Positions 1 to 64,000 of a stretch of DNA of 64,000 nt are shown in pieces. Origin of the DNA: Candidatus Nitrosopumilus sp. Its GTDB lineage: Archaea > Thermoproteota > Nitrososphaeria > Nitrososphaerales > Nitrosopumilaceae. The translations under genes were made by a program, and so were the position numbers. How positions within the stretch are numbered: position 1 is the stretch's first letter; each line of letters opens with the position of its first letter. The stretch is from assembly GCA_029255365.1 (NCBI GenBank), contig JAPFQF010000052.1:1-64000 (forward strand), read 5' to 3'. Below the pieces are notes generated by a model. The model ran no database searches and had not been told where the DNA came from. It saw only the letters and a list, made by a program, of their open reading frames with translations.

Positions 1-696
1 CGCCGTTCTTTTCAATAATCCGCATGATGCTGTCCCTGGTAATCCCCTCCAGTCCTCCTGCTGAGAGTGGGGGAGTCTGAATGACGTCGTCTTTGATGAT
101 GAAAATATTCTCGGCGCTACCTTCTGCAACTTTGCCCTGATGGTTTAACATGATTGCCTCGTCATATCCGTTTTCCAATGCCTCCATTCTTGCAAGAGCG
201 GCATTTGCATAGTTTGATGCAGCTTTTGCTTGCATTGGCTGTGACCTTGAATCAATTTTGGTCCAACTGGACACTTTGCATTTTGATCCTGAAAATTTAC
301 CTGCTTTTGATTCGCCCATCTTCCATTCCCAGCAGGAAATTGAAACGTCTACTTTGTTAGTGGTAGGGGTCAATCCCATTGTCCCATATCCGTAATACGC
401 CAACGGTCTGATGTATGCTTCTTTGAGTCCTCCAACTTTTACGGTTTTTATAATTGCGTCTGAGATTATTTTTTTAGAGAACTGCATTTTCATCGAATAC
501 AGTTTTGCAGATTTGAACAATCTGTCGACGTGCTCCGGCAATCTAAAAATTGCCGATCCACTTGGAGTGTCATAGCATCTGATTCCCTCAAAAATTGATG
601 TCGAATAATGTAATGCGTGAGTTAACACGTGAACTTTGGCGTCTTTGAACGGTACTAGTTTTCCATTCATCCATATTTTACCAATTTCTATCATAG
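1..696 (-). CDS. ilvE: Branched-chain amino acid aminotransferase (class IV), 3' end cut by window edge
   Basis: Manual minus-strand translation MIEIGKIWMNGKLVPFKDAKVHVLTHALHYSTSIFEGIRCYDTPSG...YDEAIMLNHQGKVAEGSAENIFIIKDDVIQTPPLSAGGLEGITRDSIMRIIEKNG; same family as the complete copy at 47479-48396; absent from the ORF track because it runs off the edge. Confidence 0.93.
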
Positions 697-792
697 GAGA
701 GCAAAAAATCTATGCTAATTTAAAGAATTATCTTTATTTGCAGATTTTGGCAATATCTGAAACTACATATCTGATTAATTCCAGTTCCTGGC

Positions 793-999
793 ATGGAGTG
801 GATTTTGGGTTTTGCAGGAATTGCCTGTCTCGTAACGGGCTTGCTTGGTCAGGCATTTGAAATGAGAAAGATTCGCCTGACTACCTATAAGGATAATAGT
901 TTCGGCCCGGTCAATATTTTCCTCGATAAGAGGAATTTCAAGTGGTATGCCCTCTTGGGTATTGGAGTTGTTTTTTGGTACGCAGCTGAGCGTATGTGA
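793..999 (+). CDS. Small membrane protein, unknown function
   Basis: 68-aa ORF with two hydrophobic segments. Confidence 0.55.
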   Translation: MEWILGFAGIACLVTGLLGQAFEMRKIRLTTYKDNSFGPVNIFLDKRNFKWYALLGIGVVFWYAAERM

Positions 1000-1001
1000 T
1001 A

Positions 1002-1017
1002 TGATCTATATAGATCA
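1002..1017. promoter_or_regulatory. 16-bp perfect palindrome TGATCTATATAGATCA
   Basis: Read directly; just downstream of the stop of 793-999 and just upstream of a TATA-like tCTAAATA. Confidence 0.45.
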
Positions 1018-1044
1018 GGTCTAAATACTAGAAATTCTAACCTA

Positions 1045-1140
1045 ATGTATCGCGTGTTTTGGGTAACGCCGGACTGAATCTAGATAATGGTCCAAGAATA
1101 AACCCATGAAGGCGTTTACAGGAGCAATCCCGTAACGACT
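1045..1140 (+). ncRNA. Candidate structured ncRNA with H-type pseudoknot topology
   Basis: Complementary segments TGGGT(1060-1064)/ACCCA(1102-1106), ACGCC(1066-1070)/GGCGT(1111-1115), GGAC(1071-1074)/GTCC(1090-1093), in crossing order; lies between convergent genes; TATA-like element about 25 nt upstream. Confidence 0.35.
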
Positions 1141-1148
1141 CTCTTTAA

Positions 1149-2564
1149 CTAAATAAAATTAATCTTTGATATCTCTTGGTGGATTGCCTTGATGGCTTTT
1201 GTGATGTTGTTGTCTGAATCTTCTACGACGATAATTATTCTCGAAGTCTCTTCTTGCGCGTCCATGTTCAATATGTTTAATCCTGATTCACCGATCTTTG
1301 CACTAGTTCTTGAAACTACTTGTTGAACTCGCCACATCTCATCTCCGATCAATGTTATGACTCCCCTGTTGTATGTCATTGTGGCAAGTGAATCAAATGC
1401 CAAAAGATATTTTTCATTTCTTTTTACATATTCTCCGTCTAAAAACAAGATTCTGGAAAATTCCAGGCCATCCTTTGTAAATGGTGATAGGATGACAAAT
1501 TCGCTATAGTGCTTGTCTTTTTCTAAGGATGTCAGTAGTTTTTGAATACATCTGGTTTCAATTCTAAATATGGCGCAATTCTCCTTCCCCGTTACTATTT
1601 TTATCGGATGCCCTTTCTGTTCCTCCAGACTTCTCTTTATTGTGGTGATTTTCCCTGGGTTTTTCATATTGGTAATTGTAATTGGCATGTCCACGCCATT
1701 CTCTACAATTTCTTTTATTGCTATTGGATCCAAAATCTTCATCCCAAACATTCCTGCAAGTCTTGCCTCGTTGTATGACAACTGGATGACTTCTCTTAAT
1801 TCAGAGTCCACGATTTTTGGATCTGCTGAGACCACCGCGCTGTCTTTTTCAAAATCTATACTAGTTTCATATTTTTTATGAAACAATATCCCTAGATCTG
1901 CCGCAGTCCTATCTGAACCTCCGCGCTCGTATGTGGTGGGGATATTGTTTACTGTTTTTCCGATAAACCCTCCAATTGTTACTACCTCGTTTTTTTCTAC
2001 CAACTCTGATATCTTGCTAATTTTTTCTCTGGACTCTGCTATGAGAAAATTTGTAAATTCGATATTGTTATCAGTGATAATTGGCCAATTCTCAAATTCG
2101 ACTGCTTCGGATGTGATGCCGTTGCTTTTTAGAATGTGATTCATCACATGTGACATCAAAATTTCTCCTGAAAATGCCAATGCCTCAGATCTTGTCTTGT
2201 CTGCAAATTCTTTGTTCTTTAATGCCTCGTCCAGTGCTTTTTGCACTTTTTCTAGATGCGAATCAATGGTTTTTTTGCATTTTTCTCTGTTTTTATCATC
2301 AACCATTTCCAGAATTTTTTGATAGGTTGATTTTACAATGTCTAATGATGGCGTTATCCCATTTTCTGCATTTCTGCCCTGCTCTAAGACTATGTCAGTC
2401 AACGAGCGCTTTATTTCATTGTGGATTGTTAGCGGTGCCGAAAAAACTGCAATGACTTTGGCACCTGTTTTCAAATCAATGATGCGCTGAATAATTTTTG
2501 GTATGGTTTCGCCATTTGGACCTATTGCGCTGCCGCCAAATTTGGCAACTATTAGCTTAGTCAT
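1149..2564 (-). CDS. lysC: Aspartate kinase
   Basis: N-terminal KFGGSAIG, TYERGGSDRTAADLG, C-terminal ACT-like region. Confidence 0.92.
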   Translation of the reverse strand: MTKLIVAKFGGSAIGPNGETIPKIIQRIIDLKTGAKVIAVFSAPLTIHNEIKRSLTDIVLEQGRNAENGITPSLDIVKSTYQKILEMVDDKNREKCKKTIDSHLEKVQKALDEALKNKEFADKTRSEALAFSGEILMSHVMNHILKSNGITSEAVEFENWPIITDNNIEFTNFLIAESREKISKISELVEKNEVVTIGGFIGKTVNNIPTTYERGGSDRTAADLGILFHKKYETSIDFEKDSAVVSADPKIVDSELREVIQLSYNEARLAGMFGMKILDPIAIKEIVENGVDMPITITNMKNPGKITTIKRSLEEQKGHPIKIVTGKENCAIFRIETRCIQKLLTSLEKDKHYSEFVILSPFTKDGLEFSRILFLDGEYVKRNEKYLLAFDSLATMTYNRGVITLIGDEMWRVQQVVSRTSAKIGESGLNILNMDAQEETSRIIIVVEDSDNNITKAIKAIHQEISKINFI

Positions 2565-2594
2565 AGTATTTTATCAAATTCAATTTGCCTTCTA

Positions 2595-3626
2595 TTAAGC
2601 ATTTGATTGACAATCTGCCAATTTCTGAATAATCTTTGATGCTACTTTGGCACCGTCCGTATTGGTTGGATTTCTCTTTGCTTCGAGTTTTTCTAAAATT
2701 AATTTTCCTAGTCTGCCGATGTCTTCAAAGACAAACCCCTGCCTTTTTGCATTATCTTCTTGCTCAAAATGTCCTTTGATGGGTATGAAAATTGCCGGTG
2801 TCCCGTAAGCGTTAGCCTCATCTATGGTTGATTTTCCAGCCAATGATATAACCAAATCTGCTGCAAAAATCAGCTCATGTAGATTATCCACAAATCCCAA
2901 ATTTTTTACATTTTCAAATTTTTTGTTTATTGCCGGACCTGACACTACGACAACCTCCAGATCTTGATTGATTTTTAAAATAGCTTTCAATGCTTTCTCA
3001 ATTAGAAATAACCCCGCATCTGTACCTCCTACTGATATGACTACGGTGTTTTTTTCAAAAGAAAATTTCTTTCTCAATTTATCTCTTGCAAGGTCTGTCT
3101 GTCTTACTATGGGGCCGACTCTTTTGATGTTGCCTTGCCCCTCTCCATCTTCAGGAACGATTACAATGTCGCATTTTTTGACAATTTCCTGCATTGACTT
3201 GTTCATCTTTTTTTCAATGAATGATGCTATTCCTTTAGTGAAATGAGTTTCTAGCACATCCGTAATCAGAACTGTTGGAATCTTCATCCCTTGTGCAACA
3301 GTCAGTGACGCAAAATCCTCATCACTGATTACCAAATTCGGTTTGTCTTTTTGAATGATTTTCTGTGAAATATTTTTACAATCTCTGTAGTATTGATAGT
3401 AATTCCACAACCACTTTGCTGTATTCTTTAATGCCCCGTTCTCAATTATGAATGTCGGTGGATTGTATGCGTCTTGTACGTTGTAGTCTAATTTTTTTAG
3501 AATTTTTGCAGCGCCACTCCCAGTGATAAAATTTGTTGAGATGCTTTCAAAATTATTTACAATTGCAATATCTCGAGTCACATGACCTAGTCCAATTGGG
3601 CTGGAAAAAAAATTGCAAACATTCAT
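2595..3626 (-). CDS. GT28/MurG-like glycosyltransferase family protein
   Basis: N-terminal SSPIGLGHVTRDIAI, C-terminal LAGKSTIDEANAYGTPAIFIP. Confidence 0.75.
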   Translation of the reverse strand: MNVCNFFSSPIGLGHVTRDIAIVNNFESISTNFITGSGAAKILKKLDYNVQDAYNPPTFIIENGALKNTAKWLWNYYQYYRDCKNISQKIIQKDKPNLVISDEDFASLTVAQGMKIPTVLITDVLETHFTKGIASFIEKKMNKSMQEIVKKCDIVIVPEDGEGQGNIKRVGPIVRQTDLARDKLRKKFSFEKNTVVISVGGTDAGLFLIEKALKAILKINQDLEVVVVSGPAINKKFENVKNLGFVDNLHELIFAADLVISLAGKSTIDEANAYGTPAIFIPIKGHFEQEDNAKRQGFVFEDIGRLGKLILEKLEAKRNPTNTDGAKVASKIIQKLADCQSNA

Positions 3627-3705
3627 GATATTCTTGATTTTCTACCAAATTTCTAGATTTTCTCTTGTCTCAAAGTTTAAATGGATTTTACCAAGGTAGG
3701 TTTCT

Positions 3706-3780
3706 GGGCTCATGGTCCAGGTCGGTTATGACGTCGCCCTTACACGGCGAAAATCCGGGGTTCAAATCCCCGTGGGCCCA
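3706..3780 (+). tRNA. tRNA-Val (TAC)
   Basis: Acceptor GGGCTCA/TGGGCCC, anticodon loop CTTACAC, T-arm CGGGG-TTCAAAT-CCCCG. Confidence 0.95.
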
Positions 3781-3783
3781 TTT

Positions 3784-4275
3784 TTATCCTATTTTACAGC
3801 AGCTTTTACTTTCTAGTCCTTTTGTAATCCACCAAATTGAAAAAATCAAAACTCCTACTGAAATGAATTTCAATTCCAATCCCTGCATTGGAAACAATGA
3901 CAATCCACCAACTGCGCCTAAAATCACTGCCAGAGGTGCAGTGCATGCTGGACAACCTGGAGTGAATGCTGCAAATGCTCCACCTAATATGGCTGATGAA
4001 TTTGTTTTTACAGAATTCATCATCTTCATTCTCTTTATTTTAAATGCCATCATTGCAAAATTGATTCCAGCTAGTGCGGAAATTCCTATTGTTAATCCAA
4101 CTGATGCTATAATGTAATAAGGCATTATCTCCATTGTAGTACTCAAATGTGAAGCCATCATTGACATTGTTAAAAAATAATAAACTATTCCTAACCCTGT
4201 ACCGCTAATTATTGCAATGGCGGCATATCTTTTTGTTGTTAACACATTTGAAATTAATTGAAATTTACTTTCCAA
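3784..4275 (-). CDS. Multi-TM membrane protein with GCPACTAP motif
   Basis: 163-aa hydrophobic ORF with conserved-looking CPAC in a TM segment. Confidence 0.7.
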   Translation of the reverse strand: MESKFQLISNVLTTKRYAAIAIISGTGLGIVYYFLTMSMMASHLSTTMEIMPYYIIASVGLTIGISALAGINFAMMAFKIKRMKMMNSVKTNSSAILGGAFAAFTPGCPACTAPLAVILGAVGGLSLFPMQGLELKFISVGVLIFSIWWITKGLESKSCCKIG

Positions 4276-4356
4276 GTAGTTTCATTCACAATTCATCATA
4301 TTTTAACTATCTTTGATTAACCAAAGATTATTAGCCATAAATGACTCTTCAAAAAT

Positions 4357-4608
4357 ATGACTGAGTTTTCATCAGAAGAAAAAACTATTCTTGTTCAATA
4401 TGGGATAAAAAAATATGAAAATGAATCAATTGTGAATGAAAAACTAAAGGCCATTCTATCTGAAAAAGATATTCAAAGAAATATCGATACTCTGATTGGA
4501 ACTCAACGCGTTAGACGTATTGGACCTGAAATTCTTCAAAATAATGAAAGTCACACTGAATTGCCAGATCTCCCAGAAAATCTAAAATCTATTATTGATA
4601 CACTTTAG
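4357..4608 (+). CDS. Hypothetical protein
   Basis: 83-aa ORF. Confidence 0.55.
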   Translation: MTEFSSEEKTILVQYGIKKYENESIVNEKLKAILSEKDIQRNIDTLIGTQRVRRIGPEILQNNESHTELPDLPENLKSIIDTL

Positions 4609-4648
4609 ATGAAGAATTCTTAAATTACTGCTATTTCCTGATTCAAAT

Positions 4649-5101
4649 GTGAATAAGATTATTTTATTTTCAAGTCTTTTGATTTTGACTTTTCTTTTGA
4701 CATTTTCAATAGATTCTGCATTTGCACATCCTCATTCCGGTCAAGTGCTGATTAACGGCCACACACATGAGCCTCAAACTGAAATAATTTCATTAAATGG
4801 GATGATAGCCCTTGAAAAATCAACAATATTTTTCCATTCTCCTGCAGAAAACTCCTTGCCGTGGGCATTTGTTGAAGGAAATATTTCAAACCATGTTGAA
4901 GGCTATCCGGTAATAATCCAAATTTTTAAAAATAATGAAGCAGTACATTTTGCTCAGACAAATGTAGAAGAAGACGGCGACTACGAGTACAGGTTCCGAG
5001 TTTTAAATTCTGATGGTGGCAGTACAACTAAAATCTTTGATGGGGATTATTTGGTAAAAATCTTCAAAGTTGTATATCTGAATCAAGAAAGTGTAATTTA
5101 G
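4649..5101 (+). CDS. Exported hypothetical protein (GTG start)
   Basis: N-terminal signal peptide-like segment, His-containing mature N-terminus, beta-rich C-terminus. Confidence 0.65.
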   Translation: MNKIILFSSLLILTFLLTFSIDSAFAHPHSGQVLINGHTHEPQTEIISLNGMIALEKSTIFFHSPAENSLPWAFVEGNISNHVEGYPVIIQIFKNNEAVHFAQTNVEEDGDYEYRFRVLNSDGGSTTKIFDGDYLVKIFKVVYLNQESVI

Positions 5102-5979
5102 AATCCACGTAGTCCTTCTGGACGTACCATCTCTGGATGTTGTTTCATCCATTTTACTTTCTCTAGCATCTCTTGCTTGTCTTGAGGGAAAGTTCCCTTT
5201 ACAGTATATGCATTAGAGCCATGATTTACTCTAAACACAATTTCTTCTTTTGTTTCAATTTGATTAATCAAATCATAGAGTTCTTCTAATGATTCATCAT
5301 CACTAATTTTAACAAATTCACCTTCATACTTGTCGATGAATTCTTGTTTAATTCCATTTTCTAGATAGAGTGTTAATGCGCCAACATAATGAGGCGAACA
5401 CGCACTGATTACTTCTGCAGTTCCTTTGATGTGATCTTTTGAATATTTTTTCCCTCCTAGTCCTAAAATTACCATACATGACATTACATATCCTGCATCT
5501 TTTGCTTTGTTTACTGATTTGATAATCGTTTTTGCAACTGCCCCCTTTGTTACTTTTTTTAGAACAATATCTGAACCACTTTCAATTCCTAGATAAAACA
5601 TATCTAGTCCTGCTTCATTCATTTTCTTTAGTTCTTCAGATGTTTTCTTTAGAATATTCATAGGCATTGCATAACAAGAAATTCTTTCAATGTTTTGGAA
5701 TTTTTCTCTAATGTATTTTATAATTTTAATCATGTATTCGGAATCAAGATTCAATGCATCTCCATCTGCAAGAAATACTCGTCTAGTTTCAGGAAGATAA
5801 CCTGCCATCATGTCAATTTCTGCCTTAACATCTTCCCATGATCTTTCAGAATATTCTTTTGATCTATACATATCACAAAATGAACATTCGTTAAATGAAC
5901 AACCTAATGTTACTTGGAAAATTAATGATTTAGCTTCTGATGGTGGTCTATACAGAGGTGCATCATAGTTTAACATCAT
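5098..5979 (-). CDS. Radical SAM protein
   Basis: GCSFNECSFCDMY (Cx4Cx2C) plus YLGIESGSD and ILGLGGKKY motifs. Confidence 0.88.
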   Translation of the reverse strand: MMLNYDAPLYRPPSEAKSLIFQVTLGCSFNECSFCDMYRSKEYSERSWEDVKAEIDMMAGYLPETRRVFLADGDALNLDSEYMIKIIKYIREKFQNIERISCYAMPMNILKKTSEELKKMNEAGLDMFYLGIESGSDIVLKKVTKGAVAKTIIKSVNKAKDAGYVMSCMVILGLGGKKYSKDHIKGTAEVISACSPHYVGALTLYLENGIKQEFIDKYEGEFVKISDDESLEELYDLINQIETKEEIVFRVNHGSNAYTVKGTFPQDKQEMLEKVKWMKQHPEMVRPEGLRGF

Positions 5980-6082
5980 TTTCTAGTTCATTCAAATTTG
6001 ACTGATTATGTTTTTTATACTTTCTACTATTGTTTATCATAGAATACATTTTAGTAGTAAATGAGAAGAAATTCCATAACTT

Positions 6083-6385
6083 ATGGCCGACGATCCTGAT
6101 GCAAAAAGACTGCTGTGGTTTGTATTTGCAGGTTCGCGGGGGGGCCTGAACCGATTAAAAATAATTTCAAAATTAAAGGAAAATCCGTTTAACATCAATC
6201 AGCTGGCAAAGGAATTGGGTCTTGATTACAAGGCCATACAGCATCATGTACGGATATTAGAAAAAAATAACATGATCAGTAAAGTTGGAGAAAAATATAA
6301 TGTGAACTATTTTATCTCAACTTTTCTTGAAGTCAATATGGGGATATTTGAAGAAATTGAAGGAAAATTGGACAAAAGTAAATAA
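6083..6385 (+). CDS. Winged-helix (ArsR-like) transcriptional regulator
   Basis: NINQLAKELGLDYKAIQHHVRILEKNNMI helix-turn-helix. Confidence 0.82.
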   Translation: MADDPDAKRLLWFVFAGSRGGLNRLKIISKLKENPFNINQLAKELGLDYKAIQHHVRILEKNNMISKVGEKYNVNYFISTFLEVNMGIFEEIEGKLDKSK

Positions 6386-6409
6386 AAGATCCCGAGGTGT
6401 TTTACACTA

Positions 6410-6694
6410 ATGGAATCCACTTCTCTAGTGCTGTCTATTGTTTCAATTGCAAATATGGGCATACTTGGAATTCTAATCTGTATATTTGGAAAAATGTATG
6501 GAAAGACTAGAGCCCAGATTCCATTAGGCATGATAGTTGTTGCAGGGATGTTATTTTTACACAACGTGATTGGCGCATGGACCTATTTCTCGATGGAAAT
6601 GATTTTCTCTAATGAAATATTTCCATATATGTTAGGGGTGGGAATTGCTGAACTTGCAGGATTAATTATATTCCTAAAAATTACTTTGGACTAG
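6410..6694 (+). CDS. Membrane protein
   Basis: 94-aa ORF with three hydrophobic segments; follows the HTH gene. Confidence 0.65.
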   Translation: MESTSLVLSIVSIANMGILGILICIFGKMYGKTRAQIPLGMIVVAGMLFLHNVIGAWTYFSMEMIFSNEIFPYMLGVGIAELAGLIIFLKITLD

Positions 6695-6700
6695 TCTTAG

Positions 6701-7174
6701 TTTAATTGTAACAAAAAATATTCCAAAACATGTTTACAAGAATATCTAAAACTTAATAAAAATATTCTAATAGCATTTGCAGCATCAATAATAATTTCAG
6801 CTATAATTGCCCAAGTTTTATCTGATCAAGATGATTATCTAAACACCACATATACAACAATTGCAGATTATGTAATTTATTTTTCAGTTTTTAGCAGCCT
6901 GTTTTATCTGGATAGCAGAAAAAAATATCATCTAGAATCTGGTGGATCTGACACAGCAAAACTGAAACGGGATTTAAAAAAATTAATTACTTCATTAGGA
7001 ATTGCTGAAGTAGTTTACACCGCAGTAAGATGGGCATTACAGTATTATTTTCTAACAATAAACTATGACCCATATCTGGCATCAATCGCATCGCAAGGAA
7101 TCTCTACAATTATTTACATGATAGTGCTAAATCTCACTGTGAAGATAACGAGGTTGTATAAAGATGGGAATTAA
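6701..7174 (+). pseudogene. Membrane protein with start codon out of frame (apparent 1-nt frameshift) or non-canonical start
   Basis: Manual translation from 6737: QEYLKLNKNILIAFAASIIISAIIAQVLSDQDDYLNTTYTTIADYVIYFSVFSSLFYLDSRKKYHLESGG...IVLNLTVKITRLYKDGN*; no ATG/GTG/TTG in frame near the N-terminus. Confidence 0.7.
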
Positions 7175-7520
7175 CATCTACGTCGATGGTTCCGGTGGAA
7201 CTAATAGTGGATTCGGCTACTTTGTAAAAGAAACCGGAGAATCCTTTTATGAAAAAAAACCTGAACTTACAAACAACCAGGCTGAATATCTGGCAATAAT
7301 TTCCGCATTAAACAAGTATGCTGATTCTGACGAAGAAATTACAATTTACAGCGATTCTAAGAATACTGTAAACCAACTAAACCACGAATTTGCAATAAAT
7401 AATGAGGAATTGAGAAACCTGGCTCGAGAAGCATGGGGAATCATTGGGGTGTTTTCTAATTTATCCATTGTTTGGGTTCCCAGGAAAGAGAATTTGGCAG
7501 GAAAAATGTTGGGAAGCTAA
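7164..7520 (+). CDS. rnhA: Ribonuclease H-like protein
   Basis: IYVDGSGGTNSGFGYF, NNQAEYLAIISAL, IYSDSKNTVNQL, WVPRKENLAGKMLGS. Confidence 0.85.
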   Translation: MGINIYVDGSGGTNSGFGYFVKETGESFYEKKPELTNNQAEYLAIISALNKYADSDEEITIYSDSKNTVNQLNHEFAINNEELRNLAREAWGIIGVFSNLSIVWVPRKENLAGKMLGS

Positions 7521-7583
7521 AAACACGAGATCAGAAATTTTCGAGAATAACTTTATTATACAAAATCTCAGATCCAACTTAAC

Positions 7584-9680
7584 ATGGTAGAATCTGTTAT
7601 CTTATCACCTAAATCCATCGCAATAATTGGTGCATCTGATAAGAGGGGAAGCGTTGGTGCTACAATCACATCAAACATTATGAACGGCTTCAAAGGAACG
7701 GTTTACCCCATTAGCCCGTCCAGAGATCAGGTCTTTTACAAAAAAGCATACAAATCTGTTTTAGATGTTCCAAAACCGATTGATCTTGCTGTCATTGTAA
7801 TCAAAAACACATTGGTTGCACCTGTGTTGGAAGAATGCGGAAAGAAAAAAGTCAAAGGCGTTATAATTATCACGGCAGGTTTCAAAGAAGTTGATGAAGA
7901 AGGAGCTAAACGTGAACAAGAAATTAAAGACATAGCTAAAAAATACCACATCCAAATCATCGGACCTAACTGTCTTGGTGTCATGAATCTTGATCCAAAG
8001 ACAATGATGAATTCCACTTTTCTTAAAATTACGCCAAAGTCTGGAAAAATTGCACTCGTGTCTCAAAGCGGTGCAATATGTGCAGCATTAGTTGAAGATG
8101 CCAGCGCTCAAGGAATTGGATTCTCGGCAGTCGTTAGTCTTGGCAATAAAGCTGTAATGAGCGAAGTTGACATTCTAAAAATTCTTGCAAATCACAAACA
8201 AACCCAAGTCATTGTCATGTATCTTGAAGACATGGGCGACGGTCAAGAATTTCTTAAAGTTTGTAAAAATATTACTAAAAAACTCAAAAAACCAGTTCTT
8301 GTACTCAAATCTGGACGCAGTCCAGAGGGTGCAAAAGCTGCAATGTCCCATACTGGAGCCTTGATGGGTTCAGATGAAATCTATGATGCTTTGCTAAAGC
8401 AATCCGGTGCTATTCGAGTTGACACGATGGAGGAACTCTTTGACTATGCAACTGCATTTTCAAAACAACCGCTCCCAACAGTGGGCGACCTTGTAATCGT
8501 CTCCAATGCAGGTGGACCTGCAATCATCTCTACTGATGCATGTTCCAAGGCGAATCTCAAGATGGCTGACATTAAGAGCATTAGTAAAAAGATTGATGAG
8601 GTAATCCCACCTTGGGGAAGCTCAAGAAACCCTGTTGATATTGTAGGTGATGCTGATTTTAACAGATTCAACAATGTCTTGGATCGTGTACTTGCACATC
8701 CGAAGGTAGGATCAGTCATTACAATGTGTACTCCTTCTGGAACTCTGAATTATGACAAACTAGCAGAAGTGATCGTTGCAATGTCAAAGAAATACAAAAA
8801 GACAATGCTTGCAAGTCTGATGGGGTTGGATGAGGGAATTACAAACAGGGAAATTTTGGCAGAAGGGGACGTTCCTTATTACAACTACGCTGAGGGTGCA
8901 ATTAGAACCCTTAATGCAATGACCAAATTTTCAAACTGGATTAAATCTCCAAATGGAAAAATTACAAAATTCAAAGTAAACAAAGCAAAAGCAAAGGCAA
9001 TATTTGACAAGGTAAAAAAAGAAAAGAGACCAAATCTTTTAGAAGAAGAAGGACAAGAAGTTCTCAGAGCATACGGTCTACCATTACCTCAGAGTGCACT
9101 TGCCAAGAACGAGGCAGAAGCAATGAAAATTGCAAAGAAGATTGGGTATCCTGTTGTAATGAAGATTGCATCCCCGCAAATTATTCACAAATCTGACGCA
9201 GGCGGTGTTAAAGTAAACTTGACAAACGATGCAGAAATTAAAGATGCATACAAAACAATTATCAAAAATGCCAAAAAATACAACAGTAAAGCCGAGATCA
9301 AAGGCGTGTTGATTGTAGAGATGGTAAAAGGCGGCAAAGAATTAATCATTGGCTCAAAACTAGAGCCTGGATTTGGCCCTGTCATCATGCTTGGAATGGG
9401 CGGAATCTATGTGGAAGTTCTCAAAGACGTAACCTTCAAGCTTGCACCTGTCACTGATTTGGAGGCAGATGACATGATTGCATCAATTAAGACTCAGAAA
9501 CTACTGCAGGGAGTTAGAGGAGAAAAGCCTTCAGACATTGCAAAACTTTCCGAATGTATTCAGAGACTGTCACAACTAGTTTCAGACTTTGCAGAGATCA
9601 AGGAATTAGACATGAATCCAGTCCTTGTAATGGAAAAAGGAAAAGGCTGTCGCATCCTTGATGTTCGCATAGGGCTTTGA
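7584..9680 (+). CDS. ADP-forming acyl-CoA synthetase, likely 4-hydroxybutyryl-CoA synthetase
   Basis: CoA-binding IGASDKRGSVG, SQSGAICAALV, SHTGALMGSD, ATP-grasp domain; substrate inferred from the adjacent 4HB-CoA dehydratase gene. Confidence 0.88.
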   Translation: MVESVILSPKSIAIIGASDKRGSVGATITSNIMNGFKGTVYPISPSRDQVFYKKAYKSVLDVPKPIDLAVIVIKNTLVAPVLEECGKKKVKGVIIITAGFKEVDEEGAKREQEIKDIAKKYHIQIIGPNCLGVMNLDPKTMMNSTFLKITPKSGKIALVSQSGAICAALVEDASAQGIGFSAVVSLGNKAVMSEVDILKILANHKQTQVIVMYLEDMGDGQEFLKVCKNITKKLKKPVLVLKSGRSPEGAKAAMSHTGALMGSDEIYDALLKQSGAIRVDTMEELFDYATAFSKQPLPTVGDLVIVSNAGGPAIISTDACSKANLKMADIKSISKKIDEVIPPWGSSRNPVDIVGDADFNRFNNVLDRVLAHPKVGSVITMCTPSGTLNYDKLAEVIVAMSKKYKKTMLASLMGLDEGITNREILAEGDVPYYNYAEGAIRTLNAMTKFSNWIKSPNGKITKFKVNKAKAKAIFDKVKKEKRPNLLEEEGQEVLRAYGLPLPQSALAKNEAEAMKIAKKIGYPVVMKIASPQIIHKSDAGGVKVNLTNDAEIKDAYKTIIKNAKKYNSKAEIKGVLIVEMVKGGKELIIGSKLEPGFGPVIMLGMGGIYVEVLKDVTFKLAPVTDLEADDMIASIKTQKLLQGVRGEKPSDIAKLSECIQRLSQLVSDFAEIKELDMNPVLVMEKGKGCRILDVRIGL

Positions 9681-9752
9681 TCGCAATTCATTCCTAGAAT
9701 TAGCTTAAACTAATTTAGAATATTTATACAACTTCAAAACAAATAATGTTAC

Positions 9753-11279
9753 ATGGCTAATGTCCTAAAGACGATTAGAACTGGTGATGATTACATTGAA
9801 AGTCTTAGAGGCCGTGATCTCAAAATTTACCTCTTTGGAGAACTAGTAAAGGAACCCGTAGATCACCCAATGATCAGACCATCCATTAATGCAGTTGCAG
9901 AAACTTATGATCTTGCTGTCCGTGAAGAGGGACTAGCTACTGCTGATTCGTCACTTACTGGATTGAGGGTTAACCGATTTTTACACATTGCAGAAAGTGC
10001 AGAAGATTTAGTTTTACAGAACAAAATGCAGAGAAAACTCGGACAAAATACTGGAACATGTTTTCAAAGGTGTGTTGGAATGGATGCAATGAATGCTTTA
10101 CACTCTACTACATTTGAGATTGATGAAAAACATGGAACTGATTACCATAAAAAGTTCTTAGAATTTGTAAAGATGGTTCAAAAAGAAAATCTTGTAATCG
10201 GCGGTGCTATGACTGATCCTAAAGGGGATAGAAGCAAGGGACCTGCTGAGCAAGATGATCCTGATTTGTTTACAAGAATAGTAGATACCGATGATAAAGG
10301 AGTCTATGTTTCAGGTGCTAAAGCACATCAAACCGGTTGTATTAATTCACACTGGATAATCCTGATGCCAACAGTCAGACTAACTGAAAATGACAAAGAC
10401 TGGGCAATTGTCGGTGCGGTTCCTGCAGATGTGAAAGGAATTACTTACATTTACGGTAGACAGTCCTGTGATACCAGAAGTATGGAGGATGGTGACATTG
10501 ATGACGGCAATGCAAAGTTTGGAGGACAAGAAGCTTTGATGATTTTGGACAGGGTCTTTATCCCGTGGGATAAGGTTTTCATGAATGGGGAATTTGAATT
10601 TGCATCCATGCTGATTGAGCGTTTTACTTGCTATCATAGACGCAGTTACGTGTGCAAAACAGGACTTGGCGACGTGTTGATTGGAGCAGCAGCGACAATA
10701 GCTGATTACAACGGCGTTCCTAACGTATCTCACATCAAAGATAAAATTATTGAGATGACCCATCTTAATGAAACGATTTTTGCTGCAGGTATTGCATCAT
10801 CACACCAAGGACACAAGATGAAATCAGGTGTTTATCTAAATGAAGATATGCTTGCACAAGTTTGTAAACACAACGTTACGAGATTCCCATATGAAATTAG
10901 CAGATTGGCACAAGACATTGCAGGGGGATTGGTTGTTACATTGCCTTCTGAGAAAGACTTTAGACATCCTGAAGTTGGACCATTGCTGAAAAAATATCTT
11001 GCAGGAAGAAGGGGGGCTGATGTTGAGAATAGAATGAGAATTTTAAGATTAATAGAAAACATGACTTTGGGAAGAAATGCGGTGGGATATCTTACAGAAT
11101 CAATGCATGGAGCAGGCTCACCACAAGCGCAAAGAATCCAAATTCAAAGACAAATGCAAGTAGGTTACAAAAAGAATTTGGCAAAGAATTTGGCAGGAAT
11201 TACAAATGATATTGAAGAACCAAAAGAGCCATCTGAATACTTTGACCGAGTTTTCAAAACAAAAGACTCCCTTCTTTAA
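9753..11279 (+). CDS. abfD: 4-hydroxybutyryl-CoA dehydratase
   Basis: ESLRGRDLKIYLFGE, GTCFQRCVGMDAMNAL, YHRRSYVCKTGLGDVLIGAA, HQTGCINSHW. Confidence 0.92.
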   Translation: MANVLKTIRTGDDYIESLRGRDLKIYLFGELVKEPVDHPMIRPSINAVAETYDLAVREEGLATADSSLTGLRVNRFLHIAESAEDLVLQNKMQRKLGQNTGTCFQRCVGMDAMNALHSTTFEIDEKHGTDYHKKFLEFVKMVQKENLVIGGAMTDPKGDRSKGPAEQDDPDLFTRIVDTDDKGVYVSGAKAHQTGCINSHWIILMPTVRLTENDKDWAIVGAVPADVKGITYIYGRQSCDTRSMEDGDIDDGNAKFGGQEALMILDRVFIPWDKVFMNGEFEFASMLIERFTCYHRRSYVCKTGLGDVLIGAAATIADYNGVPNVSHIKDKIIEMTHLNETIFAAGIASSHQGHKMKSGVYLNEDMLAQVCKHNVTRFPYEISRLAQDIAGGLVVTLPSEKDFRHPEVGPLLKKYLAGRRGADVENRMRILRLIENMTLGRNAVGYLTESMHGAGSPQAQRIQIQRQMQVGYKKNLAKNLAGITNDIEEPKEPSEYFDRVFKTKDSLL

Positions 11280-11280
11280 A

Positions 11281-11487
11281 TTACAAAATACTTTTAATTT
11301 TGTACATTATCATAATCGGTGCTGCCACATACATTCCCAAATTCATCAAAACAACCCCGATTCCATATGCTGCCACTTCAGCTTCTGACTCTGCATAAGA
11401 CATTATGGATAATGATGATAGCAACGGCGTGATTCCAATTTTACAATTTCTTTGAATCTTTGTCATTTTCTTCGGATTCTGAGTCAT
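11281..11487 (-). CDS. Small membrane protein
   Basis: 68-aa ORF overlapping the 3' end of the signal peptidase gene. Confidence 0.45.
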   Translation of the reverse strand: MTQNPKKMTKIQRNCKIGITPLLSSLSIMSYAESEAEVAAYGIGVVLMNLGMYVAAPIMIMYKIKSIL

Positions 11488-12232
11488 CCTCTATTGATTC
11501 TTCGATTTCTTCAAGTCTATCCTCGACCGCATCTGTCTTTGCAATATCTTCTATCTCATCAGTGTCATCTAATTCTTCCATCTCATCAGTGTCATCTAAT
11601 TTTTCTGCATCTGTTTTCTCAATGTGCTCTGAATATTCGGAGTCTTTTTCGATTTTATCCATGTCTGATAATTCCTTCATCGTCCCAGGACTGACTGAAT
11701 CTAACGGATCAGTAAACGTAAGTTCTTTTTCATTTTTCTTTTTCAATACTTGCTTTGCAATCATTATTCCAATAACTACTACAATTATGACGTAGTTGAT
11801 TGGAGGCTTGAGTAACTGTGTGACGTATCCTACTTGTGGTAGTGTATATGCCACTTTTCCAATGTACTCTTCTTCAGTGATTGGATAATCTGTACCTGGA
11901 ATTGATCCCTGATTTGCATCCCCCTGGGTTCTAACTGTTTTAGGATCATCGGAAATAATTGAGACTACCCTGTGTACAATAACTCTGTTATGATCTGACG
12001 GTCTGTCAAACACTATGATGTCTCCAATCTGAATATCTTCAAAAGGCTCATGGCCTGAAACTATCAAAACATCGTATACTTCTAAGACTGGAATCATGCT
12101 TCCACTTGCAACAACATAAAATGGATTCTGTGTTCCAAATGCTACTTGCAAACCAATCCAAATAACCAAAACCCCTACGCCGACAATAATGATGTCTTTG
12201 ACTACGCCTTTTGGGATTGATCTTTTTACCAA
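11441..12232 (-). CDS. Signal peptidase I (S26, archaeal type) with acidic C-terminal tail
   Basis: VASGSMIPVLEVYDVLIV, IQIGDIIVFDRP, VIVHRVV; Asp/Glu-rich tail. Confidence 0.88.
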   Translation of the reverse strand: MVKRSIPKGVVKDIIIVGVGVLVIWIGLQVAFGTQNPFYVVASGSMIPVLEVYDVLIVSGHEPFEDIQIGDIIVFDRPSDHNRVIVHRVVSIISDDPKTVRTQGDANQGSIPGTDYPITEEEYIGKVAYTLPQVGYVTQLLKPPINYVIIVVVIGIMIAKQVLKKKNEKELTFTDPLDSVSPGTMKELSDMDKIEKDSEYSEHIEKTDAEKLDDTDEMEELDDTDEIEDIAKTDAVEDRLEEIEESIEDDSESEENDKDSKKL

Positions 12233-12275
12233 TTACATTATCGCCTATAGTACCATTGATTAAATTTACTAACTA

Positions 12276-12998
12276 TCAGATTTTACTTCCGCAGTCTTCA
12301 CAGAATTTCGAGCCTTCTTTGTTTACAAATCCACAACCGGAGCATTTTCCTGGCTGTGATGCCACTGCAGGATTTCCTAAAAGAACAACCTGACCAATTT
12401 TTTTGATACTGCTCCACGGAATGCTGCCTTCTGTGCCGTCCTCTTTAGTGATTACCAAAACCATGGATTGCGTAGAATCAATTCCTACTTGTTTTGCAGT
12501 CCCGATCTTGTTTGCATTTTCATCAAATACGTCTTTTCCTTCAATTGAAGTTATTGAAGTTATTGGACCTGGCTGTGTAACAGTTCCCTGCGATGCTGCT
12601 GGCTGCTGCATGGGTTTTGGTTGTGCACTTTGAACTTGAGGTTCCAATGGTTTTGCACTTCCAATGGCTCCTGCTTCGTTTTCCTTTTTGAAATCTCTGT
12701 ATTCTGCGATTGAAGCATTGCATGAATTGCAAATGTATTGACCTCGTTCTACAAGTATCAGATTTTCTGCAACTTCCTCGTTTGGATTCTCAAATTCTAT
12801 CTTTGGAGGACCTTCGAATTCTTTCTCACATGTATTGCAAAAATGTTTAGTAATTGTACTTGCATCCAGTCTTCCGATAGGAGCTAAAAATAGATCAGGT
12901 CCTCCCAAATTTCCTTTCATCTGCTGCTCGTCAGTGACAGTGGCCATGATGTAGCCTCCTGATCCTCTTAATTTTTTAAGTCTAAGTTCCGAACTCAT
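12276..12998 (-). CDS. Zinc-ribbon and PRC-barrel-like domain protein
   Basis: CNTCEKEFEG...CNSC and CSGCGFVNKEGSKFCEDCG; IEGKDVFDENANKIGTAKQVGIDSTQ...GSIPWSSIKKIGQVVLL. Confidence 0.72.
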   Translation of the reverse strand: MSSELRLKKLRGSGGYIMATVTDEQQMKGNLGGPDLFLAPIGRLDASTITKHFCNTCEKEFEGPPKIEFENPNEEVAENLILVERGQYICNSCNASIAEYRDFKKENEAGAIGSAKPLEPQVQSAQPKPMQQPAASQGTVTQPGPITSITSIEGKDVFDENANKIGTAKQVGIDSTQSMVLVITKEDGTEGSIPWSSIKKIGQVVLLGNPAVASQPGKCSGCGFVNKEGSKFCEDCGSKI

Positions 12999-13113
12999 GT
13001 CTAAGATTTACCAAAACGTCATTTAAGTATATATCAAAATCAGTTTTCCAATAAAAAACATCGTGTTGATTTTGGTGAACGTTTTTAGGTATGAACAATA
13101 AAATAATGCTATA

Positions 13114-13440
13114 ATGCCTGTAACACAAATTTCAGATACAAAATCATGGGAAGTGGATGTGATAAATTCTGACATTCCCGTATTTGTAGACTTTTGGGCC
13201 GAATGGTGTGGTCCATGTAGAATGGTAGGTCCAGTAGTTGAAGAGCTGGCAGCTCACTATGATGGCAAAGTAAAATTTGTCAAGGTTAATGTTGACGAGG
13301 CTAACGAGTTAGCATCAAAATACAACGTCTTTAGTATTCCAACTTTGATCCTGCTCAACAAAGGCGAAATAGTCAGCCAGCAGGTGGGTGCAGCATCTAA
13401 AGAATCGTACCAAAACATGATTGATAGAGCACTCGCATAA
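13114..13440 (+). CDS. trxA: Thioredoxin
   Basis: FVDFWAEWCGPCRMVGPVVEEL, FSIPTLILL. Confidence 0.95.
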   Translation: MPVTQISDTKSWEVDVINSDIPVFVDFWAEWCGPCRMVGPVVEELAAHYDGKVKFVKVNVDEANELASKYNVFSIPTLILLNKGEIVSQQVGAASKESYQNMIDRALA

Positions 13441-13508
13441 ATTACAAACACGTTTTTTCCTCTTTTTTGATCCTAAAGTAATTAATATTCCAAAAATTTA
13501 GTGAGATT

Positions 13509-14039
13509 ATGTCATTTGGTGAAGTAGATACACTTGGTATGCTCTTTGACAAACTACAGAATTTGTTTGATGAGTCTCAGGGATACTATGAATCGTTTCT
13601 TGATACAAACAACATGTACAAGAAAGGCATGCTCACTGACAAAGAATTCTTTCAAAAATTAGGCGATTATACAGTTGCATACTCTGCATTGGAATTTCTA
13701 GCTATCAAGGTAATATTTGAATTAAAAAAATCAGTAGGTTCTGGTTCTGGAAACACACAATCTCCTGGACTGATGCCTGGAATGGGACAACCTGGAATGA
13801 TGGCAGGCGGAATGGGACAACCAAGAGCCGGAACTGCAGGAAATCCTGTTGGCAGAGGCCCTCCAGGAATTGTTTCTGTACAAGAAGCATTTGGAGATCC
13901 TGGAACTTTACCGTCCCCTGATCCATCATTGATGCCAAGACAAATGGCACCGCAACAAAATGGAAACGGATGTTCTTCATGTGGTGCACCACTTAGAGCA
14001 AACGCAAAGTTTTGCACAAAGTGTGGTACGAGATCATAA
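13509..14039 (+). CDS. Zinc-ribbon protein with Gly/Pro/Met-rich linker
   Basis: GMGQPGMMAGGMGQP linker and C-terminal CSSCGAPLRANAKFCTKCGTRS. Confidence 0.75.
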   Translation: MSFGEVDTLGMLFDKLQNLFDESQGYYESFLDTNNMYKKGMLTDKEFFQKLGDYTVAYSALEFLAIKVIFELKKSVGSGSGNTQSPGLMPGMGQPGMMAGGMGQPRAGTAGNPVGRGPPGIVSVQEAFGDPGTLPSPDPSLMPRQMAPQQNGNGCSSCGAPLRANAKFCTKCGTRS

Positions 14040-14065
14040 AATTAGTAGATTAAAAAATTATTTTC

Positions 14066-14440
14066 TTATTGTGTGGTTCCACATTCAGGACAGAACTTTG
14101 CAGTTGCTGAAAGACTAGTGCCGCACTCAGAACAAAAATTCCCGTTTGTGACTTGCTCGCTGTATGCATTTCCTACAAATGCCGAACTTTTCACTGCCCC
14201 TGATGGAACATATGTTTCGTCATCAATCAAGACTGGTTGGAAGTCTTGTTCAATCAAATATGTCATCATTCTTGGAATTCCCTCCCCTTTATTTTTTGGA
14301 TCTGGAACTGAATCTCCTAACCAAAAAGAAAACCTCATCAGAGTTAATTCTGGGGTGGAGAATGCTAGAGTGTGCTTTGACATGTAGTCTTGTGCAGCTT
14401 TTTTGCCGTCAAAAACTTCCATGACGATAGTATTTTTCAT
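14066..14440 (-). CDS. Zinc-ribbon protein
   Basis: C-terminal CSECGTSLSATAKFCPECGTTQ. Confidence 0.75.
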   Translation of the reverse strand: MKNTIVMEVFDGKKAAQDYMSKHTLAFSTPELTLMRFSFWLGDSVPDPKNKGEGIPRMMTYLIEQDFQPVLIDDETYVPSGAVKSSAFVGNAYSEQVTNGNFCSECGTSLSATAKFCPECGTTQ

Positions 14441-14465
14441 TTATGTATAATGGTTTCTGGAAAAA

Positions 14466-14537
14466 TGGACCGGGAGGGAATCGCACCCTCGACCTCCTCG
14501 TTGCGAACGAGGCATTATACTCCTAAACCACCGGCCC
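14466..14537 (-). tRNA. tRNA-Ala (CGC)
   Basis: Reverse complement GGGCCGG...CCTCG-TTCGCAA-CGAGG...CCGGTCC-A; G3:U70 alanine identity pair. Confidence 0.94.
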
Positions 14538-14612
14538 TCAGAATACCTCATTGGACTCTTCTTTTATTCATTTTCTCAACGCATAATAGCCTGAAATGCA
14601 CAAAATTTTCAG

Positions 14613-16016
14613 ATGACGTACGATACTGTGATTGTTGACTCTCACGTTATACTTCCACAAGGCATGGTGGAGAAAAATATTCTAATTGACGAAGGAAAAA
14701 TTGTTGGATTTACAACTGATGTGCCTGCATGTGATCATAAAATCAATGGCAATGGACTAGTTTCAATTCCTGGACCAATTGACACTCATGTTCACTATGG
14801 AGTTTATTCGCCAATTAATGAAGCTGCAAAAACTGAATCTCATGCAGCAGCGATTGGCGGAATTACCACGATGATGCGAATGCTTCGACTTGGCGATCCT
14901 TTTTCTAAGTCCTTGCAATCTCAGCTTGATGCTGCATCACAAAATCATTATGTTGATTACACAATACACGCTTCAATTTTTACTCCACAACAAATCAACG
15001 AGATGAACTACTGTGTTGGAAAAGGAATCACGTCTTTCAAAATTTACATGAATCTCGGTGGTGAGGTGGGCCATGTATACATGGACATGCCGCCAAACTC
15101 TTCTACTTTAGTTGCTGCACAGATGAATGTCACTGATGAATTAGTTGAACAAACAGTAAAGGCGGCGGCTGAGCTTGGTTGCCCTGTACTAGTCCATGCA
15201 GAAGACTATGAGTCATGTGCTTGTGGAATAAAAACAGCAAAAGAAAAAAATCAAGACGGATTGTCTGCATGGTCTTCTAGCCGCTCCCCTGAATCTGAAG
15301 CTAAAGCAATCAAAACAGTGTCAAAGTTTGGTCGTGATTATGACTGCGTGATTTATTTTGTTCACATTGGTTCAGAACGTGCACTAAAACAAATTCAAGA
15401 AGAGAAGAAACTGGGAACAAAAATTTTTGTTGAAACTTGCCCTCATTACTTGACCTTATCTTATGAGGGGCAATCTGGATATCTTGCCAAGGTTATGCCA
15501 CCAATTCGAACAGAAAATGACCGCAAGGCAGTTTGGAGTGCTTTATCCAATAATCTTATTGATACTGTAGGCACTGATCACGTTGCAAATCAACTCAAAC
15601 TCAAACTGGATGGCGATGATGTTTGGGGTGCTCTTGCAGGATTTCCAGGAATAGGCACTGCAATTCCAATTTTACTCAATGACGGTGTGAATCGAAAGAA
15701 AATCTCACTAGAGCAGTTTGTACGGTTTACTAGTAAAAACGCCGCTCAAATTTTTGGAATGTATCCGCAAAAAGGCACGCTTGAGAAGAATTCCGATGCT
15801 GATGTTGTCATGTTGGACTTGAAAAAAGAAAAAACTGTCACTTCTGATCTGTTTGGAGGATTTTCTGATTACATCGTATATGAGGGAAGAAATCTAACAG
15901 GGTGGCCTGTAAAAACAATTGTCCGGGGAGAACTGGTTGCCGAGAACTTTGAAGTGATCGGAAAACTTGGCCATGGCCAGCTAGTTGATAGAAAAATTAA
16001 CTTGTTTTCAAAATAA
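14613..16016 (+). CDS. Cyclic amidohydrolase (dihydroorotase/hydantoinase family)
   Basis: GPIDTHVHYGVYSP, LVHAEDYESC, ETCPHYLTLSYEG, GTDHVANQ. Confidence 0.88.
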   Translation: MTYDTVIVDSHVILPQGMVEKNILIDEGKIVGFTTDVPACDHKINGNGLVSIPGPIDTHVHYGVYSPINEAAKTESHAAAIGGITTMMRMLRLGDPFSKSLQSQLDAASQNHYVDYTIHASIFTPQQINEMNYCVGKGITSFKIYMNLGGEVGHVYMDMPPNSSTLVAAQMNVTDELVEQTVKAAAELGCPVLVHAEDYESCACGIKTAKEKNQDGLSAWSSSRSPESEAKAIKTVSKFGRDYDCVIYFVHIGSERALKQIQEEKKLGTKIFVETCPHYLTLSYEGQSGYLAKVMPPIRTENDRKAVWSALSNNLIDTVGTDHVANQLKLKLDGDDVWGALAGFPGIGTAIPILLNDGVNRKKISLEQFVRFTSKNAAQIFGMYPQKGTLEKNSDADVVMLDLKKEKTVTSDLFGGFSDYIVYEGRNLTGWPVKTIVRGELVAENFEVIGKLGHGQLVDRKINLFSK

Positions 16017-16084
16017 TTATTTTTTTATTAATAAATTTGGTTTTTTACGATTGCTTTTTAAGAGAAAAACGTTGACTACTTCTG

Positions 16085-16999
16085 TTGCATTTTCAGTTAC
16101 CATTCCTCTTTATGGCGATTATCGCCATTGCGATCAGTCCAGCATTTGAAAATTCCTTTGCCCAGGAAATCAATCCACGCCAACAGTGGAAAAAATTTGC
16201 AGATCTTGATGTGATTACTTGCAAATCTGGACAATTGTTGTTGCAAAAAAGTCACGGAAATCCTGCATGTGTAACGCCATCGACATATCTGAAATTAGTT
16301 GACAGGGGATATGGAACACACAATCAATCCATGATGGATAAAAATCCCGAAATGATGAATGAATTAATGAATGCCATGGCATCAAATCCGAATCTGATGC
16401 TTCACTGGCATGAGATGATGCAAAATGATCCCAATATGATGAGTCAGACAATGACTGATTGGGTTTCTCAAATCAAAAACAACCCTGAATTATTGAAAAA
16501 TATGTTGGGCCCGATGACCAGTGATCCTGAATTACGTGAAAAAATGATTGAAGTCATGAAAAACCACTCCTATATGGAGACTATGCTGAAACAGAATTCA
16601 AAATGGATGGATTCAATTCATGACTCGATGACGGGCTCTGAAATGGGACAAGGGATGCATAATTCTCAATGTGTTTGGTGCCCTGATTATCAAAAACATA
16701 CTGACTCACATTCGATGAACTCTGATGAAATTGGTTCACACTATATGGGATTTTTAAATCCTGACAGAATGACGGACATGATTCATCACATGTGGATTAA
16801 TTCTGAGATAACTAAAGGCATGCATACGATGATGCTTGAGGATTCTTCTCATATGACAATGATGTCAAACCAAATGATGGAACCAATGCTTAACGCAGTC
16901 ATGAGTGATCCTGATTTGAGAGAACAGATGATTGAATTGATGCTAGAGCACCAGGATTTTATGAATTTGATAAGGCATGACAATCCTGACGCAAACTAA
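16085..16999 (+). CDS. Met/His-rich exported protein, possible metal binding
   Basis: Signal peptide, dense M/H/D/N motifs, internal repeat MTSDPELREKMIEVMKNH / MSDPDLREQMIELMLEH. Confidence 0.75.
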   Translation: MHFQLPFLFMAIIAIAISPAFENSFAQEINPRQQWKKFADLDVITCKSGQLLLQKSHGNPACVTPSTYLKLVDRGYGTHNQSMMDKNPEMMNELMNAMASNPNLMLHWHEMMQNDPNMMSQTMTDWVSQIKNNPELLKNMLGPMTSDPELREKMIEVMKNHSYMETMLKQNSKWMDSIHDSMTGSEMGQGMHNSQCVWCPDYQKHTDSHSMNSDEIGSHYMGFLNPDRMTDMIHHMWINSEITKGMHTMMLEDSSHMTMMSNQMMEPMLNAVMSDPDLREQMIELMLEHQDFMNLIRHDNPDAN

Positions 17000-17066
17000 T
17001 ATCTTTTAAAATCAAAAAGGAAAACTTGCCGAGCATTTTAATTATAAAAAATACAGATTACGCTAA

Positions 17067-17732
17067 TTGACAAAAATCGAGATTGAAAAAAGACATCGCA
17101 CTGCAATAAATGACCTGATCCTTTATCTGAAAAATTTGAAATTCCTAACTGATGAAAAGGTAGAATTTGCTTTGCAAAATATTCCAAGACATGAATTTGT
17201 TCCAGAATCCGAATTGGAGCATGCATATGATAATGAACCACTGCCAATAATGAAAAATCAAACTATTTCTCAACCTGGAGTTGTAACTAGGATGACTGAG
17301 TGGCTCGATGTCAAAAACGGCCAAAATATTCTTGAGATAGGTACGGGTTCTGGCTGGCAGAGTGCAATCCTTTCTTATCTAGTTGGTTCTGGAACTATCT
17401 ATTCTGTTGAACGACATCCGGAACTAGCAAAATTTGCACGAGAAAATCTAAAAAAATTGAAAATAGACAACGTCCATGTAATTTTAGGTGATGGCAGCCT
17501 TGGATATGCACAAGCATCGCCTTATGACAGAATCATAATTACTGCCGCATGTATTGAAATTCCTTTACCGTTACTTGATCAGCTAAGTGAAAACGGGCTC
17601 ATAATTGCACCTGTAGGGGGCTCTTCCCAATCATTAGTTTTGTTACGAAAAACCTCTAATGGGATGGTTGAAATTAAGAATCAACCAAAGTATGTCTTTG
17701 TTCCTCTTGTAGGAAAGTTTGGCAAAAAGTAG
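17067..17732 (+). CDS. pcm: Protein-L-isoaspartate O-methyltransferase (TTG start)
   Basis: PRHEFVP, QTISQPGVVTRMTEWLD, ILEIGTGSGWQSAIL. Confidence 0.92.
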   Translation: MTKIEIEKRHRTAINDLILYLKNLKFLTDEKVEFALQNIPRHEFVPESELEHAYDNEPLPIMKNQTISQPGVVTRMTEWLDVKNGQNILEIGTGSGWQSAILSYLVGSGTIYSVERHPELAKFARENLKKLKIDNVHVILGDGSLGYAQASPYDRIIITAACIEIPLPLLDQLSENGLIIAPVGGSSQSLVLLRKTSNGMVEIKNQPKYVFVPLVGKFGKK

Positions 17733-17736
17733 AGTT

Positions 17737-18411
17737 TTACAGAATTTCAAATTTGCCGTTTTCTTTGGCTTTGTAAATTACGTCTGGCTTTCTCAAAAAT
17801 ATCCCTGACTCTAAAACCCCTGGGGTCTGTTTAATTTTTTCAGTGAGACCTTTGGGATTTTTGATTGTACCAAAATCACAGTCTAAAATTATATTTCCAT
17901 TTTCTGTAAAAAATGGATATCCTCTGTCCAGTGAACGAATTTGTGTGTCTCCCCCAAGTTTTTTAATTGATTGAGTGACTGCGTTTCTTGCAAGTGGATG
18001 AATTTCAACTGGAACGGTTCTTGTGAAATTTTTTACAAACTTTGTCTTGTCTGCCATTACTACGACTTTTTTTGCAAGGCTAAACAAAATATTTTCTCGT
18101 AGTAATGCCCCGCCGCCACCTTTGATTACATATTTTTGCGAATCGATCTGGTCTGCCCCATCAAATACCACATCAATGTGCTCTACTTGATCAGCCTCCA
18201 CTAGCTGAATGCCCTCTTTTTCCGCAATTAATTTAATTTGCAACGATGTCGGCACCCCTCTGATGCTATACCCTTTTAGTTTGATTAGTTTTGAAAGTGA
18301 TTTTACAAGTGTGGTTGCTGCTCGTCCACTACCAAATCCGACTGTGTAACCGTCTTTTACAAATTTTAACGCATCACTTGATAATGCCTTGATGGCATCA
18401 TCGTAGGTCAA
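17737..18411 (-). CDS. rpiA: Ribose-5-phosphate isomerase A
   Basis: GFGSGRAATTLVKSL, DGADQID, KGGGGALLREN. Confidence 0.94.
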   Translation of the reverse strand: MTYDDAIKALSSDALKFVKDGYTVGFGSGRAATTLVKSLSKLIKLKGYSIRGVPTSLQIKLIAEKEGIQLVEADQVEHIDVVFDGADQIDSQKYVIKGGGGALLRENILFSLAKKVVVMADKTKFVKNFTRTVPVEIHPLARNAVTQSIKKLGGDTQIRSLDRGYPFFTENGNIILDCDFGTIKNPKGLTEKIKQTPGVLESGIFLRKPDVIYKAKENGKFEIL

Positions 18412-19365
18412 TTACTCTACCTCTGCTTGATCCAGTTTTGATAATACTCTCATGATATCGCCTTTGATTTTATCTAAATCATCTGCATCTTCATCAAAGT
18501 CATCATCTAATGTGACTGGTTTTTCTTTAATTGGTTCTGGAAGTGCTTTGTACTCTGTAATTTTTGCAACTTCTTTGTTTAGGTCCGGCTTAGTCTCAAA
18601 TCTGACTTCAGGTTTTGGTATTACTGATTGTATTATTTCCATTTTATCTTCGACCTTTTGATTTGGCTGTATGATTTTTTGAACAATCTCATCTCTTGGC
18701 TTGATCAATTCCTCTTGAATCATTCTTGGCTGTGGCATTGGTTTTACAACTTGTTTTGCTTCTTCAAATGATGGGAATTTTGACTCCTTTCTTGAAATGT
18801 TTGTTAGAGTTGTTAATTCAAACGATTGCCTTGATTTTATCGGAGGAATCTCAATTGGCTTCATCCTGCTTTCTTTTGGTTTATCAAAATTGAATGCGTT
18901 GGAAATCCTCTGCTTTGTTTCTTGCTTTATTTGAGGAACCTGTACCATCGGTGTTTCAACTTTGGCACTTACCATCTTTGATGAGAGTTCATACAATCTA
19001 TCGTCCAGTTTTGATAATTTTTGGTCCATCAATGTGATCAAGCCGTCACCAACTGGACCCAGGTCTGGATGGTTACTTGCTTGTTCAAGTTTTTCTAATC
19101 TAGCTAATACGGTTCCTAACTGATGCTGATACTTTAGTAGCAATTTGTCTTTTTGAATTTTAGAAAATTCAGCTTCTGCCTGATATAATCTTGAAATAGT
19201 TTTAGTGAGAATGTCTTTTTCAATCTTTAATGAGGTGATTTGACTCTTGATGTGGGAGCTGGCACCAAGACTAAGTAATTGATTTTTGTCTCTTGGCATT
19301 CTACGTACAGCGGCTGCCGTAGCAACACCTGCTAATGAGCTAAGAATAAGAACAATCTCTTGCAT
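18412..19365 (-). CDS. Coiled-coil protein with N-terminal TM segment
   Basis: Hydrophobic N-terminus, heptad-like region, charged linker. Confidence 0.65.
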   Translation of the reverse strand: MQEIVLILSSLAGVATAAAVRRMPRDKNQLLSLGASSHIKSQITSLKIEKDILTKTISRLYQAEAEFSKIQKDKLLLKYQHQLGTVLARLEKLEQASNHPDLGPVGDGLITLMDQKLSKLDDRLYELSSKMVSAKVETPMVQVPQIKQETKQRISNAFNFDKPKESRMKPIEIPPIKSRQSFELTTLTNISRKESKFPSFEEAKQVVKPMPQPRMIQEELIKPRDEIVQKIIQPNQKVEDKMEIIQSVIPKPEVRFETKPDLNKEVAKITEYKALPEPIKEKPVTLDDDFDEDADDLDKIKGDIMRVLSKLDQAEVE

Positions 19366-19533
19366 CTATGTATACCATTTAATCCAGGAATACTTTCTGC
19401 GTTTAGCCTCTGGGAATCCACAACTTGCACATTGGTGATGACGTTTGTGAAGTGAGTTATTTCCACATCTTCTGCATCTGATGTGAACTTTCTTCTTTGT
19501 AAAACCACCCATTGAAGTTGTGCCTTTAGTCAT
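19366..19533 (-). CDS. rpl37e: 50S ribosomal protein L37e
   Basis: Manual translation [55 protein letters not shown]; below ORF-track length cutoff. Confidence 0.95.
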
Positions 19534-19543
19534 CGCAATTCAC

Positions 19544-19783
19544 CTAATTTTGTGATGGCGGAGGGGATATCATTACTACATTATCTCCTCTTACAACAAT
19601 GCTTCCAAGGCTCTTAGAATCGCCTTCAGTAGGAATTTCCTCTGAAGATTCGAGTAGCAGGTTCATGTGTTGGTCAAAACCTAAAAGATTACCTCTGATG
19701 GTCTTGTTTCCTTTGAGTTTTATCAATACAACTTGATTGATACTCTCATCCAATACTTTTACTGCCATATCAACGGACATCAA
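19544..19783 (-). CDS. Sm-like (LSm) RNA-binding protein
   Basis: [31 protein letters not shown]...[13 protein letters not shown]. Confidence 0.92.
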
Positions 19784-19838
19784 TAATCACTTATTGACAT
19801 GGATATCAAGGCGTTATATTAAATTTCCATTGGTGAAA

Positions 19839-20597
19839 CTATGAGATGTGCCCAGTAAGGCAAGTTTGACACTTTTTTCCGAGGTTTTTGATAATTTCAT
19901 CTAGAATTGCTTGTCCGTCTTTCTTTGTAGCCTTTCTAGGATCGCCCCATATTCCGTTTTTGGTCGCTTTGGGAAATGATTGATTTGCTATTTTCCCCAG
20001 TTTGGCAATTTCCTGTTTTGTCATTCCTTCTGTGTCTAGTCCTTTTTTTGCCAAACTCATTTTGACATTTTTTGAAATTGCCAACATAAGTGAAGTCTCT
20101 ACAAAACCTGCATGGTCAAACTCTCTCTGCATGAAATGCCAGTATGATAATGGAAATACTTGCAGTTTGTTTTTTGAGATTTTTTTGAGTTTGACATCTA
20201 GATTCTTTATCGACTTTAGATTTCCATGATGTCCATTAATTATGAAAACAGTTCTGATGTTATTTGATAGTAGTGAGGAGCACAAATCAGTTAACACTGC
20301 ACGTAAAGTTGACTTGCTGATGCTTAGATTAAAAAAAGGTGCATGCTCATATGAAACTCCGTAGTTTAGTGTGGGAAGTAAAATATATCCGTATTTGTCT
20401 GAGATTTTTTTTGCAACTTCAGTTACGATGTCTGAATCAGTCGATACTGGCAGGTGCGGTCCATGTTGCTCAATTGAGCCTACGGGAATTACTGCAACCT
20501 GGTTTTTACTTGCAATTGATTTTCTAAGAATCGGATCAAACTGGGTTTTGATATCTGTCATTTGATTCACTTTGATTTGATGTGAACTTTTCTCCAA
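19839..20597 (-). CDS. Creatininase family protein
   Basis: VIPVGSIEQHGPHLPVSTDSDI, NGHHGN, HAGFVETSLML; real start may be the internal MTDIKTQ. Confidence 0.88.
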   Translation of the reverse strand: MEKSSHQIKVNQMTDIKTQFDPILRKSIASKNQVAVIPVGSIEQHGPHLPVSTDSDIVTEVAKKISDKYGYILLPTLNYGVSYEHAPFFNLSISKSTLRAVLTDLCSSLLSNNIRTVFIINGHHGNLKSIKNLDVKLKKISKNKLQVFPLSYWHFMQREFDHAGFVETSLMLAISKNVKMSLAKKGLDTEGMTKQEIAKLGKIANQSFPKATKNGIWGDPRKATKKDGQAILDEIIKNLGKKCQTCLTGHIS

Positions 20598-21436
20598 CGA
20601 ACTTCTAGTTTGTTTTCTAGATGCATTTTCATTGCTTTGAGTAACGTATCTGCTTCCAATTTTTGCCCCTTGACTTTCATTTCTTCTAATGTGTCGTTTG
20701 GATCAACTCTGAAAGAGTCCTGGAAAATTATTGGCCCTTGATCCAAGTTTTCAGTTACGTAATGAGATGTGACGCCAACAATCTTTGTACCTCTCTCAAA
20801 TGCTTGCTCGTATGCAGAAGCTCCTGGAAATGCGGGAAGCAGAGACGGATGAATGTTAATTATTCTATTTGGATATCTCCAAACAAAGTTTGGACTGAGT
20901 ATTCTCATGTATCTTGCAAGTGAGATTAGATCAATGTCGTACTTCTTACAAACTTGGATGATTTTCTCCTCTGCATTGACTTGAATTTTATCTTCTATTA
21001 CAACAAATGGAATTTTTGCCTTTTTTGCTAGCGGCTCTAAGGTTTTTTCAGTACCAATGATTACAGAAATTTTTCCTTTGAGTGATTTTGCATTTGCAAG
21101 AATTGTTTGAAGGCAAAGCGGTTCTTTAGTTACTAGTACTGCAATATTTTTTTGTGAATTTGTTTCATGATGAGTGCTGACATCCATTTTTTCTTTCTTA
21201 GATAGACTTTGAATATCCAAACCAAACTTTTTTACGTCGACTGATTTTGAAAAAGACACTTCTAGATACATGCCGAAAAGACCTTTGATTACATTTTGAT
21301 TTACTTTCTCGATGTTCCCGCCTTTGGAAAATGCAAAATTTGTAAACGTAGCTACGATTCCTTCTCTGTCTTTACCTACAACTGTAATTCCAACCACTGT
21401 TTTTTTCATGACTTTGTTTGCTGAGGATTTTCTCAT
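20567..21436 (-). CDS. purU: Formyltetrahydrofolate deformylase-like (ACT plus formyltransferase)
   Basis: N-terminal ACT, SLARYMRILSP, RIINIHPSLLPAFPG, VTSHYVTENLDQGPII. Confidence 0.88.
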   Translation of the reverse strand: MRKSSANKVMKKTVVGITVVGKDREGIVATFTNFAFSKGGNIEKVNQNVIKGLFGMYLEVSFSKSVDVKKFGLDIQSLSKKEKMDVSTHHETNSQKNIAVLVTKEPLCLQTILANAKSLKGKISVIIGTEKTLEPLAKKAKIPFVVIEDKIQVNAEEKIIQVCKKYDIDLISLARYMRILSPNFVWRYPNRIINIHPSLLPAFPGASAYEQAFERGTKIVGVTSHYVTENLDQGPIIFQDSFRVDPNDTLEEMKVKGQKLEADTLLKAMKMHLENKLEVRWRKVHIKSK

Positions 21437-21464
21437 TATTAATCATTCATAGAAATTAAAAAGG

Positions 21465-21549
21465 TGCGGGAGGTGGGATTTGAACCCACGAAATCCTGAG
21501 ATATAGGGTCCTAAGCCCTACGCCTTTGGCCAGGCTGGGCGACTCCCGC
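21465..21549 (-). tRNA. tRNA-Leu (TAG)
   Basis: GCGGGAG/CTCCCGC acceptor, TAGGG-CTTAGGA-CCCTA anticodon arm, long variable arm. Confidence 0.94.
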
Positions 21550-21584
21550 AACGGATTTGCCATTAAACACAAATTTATCTATTA

Positions 21585-22976
21585 TTGAACAGTAACATGG
21601 CAAAATTTTTTGGAACTAACGGAATTCGCGGAGTCTTCTCTGAAGATTTCACATTGGAATTTGTTCATGATATGACACTTGCAATTGGAACATACTTTGG
21701 AAAAGGACCGATATTGATAGGATTTGATGGACGAGAATCTAGCCCTGTGATATGCAAAGTAGTCCGTTCTGCTCTAAACTCTATTGGAATTGATTGCAAT
21801 GTTGCAGGAATAGTGCCGACACCGTGTCTAGAATATGCGGTAAAGAGTCTGGAGTATTCTGGCGGACTGATGATTACGGCATCTCACAATCCTCCGCAAT
21901 ACAATGGAATCAAGCCGTGTGCAAAAGATGGCGTAGAGATTTCACGTGAAGACGAATTGATTATTGAGGATATTTACTTGCAAAAAATCTGGCTGAAGAA
22001 ACCTGATTTATGGGGAGTGACTGGAACTGAAAACAGGGCAATTGAAACATATCTTAAAGGAATTGTTTCACACATTGATTCTAAACTCATAGAATCAAAA
22101 CATTTCAAAGTTGTTTTAGATTTAGGTAACGGTGCACAAGCAGTATCTGCGCCTAACTTTTGCGAATTACTTGGTTGCGAAACATTTCTTGTAAACCCAA
22201 AAATTGATGGTACATTTCCAGGACGAGGATCAGAACCAACACCACAAAATCTTTCTGAACTTTCAAAAACTGTAAGAGAACACAACGCAGATGTGGGAAT
22301 TGCATTTGACGGTGATGGCGACAGAAGTATTTTCTGTGATGGCATTGGAGACATCTTAACTGGAGACAAGTCCGCACTAGTACTTACACGCCATATTCTA
22401 AAGAAAAATCCAACATCTCTAGTTGTAACTTGTTTGAATTCCAGTTCCAACATTGAAGTTTTAGCTGAACAGTTTGATTCTGAAGTTATTAGAACCAAAG
22501 TGGGAAGTGTTGAAGTTTCTAGAAGAATGGTTTCAACTGATGCACTAATTGGATTTGAAGAAAATGGAGGTTACATGTATGGAAAACACAATCAAGTGAG
22601 GGACGGCTGCATGACTTTGGCATTGATGCTTGATTTGCTAGCAACATCTGGAAAGTCTCTTGCTGAAGAGATTGCTAGTTTACCTCCATCCTTTACGACA
22701 AAAGATAAAGTATTATGTTCACATGAAAAAGTTCCAAAACTAATTTCTTCTCTAAAGGAGGAATTTCCAAATTCTGATACCTCTGACGGTATCAAGATCA
22801 CAATTGATCTCAAAAATTGGGTGATGATTAGGCCGAGTGGAACAGAACCCATTGTTAGAATTTATGCAGAATCTGAAAGTCAGGAGAAGTTGGATGCCTT
22901 GATGTCAAAATACCTTGAAAAAGTCAGTTCTATTATTTCAGATAACACTTTTAAAACCAATCCAACCGATGGTTAG
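21585..22976 (+). CDS. glmM: Phosphoglucosamine mutase / phosphomannomutase family
   Basis: FGTNGIRG, MITASHNPPQYNGIK, AFDGDGDRSIF, RPSGTEPIVRIYAE. Confidence 0.9.
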   Translation: MNSNMAKFFGTNGIRGVFSEDFTLEFVHDMTLAIGTYFGKGPILIGFDGRESSPVICKVVRSALNSIGIDCNVAGIVPTPCLEYAVKSLEYSGGLMITASHNPPQYNGIKPCAKDGVEISREDELIIEDIYLQKIWLKKPDLWGVTGTENRAIETYLKGIVSHIDSKLIESKHFKVVLDLGNGAQAVSAPNFCELLGCETFLVNPKIDGTFPGRGSEPTPQNLSELSKTVREHNADVGIAFDGDGDRSIFCDGIGDILTGDKSALVLTRHILKKNPTSLVVTCLNSSSNIEVLAEQFDSEVIRTKVGSVEVSRRMVSTDALIGFEENGGYMYGKHNQVRDGCMTLALMLDLLATSGKSLAEEIASLPPSFTTKDKVLCSHEKVPKLISSLKEEFPNSDTSDGIKITIDLKNWVMIRPSGTEPIVRIYAESESQEKLDALMSKYLEKVSSIISDNTFKTNPTDG

Positions 22977-23007
22977 AATGGAGAATGAACCCCTAGGGTG
23001 ACGAAGT

Positions 23008-23394
23008 ATGGGAAAATCATATTATGTTAAATTTGAGACGCCAGAAGAACTCGTTGCGCCAATCTTGGAAGCCGTTAGAGTAGCATCTACCAGCGGCAAA
23101 GTCAAGAAAGGAACTAACGAGGCAACCAAGGCAATTGAACGTGGTACAAGTAAGTTAATTGTAATTGCTGAAGATGTTGAACCACCAGAGGTAGTAGCCC
23201 ATCTTCCAATTCTATGCGAGGAACAAGGTGCAGCATATGCATTTGTACCAAGCAAATCGGAATTAGGTAAATCATTAGGCATTGATATTACTTCTGCCGC
23301 TGCTGCAATTTTGGATGCAGGTGATGCACAACACATCGTAGACCAAGTTGTATCAGCTATCGCTAAAATTAAAGGCGGTAAGACCAAAGAATGA
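23008..23394 (+). CDS. rpl7ae: 50S ribosomal protein L7Ae
   Basis: [53 protein letters not shown]. Confidence 0.97.
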
Positions 23395-23603
23395 GTCAAA
23401 ACTCTGAAGAAGTAGTCCAATCTGAAATTATTCAAATTGTCGGTAGAACAGGCATTGCTGGTGAAGTAATTCAAGTTAGAGTTAAAGTTCTTACTGGTAA
23501 GGATAGAGGCAGAATTCTTACAAGAAACGTCAAAGGTTCTATTAGAATGGGAGAAATCCTGATGCTAAGAGAAACCGAGAGAGAAGCAAAGAAAATTCAT
23601 TAG
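23391..23603 (+). CDS. rps28e: 30S ribosomal protein S28e
   Basis: [38 protein letters not shown]. Confidence 0.96.
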
Positions 23604-23611
23604 GTGATTAG

Positions 23612-23812
23612 ATGAGTCTTTTAGTTAAACCATGTACTTTCTGTGATAGACCGGTTGCAAAAGGATCTGGTACAATGTATGCCAAAAACAACGGAACTAT
23701 TGAGTGGTATTGCTCTGCAAAATGTAAAAAGAATGGACTGGTCCTGAAACGTGATCCAAGAAAATTAAAGTGGACAAAAAAATACGTTAAAGGCGGAATT
23801 AGAAAGTCGTAG
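23612..23812 (+). CDS. rpl24e: 50S ribosomal protein L24e
   Basis: CTFCDRPVAKGSGTMYAKNNGTIEWYCSAKCKKN. Confidence 0.95.
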   Translation: MSLLVKPCTFCDRPVAKGSGTMYAKNNGTIEWYCSAKCKKNGLVLKRDPRKLKWTKKYVKGGIRKS

Positions 23813-23814
23813 AA

Positions 23815-24216
23815 TTGACTGAACAATCCTTGTTCATTGTAAAGCCCGATGCTGTATCAAGAAATCTAGTTGGTGAAGTTGTATCAAGATTTGAAAGAAA
23901 AGGATTCAAACTTTTGAAATTAAAGATGTTTACGTTTACTCAAGCCCAAGCAGAAAATTTCTATGGTGTTCACAAAGACAAACCATTCTTTGGCGAGTTG
24001 ACATCATTTATCACATCAGGACCTGTTGTAGCTGCAATCATTGAAGGGAATAATGCAATTGCTACTACCAGAATAATGATTGGCGCAACAAAATCGTTTG
24101 AAGCAGACCCTGGCTCTATTAGAGGAGACTTTGGATTGGGATTCAGCGAAAACATTATTCACGCATCAGATTCACAAGAAAGTTTTGATCATGAATCGAG
24201 GGTAGCATTTGAGTGA
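23815..24216 (+). CDS. ndk: Nucleoside-diphosphate kinase (TTG start)
   Basis: IVKPDAVSRNLVGEVVSRFE, GSIRGDFG, NIIHASDS. Confidence 0.96.
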   Translation: MTEQSLFIVKPDAVSRNLVGEVVSRFERKGFKLLKLKMFTFTQAQAENFYGVHKDKPFFGELTSFITSGPVVAAIIEGNNAIATTRIMIGATKSFEADPGSIRGDFGLGFSENIIHASDSQESFDHESRVAFE

Positions 24217-24222
24217 TCTGAT

Positions 24223-26004
24223 TTGCACATTCGTCAGCCAATAGTGGCAGTTCTTGGCCACGTAGATTCTGGAAAAACATCTCTCTTAGATAGAATTCGC
24301 GGAACAGGCGTTCAAGGCAGAGAAGCAGGCGGAATTACTCAGCATATTGGCGCAAGTTTTCTTCCAACTGAAACAATTAAGGAAATGTGTGGCCCATTAT
24401 ACAAAAAACTTGAACAGTCAGAAAACAAAGTTCCTGGACTTTTAGTGATTGACACCCCTGGACACGAGGTTTTTACAAATCTTCGTTCCAGGGGAGGGTC
24501 TGCTGCTGATATTGCGATTTTGGTAGTCGATGTCAATCGTGGATTTCAACCACAGACAAATGAAAGTTTAAAAATTCTACAGAGCAGAAAAGTGCCATTT
24601 GTTGTTGCGCTAAACAAATGTGATCAAATCTCCGGATGGCGAAAATCCGAAACTAAATTCATTTCCCAATCCATCAAAGAACAAGATGCATCAGTCCAAG
24701 CTGATCTGGATCAAAAACTCTATGATGTTGTGGGAACTTTATCTATTTTAGGATACAAATCTGAAGCATTTTATCGCGTACAGGACTTTAAATCAGAAAT
24801 TGCCATAGTCCCTATCTCTGCACGTTCTGGAGTTGGCATCCCTGAACTACTTAGCGTTTTAGTTGGATTGACTCAACAATATCTTCAAAAAAGACTCAAC
24901 CAAGAAGAAAAAGAACCGCGCGGTATCGTGCTTGAAGTAAAAGATGAGGTTGGATTAGGACAAACAGCTAACATCATCTTGATTGACGGGATAATCAGGA
25001 AGGAAAATAGCATAGTTGTTGCAAAACGTGATGGCGTAATAGTTACAAAACCCAAGGCATTACTTTTACCAAAACCTCTTGATGAAATGCGTGATCCTCG
25101 AGATAAATTCATGGCAGTTTCCCAAGTGGAAGCAGCAGCAGGTCTAAAAATTGCATCACCTGATCTTGAAGGTGTTCTTCCAGGGAGTACGCTGTATGTT
25201 GCATCAAATGCCGAGGAGATTGCAAAATACACCAAACTCATTGAATCTGAAATGAAATCTGTGTTTGTTGATACAGAAACCAATGGAATTATTCTAAAAT
25301 GCGACACTATAGGCTCACTTGAGGCCATAATGGAGATGCTCAGACGTTCTCAAGTTCCTGTTGCCAAAGCTGACATTGGCCCTGTAACTAGACGAGACGT
25401 AATAGATGCAAAAGCAATCAAAGAAAACGATAGACATTTGGGAATTGTTTTGGCATTTAATGTCAAAGTATTGGCTGATGCAAAAGAAGAATCAGAAACA
25501 AGCCACATCAAACTCTTTGAGGACAGGGTAATCTACAGTTTAATTGACAACTATAACGCATGGGTGGAGGAAGACTCTGCAAATGCAGAAGATGCAATGT
25601 TTGCAGAACTGACACCTGTATCCAAATTCACTTTTCTCAAAGGGATGGTTTTCAGAAATAACAATCCTGCAGTATTTGGAGTACGTGTAGATGTTGGAAC
25701 TCTGAAACACAAAATACCATTTATGAATATGGCTGGCAGAAAGGTAGGAAACATACACCAACTCCAGCTTGATAAAAAGACCGTGCCTTCAGCAAAGGCA
25801 GGAAACGAGGTTGCGTGTTCTGTTAAAGATGTTACAATTGGAAGACAAATTTTTGAGGAAGAAGTTTACTATACATTCCCACCATCACCTGAAGCAAAAT
25901 TATTGCTCAATAAATTCATGCACAAGCTGAGTACTGAAGAACAAGTGGTTCTAAATGAGATAGTGAGAATTCAGCGAACGATAGAGCCCATCTATGCTTA
26001 CTAG
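24223..26004 (+). CDS. infB: Translation initiation factor aIF5B (IF-2)
   Basis: VLGHVDSGKTSLLDRIRGT, DTPGHEVFTNLR, NKCDQI. Confidence 0.96.
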   Translation: MHIRQPIVAVLGHVDSGKTSLLDRIRGTGVQGREAGGITQHIGASFLPTETIKEMCGPLYKKLEQSENKVPGLLVIDTPGHEVFTNLRSRGGSAADIAILVVDVNRGFQPQTNESLKILQSRKVPFVVALNKCDQISGWRKSETKFISQSIKEQDASVQADLDQKLYDVVGTLSILGYKSEAFYRVQDFKSEIAIVPISARSGVGIPELLSVLVGLTQQYLQKRLNQEEKEPRGIVLEVKDEVGLGQTANIILIDGIIRKENSIVVAKRDGVIVTKPKALLLPKPLDEMRDPRDKFMAVSQVEAAAGLKIASPDLEGVLPGSTLYVASNAEEIAKYTKLIESEMKSVFVDTETNGIILKCDTIGSLEAIMEMLRRSQVPVAKADIGPVTRRDVIDAKAIKENDRHLGIVLAFNVKVLADAKEESETSHIKLFEDRVIYSLIDNYNAWVEEDSANAEDAMFAELTPVSKFTFLKGMVFRNNNPAVFGVRVDVGTLKHKIPFMNMAGRKVGNIHQLQLDKKTVPSAKAGNEVACSVKDVTIGRQIFEEEVYYTFPPSPEAKLLLNKFMHKLSTEEQVVLNEIVRIQRTIEPIYAY

Positions 26005-26402
26005 TTTGAATGTTTTTTACAAATCATGTGAATTCCAGGGGCGCCTACCGCCCCCATCATTTTATCTATTATTTGTCCTGACTTGAACATGATAAAAGTT
26101 GGAATTGACTGTACTGCATATTTCGTAGATATGTTTTGATTCTGATCAACATTGACTCTGGCAAATTTTACATTTGGATATGTCTTTGAGAGACTCTCAA
26201 ATATCGGATGCATTGATTTGCATGGACCGCACCATTCTGCCCAAAAATCCACCAGTGTTGGCTTCTCCGCAGATACTGTTTGGTCAAAGTTAGACTCGTT
26301 CAAATCTATAATCCCAGGCTCAATTACGGGCGATGCTTTTGGTTTTAGCATCTCCTCCATCTTTCTTTGCATGATTTTAGCAATTTCTGGGTCTTCAGAC
26401 AA
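26001..26402 (-). CDS. Thioredoxin (second copy)
   Basis: LVDFWAEWCGPCKSMHPIFESL, QSIPTFIMFKSG. Confidence 0.94.
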   Translation of the reverse strand: MSEDPEIAKIMQRKMEEMLKPKASPVIEPGIIDLNESNFDQTVSAEKPTLVDFWAEWCGPCKSMHPIFESLSKTYPNVKFARVNVDQNQNISTKYAVQSIPTFIMFKSGQIIDKMMGAVGAPGIHMICKKHSN

Positions 26403-26433
26403 TGTGTATTTTTATTATGTTCTACTAAAAAAT

Positions 26434-26592
26434 CTATGTTGACAAATCATCATCTGCTGTCTTGATGGGTATCGCTTCAAATCTTTTTGAATTACAAATT
26501 GGGCATCCGTCAATGTATTTTGTAAAACTGACTGAGGTGTATACAATTCCACATTCCCCACAAATTCTTAGATTTCTAGCTAGCTTGCCCAT
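26434..26592 (-). CDS. Small zinc-ribbon protein
   Basis: Manual translation MGKLARNLRICGECGIVYTSVSFTKYIDGCPICNSKRFEAIPIKTADDDLST*; below ORF-track cutoff. Confidence 0.7.
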   Translation of the reverse strand: MGKLARNLRICGECGIVYTSVSFTKYIDGCPICNSKRFEAIPIKTADDDLST

Positions 26593-26640
26593 CCTTGATT
26601 ATGGAAAAGTATTGTGATTAAAACTTAACTTTGAAAATTA

Positions 26641-27999
26641 TTACCAGAATTGCCACCATGGCTTTTGTTTTATTTTTGTATGACCCTCAATCTCACAAAC
26701 CTTGCCAACAAGTTCCGTTCCTTCTCCGCATTGACCATACTCTATTTCATCAAAAATCGTACATACGTCACCAATTAGCCTAGTTCCTTCTCCACACTGA
26801 CCAAATTTTGGCTTTTTAATTTCTGGTTCATCTAACCCTACTGCTTGATAAATTGTAATCTCTGGATATGTCTCATCAAACCATTTCTTGTATGTTGCTT
26901 CTTTGTTGTATCTGTCAATGTAATATTGAGGATCTAAATTTGGATCAACAAACGGTGCTAATACTTTGGGCTCTTCCAATCCTACAGCCTCATAAATTGA
27001 AGAATACTCTGAATAGTTATCATCAAACCATTTCTTGTATGTTGGTTCTGTATTGTATCTGTTAACATAGCTCTGCGGATCTTTTGTCTCATCAACAAAC
27101 GGTGCTAATACTTTGGGCTCTTCCAATCCTACAGCCTCATAAATTGAAGAATACTCTGAATAGTTATCATCAAACCATTTCTTGTATGTTGGTTCCGTGT
27201 TGTATCTGTCAACATAGCTCTGCGGATCTTTTGCCTCGTCAACAAATGATGCCAATCCATTTGGCTCTGTTGGTGTTGGCTCTGTTGGTGTTGGCTCTGT
27301 TGGTGTTGGCTCAGGCTCTTTTTCTGGGTCTTTTACTGGTTCGACATATGCTTGCCTTACCGTAATCGTTACGTTTTCTTTATCTTCTTGACCCCCACTG
27401 TTTACTATGACATCAAAATTATACATTACATCCTGAATATTCCCATGAGATTTTGATGGAGTCCAAACAAATTTCCCTGTACTTGAATCAATTGTAGCAC
27501 CAGTCGGCTCATTCTTTAAACTAAATACTGAATCTTTAACTGAACTGTCGCTAAGACTAGCTGTGAATGTAACGGTCTTTTCAACTTCGACTGTTTTATC
27601 TGGGATTTCATTTAGTTGCAATACGAAATCAGGAACTTCAGATACTTTCTCCCCGTCAAATTCTAGAAGAATGCTAGTTCCATTCTCAATTTTATTCACA
27701 AATGCTGTTGCATTATAAGTTCCAATTGCAGAAAAAATATTTTTTACAGACTGTGGAATTGTCTCAAATTCTCCAACAGGATCAGAAAAACCACCAAGTA
27801 ATTTTGATTTTCCGGTAGGATCTTTGACTGCTACATTTACTAATACGCTACCCTCATTTTCACTACCAAAAAATGATATCTTTTCATCAACCGTGTAGAA
27901 GTTTTTTCCAAGGGATACTTCTGTCACTTCAGCATTTGCAGGCACCACCATTAGAATTACAAGTGAAAATATCGAAAATAGTCCTAATTTTCTTTGCAT
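26641..27999 (-). CDS. Exported repeat-containing protein
   Basis: Signal peptide, putative-Ig-like region, PTEPTPTEP linker, three ~49-aa repeats, two FGQCGEGT..VC repeats. Confidence 0.8.
   Translation of the reverse strand: MQRKLGLFSIFSLVILMVVPANAEVTEVSLGKNFYTVDEKISFFGSENEGSVLVNVAVKDPTGKSKLLGGFSDPVGEFETIPQSVKNIFSAIGTYNATAFVNKIENGTSILLEFDGEKVSEVPDFVLQLNEIPDKTVEVEKTVTFTASLSDSSVKDSVFSLKNEPTGATIDSSTGKFVWTPSKSHGNIQDVMYNFDVIVNSGGQEDKENVTITVRQAYVEPVKDPEKEPEPTPTEPTPTEPTPTEPNGLASFVDEAKDPQSYVDRYNTEPTYKKWFDDNYSEYSSIYEAVGLEEPKVLAPFVDETKDPQSYVNRYNTEPTYKKWFDDNYSEYSSIYEAVGLEEPKVLAPFVDPNLDPQYYIDRYNKEATYKKWFDETYPEITIYQAVGLDEPEIKKPKFGQCGEGTRLIGDVCTIFDEIEYGQCGEGTELVGKVCEIEGHTKIKQKPWWQFW
26797..27264. repeat. 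Tandem 147-bp (49-aa) coding repeat, about 3 copies
   Basis: Phase marker (a/g)tcaacaaa at 26944, 27091 and 27238, exactly 147 bp apart; two central units near-identical at DNA level. Confidence 0.92.
27263..27312. repeat. 15-bp short tandem repeat ggctctgttggtgtt, 3 copies
   Basis: Read directly; encodes PTEPTPTEPTPTEP. Confidence 0.9.
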
Positions 28000-28078
28000 A
28001 ATGGTGAGTTTGCAGCCGAGTCTTTTAAAAAACGCGTATAACTTATTCTAGGGGATTGCGAATAATTATTCACAAACT

Positions 28079-28498
28079 TTACAAGTCGAGCAGAAATCGC
28101 ATGTAAACCCCATTACCGTCTTGTCTTATCTCCATGTCGTAAAATGTGGGTGCCTTGATTTCCACTTTGAAATTGTGCCTTTTCACATCCAATGTTTCTC
28201 CATACGCGGTTGCGTTGATTTTGTATCCGCCTTCTTCTTCGATGTCAAATTCCAGTCTTTTGATTGCAAATCCCTCGGTAATGAGAATAAACGGTATTTC
28301 CTCCAGCCAGCTATACAAAAGATAGCGGATGTCTTTTCCGTTAGCGGAGAATTTCATCTGCCCTTTTTCATCTACTTTGTCTTGGTCTAGAGTTAAATTA
28401 ATTTCTGCATCAGCTGCGACTGCAAATGCCTCTTTGAGGTCTTTTGCAGTAACTTCAATTATTGCATCAGTCGCATGATCTAAAAACTTGTAACTCAT
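28079..28498 (-). CDS. Archease
   Basis: MSYKFLDHATDAIIEVTAKDLKEAFAVAADAE...YLLYSWLEEIPF. Confidence 0.93.
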   Translation of the reverse strand: MSYKFLDHATDAIIEVTAKDLKEAFAVAADAEINLTLDQDKVDEKGQMKFSANGKDIRYLLYSWLEEIPFILITEGFAIKRLEFDIEEEGGYKINATAYGETLDVKRHNFKVEIKAPTFYDMEIRQDGNGVYMRFLLDL

Positions 28499-28538
28499 TT
28501 GAAAATTTGCACTCTATCTGATTATTAATTTAGATGAT

Positions 28539-28904
28539 TTACTCTGCTTTCTCATCTAGTTGTATGATCCCAAACATGTTGCCTTCAGTGTCTGCACATT
28601 GTGCAAACCATCCAACTTTTAGAATTGCCATTTTTGGTATGATCAAATGTCCTCCATTCTCTGTGATTTTCTTTGCAAATTCATCTACCGATGGAACATT
28701 AATTGTATTTGACATTCCCATTTGACCTGGAATTCTTTTTGACATGCCTCCATCAATTCCTGGCTGCTCTGTCCCTGTCTTTGCCATCCAGTAGTCTACC
28801 GGTCCATCCCATTTCTCAAACTTCCAATCAAAGACCTTGCTGTAGAACTTTTGTGCTCTTTCTGGATTGTCAACCGGTATATCAAAATGGGAAATTCTTG
28901 GCAT
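28539..28904 (-). CDS. VOC/glyoxalase family protein
   Basis: ISHFDIPVDNPERAQKFYSKVFDWKFEKWDGP...ADTEGNMFGIIQ. Confidence 0.9.
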   Translation of the reverse strand: MPRISHFDIPVDNPERAQKFYSKVFDWKFEKWDGPVDYWMAKTGTEQPGIDGGMSKRIPGQMGMSNTINVPSVDEFAKKITENGGHLIIPKMAILKVGWFAQCADTEGNMFGIIQLDEKAE

Positions 28905-28994
28905 GAATTTTTCATCAAGACAAATTATTTAAAACTGATCTTTACCGTGACAAATTCACTATTTTAAAATTAGAAAACAATCCACCTTATTTTC

Positions 28995-29945
28995 ATGAAG
29001 GCTACATGTTTTGATGGAAAAAATATGAAATATGATGAAAACTATCCTGATCCAAAACCTGGAGAGGTATTGGTCAGAGTAAGTTTGGCTGGAATATGTG
29101 GAACTGACCTGGAAATTTTAGACGGCTATATGGCATATGATGGAATTTTGGGCCACGAGTTTGTCGGAACAGTAGAAAAATCTGACAATCCTGGTTTGAT
29201 TGGAAAGCGAGTTGTAGGTGAGATTAATGCCGGATGTGGGGTATGTGAATCCTGCAAAAGGGGGATGGATAGACATTGTCCAAACAGAACAGTTCTGGGA
29301 ATTTTAAAACGAGATGGCGCATTTGCTGAATTTTTATCATTACCTGAAAAAAACCTGCATGTAATTCCTGACTCCATAACTGATGAACAGGCTGTATTTG
29401 TTGAACCGTTAGCTGCCGCATTTGAGATTAAAGAGCAGGTGTCATTGCAACCGCAATGGAGTGTTGCAGTAGTAGGTGATGGACGACTAGCCCAACTGAT
29501 CATTCAAGTTTTAAAATTAACATGTCCTAATTTGACATGTTTTGGAAGACATCCGAGCAAACTTGTGAGTCTGGTGAATAGTGGAATAAAGATAAAAATT
29601 GGCATCGAACCATCTGACGAACAATCTTTTGACTTGGCAGTGGAGGCAACTGGGAGTAATTCTGGATTTGGAGATGCTATGAAATTGATCAAACCGCGAG
29701 GAACCGTTATACTGAAATCAACTATGGCGTCCAGGGAAAACCTAGACTTGACTCCAGCTGTAGTAAATGAAATTACGTTGATTGGATCCCGCTGTGGGCT
29801 ATTCAAACCAGCAATAGATGCACTGGCATCAGGAATTGTCTCAGTTGACTCTATGATTGACTCTACTTTTCCGCTGGAGCAATTTTTAAAAGCCATTGAA
29901 CATGCAAAAAAACCTGATACGCTGAAAGTATTTTTGAAACCATGA
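28995..29945 (+). CDS. Zinc-dependent MDR alcohol dehydrogenase family
   Basis: AGICGTDLEILDG, LGHEFVGTVE, CGVCESCKRGMDRHCPNR. Confidence 0.9.
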   Translation: MKATCFDGKNMKYDENYPDPKPGEVLVRVSLAGICGTDLEILDGYMAYDGILGHEFVGTVEKSDNPGLIGKRVVGEINAGCGVCESCKRGMDRHCPNRTVLGILKRDGAFAEFLSLPEKNLHVIPDSITDEQAVFVEPLAAAFEIKEQVSLQPQWSVAVVGDGRLAQLIIQVLKLTCPNLTCFGRHPSKLVSLVNSGIKIKIGIEPSDEQSFDLAVEATGSNSGFGDAMKLIKPRGTVILKSTMASRENLDLTPAVVNEITLIGSRCGLFKPAIDALASGIVSVDSMIDSTFPLEQFLKAIEHAKKPDTLKVFLKP

Positions 29946-30026
29946 CATTCCAAAACTTTAGGCACAAAATGTGCCTGTGAAAATACCTCGTAAGGTAATT
30001 TAGTAAGATTCCATTTTCAGAAGCAA

Positions 30027-30575
30027 ATGGAACCGTTTGATTCTTTTCTGATACTGATTGCAGATTTTTTAGGGGATCATCTTTACGAAGGAATTTTCTT
30101 GGCAGCACTACTTGAAACCATAATTCCTCCAATTCCTACATTGGCAATATTTCCAACTGCTGGATTTCTAGCATCTCAGCAAGGTGTGACCCTGCTTGGC
30201 TTGATTCCAATGATCATTCTTGGCGGAATCGGCTCAACAATTGGAACATCCGCTATCTATCTGATTGCGCTAAAGCTTGGACGCATTGCCTTACTTCGTT
30301 ATTTGAAATATGTCAAAGTAAATGAAAAAAAACTAGCGCGAGTGGAAGTTTGGTTTGAAAAATACGGTGACAAGGCGGTGTTTTTGGGAAGAATGGTTCC
30401 ATTAATGAGGGAGATGATTTCAATTCCTGCTGGATTGCTTAAAATGAGAATTCTAAAATTTGTCACATACACTTTTGCAGGCTCTCTAGTTTGGTCTACT
30501 GTGACTATTTTGTCTGGATATTATTTCGGCGCAACAATTGGTCTTGGCACTGGTATGATCGCACCCTTGCCTTAA
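30027..30575 (+). CDS. DedA family membrane protein
   Basis: ETIIPPIPTLAIFPTAGFLA, FLGRMVPLMREMISIPAGLLKM. Confidence 0.9.
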   Translation: MEPFDSFLILIADFLGDHLYEGIFLAALLETIIPPIPTLAIFPTAGFLASQQGVTLLGLIPMIILGGIGSTIGTSAIYLIALKLGRIALLRYLKYVKVNEKKLARVEVWFEKYGDKAVFLGRMVPLMREMISIPAGLLKMRILKFVTYTFAGSLVWSTVTILSGYYFGATIGLGTGMIAPLP

Positions 30576-30578
30576 AGA

Positions 30579-31370
30579 TCAAAAACTACCCAGTGTCTTC
30601 TGTTTCTTTTCTTCCCATATTAGCTCCCGCATACCCAACTGCATCCTCAAAGAGTTTGCAGTGGCAGGACCGAATCCTTCAAAGTGATTGTTTGCCATCA
30701 CCATTGCCGTTGGGACGTCTTCGATTTCTTGGAGTCTTTGTGCCCAATTGGCAATTAATTTTCCTTTGTTTTTTGAAACTTTGCCAAAATCTGAATCTGG
30801 AATGGACCTGTCTCCAATCAATCTGACATAAAGATAGTCTGCTGTAATCGGCATTGGGTTGTTCACTCCTACCACATCGTTCCAAACAAGGCAGTGCTTG
30901 TTTTGTTTTAGATATGTGATTGCATCTTGTGAAAACCATGACTCATGTCTTCCTTCAATTGGATATAGAAAATCATCTGGCAGCAAATCAAAGAGTTCTC
31001 CTAGTCTTGGTTTTGCCTCCTCAAATGACAATGATGGAGGCAGCTGCAAAACAAGTGCCGAAACCTTTTCATGAATTGGAGATAATGATGCCAAAAACGA
31101 AAAGACTTCAGAATTTACTCTGTCTAATCTTTTTTCATGTGTAATTGCAGATGGAAATTTTGCTGTAAATCTAAAATGTCGCGGAGTGTCCTCATTCCAT
31201 CGTCGCACGATTTCCTGTGCTGGAATTCTGTAAAATGTAGAATTTATCTCTGTGATTTCAAAAATCTGAGAATAATATTTGAGCCATTGGGAATTTTTTA
31301 GATTTCTAGGGTAAAATGAACCTGACCATCCTTGATAGCACCATCCTGTGCAGCCAACTTTGATATTCAT
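30579..31370 (-). CDS. DUF72 family protein
   Basis: VGCTGWCYQGWSGSFYP, EINSTFYRIP, NNHFEGFGPATANSLR. Confidence 0.9.
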   Translation of the reverse strand: MNIKVGCTGWCYQGWSGSFYPRNLKNSQWLKYYSQIFEITEINSTFYRIPAQEIVRRWNEDTPRHFRFTAKFPSAITHEKRLDRVNSEVFSFLASLSPIHEKVSALVLQLPPSLSFEEAKPRLGELFDLLPDDFLYPIEGRHESWFSQDAITYLKQNKHCLVWNDVVGVNNPMPITADYLYVRLIGDRSIPDSDFGKVSKNKGKLIANWAQRLQEIEDVPTAMVMANNHFEGFGPATANSLRMQLGMRELIWEEKKQKTLGSF

Positions 31371-31549
31371 AGTCTTTGCTGTAATTTTAAAATTTGAATT
31401 CTATTATACTTTGATAATTTTCTGGATTACGCAATAAATTCATCAGTTCGTATGACATTGTAAATTATTTTAAAATCAAATGGGAAACGAGGTGTGGTGG
31501 AAAACTAGACGAATTTTAGATACTTCTATCTCTTTCGTGTTTTCCTTTT

Positions 31550-31625
31550 CCTACCTGTCCGCTTACTCAAAGTTTCTCATCTGAATCTCAGCAGGTATGA
31601 TAGCCCTCGTCATACACTCTAAGTA
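31550..31625. ncRNA. Weak candidate structured RNA
   Basis: ACCTG...CAGGT enclosing CTGA-ATC-TCAG, then GTATGATAGCCCTCGTCATAC hairpin; intergenic; strand undetermined. Confidence 0.2.
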
Positions 31626-31741
31626 AAAATAAAATTTAAAGGGTTCTAGTATAATTCTTAAAATTCATTTAAATTTATCAAAAAATACGCACAAATTTAC
31701 ATGATCTTGCTAATCTACTTTATTATTCAACAACGCCTATA

Positions 31742-31865
31742 GACACTGAAGACAGAGTTTGGATATTCAAGCACAATATTCTATTGTCGTGTTACGTGCC
31801 AACGCATACTTGCTTGGCATTGTAAAGGATACCCGCAGAAAACTCTAGTCTTCTATTTTATTATT
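31742..31865 (+). ncRNA. Candidate multi-helix structured ncRNA with T-rich terminator
   Basis: Closing helix GAAGAC-A-GAGTTT(31748-31760)/AAACTC-TA-GTCTTC(31840-31853), hairpin ACAAT/ATTGT (31773-31787), hairpin TGCCAA-c-GCA/TGC-TTGGCA (31797-31819), followed by TATTTTATTATTTTTTT; TATA-like TTTATTAT about 25 nt upstream. Confidence 0.5.
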
Positions 31866-32239
31866 TTTTTAGCTTTTGCAAATACTGCTGACCACTGACT
31901 CCATGCAAGTCTGCCTGTATGTGTGTTTTGTTTTGACGGATGGTAAGATGTTAGAATTTCAAATCCGTCATAGGAAAATAATTTGTTGTGTCCAAACTTT
32001 TCCGGTTTTACTTTGTACAATTTACAAGTGGCATCATATGCAATTTTTCCAAGACACAAAATTGTTGTAATGTTTGCCAGAATTTCTTTTTCGTGCTCCA
32101 AATAATTGAAACAAGTCTCCATCTCTTCTCTTGTTGGTTTGTTATGCGGCGGTGCACATCTGACTGCTGCAGTAATATATGCATTGTGTAAAATCAATCC
32201 ATCATTTACATCTTGACTGGTTGGGATGGACGCAATCAA
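31853..32239 (-). pseudogene. Family-5 (UDGb-like) uracil-DNA glycosylase, 5'-truncated remnant
   Basis: DGLILHNAYITAAVRCAPPHNKPTREE and SYHPSKQNTHTGRL match the C-terminal half; N-terminal catalytic/GxxPG half missing and not present upstream. Confidence 0.65.
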
Positions 32240-32302
32240 CCATTGATTTTTCTTTAAACTATTCCATTAAAGAATCACTATGCATTGAATCTATTTTGCA
32301 TC

Positions 32303-33016
32303 TCAAACAGAAATATCTCTTCCTGGAACCAACTTGTTGATTTTTGGAACGTCATGAATTTCCAGTCCTTCTAAATATTCTAGCTCTTCTGAAACTAATT
32401 CTAAATCACCAAATGAGATCAAAATCCTGTCATTGTGTTTTATTTCATAAATATTTATGTTTGAATAGTGTTTTCCGTTTACCAAAAATGTCATAGAGTT
32501 ATCCTTATCAGTGCAGTATTGGCTTGAACTCTCCTCATAACCTAACTTCATACACTCCGATGTTATCTTTAATCCAAATGACGCAAACAACATTTCTAAT
32601 GGAACATCAGTTGCATGTTTGTGAACTAGGTATGGGTTATCATTTTCAAAATGTATGTACTTGCTTTGAATCTGAAACTGTGGATGCGAAAAGTCCAACA
32701 TGTCTCCGTTTACAAATACTGCCAACGCTGCATGTGAATGCTCGCTGCCAAACTGTCCAACTCCATAGTGCTTTGCCATCTCCTCCTCCAGTGACTTGAA
32801 GGTAGTATTATCCAAAATCTGTGAATCGATCTCACTTTGATTTAGAAAATAATACGAAAATGCCACTGCAGCTACCAAAATAAAGGCTATTCCAAATATG
32901 GCGAGTGATCTGCCTTTTGATTTTGATTCGATTTCAAAATATGCAGAGTTGCTCTCATCAACTCTTCCTGGAAGGCTAAAATCCGAATTCTCTTTGGGTA
33001 AAACCTTCTCAGTCAT
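32303..33016 (-). CDS. Single-TM hypothetical protein
   Basis: TM segment SLAIFGIAFILVAAVAFSYYF and conserved-looking extracytoplasmic domain. Confidence 0.65.
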   Translation of the reverse strand: MTEKVLPKENSDFSLPGRVDESNSAYFEIESKSKGRSLAIFGIAFILVAAVAFSYYFLNQSEIDSQILDNTTFKSLEEEMAKHYGVGQFGSEHSHAALAVFVNGDMLDFSHPQFQIQSKYIHFENDNPYLVHKHATDVPLEMLFASFGLKITSECMKLGYEESSSQYCTDKDNSMTFLVNGKHYSNINIYEIKHNDRILISFGDLELVSEELEYLEGLEIHDVPKINKLVPGRDISV

Positions 33017-33061
33017 GCAATACTCATAGTCATTTTATCGTATAAATTTCAATATCTTGAA

Positions 33062-34051
33062 TTATCTGTATTCTCCGCCGCAATCACCAATTACATCAAA
33101 GAGATCGTTTGCTTTTGCAGTTATGCTGTTAATCGATGAAATGTCTTGCGAGTCTAATTTTAAATCAAATACTTTGGCATTGTCTTCCCTATGTTCTTCA
33201 ATTCCTAGCCTTGCACCGACAATTACTCCTGCAACTTGCGGTCTATCTAAAACAAAACGTGTTGCAACATTTGCAATGCTGCAACTGTGTTTTTGTGATA
33301 TGCCACTTAACACAGATAACATCTCCTGGAACAACTGCCATCCGCCCCATGCATCTATCATGTTTTTGTATTTTTGTAGACTGGATGTGGCCAAATTACC
33401 TCTGTGTGGCTCATCTACTCCTACATATTTCTCAGAGAAAAACCCTCCGAGCAAAGTTCCGTAGGATAGAATCTTCATTCCGTGCTTTGCAAAAAATGGA
33501 GCCATCAATCTGTCTGGTCTTTGGTCTAAAATGGAATACTGAACCTGGTTTGACACTAGATTATACCCGTGCTCTTTCATGATCTTTACTTTCTCTGTAT
33601 CAAAGTTTGTCAGTCCTAGATGTTTGATTTTTCCTTTACTTTGTAACTTTGATAAATTATTTAGCGCATCAAGATAACTCGCATCATTGTAATCCCACCA
33701 GTGAAACTGCAGCAAATCAATACAGTCTGTTCTCATTTTTTTCAATGACTGATCGATATAGTGAGTCACTATGCTGTTGCTCATTGGACCTGGATTTGGA
33801 ACAAACTTTGTTAGTGCTTGAAATTTTTTCTCTGGACCTATTTTCTCTCTAAACTCACCAATCAAAGATTCCGCAGGACCGTAAATGTCTGCCAAATCCC
33901 ACGTTGTAAATCCTGAATCTTGATACTTTTCCATGTCACTAACTGCTAGTTCTGAATCAATCTGACCGTGACCCCCAGCAACTTGCCACATTCCGTTAAG
34001 AATTCTGCATATTTCCAGATCGTCTGCAAGAACAGCCTTCTCAATTGCCAT
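33062..34051 (-). CDS. Aldo/keto reductase family protein
   Basis: LNGMWQVAGGHG, GFTTWDLADIYG, DLLQFHWWDY, RFVLDRPQVAGVIVGAR. Confidence 0.92.
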   Translation of the reverse strand: MAIEKAVLADDLEICRILNGMWQVAGGHGQIDSELAVSDMEKYQDSGFTTWDLADIYGPAESLIGEFREKIGPEKKFQALTKFVPNPGPMSNSIVTHYIDQSLKKMRTDCIDLLQFHWWDYNDASYLDALNNLSKLQSKGKIKHLGLTNFDTEKVKIMKEHGYNLVSNQVQYSILDQRPDRLMAPFFAKHGMKILSYGTLLGGFFSEKYVGVDEPHRGNLATSSLQKYKNMIDAWGGWQLFQEMLSVLSGISQKHSCSIANVATRFVLDRPQVAGVIVGARLGIEEHREDNAKVFDLKLDSQDISSINSITAKANDLFDVIGDCGGEYR

Positions 34052-34100
34052 GTATCAATACAATTTTTCTTTGGAATATAGTTTACTTGGCTAATATTGA

Positions 34101-34688
34101 GTGAAATATTCAGAGCTGTGGAATATTTTGGATCTGGTAAAAAGTGCGGAATTGTTTGCAAAGAGCAAACATGCAGGACAATTCGGAGCAGATGGAACTA
34201 CACCTTATTCAAAACATCTGGATGCTGTTGTAAACAGACTCAAAAGTTTGGGTGTGATTGATGAGCAGATATTTTGTGCAGGGTGGCTTCATGACACAAT
34301 AGAAAAAACTGAAACTACTTTTGATAATTTGTACGAGCAGTTTGAAAGCGAAATTGCAGTGCTGGTGTCATCTCTATCAAAAGACATGACACTGACTAGA
34401 AAAAAGAGAGAGCAAGCATATGTCATTCAACTCAGAGAATCATCATTCAGTGCAAAACTAATCAAACTTTGCGATATTTCTGCAAACCTGGGTGATCTGA
34501 AAAACTATGATGCATCAAAATCAAAGAAACTACGAATAGTAAAACAACTGAGAAATTATCTGAGTGTTATCAAAAATGATGTTGTTGGGAACAAAGACTA
34601 TCCCTATACGCAGTCTCTTATAGAAAGTGCCAATGCAATTTTTGTAAAGTTTGGCCAGATGCCGATATCTGTTCAGGCAAAATCGTAA
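34101..34688 (+). CDS. HD-domain (p)ppGpp hydrolase-like (MESH1/SpoT-like) protein
   Basis: KHAGQFGADGTTPYSKHLDAVVNRL, AGWLHDTIEKTETTFDNL, LIKLCDISANLGDL. Confidence 0.82.
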   Translation: MKYSELWNILDLVKSAELFAKSKHAGQFGADGTTPYSKHLDAVVNRLKSLGVIDEQIFCAGWLHDTIEKTETTFDNLYEQFESEIAVLVSSLSKDMTLTRKKREQAYVIQLRESSFSAKLIKLCDISANLGDLKNYDASKSKKLRIVKQLRNYLSVIKNDVVGNKDYPYTQSLIESANAIFVKFGQMPISVQAKS

Positions 34689-34742
34689 ATTAGCCGCAAA
34701 TCATTTCAAAAATCTTAAATCCGTAAATTTCCTAGTAAATTC

Positions 34743-35141
34743 ATGAGTGAAACAGAGGATTTTGAAGTTCTAGACAAACTAAACAACAAGTATTTCACCG
34801 AGCTCGAGACTTCAGTTCCACATGTACAACAAACATTATTTGATTTACAAAATGAATGCTACAAGTCATGGAGAAACGCAATTACTGCAAATACTTCACT
34901 ATGCAAAGAATTTCTAAATATCTCAGGATCAACATTCCCAAAGACTGCACAAGATCTAGTGGAAAATATGAGTGAGGAGGCTCTGAAATTCCGCTCTATG
35001 TGCAACAAACTTGTAATATCAAATATTGAATCGATAAAGAATGCCACGAAGGCATGGAATGACAATGCTGATACGTTTGTAGAATTGAACAGAAAAATAA
35101 TGCACTATTGGCTATCTGTATTTTCTCCAAAAAGAAACTAG
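34743..35141 (+). CDS. Alpha-helical hypothetical protein
   Basis: 132-aa ORF with helical heptad-like pattern. Confidence 0.6.
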   Translation: MSETEDFEVLDKLNNKYFTELETSVPHVQQTLFDLQNECYKSWRNAITANTSLCKEFLNISGSTFPKTAQDLVENMSEEALKFRSMCNKLVISNIESIKNATKAWNDNADTFVELNRKIMHYWLSVFSPKRN

Positions 35142-35242
35142 TCTAATAACACTACAGCGATTATTGCTACAATACTGACAATCATGGCAATTATTGCATA
35201 CTTGCTTTTCTCACTCCATCCTTCTTTTACGGTTATTCTCAT
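35138..35242 (-). CDS. Possible 34-aa single-TM microprotein
   Basis: Manual translation MRITVKEGWSEKSKYAIIAMIVSIVAIIAVVLLD*. Confidence 0.3.
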   Translation of the reverse strand: MRITVKEGWSEKSKYAIIAMIVSIVAIIAVVLLD

Positions 35243-35333
35243 GATGTATGCTTCAAATTCTTTGTATTCATTTATGCCTATTGCTAGTTATCACAGAAAT
35301 ATCTAAATCACTACCATCCAACATCTAATCATC

Positions 35334-36617
35334 TTGGAACTACCACGCGGAATGAAAGACTTTGAAGGTGAAGAAAACGCAGACATTGAGCACGTCAGGT
35401 CTCATTTTAAGAAGTTGTCAAACTTGTACGGATTTTCATTCATGGATCCGTCTCCAATCGAGCTATTGTCAACACTAGAAACAAAGTCTGGCCCTGGAAT
35501 TAGAGACGAAATTTATTATTTCAAAGACAAAGGGGAGAGAGAAGTAGCATTACGTTTTGACTTTACAATGGGGCTCACAAGGTATGCGACTGCCCAAAAA
35601 TCAATGAAACTTCCGGCAAAAATCTCCGCATTTGGAGGAGTGTTTCGATATGATGAGCCACAAAAAGGAAGATACCGATACTTTCACCAATGGGATATCG
35701 AAATTTATGGCAAGGCTAGCCTTGAATCGGAAGCAGAAATCATAGAAATTACATCCAGATTATTTGATTCTCTATTACTCAAGAATATCACAATTGATGT
35801 CAATCACAGAAATCTTGTAGAGTCTTACATCAACAAAGTCTTTGATTCAAAAGATCCGGAACTGGTTGCTGATATTTTACGTGCAGTAGATAAGATTGCA
35901 AAAAAATCAAAGGAGCAAATCATGAAAGAATTTCAAGACAAGGGCTATGCAACAGAAAAACTGGAAAAAATTCTGGAATTCTCACAAATCAAAGGCTCTA
36001 TTGCAGACGTAGAAAAAGCATTTGATGTTTCACAGCTAGAATCTTGGAATGAACTAAAACAATTAATCGACTCGCTAGAGAATAGGGGAGTTTCAAATGT
36101 CAGAATTAATTTTGGAATTGTTAGAGGATTGGACTACTATTCGGGTATAGTCTTTGAAGTATTTGATAAAAATTCTACTCTAGGCGCATTGGCAGGCGGT
36201 GGACGATATGACACCCTGACTAAAGCATTCAACAGGGAAGATATTGGTGCAACAGGAGTTGCAGGCGGGGTTGAAAGAATCATCCTGACAATGCAAGATC
36301 AAAAAATAATTTCTAAATTAAATCAAAACAGAGTTGCCGTGCTATACATAAACGAAGAAATGCAAAAAGTTGCTCATTCCATTACATCGCTGTTAAGACT
36401 AAACAACATTCCAACTGATATTGATTTGGCAGGACGTAACATGAAAAAACAAATGGATATTGCAACAAATGCTAAATTTGCAATAATTGTTGGACCGCAG
36501 GAATTAGAAAATGGAGATGTCATTCTCAAAGATATGGTGAATGGAACTGAAGGAACCATATCTTTAGAAAAGCTAACTGAAGATCCGAAATCTATTCTTA
36601 ATTTAGAAATGCTCTAG
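35334..36617 (+). CDS. hisS: Histidyl-tRNA synthetase (TTG start)
   Basis: LPRGMKDFEGEE, RFDFTMGLTRY, FRYDEPQKGRYRYFHQWDIEIYG, GIVRGLDYYSGIVFEV. Confidence 0.95.
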   Translation: MELPRGMKDFEGEENADIEHVRSHFKKLSNLYGFSFMDPSPIELLSTLETKSGPGIRDEIYYFKDKGEREVALRFDFTMGLTRYATAQKSMKLPAKISAFGGVFRYDEPQKGRYRYFHQWDIEIYGKASLESEAEIIEITSRLFDSLLLKNITIDVNHRNLVESYINKVFDSKDPELVADILRAVDKIAKKSKEQIMKEFQDKGYATEKLEKILEFSQIKGSIADVEKAFDVSQLESWNELKQLIDSLENRGVSNVRINFGIVRGLDYYSGIVFEVFDKNSTLGALAGGGRYDTLTKAFNREDIGATGVAGGVERIILTMQDQKIISKLNQNRVAVLYINEEMQKVAHSITSLLRLNNIPTDIDLAGRNMKKQMDIATNAKFAIIVGPQELENGDVILKDMVNGTEGTISLEKLTEDPKSILNLEML

Positions 36618-37263
36618 TCAACATCATGATCTCAGGACCGCTCGTCATTGATCCTACAACCATGCAATGATTATTTACCAAAATTCCAGACGAGACATAT
36701 GGAACGCCATTGTTTATGGAGCTCGGCTCAATTTTTACGCCTAGAAAATCAGATATTGTCTTCATTTCTTCCTCGTTTGCTTCTGGATGGATTGCAGCAC
36801 CGGTCGCATTTGCTACTAGGACAACACCCGTCAGGTTGAACCCTGCAATCTTTTTCTGAAGTACCTCGACTCCCAAAACATCTGATATAGTTTGACAATC
36901 TTGTTTTGATAGCAGAGGGGATACAACCGCTCCTTTGTCATTGGCACAGATTACATTTCCAATTGCATTAAATTTGGTATCTAAAACTCCCACTTCCAAA
37001 TCCGTTTCATCTTTTAGATAATCATATTCATTTTGATAAGCTGTATTTGGAAGCAATATTCCCTTATTGTTCATTACTGACAATGCACCAATTAATCTGG
37101 TATTTGCAATGGCGGTATTGTAAATTTCTATTTTTAGATATTCTGCAAGCTTGTCAGATTTGGTTTGAGCAAATCCCATTGGAACTAGACCTATACTGTC
37201 GTTGACTGCAACGTACACTCCAAGGTTTGGTCCTCTATACACATCATACTTGATAATATCCAT
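36598..37263 (-). CDS. eif6: Translation initiation factor aIF6
   Basis: NLGVYVAVNDSIGLVP, GNVICANDKGAVVSP, VANATGAAIHPEANEEEM. Confidence 0.93.
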   Translation of the reverse strand: MDIIKYDVYRGPNLGVYVAVNDSIGLVPMGFAQTKSDKLAEYLKIEIYNTAIANTRLIGALSVMNNKGILLPNTAYQNEYDYLKDETDLEVGVLDTKFNAIGNVICANDKGAVVSPLLSKQDCQTISDVLGVEVLQKKIAGFNLTGVVLVANATGAAIHPEANEEEMKTISDFLGVKIEPSSINNGVPYVSSGILVNNHCMVVGSMTSGPEIMMLTRAFLN

Positions 37264-37362
37264 ATCCAGAGTATTGATCCTTGATCGTTATGAACGTAAG
37301 GAATTTTCCCTTCCTATTTGATCGATTCTTTACTTGTTTGCTCGTATCGGATCTATCTAGCT

Positions 37363-37373
37363 TTAAATAATAA
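37363..37373 (+). promoter_or_regulatory. Putative TATA box of ferredoxin gene 1 (TTTAAATAATA)
   Basis: 19 nt between start codon and element; same as the paralog. Confidence 0.6.
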
Positions 37374-37901
<528 letters not shown>

Positions 37902-37977
37902 TCTAAAATATCTTGACCTAGAAATTTTTAATTTTTCTATTTATTTTTAAATTTAGTCCCGACTAATTTTATCTAGA

Positions 37978-37988
37978 TTTAAATAATA
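37978..37988 (+). promoter_or_regulatory. Putative TATA box of ferredoxin gene 2 (TTTAAATAATA)
   Basis: Identical 11-mer at the same distance from ATG as in gene 1. Confidence 0.6.
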
Positions 37989-38006
37989 TTCTGAAATAAT
38001 CAAACC

Positions 38007-38555
38007 ATGGTAGATCTACAAATCCCTGAAGATTTTTGTCACAACGATGTAAAACCAAAAGGAAAAACAAGCCATTCAAATGGTGAAAATTTCCACTATA
38101 TTTGGGGTGACGGAAGAACTGACGGTGCAGCCTTTTCAAACGAAGATGTGATAGCAGCCTACGAAGCAAGAGGAGAAAAACAAGTTCCTCTAGGAATTCA
38201 TGGCACTTCTGTCGCAGTCGATTGGGATTCGTGTGTTGCAGCTGGCGCTTGCATGAGTGTATGTCCAGTTCAAACATTCGAATGGTTCAGAACCGAACAA
38301 GATATTCCAGCAAAAGATGTTATTGGAAAAACTTTTGACGGTACCGGTAAGACAGAACAAGACGAAAGATTAGATTATACAGACAAATCAATGCCAATCC
38401 GAGAACATGATTGCACTGTTTGTATGGCTTGTCAAGAAATCTGTCCAGAAGGAGCAATTCTTATCGAATCATCTAACCAAGAATGGCACGAGAAAGCAGC
38501 CGGAACTTACATACTAATGAAATCCGGATCTGAAAACCCTCACGCACACGATTAA
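38007..38555 (+). CDS. Ferredoxin, tandem paralog
   Basis: DWDSCVAAGACMSVCPVQTFEW and CTVCMACQEICPEGAI. Confidence 0.93.
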   Translation: MVDLQIPEDFCHNDVKPKGKTSHSNGENFHYIWGDGRTDGAAFSNEDVIAAYEARGEKQVPLGIHGTSVAVDWDSCVAAGACMSVCPVQTFEWFRTEQDIPAKDVIGKTFDGTGKTEQDERLDYTDKSMPIREHDCTVCMACQEICPEGAILIESSNQEWHEKAAGTYILMKSGSENPHAHD

Positions 38556-38630
38556 AAAGAATTTTTTTCTTTTTTCTTATTTTTCTATTTTTTATCAACA
38601 GATTTTAACCACTGTTATCCAAGATTTTTT

Positions 38631-38714
38631 GCAGAGGTCGCCTAGCTCGGTAGGGCGCGGGCCTTGAGAGCCTGTGTGCGCAAGCATACGGGGGTTCAAA
38701 TCCCTCTCTCTGCG
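38631..38714 (+). tRNA. tRNA-Ser (TGA)
   Basis: GCAGAGG/TCTCTGC acceptor, loop CTTGAGA, long variable arm, discriminator G. Confidence 0.94.
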
Positions 38715-38716
38715 TT

Positions 38717-39676
38717 TTAATTTTCTACTCTAGCTAGTTCTGCCAACATTGCAGATAGTTGAATTTCAGAATTTGCTCCAACTAGTATTCTGTAATCATA
38801 CTTGGCAATTATTTCCAAAATGTCTGCCAATTTTTCATGTTTTGATTTGAACACTGCGGAGTTGATGTATTTTAGAAAATCCGATTCAGACATTCCATAA
38901 ACTTTGATTAGCTCAATCATTTTTTCTCTGGCTTCTAGAACTTTTCCGGCAAGTGCAATTTTTAGAACTTCATCAACATCACTTGTTTTAGTCAATCCGG
39001 CTGAGGACTTTACATTCTCTTCTGTGATATCTCCAATACTGGCAGTTGCCTGCATTAGGTTGATTGCGTGTCTCAAATCACCTTCAGAATATTCATAAAT
39101 TGCTTTGAGTCCCTTTTTCTCCGTCTTTACTTTCTCTTTTTTAGCAATCTCTTCCAATCTACCGATAACGTCTTCTTCAGGAACGGATGTGAACTTGAAG
39201 GTAGCACATCTGCTTTGAATCGGGTCTATGATTTTTGAAATATTGTTGGCAATGAAAATAAATCTGCAAATCTTTGCAGTATCTTCAATAATCCGTCTTA
39301 GAGCAGTCTGTGCATCGTTTGTCATCTCGTCTGCTTCATCTAAAATTATAATTTTGAATGGGACTTCATCCATCCCTGCAAATCTTGAGAACTTCTTTAC
39401 TTTCTCTCTGACCATTCCAATCCCTCTCTCGTCAGATGCATTTAGCTCTAGGGTATAGTCTCTGGCATATTCTCCTAAAATTTGTCTTGCAACACACAGT
39501 GCTGTAGTAGTTTTTCCGACTCCTGCAGAACCTGAAAACATCAAGTGTGGCATATCTGTTGGATCTTTGATCAAAGCTTCCAAACTGCCAATAATTTCAG
39601 TTTGATTCACAATTTCAGAAAGTTTCATTGGTCGATACTTTTCTACCCACATTCCAGTTGCAGTCATGAGTATCAA
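38717..39676 (-). CDS. rfcS: Replication factor C small subunit
   Basis: WVEKYRPMKLSEIVNQ, FSGSAGVGKTTTALCVAR, LNASDERGI, ILDEADEMTNDAQTALRR. Confidence 0.96.
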   Translation of the reverse strand: MILMTATGMWVEKYRPMKLSEIVNQTEIIGSLEALIKDPTDMPHLMFSGSAGVGKTTTALCVARQILGEYARDYTLELNASDERGIGMVREKVKKFSRFAGMDEVPFKIIILDEADEMTNDAQTALRRIIEDTAKICRFIFIANNISKIIDPIQSRCATFKFTSVPEEDVIGRLEEIAKKEKVKTEKKGLKAIYEYSEGDLRHAINLMQATASIGDITEENVKSSAGLTKTSDVDEVLKIALAGKVLEAREKMIELIKVYGMSESDFLKYINSAVFKSKHEKLADILEIIAKYDYRILVGANSEIQLSAMLAELARVEN

Positions 39677-39756
39677 AGACTAAATCCCACTAATAAATCC
39701 GAATTGGTTATTGTGTCATGCTACACCTTAAAATCAAATCTAACATAATTGCATGC

Positions 39757-39853
39757 GATCAGCCTGAAATTAATTAGGATCAATTGATCTCACTATATTG
39801 TTAAGAGAATTGATCGATCCGGTACTTGAGGGTCTAAATCAGAATAAGTGATC
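39757..39853. promoter_or_regulatory. GATC-rich inverted-repeat leader of the gins51-mcm-hel308 cluster
   Basis: Six GATC in 97 bp, including GATCAATTGATC (39778-39789) and GATCGATC (39812-39819). Confidence 0.35.
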
Positions 39854-39857
39854 TCAA

Positions 39858-40376
39858 ATGGAAATAGACAAAGTAGAAAAAGTGCATTCAATTGGATACC
39901 GCCTAAAGGATGCCAAATTTACGATTAATCAAGATTTCAAGTATAACGTTGCAGGTATGAAAATTGAGGGTACCCAAGGTGATACAAACAACATGCCTCA
40001 ATGGATAGGGAAGATTCTCTCAGAGAATAAAATAGGAACGCTAATTTCCCCAGACATGATTACTCAATTAAAGCAGGCACTGTCCAAAGAAAAAATGGTT
40101 GGCGAATACCAAATCTCTACGCTTGATCCCCACTTTTACATCAGGCTAAAAGAATCCATGAAGGAATTAAACCGTGATGATTTTGATAAAGTTGAAAGCA
40201 TGATGTTGGAATTATTCAGAATGAGAAGAGGCAAACTGGTAAAGATTGCAGATTCTATTAAACTAAATTCAGAACTATACAACAAGATAACTGTCGAAGA
40301 AAATATTTTCTATAAAACTATCCATGACAACAGTATAGAGTTTGAAAAACAGATAAGAGGAGAACAAAATGAGTAG
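39858..40376 (+). CDS. gins51: GINS complex subunit (GINS15/51-like)
   Basis: LKESMKELNRDDFDKVESMMLELFRMRRGKLVKIA; overlaps start of MCM gene. Confidence 0.78.
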   Translation: MEIDKVEKVHSIGYRLKDAKFTINQDFKYNVAGMKIEGTQGDTNNMPQWIGKILSENKIGTLISPDMITQLKQALSKEKMVGEYQISTLDPHFYIRLKESMKELNRDDFDKVESMMLELFRMRRGKLVKIADSIKLNSELYNKITVEENIFYKTIHDNSIEFEKQIRGEQNE

Positions 40377-42456
40377 CACTCAAACCAGTACGTTTACCGA
40401 TTCTGCTTTATCCGATAAAGTAAAAGAGTTCCTAACTAGATTCAAGGACAGGGATGGCACATACAAGTATGTAGATGCAATCGACGAGATGATGCCAAAG
40501 AATGCAAAATACATCATCGTTGATTACAACGATTTGGTAGTAGAGCCACAAATTGAAGTGATATTTTCTAAAAATCCTGACAGGCTGTTTGATGCATTTG
40601 GAAGAGCAATCAAAGAAGCGCTACAAACAAGATTTCCAGAATATGCGGAAAAAATTAAAGACGAAGTTCGTGTAAGATTAATCAATTTCCCACTGGAGAG
40701 AAGTCTAAGACAAATCACCGCTGAAACCATTGGAAAGATTACAAGTGTTTCGGGAATGGTGGTAAGAGCATCCGAAGTAAAACCCCTTGCAAAAGAACTA
40801 GTCTTTACATGTCCTGATGAGCATCAAACAAAAGTAATTCAACTAAAGGGAATGGATGTTAAAATGCCTATAGTTTGTGATAATCCAAGTTGTAAAAACA
40901 GAGACTTTGAGTTAAATCCTGAAGCCAGCAAGTTTATTGATTTTCAGATACTTCGATTACAAGAACTACCAGAAGATCTGCCTCCAGGACAACTACCTCA
41001 CTATGTTGATGTCACAATTAGGCAGGATTTAGTGGATAATGCGAGGCCTGGTGATAGAATTATCTTAACTGGTGTAGTGAGAGTGGAACAAGAATCCATT
41101 GCAGGCGTTCAGAGAGGACACAGTGGATTGTACAGGTTAAGAATTGAAGGTAACAATATAGAATTTTTGAGTGGGCGTGGTTCTAAGACTGACAGAAAAA
41201 TTGGCAGGGAAGAGATTTCACCTGAGGAAGAAAAACTAATCAAGTCGCTTAGTCAAAGTTCTGATGTCTATCAAAGACTAATTGATTCATTCGCTCCCCA
41301 TATCCAAGGCCAATCATTAATCAAAGAAGCTATTCTGTTGTTAATTGTCGGTTCAAACCAAAGATTACTTGGTGATGGAAGTAAGATTAGAGGAGACATT
41401 AACGTATTTCTGGTTGGAGATCCTGGTACCGCAAAATCTGAGATGCTAAAGTTTTGTGCAAGGATTGCACCGCGAGGTTTGTACACCTCTGGTAGGGGTT
41501 CTACAGCTGCAGGTCTTACAGCTGCTGTAGTTAGAGACAAGACGGGAATTATGATGCTAGAAGCTGGCGCAGTAGTATTGGGCGATCAAGGCCTAGTAAG
41601 TATAGACGAATTTGACAAGATGAAACCTGAGGACAGAAGTGCATTGCACGAAGTCATGGAACAGCAATCTGCCAGTATTGCAAAGGGTGGTATTGTAGCT
41701 ACACTAAATGCGAGAACTTCAATTTTAGCTGCAGCAAATCCAATGTATGGAAAATATGATCCTTTCAAAAATATTACAGAAAATGTCAATTTGCCAATCC
41801 CATTACTTACAAGATTTGACTTGATCTTTGTAGTTAGAGATATCCCATCTAAAGAAAGAGATATCAAAATTGCAAAACACATTATTCAAAGAAATACATC
41901 GCAAGGTACAGACAAAAAATCTGTTATTGAAGTTGATTTACTAACAAAATATCTATCATATGCAAAACGTGGTGTACCGGAGTTGACACCAGAGGCTGAA
42001 GCCAAAATTCTTGACTACTATCTGCAGATGAGAAATGTAGAATCTGAAGAAATGATTACCGTCACTCCCAGACAATTAGAGGGAATTATCAGACTTTCAA
42101 CTGCTAGAGCAAGATTGCTCATGAAAGACAAGGTAGAGGAAGAAGATGCTGAGCGTGCAATCTTTCTAATTCAGAGCATGTTACAAGATGCAGGAGTCGA
42201 TGTCAACACTGGAAAGGTAGATCTTGGTGTGCTGCAAGGAAAACCGAGAAGTGAGGTCTCAAAGATGCAGTTGTTCATGGATGTTCTCAAAAGTTTAGAA
42301 GGTGACAACAAGGTCCCAGTAGAAGAGAGGACTTTTGTTCAAGAACTAGTAAAGAGTGAAAAATTCACAGAAGAAGATGCCAGAAACTATATCCGAAGAA
42401 TGCTCAGGGAAGCATCTATTTATGAATCAAAACCCGGTCACTATAACCGAGTATGA
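40369..42456 (+). CDS. mcm: MCM replicative helicase
   Basis: GDPGTAKSEMLKFCARIAPRGLYTSGRGSTAAGLTAAV, SIDEFDKM, NPLLTRFDLIFV-type motif. Confidence 0.97.
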   Translation: MSSTQTSTFTDSALSDKVKEFLTRFKDRDGTYKYVDAIDEMMPKNAKYIIVDYNDLVVEPQIEVIFSKNPDRLFDAFGRAIKEALQTRFPEYAEKIKDEVRVRLINFPLERSLRQITAETIGKITSVSGMVVRASEVKPLAKELVFTCPDEHQTKVIQLKGMDVKMPIVCDNPSCKNRDFELNPEASKFIDFQILRLQELPEDLPPGQLPHYVDVTIRQDLVDNARPGDRIILTGVVRVEQESIAGVQRGHSGLYRLRIEGNNIEFLSGRGSKTDRKIGREEISPEEEKLIKSLSQSSDVYQRLIDSFAPHIQGQSLIKEAILLLIVGSNQRLLGDGSKIRGDINVFLVGDPGTAKSEMLKFCARIAPRGLYTSGRGSTAAGLTAAVVRDKTGIMMLEAGAVVLGDQGLVSIDEFDKMKPEDRSALHEVMEQQSASIAKGGIVATLNARTSILAAANPMYGKYDPFKNITENVNLPIPLLTRFDLIFVVRDIPSKERDIKIAKHIIQRNTSQGTDKKSVIEVDLLTKYLSYAKRGVPELTPEAEAKILDYYLQMRNVESEEMITVTPRQLEGIIRLSTARARLLMKDKVEEEDAERAIFLIQSMLQDAGVDVNTGKVDLGVLQGKPRSEVSKMQLFMDVLKSLEGDNKVPVEERTFVQELVKSEKFTEEDARNYIRRMLREASIYESKPGHYNRV

Positions 42457-44579
42457 ATATAGATAAATTAAAACTTCCTGAATCTGCAATCGAATTTCTA
42501 AAATCACAAGGCTACACAAAATTATATCCTCCACAAGCTGATAGTGTAAAGTCTGGATTATTAGATGGAAAAAGCATTCTTGTATCTGCTCCTACTGCAA
42601 GTGGCAAAACTTTGATTGCAATGCTTGCAATAATGAGTTATTTATCTAACAACAAGGGCAAAGCAATCTATCTTAGCCCATTACGAGCGCTAGCAGCTGA
42701 AAAGTTTACAGAATTTAAAAAATTAGAAAAAGTTGCTTTAGGAAACAAAGTAAAGGTTGCAATATCTACTGGAGATTTTGAAAATATTGAAAAAAATCTA
42801 GAGAACAGTAATCTGTTAATTTTAACAAATGAAAAAATGGATTCTATCATTAGGCACAATGCTGAATGGGTTGATGAAATTGGATTGGTGATTTCTGATG
42901 AAGTTCATTTGATAGGAGATGAAAGTAGAGGTCCTACACTTGAAATGATTTTAACACAACTCAAACTATTGGAAACAAAGCCTCAGATTGTAGGTCTTAG
43001 TGCAACGATTACAAATTCTGATGAGATTGCAGATTGGCTTGAATGCACGCTAGTAAAAAATGACTGGAGACCTGTTCCATTATCTGAAGGAGTCTGTGAT
43101 GGGGGAGAAGTAACAATGAGTGATGGGAAAACCTTTGAAGTTGAGCGTAGTTTGATGGGCACACCTATTGATTTAGGCGTCCAATCAGTAAAGCAGGGAG
43201 GCCAATCCCTAGTATTTGCAGAGACTAGAGCTCGCTCAAAGTCACTTGCGACAAAAGCAGCTGATGCAATCTTTCAGATGTTAGAAAAAAAAGAAATCTC
43301 TGAACTAGAAAAGACATCTAAAAAACTTCTATCAGAAAATGAGCATACTGAACTAGTAAAGACATTGGCATTACTAGTAAAAAAAGGGGTTGCATTTCAT
43401 CATGCAGGATTAAATCAGAAATGCAGACAAACAATAGAAGATGAGTTCCGTAAAGGCACAATCAAATTATTATCGTCTACTCCTACACTAGCTGCAGGTG
43501 TCAATCTTCCTGCAAGACGAGTTGTAATATCTAATATCAACAGGTATAATGCAAAAGTTGGCGCAAACAGACCAATCAGTATTTTAGAATACAAACAACT
43601 TTGTGGAAGAGCTGGAAGACCACAATATGATGATTATGGAGAATCAATTATTGTTGGAAATGGAAATACAGAAGATCTAATTGAATATTATATTAATGGA
43701 GAACCTGAACCGATCATATCAAAAATAACTGATGACAAATCTTTACGAACTCATATTCTAAGTGTCATTGTTACACATCCAGGAATCAAGAAAGAAGATA
43801 TTTTGGAATTCTTTTTGCAAACATTGGGTGGACTACAGACAAGAAAACCCACGATAAAATTTGCAATTGATATATCATTACGTTTTCTTTCCAGCAAATT
43901 TTTGATAATTAAAAAAGGTGAAAGATATGCTGCTACTGAATTTGGAAAAAAGACATCAATGCTATACATTGATCCACTTACTGCAACATATTTTAGAGAT
44001 TCAATTGAAAATGTGTCTCAGAAAAGAAAACATACTTTTGGATTTCTACATTTGATTACAAACTGCGAAGAATTTTTCCCAAAATTCTCACTTCGGCAAA
44101 AAGACTATGAGACTGCCAGTTTGATGATTGAGAATAATTCCTCTCAACTGTTAGAGCCAATCTCAGAGTATGATTGCTCTAGAAGCCTTTTGGCTTTACA
44201 ATCCTGGATTACTGAATCCACTGAATTATCTCTCTCTGATAGCCTCGGAATAGAGTCTGGAGACATGCATAGAATGACTGAAAATGCTAATTGGCTCTCA
44301 TATTGTCTTAGGGAGATTTCAAAGCATGTGGAGAGGGTAGATTTGCTTGAAGAATTAGGCGATTTGAGAAATAGAGTGGTTTATGGAATTAGAGAGGAGT
44401 TGCTTGATTTAGTTAAAGTCAAGGGAATTGGAAGGGTCAGGGCACGAATTCTATTTAAACATGGAATAAAGACTCTGGATGATTTGAGGAAAATTCCTGT
44501 AAATAAATTAGCAGAGATTGATAAAATTGGTTCAACCATTGCGGATAACATAAAGGCAGAGTTACGAAAGGTTAGATAA
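42453..44579 (+). CDS. hel308: Hel308-type ATP-dependent DNA helicase
   Basis: SAPTASGKTLIA, ISDEVHLIGDESRGPTLE, LSATITN, CGRAGRPQYDDYGE, C-terminal HhH. Confidence 0.93.
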   Translation: MNIDKLKLPESAIEFLKSQGYTKLYPPQADSVKSGLLDGKSILVSAPTASGKTLIAMLAIMSYLSNNKGKAIYLSPLRALAAEKFTEFKKLEKVALGNKVKVAISTGDFENIEKNLENSNLLILTNEKMDSIIRHNAEWVDEIGLVISDEVHLIGDESRGPTLEMILTQLKLLETKPQIVGLSATITNSDEIADWLECTLVKNDWRPVPLSEGVCDGGEVTMSDGKTFEVERSLMGTPIDLGVQSVKQGGQSLVFAETRARSKSLATKAADAIFQMLEKKEISELEKTSKKLLSENEHTELVKTLALLVKKGVAFHHAGLNQKCRQTIEDEFRKGTIKLLSSTPTLAAGVNLPARRVVISNINRYNAKVGANRPISILEYKQLCGRAGRPQYDDYGESIIVGNGNTEDLIEYYINGEPEPIISKITDDKSLRTHILSVIVTHPGIKKEDILEFFLQTLGGLQTRKPTIKFAIDISLRFLSSKFLIIKKGERYAATEFGKKTSMLYIDPLTATYFRDSIENVSQKRKHTFGFLHLITNCEEFFPKFSLRQKDYETASLMIENNSSQLLEPISEYDCSRSLLALQSWITESTELSLSDSLGIESGDMHRMTENANWLSYCLREISKHVERVDLLEELGDLRNRVVYGIREELLDLVKVKGIGRVRARILFKHGIKTLDDLRKIPVNKLAEIDKIGSTIADNIKAELRKVR

Positions 44580-45572
44580 TTGATTGATTTACTTGCCCCA
44601 GCAATAATTTCATGCGTTGTTGCATTTGCAGTAGTGTTTGTAATGACTCCTCCACTAATCAAAATTTTAGAAAAGAGAAATTTTGCGGTAAAAGACGTGA
44701 ACAAAAAAGAGAATGTTATGGTGGTTAGGCCTGGCGGTCCTGCAATTATTGCAGGAATTATTACATCAGAACTTGTCCTTTATGCGTTTTTCCAGATGAA
44801 TGAAATTCTTGCAATACTCATTACAACATCTGCAGCATTTGCAATTGGATATGTCGATGATAGAAAAGTAATGGGTGGATGGTTTAAACCAGTTGCACTT
44901 GCAGTAGCTGCAATTCCGATAATTGCACTTGGGGCATATGACTCTGATCTTGCATTTCCATTATTTGGAACTGTACAAATTCCGGCATTGTATCTTGCAT
45001 TAATCATATTCATGATACCAATCACCGGAAACACAATCAACTCTATTGATGTCCTAAATGGAGTTGCAAGTGGTTTTATGGTAATTGCCAGTTTTTCATT
45101 ATCAATCTGTTTGTTTATTGTACAAAATTATGAGATTGCAATTGTCAGTTTACCGCTTGGTTTTGTCTCATTAGCATTTTACAAATACCATAAAATTCCA
45201 AGCAAAATTTTCCCTGGTGATTCTGGAGCATTAACATTTGGTTCAATGTATGGTGCAATTGCAATTGTAGGTGGCGTGGAGATTATTGCAGCAGTTGCTT
45301 TATTGCCAGCGGTAATCAACTCCTTTTTGTTCCTATCAAGCGTAAAACGTATTGTAGAGCACAGGCAAATTAAGGGAAAACCGGTAGAGCACACTGATGA
45401 TTTTAGATTAAAGGCAACTGATGACAAAAAGGCACCTGTCACTTTGGTAAGGCTAATTCTTGCACGAGGGCCAATGTCCGAAAAACAAGTTGCTTTTGCA
45501 ATTTTCAAATTAGCAATATTTTCAGGAATATTGGCAATAATTACTGCATTTATGATGGGAGTTTCGATTTGA
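44580..45572 (+). CDS. UDP-GlcNAc-1-phosphate transferase / MraY family (TTG start)
   Basis: VVRPGGPAIIAG, YVDDRKVMGG, NTINSIDVLNGVASG, FPGDSGALTFGSMYG. Confidence 0.88.
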   Translation: MIDLLAPAIISCVVAFAVVFVMTPPLIKILEKRNFAVKDVNKKENVMVVRPGGPAIIAGIITSELVLYAFFQMNEILAILITTSAAFAIGYVDDRKVMGGWFKPVALAVAAIPIIALGAYDSDLAFPLFGTVQIPALYLALIIFMIPITGNTINSIDVLNGVASGFMVIASFSLSICLFIVQNYEIAIVSLPLGFVSLAFYKYHKIPSKIFPGDSGALTFGSMYGAIAIVGGVEIIAAVALLPAVINSFLFLSSVKRIVEHRQIKGKPVEHTDDFRLKATDDKKAPVTLVRLILARGPMSEKQVAFAIFKLAIFSGILAIITAFMMGVSI

Positions 45573-45799
45573 AATCTGGTCTCTTTGGATTTTTGTTTGC
45601 AATGTGGGTTCTGATAATTATTGGAGGTGGAATTCTAGTTACGATTTTGGGACCAATTTCAATTTTTGGATTTGGTGAACTTGATTTGTTTATTACATCT
45701 GTAATCAAAGCTATCGTTGCACTAGTTTTAGTTGTAATTTGGATTTTTATTTTATTAAAGATAAAGAATTGGATTTTCAAAAAAGAATTAAAACTTTAA
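45569..45799 (+). CDS. Small two-TM membrane protein
   Basis: 76-aa hydrophobic ORF, overlaps preceding gene by 4 nt. Confidence 0.6.
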   Translation: MKSGLFGFLFAMWVLIIIGGGILVTILGPISIFGFGELDLFITSVIKAIVALVLVVIWIFILLKIKNWIFKKELKL

Positions 45800-46272
45800 C
45801 TTTCTTTCCACTGTCTTCGTTTTTTGTCATACTCTTCTCTGCTGTATCTGATTGAAGCTGGTGATCCAATAACAACTACATTTTCAGGAACATTTTTTGT
45901 TACAATTGCACCCATTGCAACAACACTATTTTTTCCTACAGTGACACCTGCTTTGATCACTGCACGTGCACCAATAATCGCATTATCTTCAATTGTAACC
46001 CCTATCATTTTGTCACACATTGGATAAGGATCATTTGTTAATACTACAGCTGGTCCTATGAACACATTTTTTCCAATTCTTGAAAGTGGTGGTATGTATG
46101 CCTGCCCTTCAATCTTTGTATTCTCACCAATCTTTACATCATAATCAATATGTGCAAGAGAACCAATTTTGACGTTATCTCCAATTTCTACATTGTCTCC
46201 AACATATGAAAAATGCCAAATTTGAACATTTTTTCCAATTGTTGCTTTTTCTGAAATAAAATTAGTAACCAT
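45796..46272 (-). CDS. Left-handed beta-helix (hexapeptide) acetyltransferase, WbpD-like
   Basis: Repeated hexapeptides IGKNVQIW..IGDNVKIG..IGARAVIKAGVTVGKNSVVAMGAIVTKNVPENVVVIGSPA. Confidence 0.88.
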   Translation of the reverse strand: MVTNFISEKATIGKNVQIWHFSYVGDNVEIGDNVKIGSLAHIDYDVKIGENTKIEGQAYIPPLSRIGKNVFIGPAVVLTNDPYPMCDKMIGVTIEDNAIIGARAVIKAGVTVGKNSVVAMGAIVTKNVPENVVVIGSPASIRYSREEYDKKRRQWKES

Positions 46273-46276
46273 TATC

Positions 46277-46546
46277 TCACAAGTGCCATGGGTTTGCCTT
46301 TGTAATAATTTTTTCAGGTAATTGATCCTTGAATTTTTTCAGAAATTCAATTTCCTGTTTTTTGTCTCGTAATTCATCAGGTAGCATGATTGGAATTTCC
46401 TCGATTATCGGATAGAATCTAGAACATTTTGGGCAAAATATTGCGCCTTCTGATACAACATTGTCTTTTTCCTTTATTTCAAATAACTCCAAAGGATGAG
46501 TTTTGTCAATTGGACATGCCAATATTTCCATCATTGTTTTCTTCAT
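46277..46546 (-). CDS. Trm112-like zinc-binding protein
   Basis: MMEILACPIDKTHPLELFE...GAIFCPKCSRFYPIIEEIPIMLPDELR. Confidence 0.82.
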   Translation of the reverse strand: MKKTMMEILACPIDKTHPLELFEIKEKDNVVSEGAIFCPKCSRFYPIIEEIPIMLPDELRDKKQEIEFLKKFKDQLPEKIITKANPWHL

Positions 46547-47478
46547 TTTAGATCCAGATAGATGGGGATGCCTTTCTGACTAGATAAAAGTGCAGCTTCG
46601 GCAATTTTTGTAACATTGACGGCTTCTTGTGCTTTTACAACCTGTTCGTTCTTACCCTCAATTGCTCCAAGAAAACTTTGAATTTCTAATAATAGTGGCT
46701 CTTGTTTTTCATTTTGAACCGTTTCGGTTTCTTCATCTTTTTCTATAATGATTTCCTGAGTGATAAAATCTGATGAAATTATCGCTTCTGTGCATACTGC
46801 ATTAAATTTTCTTACTTTTTTTGGTGTAATCCAGTTTGACGAAATAATCGCAACTTTGTCATTTTTATATCCTAACATTATGCTTGCAAAATCCTCATGT
46901 TCATGTTTTATCTTTCCTGCTCTTGCAAACACCACCTGTGGCATATCATCAAACAGCCAATTGGCAGTATCAATATCGTGAACTGATGTATCGTAAATTA
47001 TTCCAACATCTTTGATGTGAAGGGGCATTCTATTTTCTCTGTGAAATTCAAGCATAACCAAATCTCCATATTTTTTCTCCTTGACCATTTTTTTTACTAC
47101 GCCAACTGCGGGATTGAATCTTTCAATGTATCCGCAAGTCAGAATTACTTTATTTTTTTCTGCCAGTTTTGCAAGATCTTGCCCGTCTTCAGACTTGTAT
47201 GTCATTGGTTTTTCTACAAAGACATGTTTTTTTGCATCTAGTAATTTTTTTGCAATTGCAGCGTGAGTTGATGTAGGTGTTACAACAAAAGCACCATCGA
47301 ATTTTTCTGCAGCTAGTAATTCATCTAATGATGTGTAGTGGTTAACAGAATATTTTTTGCCATACTCCTTGCTTTTTTGGGAATCTGCATCACATACAGC
47401 AACTAGAACCCCTAATTGTGACAAAATTCTTGTATGATTCTTGCCCCATCCGCCAGTTCCAATTTGCACAATTTTCAT
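46543..47478 (-). CDS. Gfo/Idh/MocA family oxidoreductase
   Basis: IGTGGWGKNHTRILSQLG, VFVEKPMTY, GYIERFNPAV, DTSVHDIDTANWL. Confidence 0.9.
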   Translation of the reverse strand: MKIVQIGTGGWGKNHTRILSQLGVLVAVCDADSQKSKEYGKKYSVNHYTSLDELLAAEKFDGAFVVTPTSTHAAIAKKLLDAKKHVFVEKPMTYKSEDGQDLAKLAEKNKVILTCGYIERFNPAVGVVKKMVKEKKYGDLVMLEFHRENRMPLHIKDVGIIYDTSVHDIDTANWLFDDMPQVVFARAGKIKHEHEDFASIMLGYKNDKVAIISSNWITPKKVRKFNAVCTEAIISSDFITQEIIIEKDEETETVQNEKQEPLLLEIQSFLGAIEGKNEQVVKAQEAVNVTKIAEAALLSSQKGIPIYLDLK

Positions 47479-48396
47479 CTAATATACCTCAGTCAGCCAA
47501 TGAGAATAATCTTCATTTTTGTTCATTACTATCTCATTGTACACTTCCATCATCTTTTTTGTAATGTCTCCTGGTTTACCGTTTCCTATTTGCTTTGAAT
47601 CCATCTCTATGATTGGTGTGATCTCAGCTGCAGTTCCTGTCAGGAAAATTTCTTCAGATATGATTAATTCACTTCTTGTAATATCTCGCTCAATCATATC
47701 TATATCCAAATCCTTTGCAATTTTGATTATTGAATCACGTGTAATCCCCTCTAATGCTGATGATGCAAGTGATGGAGTTACCATCTGGCCGTTTCTTACA
47801 ATGAAGATGTTCTCACCTGGTGCTTCACTGACATTTCCATTATGATCAAGCAAAATTGCTTCGTCTACCCCGTTTCGTTTTGCTTCCTGAGTGGCAATAA
47901 TTGAATTTAGATAATTCCCTCCCATTTTTGCTTGTGGTGGCGTTGACATGTCTGAGAATTTCCTCCAGGATACAACACCTGCAGTTATTCCATTTTTGTT
48001 AAACAAATCTCCAAATGGAAATGTAAAGATTGCAACATTGGTTGGTGCTTTTTCTGTTACATGAAGATTAATCCCATAGTCTCCTACAAAATAAAATGGC
48101 CTGATGTAACAGGATTTTTTTATTTTATTTTTTTTGCAAATTCCAATGATTGCATTGGTGATCTCATCATCTGAAAAATTAAGTGAGATATTGTAAAATT
48201 GTCCTGATCTTCTAAATCTTTTCACATGTTCATCTAGTCTAAACACATGGAGATTTTCTCCATTCCAATACGCTCTAATCCCTTCAAAGACAGACGTTCC
48301 ATAATGAATTGCATGTGTTGTAATTGGAACTTGTGCCTTTTCTGTTGGAACGTACTTTCCATCAAACCAAACATATTTTGAAAGGGGAAGTGCCAT
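47479..48396 (-). CDS. ilvE: Branched-chain amino acid aminotransferase (complete copy)
   Basis: VWFDGKYVPTEKAQVPITTHAIHYGTSVFEGIRAYW, LEGITRDSIIKIA. Confidence 0.95.
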   Translation of the reverse strand: MALPLSKYVWFDGKYVPTEKAQVPITTHAIHYGTSVFEGIRAYWNGENLHVFRLDEHVKRFRRSGQFYNISLNFSDDEITNAIIGICKKNKIKKSCYIRPFYFVGDYGINLHVTEKAPTNVAIFTFPFGDLFNKNGITAGVVSWRKFSDMSTPPQAKMGGNYLNSIIATQEAKRNGVDEAILLDHNGNVSEAPGENIFIVRNGQMVTPSLASSALEGITRDSIIKIAKDLDIDMIERDITRSELIISEEIFLTGTAAEITPIIEMDSKQIGNGKPGDITKKMMEVYNEIVMNKNEDYSHWLTEVY

Positions 48397-48430
48397 GGGA
48401 AATTTTTACTGTGTGCGTATTAATCTCTAT

Positions 48431-49063
48431 TTATTTTGAATAACCTTCTTTGGGAAATTTCATTCCTACAATTCTAGTAGTTTGATCTTCTTCGTTTGCG
48501 TATTTTTCAACTGTTTCCCACTCATCTTCAATAATTTTGACTATGCTTTCTGGAACATCCTCCTTCCATGAGGATTTCTTTTCATGAACTGCATCATACA
48601 ATTTTTCTTTTACAGATGTGGCAGAAAGTGTTTTTCTTTCACCAATTTTTGGTCTTAACATATACATTTTCAACATGTATCCCTCAGCTTTATCTCCAGT
48701 ATATGAGAAATAATCCCCTTTTACTCCGTCAAGGATCTGCCTTCTTAATTTCCACGATTTTCGTCTAACTAATGGGGGCAGGTATTTTTTAAATGGAGAA
48801 TAAAATGCGTAATCGTCAGTAATTTGAATTGAATCCCCGAAAATAGACTCAAGCATTTTCTTCCTAGTTTCGAAATTAAATGGAAAGCTTTTGCTGTTTA
48901 TTTCCCTATTTTCATCTTTGAAGACAACTGGCATTACTTTGACAATGTCTGCTTGTTTTTTTAATTCTGTAATGATTTCTACATGGGCGTTTGTCACCGG
49001 ATTTAGATGTGCAAGATAAAGTGCAGTAATCATTACATCCCCTAAATAATTCTCATATTTCAA
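48431..49063 (-). CDS. Cytidylyltransferase-like nucleotidyltransferase
   Basis: ALYLAHLNPVTNAHVEIITEL, LSATSVKEKLYD. Confidence 0.72.
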   Translation of the reverse strand: MKYENYLGDVMITALYLAHLNPVTNAHVEIITELKKQADIVKVMPVVFKDENREINSKSFPFNFETRKKMLESIFGDSIQITDDYAFYSPFKKYLPPLVRRKSWKLRRQILDGVKGDYFSYTGDKAEGYMLKMYMLRPKIGERKTLSATSVKEKLYDAVHEKKSSWKEDVPESIVKIIEDEWETVEKYANEEDQTTRIVGMKFPKEGYSK

Positions 49064-49084
49064 TGATTGATATTTTAAAAAATT

Positions 49085-49930
49085 CTAACCGTATGATTCG
49101 TATTTAACTTCAAAACTTCCATCCTCACGTTTGTCGTGTTCAGTGATGAAGCCTTTTGGTTTTAAGAAGTCCATTACACCATCAATAGTTCCTTGCCAAC
49201 CGCAGACATAGAACATTGTATTTTCTTTAGTAATTTTATCTCCGATTAATTCTTCTAACGGCGAAAGCCCGTTATCTCTAGATCTTAGGAATGTTTCAAC
49301 CCTGCCAACTTGACCTGCCCATGATCTGTTAAACCATTCTTGAGGTCTACTGATTGCACCTCTGTATCTAAAGTTCCATTCCTCTTTACCTCTAGCAATA
49401 CTCTCATTTTCAAGATTAGTTAGCAAGTCCTTGTAACTTAACTCATCAACATAACTTGCGCCCTGCAATACAATGATTTCGCGTTTATCACCGGTGTCAT
49501 GAAAATGCTGTGCAAAGCTCACAAATGGTGCAAGACCTGTTCCCCCACCGATACATACAATTCGGCGATTATCTTTTTCTCCATTTGGTAATTCTTCATT
49601 AATTAGTAAAGCCCTGCCTGTTGGTTTTAACCAAAGAATTTCGTCTCCTTCTTTCACATTAAATATTTGAGTAGTCAATCTACCTGGAAGTGGCTTTCTA
49701 ACCCATCTGATTACCAACTCGATATAATCTCTATTTTCTGGATGAGATGCAATTGAATATGCCCGTCTAACAATTTTTCCATTTTCTACAGGATTTGGTA
49801 ATCCCAATGTGATAAATTGACCTGCTTGATATTCTGGAACTGGACCGTCTTTTGGAACTATTCTTAAAATTACAAGATCCTCTTTCAATAATTGAACAAA
49901 AGTGACGGTTGCTTTGTTATCTACGACCAT
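49085..49930 (-). CDS. fpr: Ferredoxin--NADP+ reductase family, copy 1
   Basis: RRAYSIASHPENRDY, CIGGGTGLAPFVSFAQHF, FYVCGWQGTIDGV. Confidence 0.92.
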   Translation of the reverse strand: MVVDNKATVTFVQLLKEDLVILRIVPKDGPVPEYQAGQFITLGLPNPVENGKIVRRAYSIASHPENRDYIELVIRWVRKPLPGRLTTQIFNVKEGDEILWLKPTGRALLINEELPNGEKDNRRIVCIGGGTGLAPFVSFAQHFHDTGDKREIIVLQGASYVDELSYKDLLTNLENESIARGKEEWNFRYRGAISRPQEWFNRSWAGQVGRVETFLRSRDNGLSPLEELIGDKITKENTMFYVCGWQGTIDGVMDFLKPKGFITEHDKREDGSFEVKYESYG

Positions 49931-49953
49931 AACGATTCAATCAACATTTGCAA

Positions 49954-49966
49954 GGTTAAATATATT
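49954..49966 (-). promoter_or_regulatory. Putative core promoter of FNR copy 1 (AATATATTTAACC on minus strand)
   Basis: 24-nt offset upstream of ATG; identical to copy 2. Confidence 0.6.
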
Positions 49967-50055
49967 GTGTTAATTTCATAACCCTAATTTTCCATTAACC
50001 GCTAAACGTTAATAACCAATTTGAAAAACATATTTCGATCAGATTTCTGATTATT

Positions 50056-50129
50056 GGGCCGGTCGTCTAGTCCGGTAGGATAGGTGCATGGCATGCATCG
50101 GATCGAGGGTTCAAATCCCTTCCGGTCCA
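50056..50129 (+). tRNA. tRNA-Ala (GGC)
   Basis: GGGCCGG/CCGGTCC-A, loop ATGGCAT, G3:U70. Confidence 0.94.
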
Positions 50130-50776
50130 TTTATTTTTTTTATTGATGAAATCATTTTTTCTACCTCATGATCATTTTCTTTAAAAACCTCCTTGATTTT
50201 TTCCTCTGAAATGACGATCTTCAAATCAATTATTCCTTGCAATGCGCTTTTTTTTACTTCTATGTTGGGATCTGACAACGCTTTGAGAAAAATCCCTTTA
50301 GCTTCTTGAGCCTTTAGGTGTCCTAATGCACCAAGTGCGCATGATCTGACCATGTAATGCTCGTCTTTTACAAGTTTGATTATTGCAGGAATGGCTGATG
50401 TGTCATTTCTGTTTGCCAATACTAGTGATACAAAGCCCCTGATGTTTTTACTGGCGGCATTCAAATTGCTAATTAAAAAATTTGAAATCTTATTTTTATT
50501 TAATAAAAGTGAACTAAACGCCTCCCCTCTAACTTCGACATCATCATCGTCTAATTTTGAAATTATTTTTTCTAAAATTTCTGGATCGTCTATATTGTCC
50601 AAAGTCTCCAAAATTCTGATTTTTTCATTATTGCTCCCAAATTCTAAAATTTTTAAAATATTTTCCAAGTTCTGACCAAATTCCTCATTTCTATTTAATA
50701 ACGGTTCAATATTTTCAATTTTTTTCCATTTAATTTGAAAATATCCTTTTAGCTTTAAATTATCCTTAAATACCAA
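50111..50776 (-). CDS. HEAT-repeat protein
   Basis: DDDVEVRGEAFSSLL..., HYMVRSCALGALGHLKAQEA, PNIEVKKSALQGIIDL. Confidence 0.85.
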   Translation of the reverse strand: MVFKDNLKLKGYFQIKWKKIENIEPLLNRNEEFGQNLENILKILEFGSNNEKIRILETLDNIDDPEILEKIISKLDDDDVEVRGEAFSSLLLNKNKISNFLISNLNAASKNIRGFVSLVLANRNDTSAIPAIIKLVKDEHYMVRSCALGALGHLKAQEAKGIFLKALSDPNIEVKKSALQGIIDLKIVISEEKIKEVFKENDHEVEKMISSIKKINGPEGI

Positions 50777-50783
50777 ATTTTAC

Positions 50784-51071
50784 ATGTCAAATGAAACCCA
50801 CGACACCGTATTCATTGGTAAAAAACCATTGATGGCATATGTAACATCAGCGCTAATTCAATTGGCTAACGTACCAAGCGTCAACATCAAAGCTAGAGGA
50901 CTCAGCATAGGTCGTGCTGTCGATGTAGCCCAAATCATTGCAAGAAAGACAGAAAATGCAGGCTACACTATCGGAGAAATCAAAATTGACTCAGAATTAT
51001 TAGAGTCACAAGACGGTAGATCTAGAAACGTTTCAACAATAGAAATTGAAATAAAGAGAAGCACAAACTAG
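50784..51071 (+). CDS. albA: Alba DNA/RNA-binding protein
   Basis: TVFIGKKPLMAYVTSALIQLANVPSVNIKARGLSIGRAVDVAQII. Confidence 0.96.
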   Translation: MSNETHDTVFIGKKPLMAYVTSALIQLANVPSVNIKARGLSIGRAVDVAQIIARKTENAGYTIGEIKIDSELLESQDGRSRNVSTIEIEIKRSTN

Positions 51072-51091
51072 TGCCCTTTACTTGAATTTTT

Positions 51092-51958
51092 TTATTTTCT
51101 TTTTGATTTTTCGTACTTTTTCTCCATTTTTCTAAACTTTGGAAGCTCAACCAAGTCGTTAAACTGATCAAAATTTACGACTTTTTGTTTGTACTTTGCA
51201 GTGTTACCTGTCTTCTTTAGTTCGGTTAGGATATTCATTGTTGCAAATGTGTTTGCATACAATACGGATAATGGGTACAGGATGATGTTAAATCCAATTT
51301 TACTCAATGTCTCGGCTGAACTCAATGGAGTTGCTCCGCCTTCAATCATGTTTGCAACCAGTGGTGCATTGATCTCTTTTCCTATTTTTTTCATTTCATC
51401 AATTGATCTTGGTGCCTCGACAAAAACTGCATCTGCACCTGTTTTCCTGTTTTGTTTTCCACGTTCAATTGCCTCGTCTAATCCCTCGGTTGCCCTTGCA
51501 TCTGTTCTTGCAACAATGATGAAATCTTTATTCTCTCTTGCATCAATTGCTGCAGATAACTTCTCCGTGTATTCCTCTTGGGAAATTACTTCTTTTCCTT
51601 GCATGTGGCCGCATCGTTTAGGCCATTTCTGGTCTTCTAAGAACATGCCTGATGCCCCTGCTGATTCCAATTCCTTTACCAATTTCCAAACACTTAGTGC
51701 ATTTCCGTACCCTGTATCCGAATCGACAATTACTGGCACTGTCACTGCCCTGCAAATCCTTCTAGCGTTATCTACAGTTTCCGCAGCTCCGATAAATCCA
51801 TAATCCGGCATTCCAAATAATGTGGCAGATGTGCCATACCCTGTTTGAAACATTGCATCAAATCCTACTTTTTGAGCAATTTTTGCACCTAGTGCGTCAT
51901 AAACACCTGGAATCACAAGTGGCTTTTTTGATTTTAACATGCCTTTGAAATTTTTCAT
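51092..51958 (-). CDS. Isocitrate lyase / PEP mutase superfamily protein
   Basis: PGVYDALGAKIAQKVGFDA, VDSDTGYGN, EDQKWPKRCGHMQGKEV, VARTDARA. Confidence 0.9.
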   Translation of the reverse strand: MKNFKGMLKSKKPLVIPGVYDALGAKIAQKVGFDAMFQTGYGTSATLFGMPDYGFIGAAETVDNARRICRAVTVPVIVDSDTGYGNALSVWKLVKELESAGASGMFLEDQKWPKRCGHMQGKEVISQEEYTEKLSAAIDARENKDFIIVARTDARATEGLDEAIERGKQNRKTGADAVFVEAPRSIDEMKKIGKEINAPLVANMIEGGATPLSSAETLSKIGFNIILYPLSVLYANTFATMNILTELKKTGNTAKYKQKVVNFDQFNDLVELPKFRKMEKKYEKSKRK

Positions 51959-52047
51959 AATTGTACTCGTTTTCTGAATTATTTATGATTTTAACCGTCT
52001 GAAAATTTATGAACGTTGAATTTATTCTGAATTAAAATGATCTGTGG

Positions 52048-52560
52048 CTACTCGATCTTAATTTCTTTGCCTTTTTTCTTCACTTCTTTTTCTTGAACTT
52101 TTTTTAGTTCAGATTCTAGGAATTGCTTGTATTTGTCGGTCTCCTCACCTGTCATATTGGCAAAGTTAGAACTTAGAATAGACCCCATTGCAGCAATCTT
52201 TTCTAATAGATCTAATGCGACAAACCTTCCGACATTTCCTAACCTGAACAAAACCTCTAATTGCTTTTTGACGATGTCATTCACTTTGTCTACATCGGCT
52301 GCCGTGTCATTTCCTTTCTTTGTTAGTTGATATTTTCCATCTTTGGTCTCTTCAATCAACCCTTCGTCTAGCAATCTGCCTAACAACGGATAAATCAATC
52401 CAGGTGAAGGTTTCCAAATTCCGTTACTCTGCTCAACTGCATAATTGATGATCTCTTTTCCTGTATGTGGTGTTTTTTTCAATAATTCTAAAATGAAGTA
52501 TCTTGAAAATCCTCTGGGGACTGAGCTGCCTACCCTCTGGAACCACTCTGAAATCATCAC
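52048..52560 (-). CDS. PadR family transcriptional regulator
   Basis: FSRYFILELLKKTPHTGKEIINYAVEQSNGIWKPSPGLIYPLLGRLLDEGLIEE. Confidence 0.92.
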   Translation of the reverse strand: MMISEWFQRVGSSVPRGFSRYFILELLKKTPHTGKEIINYAVEQSNGIWKPSPGLIYPLLGRLLDEGLIEETKDGKYQLTKKGNDTAADVDKVNDIVKKQLEVLFRLGNVGRFVALDLLEKIAAMGSILSSNFANMTGEETDKYKQFLESELKKVQEKEVKKKGKEIKIE

Positions 52561-52565
52561 TAGTA

Positions 52566-52581
52566 ATATCGCTAGCGATAT
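52566..52581. promoter_or_regulatory. 16-bp perfect palindrome ATATCGCTAGCGATAT, likely PadR operator
   Basis: Located 6 nt upstream of the padR start, between its TATA-like AAAATATA and the start codon. Confidence 0.65.
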
Positions 52582-52651
52582 ATTTTAGTATTTTGGATCA
52601 TGCCTACAATTACTACATATTTATCTCACCTAAAGCAAGTTTGACTGAAAA

Positions 52652-54364
52652 ATGGTAGATTCAATAGAATTTGACTTGATCATTTGTGGTTCAGGCTTGG
52701 CAGGTTTGCGTGCTGCAATTGCTGCCGCCAAAAAAGGCCCTCATCTCAAAATTGGGGTTGTGTCCAAAGTTCAAGTTATGCGTTCTCATTCTGTTTCAGC
52801 AGAAGGTGGAACTGCAGCAGTTCTTTTTGAAGACGAGGGTGATACAATTGAATCGCACATCTATGATACAGTCAAGGGAAGCGATTTTCTTGCAGATCAA
52901 GATGTTGCTGAAAGAATGTGTGTTGAAATGCCGCAAGAAATCCATCAATTAGATCATTGGGGGATGCCGTGGTCCAGACGACCTGATGGAAGAATTGATC
53001 AACGGAACTTTGGTGGTTACAGTTTTCCTAGGGCGACATATGCGTCAGATAAAGTTGGCTTCTTTGAAATGCAAACTTTGTATGACACATGCCAAAAATT
53101 TGAAAATATTGAATATCTAAACGAATGGTTTGTTACATCGATTATCCATGACGGAAAACGATTCATGGGTGTTACTGCAATTGAATTGGGTTCTGGCACA
53201 TTTTACACAATCAAAGGAAAAGCTCTCATCATTGCAACTGGCGGTGCAGGAAGATTGTACAGCTTTTCTACTTATGCTCTTTCTTCTACCCCTGATGGTT
53301 TGGATATGGGATTACGTGCCGGTATGGCACTCAAAGATATGGAATTTGTCCAATTCCATCCGACTGGAATTTTGCCATCTGGAATTCTAATCACTGAAGG
53401 CGCAAGAGGCGAAGGCGGTTATCTTCTTAACAACAAAGGTGAACGATTTATGAAAACATATGCGGCCGGCAAGATGGAATTAGCTCCACGAGATATTGTA
53501 TCAAGATCAATTATGACCGAAATTGAGGAAGGCAGAGGATTCAAACATGAAACCGGTGTAGATTGCATGAAACTTGATTTAAGGCATCTTGGTGATGAAA
53601 AAATTAAAGAGAAATTAGGCGGTATTAGAGAAATATCCATCAAGTTTTCAGGTCAAGATCCTGCGAAGGATTTGCTTGACATTAGACCTGTCTGCCACTA
53701 CATGATGGGTGGACTCCATACTGATATTGACGGTGCAACTGAAATTCAGGGAGTTTGGGCTGCTGGCGAGGCTGCATGCAATAGCGTTCATGGCTCCAAT
53801 CGTTTAGGCGCAAATTCAACCTCTGAATGTATTGTTTGGGGGAAAATTACAGGTGAACTGGCAATTGACTATATCCAAAATAACACATTTACAAATCCGT
53901 GGCCTCACCATCTGGTGGCATCTGAAGAAAAAAGAATCTATGATGGAATCTTTAGAGGCAATGGCGATGTTAATCCGTATGAAATTAGGCAACAACTCAC
54001 CGATACGATGAATGATAAAGCATATGTTTACAAAAATGAAACCGATCTAATTGAAGGTCTTAAAACAATCCGAGATCTGAAGAAACAGACTTGGAAACAT
54101 GTTGATGATAAAGCAAAAGAGTACAATACTAATTTTGCAAATGTGATGGAACTTGACTCTATGTTTAGAGTGGCAGAGATTGTTTTACTTGGTGCAATTA
54201 ACAGAAAAGAATCTCGCGGGGCCCATTCACGAACCGATTACCCAAAACGTGACGATGTCAACTTTTTACACCACACACTTGCTTACTATGATCCAAACGA
54301 ACCAATAATGAAAACACATCCTGTCACAATTACCAGGTACCAGCCGGTGGAGAGGAAATACTAG
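52652..54364 (+). CDS. sdhA: Succinate dehydrogenase flavoprotein subunit
   Basis: GSGLAGLRAAIAAAK, HSVSAEGGTAAV, GFKHETGVDC, HGSNRLGANSTSECIVWG. Confidence 0.96.
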   Translation: MVDSIEFDLIICGSGLAGLRAAIAAAKKGPHLKIGVVSKVQVMRSHSVSAEGGTAAVLFEDEGDTIESHIYDTVKGSDFLADQDVAERMCVEMPQEIHQLDHWGMPWSRRPDGRIDQRNFGGYSFPRATYASDKVGFFEMQTLYDTCQKFENIEYLNEWFVTSIIHDGKRFMGVTAIELGSGTFYTIKGKALIIATGGAGRLYSFSTYALSSTPDGLDMGLRAGMALKDMEFVQFHPTGILPSGILITEGARGEGGYLLNNKGERFMKTYAAGKMELAPRDIVSRSIMTEIEEGRGFKHETGVDCMKLDLRHLGDEKIKEKLGGIREISIKFSGQDPAKDLLDIRPVCHYMMGGLHTDIDGATEIQGVWAAGEAACNSVHGSNRLGANSTSECIVWGKITGELAIDYIQNNTFTNPWPHHLVASEEKRIYDGIFRGNGDVNPYEIRQQLTDTMNDKAYVYKNETDLIEGLKTIRDLKKQTWKHVDDKAKEYNTNFANVMELDSMFRVAEIVLLGAINRKESRGAHSRTDYPKRDDVNFLHHTLAYYDPNEPIMKTHPVTITRYQPVERKY

Positions 54365-54796
54365 ATGCCACAAGATGAACACAAAGAAGGCATTGGAGGA
54401 ATGATGAATCCTACCAGATACGGAATTGAACGTGTAGCATATTTGCTAATGCGATTAAGCGGATTGGGATTACTGGCATATTTTGTAGCTCATATTTATG
54501 AAACAAGCAATATTTTAAGAGGGCAAGTCGGCTGGAATGAATTTCTTGAATTAACTCAAACTACAGAAGGACATCTATTTTTAGCAATTGTAATTGCAAT
54601 GTGCGTATTTCATACTGTGAATGGAATTCGAGTCATGCTGGGCCATGGAGGAGTCGGTGTAGGAAAACCTGCAAGACCCGACTATCCCTATGATCCAGCA
54701 TCACAAAATTACAGGCATAAAATAGGAATTTATTCTTCGATAGTTCTTGCAGCAGTTGCAGCGATGTATGGTTTAGCGGTAATGTTTGGTGAATGA
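54365..54796 (+). CDS. sdhC: Succinate dehydrogenase cytochrome b/membrane subunit
   Basis: YLLMRLSGLGLLAYFVAHIYE, FHTVNGIRVML. Confidence 0.88.
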   Translation: MPQDEHKEGIGGMMNPTRYGIERVAYLLMRLSGLGLLAYFVAHIYETSNILRGQVGWNEFLELTQTTEGHLFLAIVIAMCVFHTVNGIRVMLGHGGVGVGKPARPDYPYDPASQNYRHKIGIYSSIVLAAVAAMYGLAVMFGE

Positions 54797-55142
54797 TATG
54801 AGAGAAAGCACAATTATGAAAATTCACTATGGCACTGCTTTGGCAGCCGTGGCTTTAGTGGCAGTTCACATTTTGATGCGACTTACTCAGAATTTTGCTG
54901 AATCTTTGGAATACGAAAGCGTACTTGCAAACTACAAATTCATTCCGTACGCTATTATGTTGGAGCTAATTCTAATCTTGCTCGCTGTTCACGGATTTAA
55001 TGGGCTTCGAGTCATATTGATAGAATTGAAACAGGGCAGAATTTATGAAAAAGCCGTCTCTTACGGTTGCCTTGCTGCAATGATTGGATTAATAGCATAT
55101 GGCTCAAGAACAATTATTATGACTAACATGGGGCTGGTATAG
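54786..55142 (+). CDS. sdhD: Succinate dehydrogenase membrane anchor subunit
   Basis: IHYGTALAAVALVAVHILMRLTQ, LAVHGFNGLRVIL. Confidence 0.85.
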   Translation: MVNDMRESTIMKIHYGTALAAVALVAVHILMRLTQNFAESLEYESVLANYKFIPYAIMLELILILLAVHGFNGLRVILIELKQGRIYEKAVSYGCLAAMIGLIAYGSRTIIMTNMGLV

Positions 55143-55144
55143 AA

Positions 55145-55900
55145 ATGGCACAAGTATCTAGCACCTCAAACGAACAATCTTCAACAGCAAAATCCATCAC
55201 TCTTAAAATTTCAAGATATAATCCAGAACATGACGAGTCTAGTCAATTCATGGAATTTAATGTCAAATACGAAAAATGGACTACTGTTCTAGAGGCAATT
55301 CTTGATGTCAAAAAACATTTTGATCATTCTGTCGCAGTTCGCTATTCTTGCAGACAAGCTACATGTGGCTCATGTGGGATGATAATCAATGGAAAACCAA
55401 GATTGGCCTGTTTTACAAAAATTAGTGAATTGGATTCTGATGTTGTCACTGTTGAACCCATGAATAATTTCCCAGTAATTCGTGATTTAGCTGTAAAGTT
55501 TGAAAAACTATTTGATTCTCATCAAAAAATCAAACCGTATCTAATTCGAGATGACACCGAATTAGTCTCTGATGAAAAAGAATTCTTGCAAACTCCTGAA
55601 GAAGTAGAACAATACATCCAATTTGCAAATTGTATCAAATGTGGTTTATGCAATTCTGCATGTCCTACAATGGCCACCGATTCATCTTTTGTTGGCCCTC
55701 AAGCATTAGCTCAAGCATATCGATACGTTGCTGATAGTAGAGATAAAGGCAAAGATTCTAGATTGAAAATAATTGATGACTCGCACGGAATCTGGAGATG
55801 TCATTTTGCTGGCTCTTGCAGTCAGGTATGTCCTAAAGGAGTTGATCCTGCAATGGGAATTCAATTGCTTCGAGGCTATATGCTGGGTTTTAGAAGTTAA
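55145..55900 (+). CDS. sdhB: Succinate dehydrogenase iron-sulfur subunit
   Basis: YSCRQATCGSCGMIINGKPRLAC, CIKCGLCNSACPTMATD, WRCHFAGSCSQVCPKGVDP. Confidence 0.95.
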   Translation: MAQVSSTSNEQSSTAKSITLKISRYNPEHDESSQFMEFNVKYEKWTTVLEAILDVKKHFDHSVAVRYSCRQATCGSCGMIINGKPRLACFTKISELDSDVVTVEPMNNFPVIRDLAVKFEKLFDSHQKIKPYLIRDDTELVSDEKEFLQTPEEVEQYIQFANCIKCGLCNSACPTMATDSSFVGPQALAQAYRYVADSRDKGKDSRLKIIDDSHGIWRCHFAGSCSQVCPKGVDPAMGIQLLRGYMLGFRS

Positions 55901-56253
55901 CCTAATTTTTTAGGATTTGGACTGTTATTCACTTGATTGTTGATCTGTTCTGCCATGAAGTGATTTGAGACGTTTACTTTAACGTCATTTACTCCGTCCA
56001 CTTTCAAAAGATTATCGTGAACATCTTGACAAATCTTAAAACCGAACACTGCTGGGCAGAATGGACTGGTAAGGTGCAAATCAACTTTGACATTGCTGTC
56101 GTTGATATCAACTTCATCAATTAATTCAAGTTCTACAATTGATGTGTTGATTTCTGGATCTACAATCTTTGATAGCTCATCAAATATTTTCACTCGCATC
56201 AGTTTGATATCTTGGCTCATGTCGAGAAAACCATCGATGCTATATATAACCAT
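55897..56253 (-). CDS. MIP18/SufT-type metal-sulfur cluster assembly protein
   Basis: IVDPEINTSIVELELIDEVDIND...LHLTSPFCPAVFGFKI. Confidence 0.88.
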   Translation of the reverse strand: MVIYSIDGFLDMSQDIKLMRVKIFDELSKIVDPEINTSIVELELIDEVDINDSNVKVDLHLTSPFCPAVFGFKICQDVHDNLLKVDGVNDVKVNVSNHFMAEQINNQVNNSPNPKKLG

Positions 56254-56269
56254 TTTAGAACCTTAGGTA

Positions 56270-57733
56270 ATGTATCGTTCTCGTCTTGGTACTGATTTGA
56301 GTGATATTACTTTAGATTACGTTTCATCAATTAATGACGATTCTGAAATTGCCCTTTATGATATTCTTGGAAGCCAAGCTCACGCTTTGATGTTATTTCA
56401 AAATAATATCATAACAAATAACGACGCAAAAAAAATCTTGTCTGCTTTAGAGAACTTAAAAAATGAAAAATTTGATGTCTCATCAGGCGCAGAAGACATC
56501 CACGAGTTGATTGAAGCGTTGGTGATAAAAAAAGCTGGAATGGCTAGTGGAGGAAAAATGCATACGGCCAGATCTCGAAACGATCAGGTTGTTTTAGATA
56601 TTCGAATGAAGATTAGGGATGACATTAACATCATCTGTAATTGCCTCTTAGATGCCATTGAAGCCCTTGTATCTGTGGCTAAAAACCATCAAAAAACAAT
56701 CATGCCGTTGTATACCCATCTTCAGCAAGCACAAGCAGGCCTGTTTTCTCATTATCTTTTAGCACAAGCTGACGCTTTGACCCGAGATTTTGAAAGATTG
56801 TTTGGAACGTTTGAGCGGATAAACCAAAGTCCGCTCGGTGCAGGACCTGTTGGCGGAACAAGTATTCCTATTGATAGACATAGCACTGCAAAGATGCTCG
56901 GCTTTGACGGCCTTGTTGAAAATTCACTTGATGCAACAAGCACGCGAGATTTTGTGGCAGAATATGTCGCAATGATTTCTATTTTGATGACTAATCTTAG
57001 TAGAATTTCTGAAGATTTCGTTATCTGGTCTACTTCTGAATTTTCATTTATTGAACTTTCAGACGAATTTACGTCCCCTTCTAGTGTGATGCCACAAAAA
57101 AAGAATCCTGATATTTTAGAATTAACACGAGGTAAAACGGCAGAAGTCATTGGAAATTTAACTGCAATTTTAACAACTGTTAAAGGATTGGCATCTGGAT
57201 ATGGCAGAGATCTACAACAAATCAAATCATCCATCTGGTCTACATCAAAAATTTCTATCAGTGCATTATTGATTTTAAAATCAATTCTTCTAACTTTGAA
57301 AGTAAATGAAAAACAAATGAAAAAAGTAACAGAATCAAGTAATCTTATCGCACTGGATATTGCTGAAAAATTAGTCCAAGAAGGAATTCCGTTTAGAGTG
57401 ACTCATAAAATTTCAGGAACTTTGGTTCAACTTGCGCATAATTCAAAAAAACCAATTTCAAAATTGACATTGTCTGAAATTAAAAAATCTGTATCTGACA
57501 CCAAAGTTGATCCTGAAATTGTCTCAAAAATCATATCCTCTACTACCGTTGTTTCCTCGCTGAAAGATAGGAAGTCCTTTGGTTCTTCAGGGTATGATGA
57601 ACAAAAAAGAATGATTTCTGACAGAACTGAGAAAATCAATCAGTATAGATCCGATGTATTGCAAAGAGAAAATAAAATCAGTTCGGCAATTGACGATTTG
57701 ACAAAGCAAGTTAATGAAATAATCCATGAATAA
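56270..57733 (+). CDS. argH: Argininosuccinate lyase
   Basis: KMHTARSRNDQVVLDIRM, THLQQAQ, GAGPVGGTSIPIDR, SSVMPQKKNPDILEL. Confidence 0.95.
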   Translation: MYRSRLGTDLSDITLDYVSSINDDSEIALYDILGSQAHALMLFQNNIITNNDAKKILSALENLKNEKFDVSSGAEDIHELIEALVIKKAGMASGGKMHTARSRNDQVVLDIRMKIRDDINIICNCLLDAIEALVSVAKNHQKTIMPLYTHLQQAQAGLFSHYLLAQADALTRDFERLFGTFERINQSPLGAGPVGGTSIPIDRHSTAKMLGFDGLVENSLDATSTRDFVAEYVAMISILMTNLSRISEDFVIWSTSEFSFIELSDEFTSPSSVMPQKKNPDILELTRGKTAEVIGNLTAILTTVKGLASGYGRDLQQIKSSIWSTSKISISALLILKSILLTLKVNEKQMKKVTESSNLIALDIAEKLVQEGIPFRVTHKISGTLVQLAHNSKKPISKLTLSEIKKSVSDTKVDPEIVSKIISSTTVVSSLKDRKSFGSSGYDEQKRMISDRTEKINQYRSDVLQRENKISSAIDDLTKQVNEIIHE

Positions 57734-57744
57734 TGAATGGGGAG

Positions 57745-57818
57745 CGGGTCTAGAGGGATTCGGACCCTCGACAACCGGATTAAAAGTCCGGTGCGCTACC
57801 TGGCTGCGCCATAGACCC
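57745..57818 (-). tRNA. tRNA-Lys (TTT)
   Basis: Reverse complement GGGTCTA...CCGGA-CTTTTAA-TCCGG...TAGACCC. Confidence 0.94.
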
Positions 57819-57914
57819 TCGTAAAAAATGCATCAATTGTATAATTTAGTCTTTTACAAAAGATTTAGTTGTGTCAGAAACTTTTAATCTGGCAATTTGA
57901 CTCCAATAACTTGT

Positions 57915-57992
57915 GCCCTTGTAGTATAGCCCGGTCTAGAATTCGACCCTGTCACGGTTGAGACGCGTGTTCAAATCCCGCCGAGGGCGCCA
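57915..57992 (+). tRNA. tRNA-Asp (GTC), CCA present in the DNA
   Basis: GCCCTTG/CGAGGGC acceptor, CGACC-CTGTCAC-GGTTG, T-loop TTCAAAT; discriminator G at 57989 followed by CCA. Confidence 0.92.
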
Positions 57993-58124
57993 TTATTTCT
58001 ATTTTCAACATTTTGCATTCAATTTTACCGATCGGAATTTCATCTGAATGAACAATTATTGAAAAAGGATTTTCAAATGATTGATGCCACAAGAATATTA
58101 AAATTCAGGCAATTTTAGTAAAAT

Positions 58125-58838
58125 TTGTTGTCTGAAGAGAAAAAAGAATCTGAAGTAAAAGTAAAATCCACTGAAGATTCTTTATCTGAAAATACTACAT
58201 CTAAAACCGCAAAACCTGAATCTAAAGCCGCAGACGAATCTAAAATAACAGAAGCTGCAATAGCTAAAGCAGAAGCTGCAGCTAAAGCAGTTGAAGAAGC
58301 AGAAAATGCAGTTAAAGAAGCACTTGCAAAAGTAGAATCAGTAAGAGCAGATGCAGAGGCAGCAGCTGAAGAAGAATACAAAGCAATTGCAGCTGAGGCA
58401 AAAGCAGACGCTGCAGCAAAATCAGTTTACACCTTTCAGAGAAAAGGTGAAGAAATTTTTAGACGTGAGATGGGCGAACCAGAATTCTTTTTAGATAAAA
58501 AAGATAGGTTCCCTAGACCTATTCTTTCTGCTGAACAACAAGAATCTCTGACAAGATTAGCTGAGATTCCACGTGATCAAACTCCTGCATATGTACCCGA
58601 GCATGTTCTTAGCCCAGAATTTGGCGGAGTTTCAAATTATGAACGTGGAGTTGATTCCTTTTTGGAGGAAACTAAACAAAAGCTGAAACAATTAAAAAAT
58701 AACCCTGATGCCACTGCAAAAGAAATTGGGGCTACGGAGAACGAGATAATTTATTTGGAATCTTTACATGAAAATTTCTATATCGGAATGAACGTTTTTA
58801 GAACCGCCAAAGGTGGTCGGGACAGGATTAAAGCATAA
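58125..58838 (+). CDS. Ala/Glu/Lys-rich coiled-coil protein (TTG start)
   Basis: Low-complexity EAAAKAVEEAENAVKEALAKVESVRADAEAAAEEE N-terminal half, ordered C-terminal half. Confidence 0.65.
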   Translation: MLSEEKKESEVKVKSTEDSLSENTTSKTAKPESKAADESKITEAAIAKAEAAAKAVEEAENAVKEALAKVESVRADAEAAAEEEYKAIAAEAKADAAAKSVYTFQRKGEEIFRREMGEPEFFLDKKDRFPRPILSAEQQESLTRLAEIPRDQTPAYVPEHVLSPEFGGVSNYERGVDSFLEETKQKLKQLKNNPDATAKEIGATENEIIYLESLHENFYIGMNVFRTAKGGRDRIKA

Positions 58839-58841
58839 CAG

Positions 58842-59927
58842 GTGCATGGTTTGGGCCAAGTATCTTTTGATGTAGTGAATGCGCGTGTAACTTTCAAAAA
58901 TGTTCCGATACATGCAATATCAAAATTTTCCTTCAAAGACATACCTGCAGCTTGTGCAGAATTTAAAAAAATTCCAGGTGTTCAGGAATGTATTATTATT
59001 CAAACTGCCACTCGAGTAGAAATATTTACAGTAAGCAATGTTGAAACCGATGATTCCCCTGATGCAAGAAGAGCAGAAGGTAAAGCACTTGTGTTAAATC
59101 AGGTTAAAGATACCTGGGTAACTTTGTCATCATTAGAGCAAATTGATATTGATCATTTTGATCAAACACTTGAAGTTTACAAAGGCGATGATGTCTATTT
59201 GCATCTGTTAAGATTGGCATCTGGCCTGGATTCTTTAGTTGTTGGATGGCAAAGTGTTTTTGATGATATTGTAAAATCTTTGGCAACAGCAAAGATTGCA
59301 GGCACGTCTGGCAGTATTCTAAATAAATTATTTGACAGTGTTATTCGATTGGCTATCAGAATGAGAGATACTACAGGAATATCAAAAGATGTTGTTTCAC
59401 TGGGTGATGTTGCAGTAAATCTAGTCGATGAAAAAACGGGGCTTGATTCTAAGAAAAAAGTACTGATAATTGGGACAGGTGAGCATGCAGCAATGCTTGC
59501 AAAAACTTTGAAGAAAAAAGATATTGATTTTGATGTGACCAGTAGAAGCTTAGAGCGGGCAGATGGATTTACAACAACTCTTGGTGGAACACCTGTTGAT
59601 TTTAACGATGTTCTGGCAGGATTTGATAAATATGACATTGTTTTTGTTGCAACTACCTGTGACTATTTCTTAATCACATATGACAGAATACGATTAGTTA
59701 TGGAAGAAAAGAAAAAAGGAACACTCGTTCTGGATTTGTCTGATCCTAGAGCTGTTGATGAGGGGATTACAGCACTTCCTGGAATCAAACTGTTGTTTAG
59801 AGATCAGATTGCAGAAATTTATGACGAAAGTGTAAAATCTAGAGTTGGCATTGTTCCGGCAGTAGAAAAAATTATAGACAAAGAACTTCCAGTTCTATCT
59901 GCTAGAATGAAAAGACTGGATGCTTAA
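58842..59927 (+). CDS. hemA: Glutamyl-tRNA reductase
   Basis: TATRVEIFTV, LASGLDSLVVGW, VLIIGTGEHAAMLAKTLKKK, LDLSDPRAVDE. Confidence 0.9.
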   Translation: MHGLGQVSFDVVNARVTFKNVPIHAISKFSFKDIPAACAEFKKIPGVQECIIIQTATRVEIFTVSNVETDDSPDARRAEGKALVLNQVKDTWVTLSSLEQIDIDHFDQTLEVYKGDDVYLHLLRLASGLDSLVVGWQSVFDDIVKSLATAKIAGTSGSILNKLFDSVIRLAIRMRDTTGISKDVVSLGDVAVNLVDEKTGLDSKKKVLIIGTGEHAAMLAKTLKKKDIDFDVTSRSLERADGFTTTLGGTPVDFNDVLAGFDKYDIVFVATTCDYFLITYDRIRLVMEEKKKGTLVLDLSDPRAVDEGITALPGIKLLFRDQIAEIYDESVKSRVGIVPAVEKIIDKELPVLSARMKRLDA

Positions 59928-59933
59928 TTTTTG

Positions 59934-60101
59934 TTATATCCCTTGTTTTCTTAAGAGAAACTGCATAACAGCTTCTTTGGAATAATCTATTCCGTGTTCA
60001 TCATCTGTATGCTTTCTAAAATCACCAATAACTGTCTCCATTTCACCTTCAACTACAAAATCACATTCAAACCCATAATCATTACACTTGAGTTTTGCCA
60101 T
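59934..60101 (-). CDS. DUF1059-like small protein
   Basis: Manual translation MAKLKCNDYGFECDFVVEGEMETVIGDFRKHTDDEHGIDYSKEAVMQFLLRKQGI*; below ORF-track cutoff. Confidence 0.8.
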   Translation of the reverse strand: MAKLKCNDYGFECDFVVEGEMETVIGDFRKHTDDEHGIDYSKEAVMQFLLRKQGI

Positions 60102-60201
60102 ACTCTACAGGAAAATTATCAATATAAAAGTCACATGTATGTTATTCTTAAGTTAAATCTGTCTTGAATCTAAAAATTGAGAATTAGTATTTATCAATTA
60201 T

Positions 60202-61044
60202 TTATCCGTATGATTCAAACTTGATGCCAAAACTTCCATCAGACTTTTTTTCATGCTCTGTAACGAATCCTTTAGGACCTAAGTATTCAATCACTCCATC
60301 AATTGTTCCTTGATATCCACAAATGTAGATGATGGTATTTTCTGGAGTTAATTGTTCACCTACCATTTCTTCTACAGGCGATAATCCTGATTTTTTATCA
60401 GGCTTGAAGAATGATTCCACTCTGCCTACGTGACCATTCCAAGACCTGTTGAAAAATTCTTTTGGTCTGCTGATTGCAGATCTGTATCTGAAATTCCATT
60501 TGCCTCTTCCTACTTTTTCACTTTCTAATTCTAAATCTGTTAAGAGACGTTTGTAGCTTAATTCATCAACATAACTTGCACCGTGAAGTACAACTACTTC
60601 TCGTTTATCATTAGTATCGTGAAAATGTTTTGCAAATGCAATGAATGGTGCTAATCCAGTACCTCCTCCAACACAGATTATTCTTCTATTGTCTTTTTGT
60701 CCGTTTGGTAACTTGTCGCTAATTTGTAAAGCAGCTCCTGTAGGATCCCCCAGAGATACTTCATCACCAACACTTAGATAAAATAATTCAGTTGTCACGC
60801 GACCTGGAAGTGGTTTTCTAACCCATCTGATTATAAATTCAAAATAATCTCTATTTTCTGCGTGTGATGCAATTGAATATGCTCTTCGAACAATTTTTTT
60901 CTCTGCCGGAATTGGAAGACCGATTGTTAAAAATTGACCTGTTTTGTATTCCGGCATTCCTTTATCTGGAACTAATCTGATAATTACTAGGTCTTCTTTT
61001 AGTAACTCCCTATAGACTACTTTTGCTTTCATCTCAGTTACCAT
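60202..61044 (-). CDS. fpr: Ferredoxin--NADP+ reductase family, copy 2
   Basis: RRAYSIASHAENRDYFEFIIRWVRKPLPGR, CVGGGTGLAPFIAFAKHF, IYICGYQGTIDGV. Confidence 0.92.
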   Translation of the reverse strand: MVTEMKAKVVYRELLKEDLVIIRLVPDKGMPEYKTGQFLTIGLPIPAEKKIVRRAYSIASHAENRDYFEFIIRWVRKPLPGRVTTELFYLSVGDEVSLGDPTGAALQISDKLPNGQKDNRRIICVGGGTGLAPFIAFAKHFHDTNDKREVVVLHGASYVDELSYKRLLTDLELESEKVGRGKWNFRYRSAISRPKEFFNRSWNGHVGRVESFFKPDKKSGLSPVEEMVGEQLTPENTIIYICGYQGTIDGVIEYLGPKGFVTEHEKKSDGSFGIKFESYG

Positions 61045-61067
61045 ACAAGAAGTTTTTTCCTAGCTTT

Positions 61068-61080
61068 GGTTAAATATATT
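61068..61080 (-). promoter_or_regulatory. Putative core promoter of FNR copy 2 (AATATATTTAACC on minus strand)
   Basis: Same 13-mer and same offset from ATG as FNR copy 1. Confidence 0.6.
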
Positions 61081-61176
61081 TCTCTTAGTATTATCATGGT
61101 AGATCCATCAAAAACACAATAATATCAAATAAATTATTAAACTATGCATATTTTTTCAATCTTTCATTCACAAAAT

Positions 61177-61977
61177 TCAATTATTGATTTGTGACATTGT
61201 TTCATCAAGAATTTCCTGATTTGCAGCTGCAATGAAAGAAACTCTTGTCTCATAACTTAGATCGGCATCAAGCGGATTCAAATTCTCATCTAATATCATT
61301 CCACCTGCCTCTTTAACAATTACATAACCTGCTGCAATATCTTGGATTCTAATTTTATTTCTCAAATCAATAAAAATATCCATCAATCCTCTTGCAAACA
61401 TTGCCATTTCAAGAGCATTTGCTCCAAAATGCCTGATATGATCATGATTTTTAAAAATTGGATGTAGTTTATTCATTAATTCAATTGACGCACCTGACGT
61501 GTTAATTCCAACTATTTTGTAGACGGGATCTTTTTTGTGAACTTTGATTTGTTTATTATTAAAAAATGCACCTTTATTTTTTGATGCCCAATACATCTCA
61601 CCATTAGAGAGATTTGTAATTACACCATCTGTAATCGAACTAAGCTTATCCTCAGTTGCAAAAGCTAACGAACTACAGAAAAAAGGAACTCCTCTGACTG
61701 CATTTGCTGAACCATCTATTGCATCCATTATGACAAATCCTTGTGGTTTGTCTGATAACTCAACTCGTCCACATTCCTCGCCTAAAACTACACATTCAAA
61801 ATTAATTTCTTTAAGATAATCTAAAACAGTTTTTTCAGCAATAATGTCTATGTTTCTTGAAATATCTCCACCAGCTCCAATACCGAAATCACCTGCTGCA
61901 TCTTCTGTTCCTGCAAGATCTTTTACATTTTCATAAATTCTGTTTGAAGCTTCACGAAGAATTTCTATTACATCCAT
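61177..61977 (-). CDS. suhB: Inositol monophosphatase / fructose-1,6-bisphosphatase family
   Basis: VVLGEECGRVE, VIMDAIDGSANAVRGVPFF, IQDIAAGYVIVKEAGGMI. Confidence 0.92.
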   Translation of the reverse strand: MDVIEILREASNRIYENVKDLAGTEDAAGDFGIGAGGDISRNIDIIAEKTVLDYLKEINFECVVLGEECGRVELSDKPQGFVIMDAIDGSANAVRGVPFFCSSLAFATEDKLSSITDGVITNLSNGEMYWASKNKGAFFNNKQIKVHKKDPVYKIVGINTSGASIELMNKLHPIFKNHDHIRHFGANALEMAMFARGLMDIFIDLRNKIRIQDIAAGYVIVKEAGGMILDENLNPLDADLSYETRVSFIAAANQEILDETMSQINN

Positions 61978-62060
61978 ACTGTCAAATTACTCGCTCGTAA
62001 TTTAAGTGAAGAAAATATTTAATTTGAAAGCATAAATAACAATAAAAAATATTAACGTTT

Positions 62061-63176
62061 GTGAGTGGCAAAGATCAATCTGTAATTAGTAAAGAATCTT
62101 TGATGAGCACAAAACCTGGAAAACAGATTATCAAACAAGCTTTGTTCAAATCTAAAGGTTACAAATTATTTAACAAATACAAAGAAGAAACAGAAAATCA
62201 ATTCCCAAATTTTGCAGAAAGATTTGCTCAAGGATTACTTTATGAAATAAAATCAGACACAAATCCAAATGCAACTCAGCAAGCGTTTGGCAATGAAGTA
62301 GGTTCTACTGAAATCATCCTGAATGCATCTGAAATTGAGCCTATTAAATCAAAATTAGAAAGTCTTGATGTGATGCAAGATAGAGTAAACCGAATTTTAA
62401 ATTCAAATTTTGTGAAAATGACCTTCCCTGTTTTTAATGGATTATTTGATGCCGCAGCAGAATATTCTGGACGAGACGATCCTCAATTAAAACAAGATAT
62501 GGTCGAAGGGCACATTCTTGCAATTGATCTAAGTGAACCTATGGACAGAATTGTAGACAAAGACGAAGATTTAGAATTTCTTGATGATTACAAACTAATG
62601 AATCCATATATTTTAAAATTAGCTCGAGATAAAATTTCTAAAGGTGGTGAGCAAGTTCTAAAAGAATTTGAAGCAGGATTTAAAGATGCTCAAGTTGGGC
62701 AATATCTAGATGAAAAATTAAAATCAAAACCAACAGAAATTACTGAAGAAGATATGACATTATCTTACAAAAAATATCGTGCAGTGATGGGAACTGCTGG
62801 AAGAAATATGGCTTTAGCAGAAAGGCCGTTGGGAGAAATTTTTTATTTAGGTATGGCAAGAGCTGCTGAAGGCGTTGGATGTGGAAACGAAATTGAAGAT
62901 TCGATTAAAAACGGTTTTGTAAAAATACCTTCTTGGCCACTTTACTATTCGTTATTAGCAAATGATGTAAAAAAAGGATTTGAAGTTACTTTGGAAAAAA
63001 GTAATTTGTATTTACAAGATGCAAGACTTACACTTGAACTATTACCGGATGATTTTTCTCACAAAGAATTTTTAGAATTTTTATTCTTGACTGTGGAGCA
63101 TTATAACCAATACTGGTACAATAAATTACAAAAAGCCAATAAATGGTCAGAGTATCAGTCTAAACTTCCTAGGTGA
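62061..63176 (+). CDS. Hypothetical protein, probably lineage-specific
   Basis: 371-aa ORF with no motif I recognise; upstream of rfcL. Confidence 0.7.
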   Translation: MSGKDQSVISKESLMSTKPGKQIIKQALFKSKGYKLFNKYKEETENQFPNFAERFAQGLLYEIKSDTNPNATQQAFGNEVGSTEIILNASEIEPIKSKLESLDVMQDRVNRILNSNFVKMTFPVFNGLFDAAAEYSGRDDPQLKQDMVEGHILAIDLSEPMDRIVDKDEDLEFLDDYKLMNPYILKLARDKISKGGEQVLKEFEAGFKDAQVGQYLDEKLKSKPTEITEEDMTLSYKKYRAVMGTAGRNMALAERPLGEIFYLGMARAAEGVGCGNEIEDSIKNGFVKIPSWPLYYSLLANDVKKGFEVTLEKSNLYLQDARLTLELLPDDFSHKEFLEFLFLTVEHYNQYWYNKLQKANKWSEYQSKLPR

Positions 63177-63184
63177 TTACATTG

Positions 63185-64000
63185 ATGTGGTCCGAAAAAT
63201 ACCGACCTTATATAATTTCTGATATGGTTGGAAATGAGGAAGCACGAGCAGCAATTATTGAATGGTTTGTTAAATGGAAGAAAGGTACAAAGCCATTACT
63301 TCTAGTAGGTCCACCTGGAATTGGAAAAACTACAATAGCATATCTTGTTGCAAAGCAGTTCGGATATGACATGATTGGACTAAATGCAAGTGATGTTAGA
63401 AGTAAATCTAGAATTAATGAAATTCTTATGCCTGTTTTAGGAAATGTGAGTGTTTTAGGAACTCCTATGATCTTTGTAGATGAAGTTGACGGAATTCACG
63501 GTCGTGGTGATTATGGTGGTGCATCTGCACTTGTTGATATTTTAAAAGAACCAACTGTTCCAATTGTTCTTGCAGCAAACAATGATGCATCAGATAAAAT
63601 GAAAAGTATCAAAAAAGTAGTAAAAACAATTTATTTCAAAAGAATTCCTCCACGATTATTACGCGTATATCTTGAAAATATTTTGAAAAAACAAAGTGCA
63701 AAATTAAGTCCTGGGGCCTTAATCAAAGTGATTGACAAATCAAAAGGCGATATTCGTTCAATGATAAATCTTACACAATCTCTAGAAACAGGATTTAATC
63801 CACAAACAGAACAATCTTTTGAAAGTGTTAATGTTGAAGATGGAGTAAATGCTTTCTTTAAAGCAAATTCAGTTGAAGAAGCTCGCAGTGTTCTTTATTC
63901 TATGCAAATTGATCCTAGAGAAAAAATTAATGCATTTTATTCTAGTATTGTAACTAGTGAATTAGATAGTGCTTCACTTGCAAAATATTTAGAAATAATT
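63185..64000 (+). CDS. rfcL: Replication factor C large subunit, 3' end cut by window edge
   Basis: Manual translation MWSEKYRPYIISDMVGNEEARAAIIEWFVKWKKGTKPLLLVGPPGIGKTTIAYLVAKQFGYDMIGLNASDVRSKSRI...FVDEVDGIHGRGDYGG. Confidence 0.95.
   Translation, partial: MWSEKYRPYIISDMVGNEEARAAIIEWFVKWKKGTKPLLLVGPPGIGKTTIAYLVAKQFGYDMIGLNASDVRSKSRINEILMPVLGNVSVLGTPMIFVDEVDGIHGRGDYGGASALVDILKEPTVPIVLAANNDASDKMKSIKKVVKTIYFKRIPPRLLRVYLENILKKQSAKLSPGALIKVIDKSKGDIRSMINLTQSLETGFNPQTEQSFESVNVEDGVNAFFKANSVEEARSVLYSMQIDPREKINAFYSSIVTSELDSASLAKYLEII

Follow-up and report, generated by a model that had tools for sequence, protein, structure and literature searches.

The DNA analysed here (the window, 64,000 nucleotides of a Candidatus Nitrosopumilus contig) almost certainly encodes a stand-alone RNA gene of ~105 nt. 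The Nitrosopumilaceae are among the most abundant marine archaea and oxidize much of the sea's ammonia, and we found no small regulatory RNA described for them in the open-licence literature. The RNA family appears to be new, and its general kind, the stand-alone archaeal small RNA, is known; as for its role, a protein-bound, trans-acting regulator is favoured over a non-regulatory RNP component.

Fold and covariation of the RNA

The first-pass annotation, made from the sequence alone, had placed a candidate structured RNA in a gap of ~480 bp without credible ORFs. An ORF scan bears this out: the 482 bp from 31371 to 31852 hold no credible ORF and are flanked by a DUF72 gene (30579-31370, minus strand) and a uracil-DNA-glycosylase-like ORF (31853-32239, minus strand), both Pfam-supported. 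The RNA copy in the window is on the plus strand and is thus convergent with the adjacent glycosylase-like ORF. A protein-coding reading of 31748-31853 was rejected because there is no credible ORF and because relatives differ in length by numbers of bases not divisible by three; the P4 arm of one relative (L002) contains an 11-codon ORF, which was also set aside, since frame changes in other copies break the reading. The features of the locus are as follows.

31712-31727, plus strand: promoter element AATCTACTTTATTATT, BRE/TATA-like, with box TTTATTATT at 31719-31727; assigned by spacing and motif match
31748-31853, plus strand: structured RNA, class A, ~106 nt with predicted ends; fold z score -4.37, relatives by DNA search and covariance models, covariation
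31748-31760, plus strand: closing helix P1, 5' strand, pairs with 31840-31853
31840-31853, plus strand: closing helix P1, 3' strand; covariation as for the 5' strand
31773-31787, plus strand: hairpin HP1 (ACAAT 31773-31777 / ATTGT 31783-31787); in class A an alternative to P2
31785-31788, plus strand: helix P2, 5' strand TGTC, pairs with GATA 31828-31831; covaries in classes A and B
31792-31795, plus strand: helix P3, 5' strand TTAC, pairs with GTAA 31822-31825; A-U and G-C types kept
31797-31819, plus strand: apical hairpin P4, loop with conserved TAC; strong class B covariation
31822-31831, plus strand: conserved 3' side of the arm, GTAAAGGATA, near-invariant in both classes
31856-31871, plus strand: T-rich tract, presumed terminator; T runs follow copies, and the tract shares positions with the final codons of the ORF on the other strand

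The closing helix proposed in the annotation is present, with GAAGAC-A-GAGTTT (31748-31760) and AAACTC-TA-GTCTTC (31840-31853) forming 13 bp with one bulged base. Both of the hairpins that it was said to enclose can also be found: TGCCAA (31797-31802) pairs with TTGGCA (31814-31819) around GCA/TGC exactly where it had been placed, and the ACAAT/ATTGT pairing exists as well, but in class A the latter is mutually exclusive with the covarying helix P2. The stretch from 31742 to 31865 folds at -36.0 kcal/mol, compared with -21.9 +/- 3.2 kcal/mol in 200 shuffles, none of which was as good (z -4.37), and its reverse strand has a less stable fold (z -3.2).

Relatives were collected from 200 Nitrosopumilaceae genomes by a plain DNA search that assumed no structure. 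This yielded full-length matches in five same-genus genomes (E 7e-35 to 6e-23) and partial matches in others, including, according to named contigs, other Nitrosopumilus species. In an alignment of 14 sequences gathered by DNA similarity alone (A1; MAFFT, not structure-fitted), P1, the core CTATTGTCGTGTTAC...GTAAAGGAYAA and the upstream CTTTATTATT are kept and the flanks have diverged. Paired cells make up 88.7% of A1 versus at most 50% in slid versions, and 17 cells are changed on both sides versus 6.8 +/- 2.3 in shuffles, a count that none of 500 shuffles reached; at one P1 pair, eight sequences have A-U and four have U-A.

A search with a covariance model built from the A1 relatives (R1) returned further copies, several per genome in some cases, with nine matches in one genome and seven in another. 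The covariance models reveal two classes of one family, A, to which the window copy belongs, and B, in which P1 is GAAAGCTGAC/GTCAGCTTTC, a hairpin (ACAATATCCTATTGT) stands directly inside P1, and the long arm is the same as in class A. A class B model (R2) and a model built from class B alone (R3) were also made, and R3 still recovers the class A window copy (49.3 bits, E 1.1e-6).

Pairing is also well supported within class B. A set of 27 sequences gathered via R1, a selection that favours R1's own helices although HP1 is absent from R1, pairs in 93.8% of its cells and shows 78 both-side changes versus 28.6 +/- 4.6 in shuffles (0/500). A larger class B alignment, of 56 sequences drawn from several genera, was fitted to the model and hence leans towards it; in it 24 of 33 pairs are changed on both sides (182 cells versus 55 +/- 7; 0/500), and P4 has 97% of its cells paired and changes on both sides at 7/7 pairs. 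Across the two classes, all 10 of the 10 P1 pairs have changes on both sides. Helix covariation among relatives, which the first-pass annotation had suggested looking for, is thus found in three alignments, each with 0 of 500 shuffles at the observed level, where the shuffle controls ignore the relatedness of the sequences and are not probabilities. These compensatory changes support the predicted closing helix and long arm.

The inner part of the class A fold offers competing pairings. HP1 and P2 cannot coexist there, because ATTGT shares bases with the P2 helix (31785-31788/31828-31831): the class A segment TTGTC closes the ACAAT/ATTGT hairpin and also makes P2 with GGAUA. P2 is formable, with 4-5 of 5 pairs, in most tested copies, including diverged ones with a weak hairpin, and in class B the two elements are separate and coexist, with HP1 conserved. 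In the minimum-energy fold of some class A copies, that of the window included, a third partner, the 5' TATTC, pairs with GGAUA, a segment for which as many as three partners compete in class A (UAUUC/UAUCC on the 5' side, UAUCC in the HP1 loop, and UUGUC). GGATA and its mutually exclusive partners occupy 31762-31766, 31777-31782, 31784-31788, and 31827-31831 of the window. The third pairing may reflect a conformational switch or merely noise of the energy model. A pseudoknot between the HP1 loop and GGAUA was rejected as a general feature, being restricted to part of class A and without covariation in class B.

Promoter, neighbours and distribution

A TATA-like box ahead of the RNA, as the annotation had it, is indeed there: TTTATTATT at 31719-31727 lies 29 nt before 31748. 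In 49 of 61 distinct copies a TATA-like box begins 28-30 nt upstream of the RNA, and a perfect 9/9 box match was found for 40 of the 61 versus 49 of 3000 random stretches. The exact GATCTRCTTTWTWWTT occurs once per genome in three of the four genomes checked, preceding the RNA; the remaining matches have one mismatch each and occur no more often than those of a reversed control pattern. The promoter motif thus appears to be nearly private to the RNA family. It was not found in the upstream regions of the tRNA genes in the window, and a general RNA-gene promoter was rejected on that ground.

The T-rich tract reported after the helix is present at 31856-31871 on the plus strand, but its T-richness has two possible causes, since the glycosylase ORF on the opposite strand has its final codons there. 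Across the family, 46% of copies have a T run of at least 5 in the next 25 nt, versus 10% of the background, and T-richness follows copies in other gene contexts too. Downstream of the RNA, 51 copies have a convergent gene and 50 a same-strand gene, and the neighbours are varied (DUF72, glycosylase, histidine-kinase-like, Lrp/AsnC-type, DUF6659, and others). The lack of orientation bias, the varied neighbours and the RNA's own promoter together argue for a stand-alone gene and not a leader.

The R2 model matches 96 of 250 Nitrosopumilaceae genomes, in six genera. With R3, 81 of 300 genomes of the class were matched, in 6 of 69 genera, all of them Nitrosopumilaceae; the other 63 sampled genera of the class gave no R3 match, and 200 genomes across the phylum gave no match outside Nitrosopumilaceae. 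Named contigs with the RNA are mostly from Nitrosopumilus MAGs. Copies number from 1 to about 9 per genome and are divergent. Even with permissive filters the RNA is missing from several near-complete same-genus genomes, two of which are single-contig, a distribution expected of an accessory regulator. The exact RNA pattern occurs in no viral contig searched, and viral carriage was rejected on that ground. The RNA core was also seen at 3221-3275 of a contig labelled Saprospiraceae bacterium (L140), probably an archaeal contig misbinned into a bacterial MAG. The genomes with nine and seven R1 matches (G221 and G196; loci L061-L075, L200, and L201) carry divergent copies beside unrelated genes, and these expansions could reveal paralogue specialisation.

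Relation to known RNAs and possible role

A search of Rfam 15 gave no family at gathering score for the RNA, the only hits in the window being tRNAs. With relaxed thresholds, the best hits in the RNA stretch are to unrelated families at E values of at least 1.6, and the sole hit up to E 1 among six related loci is at an unrelated place. By inspection, neither class has conserved C/D or H/ACA boxes, in line with the first reading of the locus as neither canonical type. An archaeal C/D guide RNA was rejected for want of a conserved C (RUGAUGA) and D (CUGA) pair near the ends in both classes, and an H/ACA guide RNA because the ANA box is not conserved 3' of the lower stem, P1 (tails include UAUUUU, CAUUUC, UAAAUU, AAAUUU, and UUGAUU). 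No tandem G-A K-turn was seen in the arm by inspection alone. The original proposal of an unannotated, stand-alone structured RNA is therefore supported by covariation, fixed promoter spacing and the lack of an Rfam match. The open-licence literature on Nitrosopumilus and thaumarchaeal small RNAs does not name the RNA; a description in a subscription journal, for example among ocean small-RNA metatranscriptome surveys, is possible.

As a working analogy, the RNA comes closest to sRNA154 of Methanosarcina mazei (PMC5867862), likewise stand-alone, intergenic, stably structured and conserved in one lineage, with loops proposed to contact mRNAs. The likeness would be one of mode of action and not of membership: sRNA154 belongs to another archaeal phylum and has experimentally shown targets, and its sequence was compared only via the Rfam search. 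The Tan1 ncRNA of marine group II Euryarchaeota (PMC5069720) is similarly unexplained, structured and lineage-conserved in marine archaea, but it is a 229-nt, highly transcribed euryarchaeal RNA, whereas the window RNA is ~105 nt, from Nitrosopumilaceae, and known from sequence. Covariation, the type of evidence used here, also underlies a set of 104 candidate structured-RNA motifs, among which putative trans-acting ones have no consistent downstream gene (PMC2864571). Those motifs that have Rfam entries were covered by our Rfam search and none matched; the text of that study does not mention Cenarchaeum or marine archaea.

We lean, with modest confidence, towards a protein-bound, trans-acting regulatory small RNA, on the strength of the covariation, the fixed promoter spacing, the near-private motif, the lack of orientation bias and the divergent multiple copies. 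Sequence comparison shows a conserved promoter at fixed distance ahead of P1, which joins both ends of the RNA; inside P1 are the small hairpin HP1 and the P2-P3-P4 arm, whose internal loop is conserved and whose apical loop contains UAC, and a T-rich tract comes after. Transcription would start at P1 and terminate at that tract. The conserved arm may be recognised by a protein or a tertiary contact, and target RNAs may pair with the junction and the HP1 loop, which are less conserved and vary among paralogues, so that the copies in one genome could serve different or overlapping targets. Against this reading, the RNA is mostly base-paired and its best-conserved unpaired positions are in the internal and apical loops, a pattern that fits protein binding no less well than antisense pairing.

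That same pattern, together with the highly structured fold and paired ends, would fit the RNA component of an RNP particular to this lineage, one that serves in structure, processing or guiding and does not regulate mRNAs, with paralogues tuned to different substrates. We regard this as a possible though rather unlikely reading: the absence from near-complete genomes of the genus argues against a housekeeping RNP, and the boxes of H/ACA and C/D RNAs are not conserved. Somewhat more speculatively, and with some doubt on our part, this undescribed multi-copy Nitrosopumilaceae family with its nearly private promoter may constitute a lineage-specific regulatory or RNP system in which class A switches folds on target or protein binding.

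The other explanations are much less probable. Rfam may be poor in Nitrosopumilales sequences, so that a diverged member of a known family could be missed by its models; the weak and unrelated hits of the relaxed searches, in the window and at the six related loci, make this very unlikely. A cis-acting leader or 3' element of an adjacent gene might be suspected from class B, which sits 30-34 bp upstream of a same-strand DUF72 gene in many genomes, but the even split in orientation of the downstream genes and their varied kinds count against a riboswitch or cis leader, and with a promoter of its own at fixed spacing and a window copy convergent with its neighbour we consider a cis element highly improbable. 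Hardly credible, finally, is a small MITE-like mobile DNA element whose terminal inverted repeat mimics P1. Several copies per genome and such a repeat would be expected of it, yet the copies are diverged, the arms of P1 change together, the internal helices covary, a promoter of fixed spacing precedes the copies, and viral contigs lack the exact pattern.

For the trans-acting regulator that we favour, as for any other role, a covariation-supported, multi-copy family with a recognisable promoter provides a concrete model with more than 100 located copies. This model can be overlaid on existing transcriptomes, and RNA-level regulation in Nitrosopumilaceae becomes directly testable.

Other features of the locus

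The glycosylase ORF in the region 31853-32300 (minus strand) is shortened to 128 aa and matches positions 44-127 only of the UDG profile, compared with 218-238 aa for the protein in relatives; either a gene truncation or an assembly fault would account for this. At the other end of the gap, 31371-31480 is without the class B copy that is found ~34 bp upstream of DUF72 in relatives (e.g., L084 and L085), and the region upstream of DUF72 is correspondingly shorter than in relatives with that copy.

A second conserved structured RNA candidate adjoins the first, at ~31478-31614 on the minus strand (~137 nt, z -3.8), with a closing helix ACGAGG/CCTCGT around two arms and a TATA-like TTTAAATTTTA upstream. 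It has no Rfam match and is present in 26 of 60 same-genus genomes, and its consensus, a three-way junction, includes nine pairs with changes on both sides. In some genomes, class B, this second RNA and class A occur together between DUF72 and the glycosylase gene.
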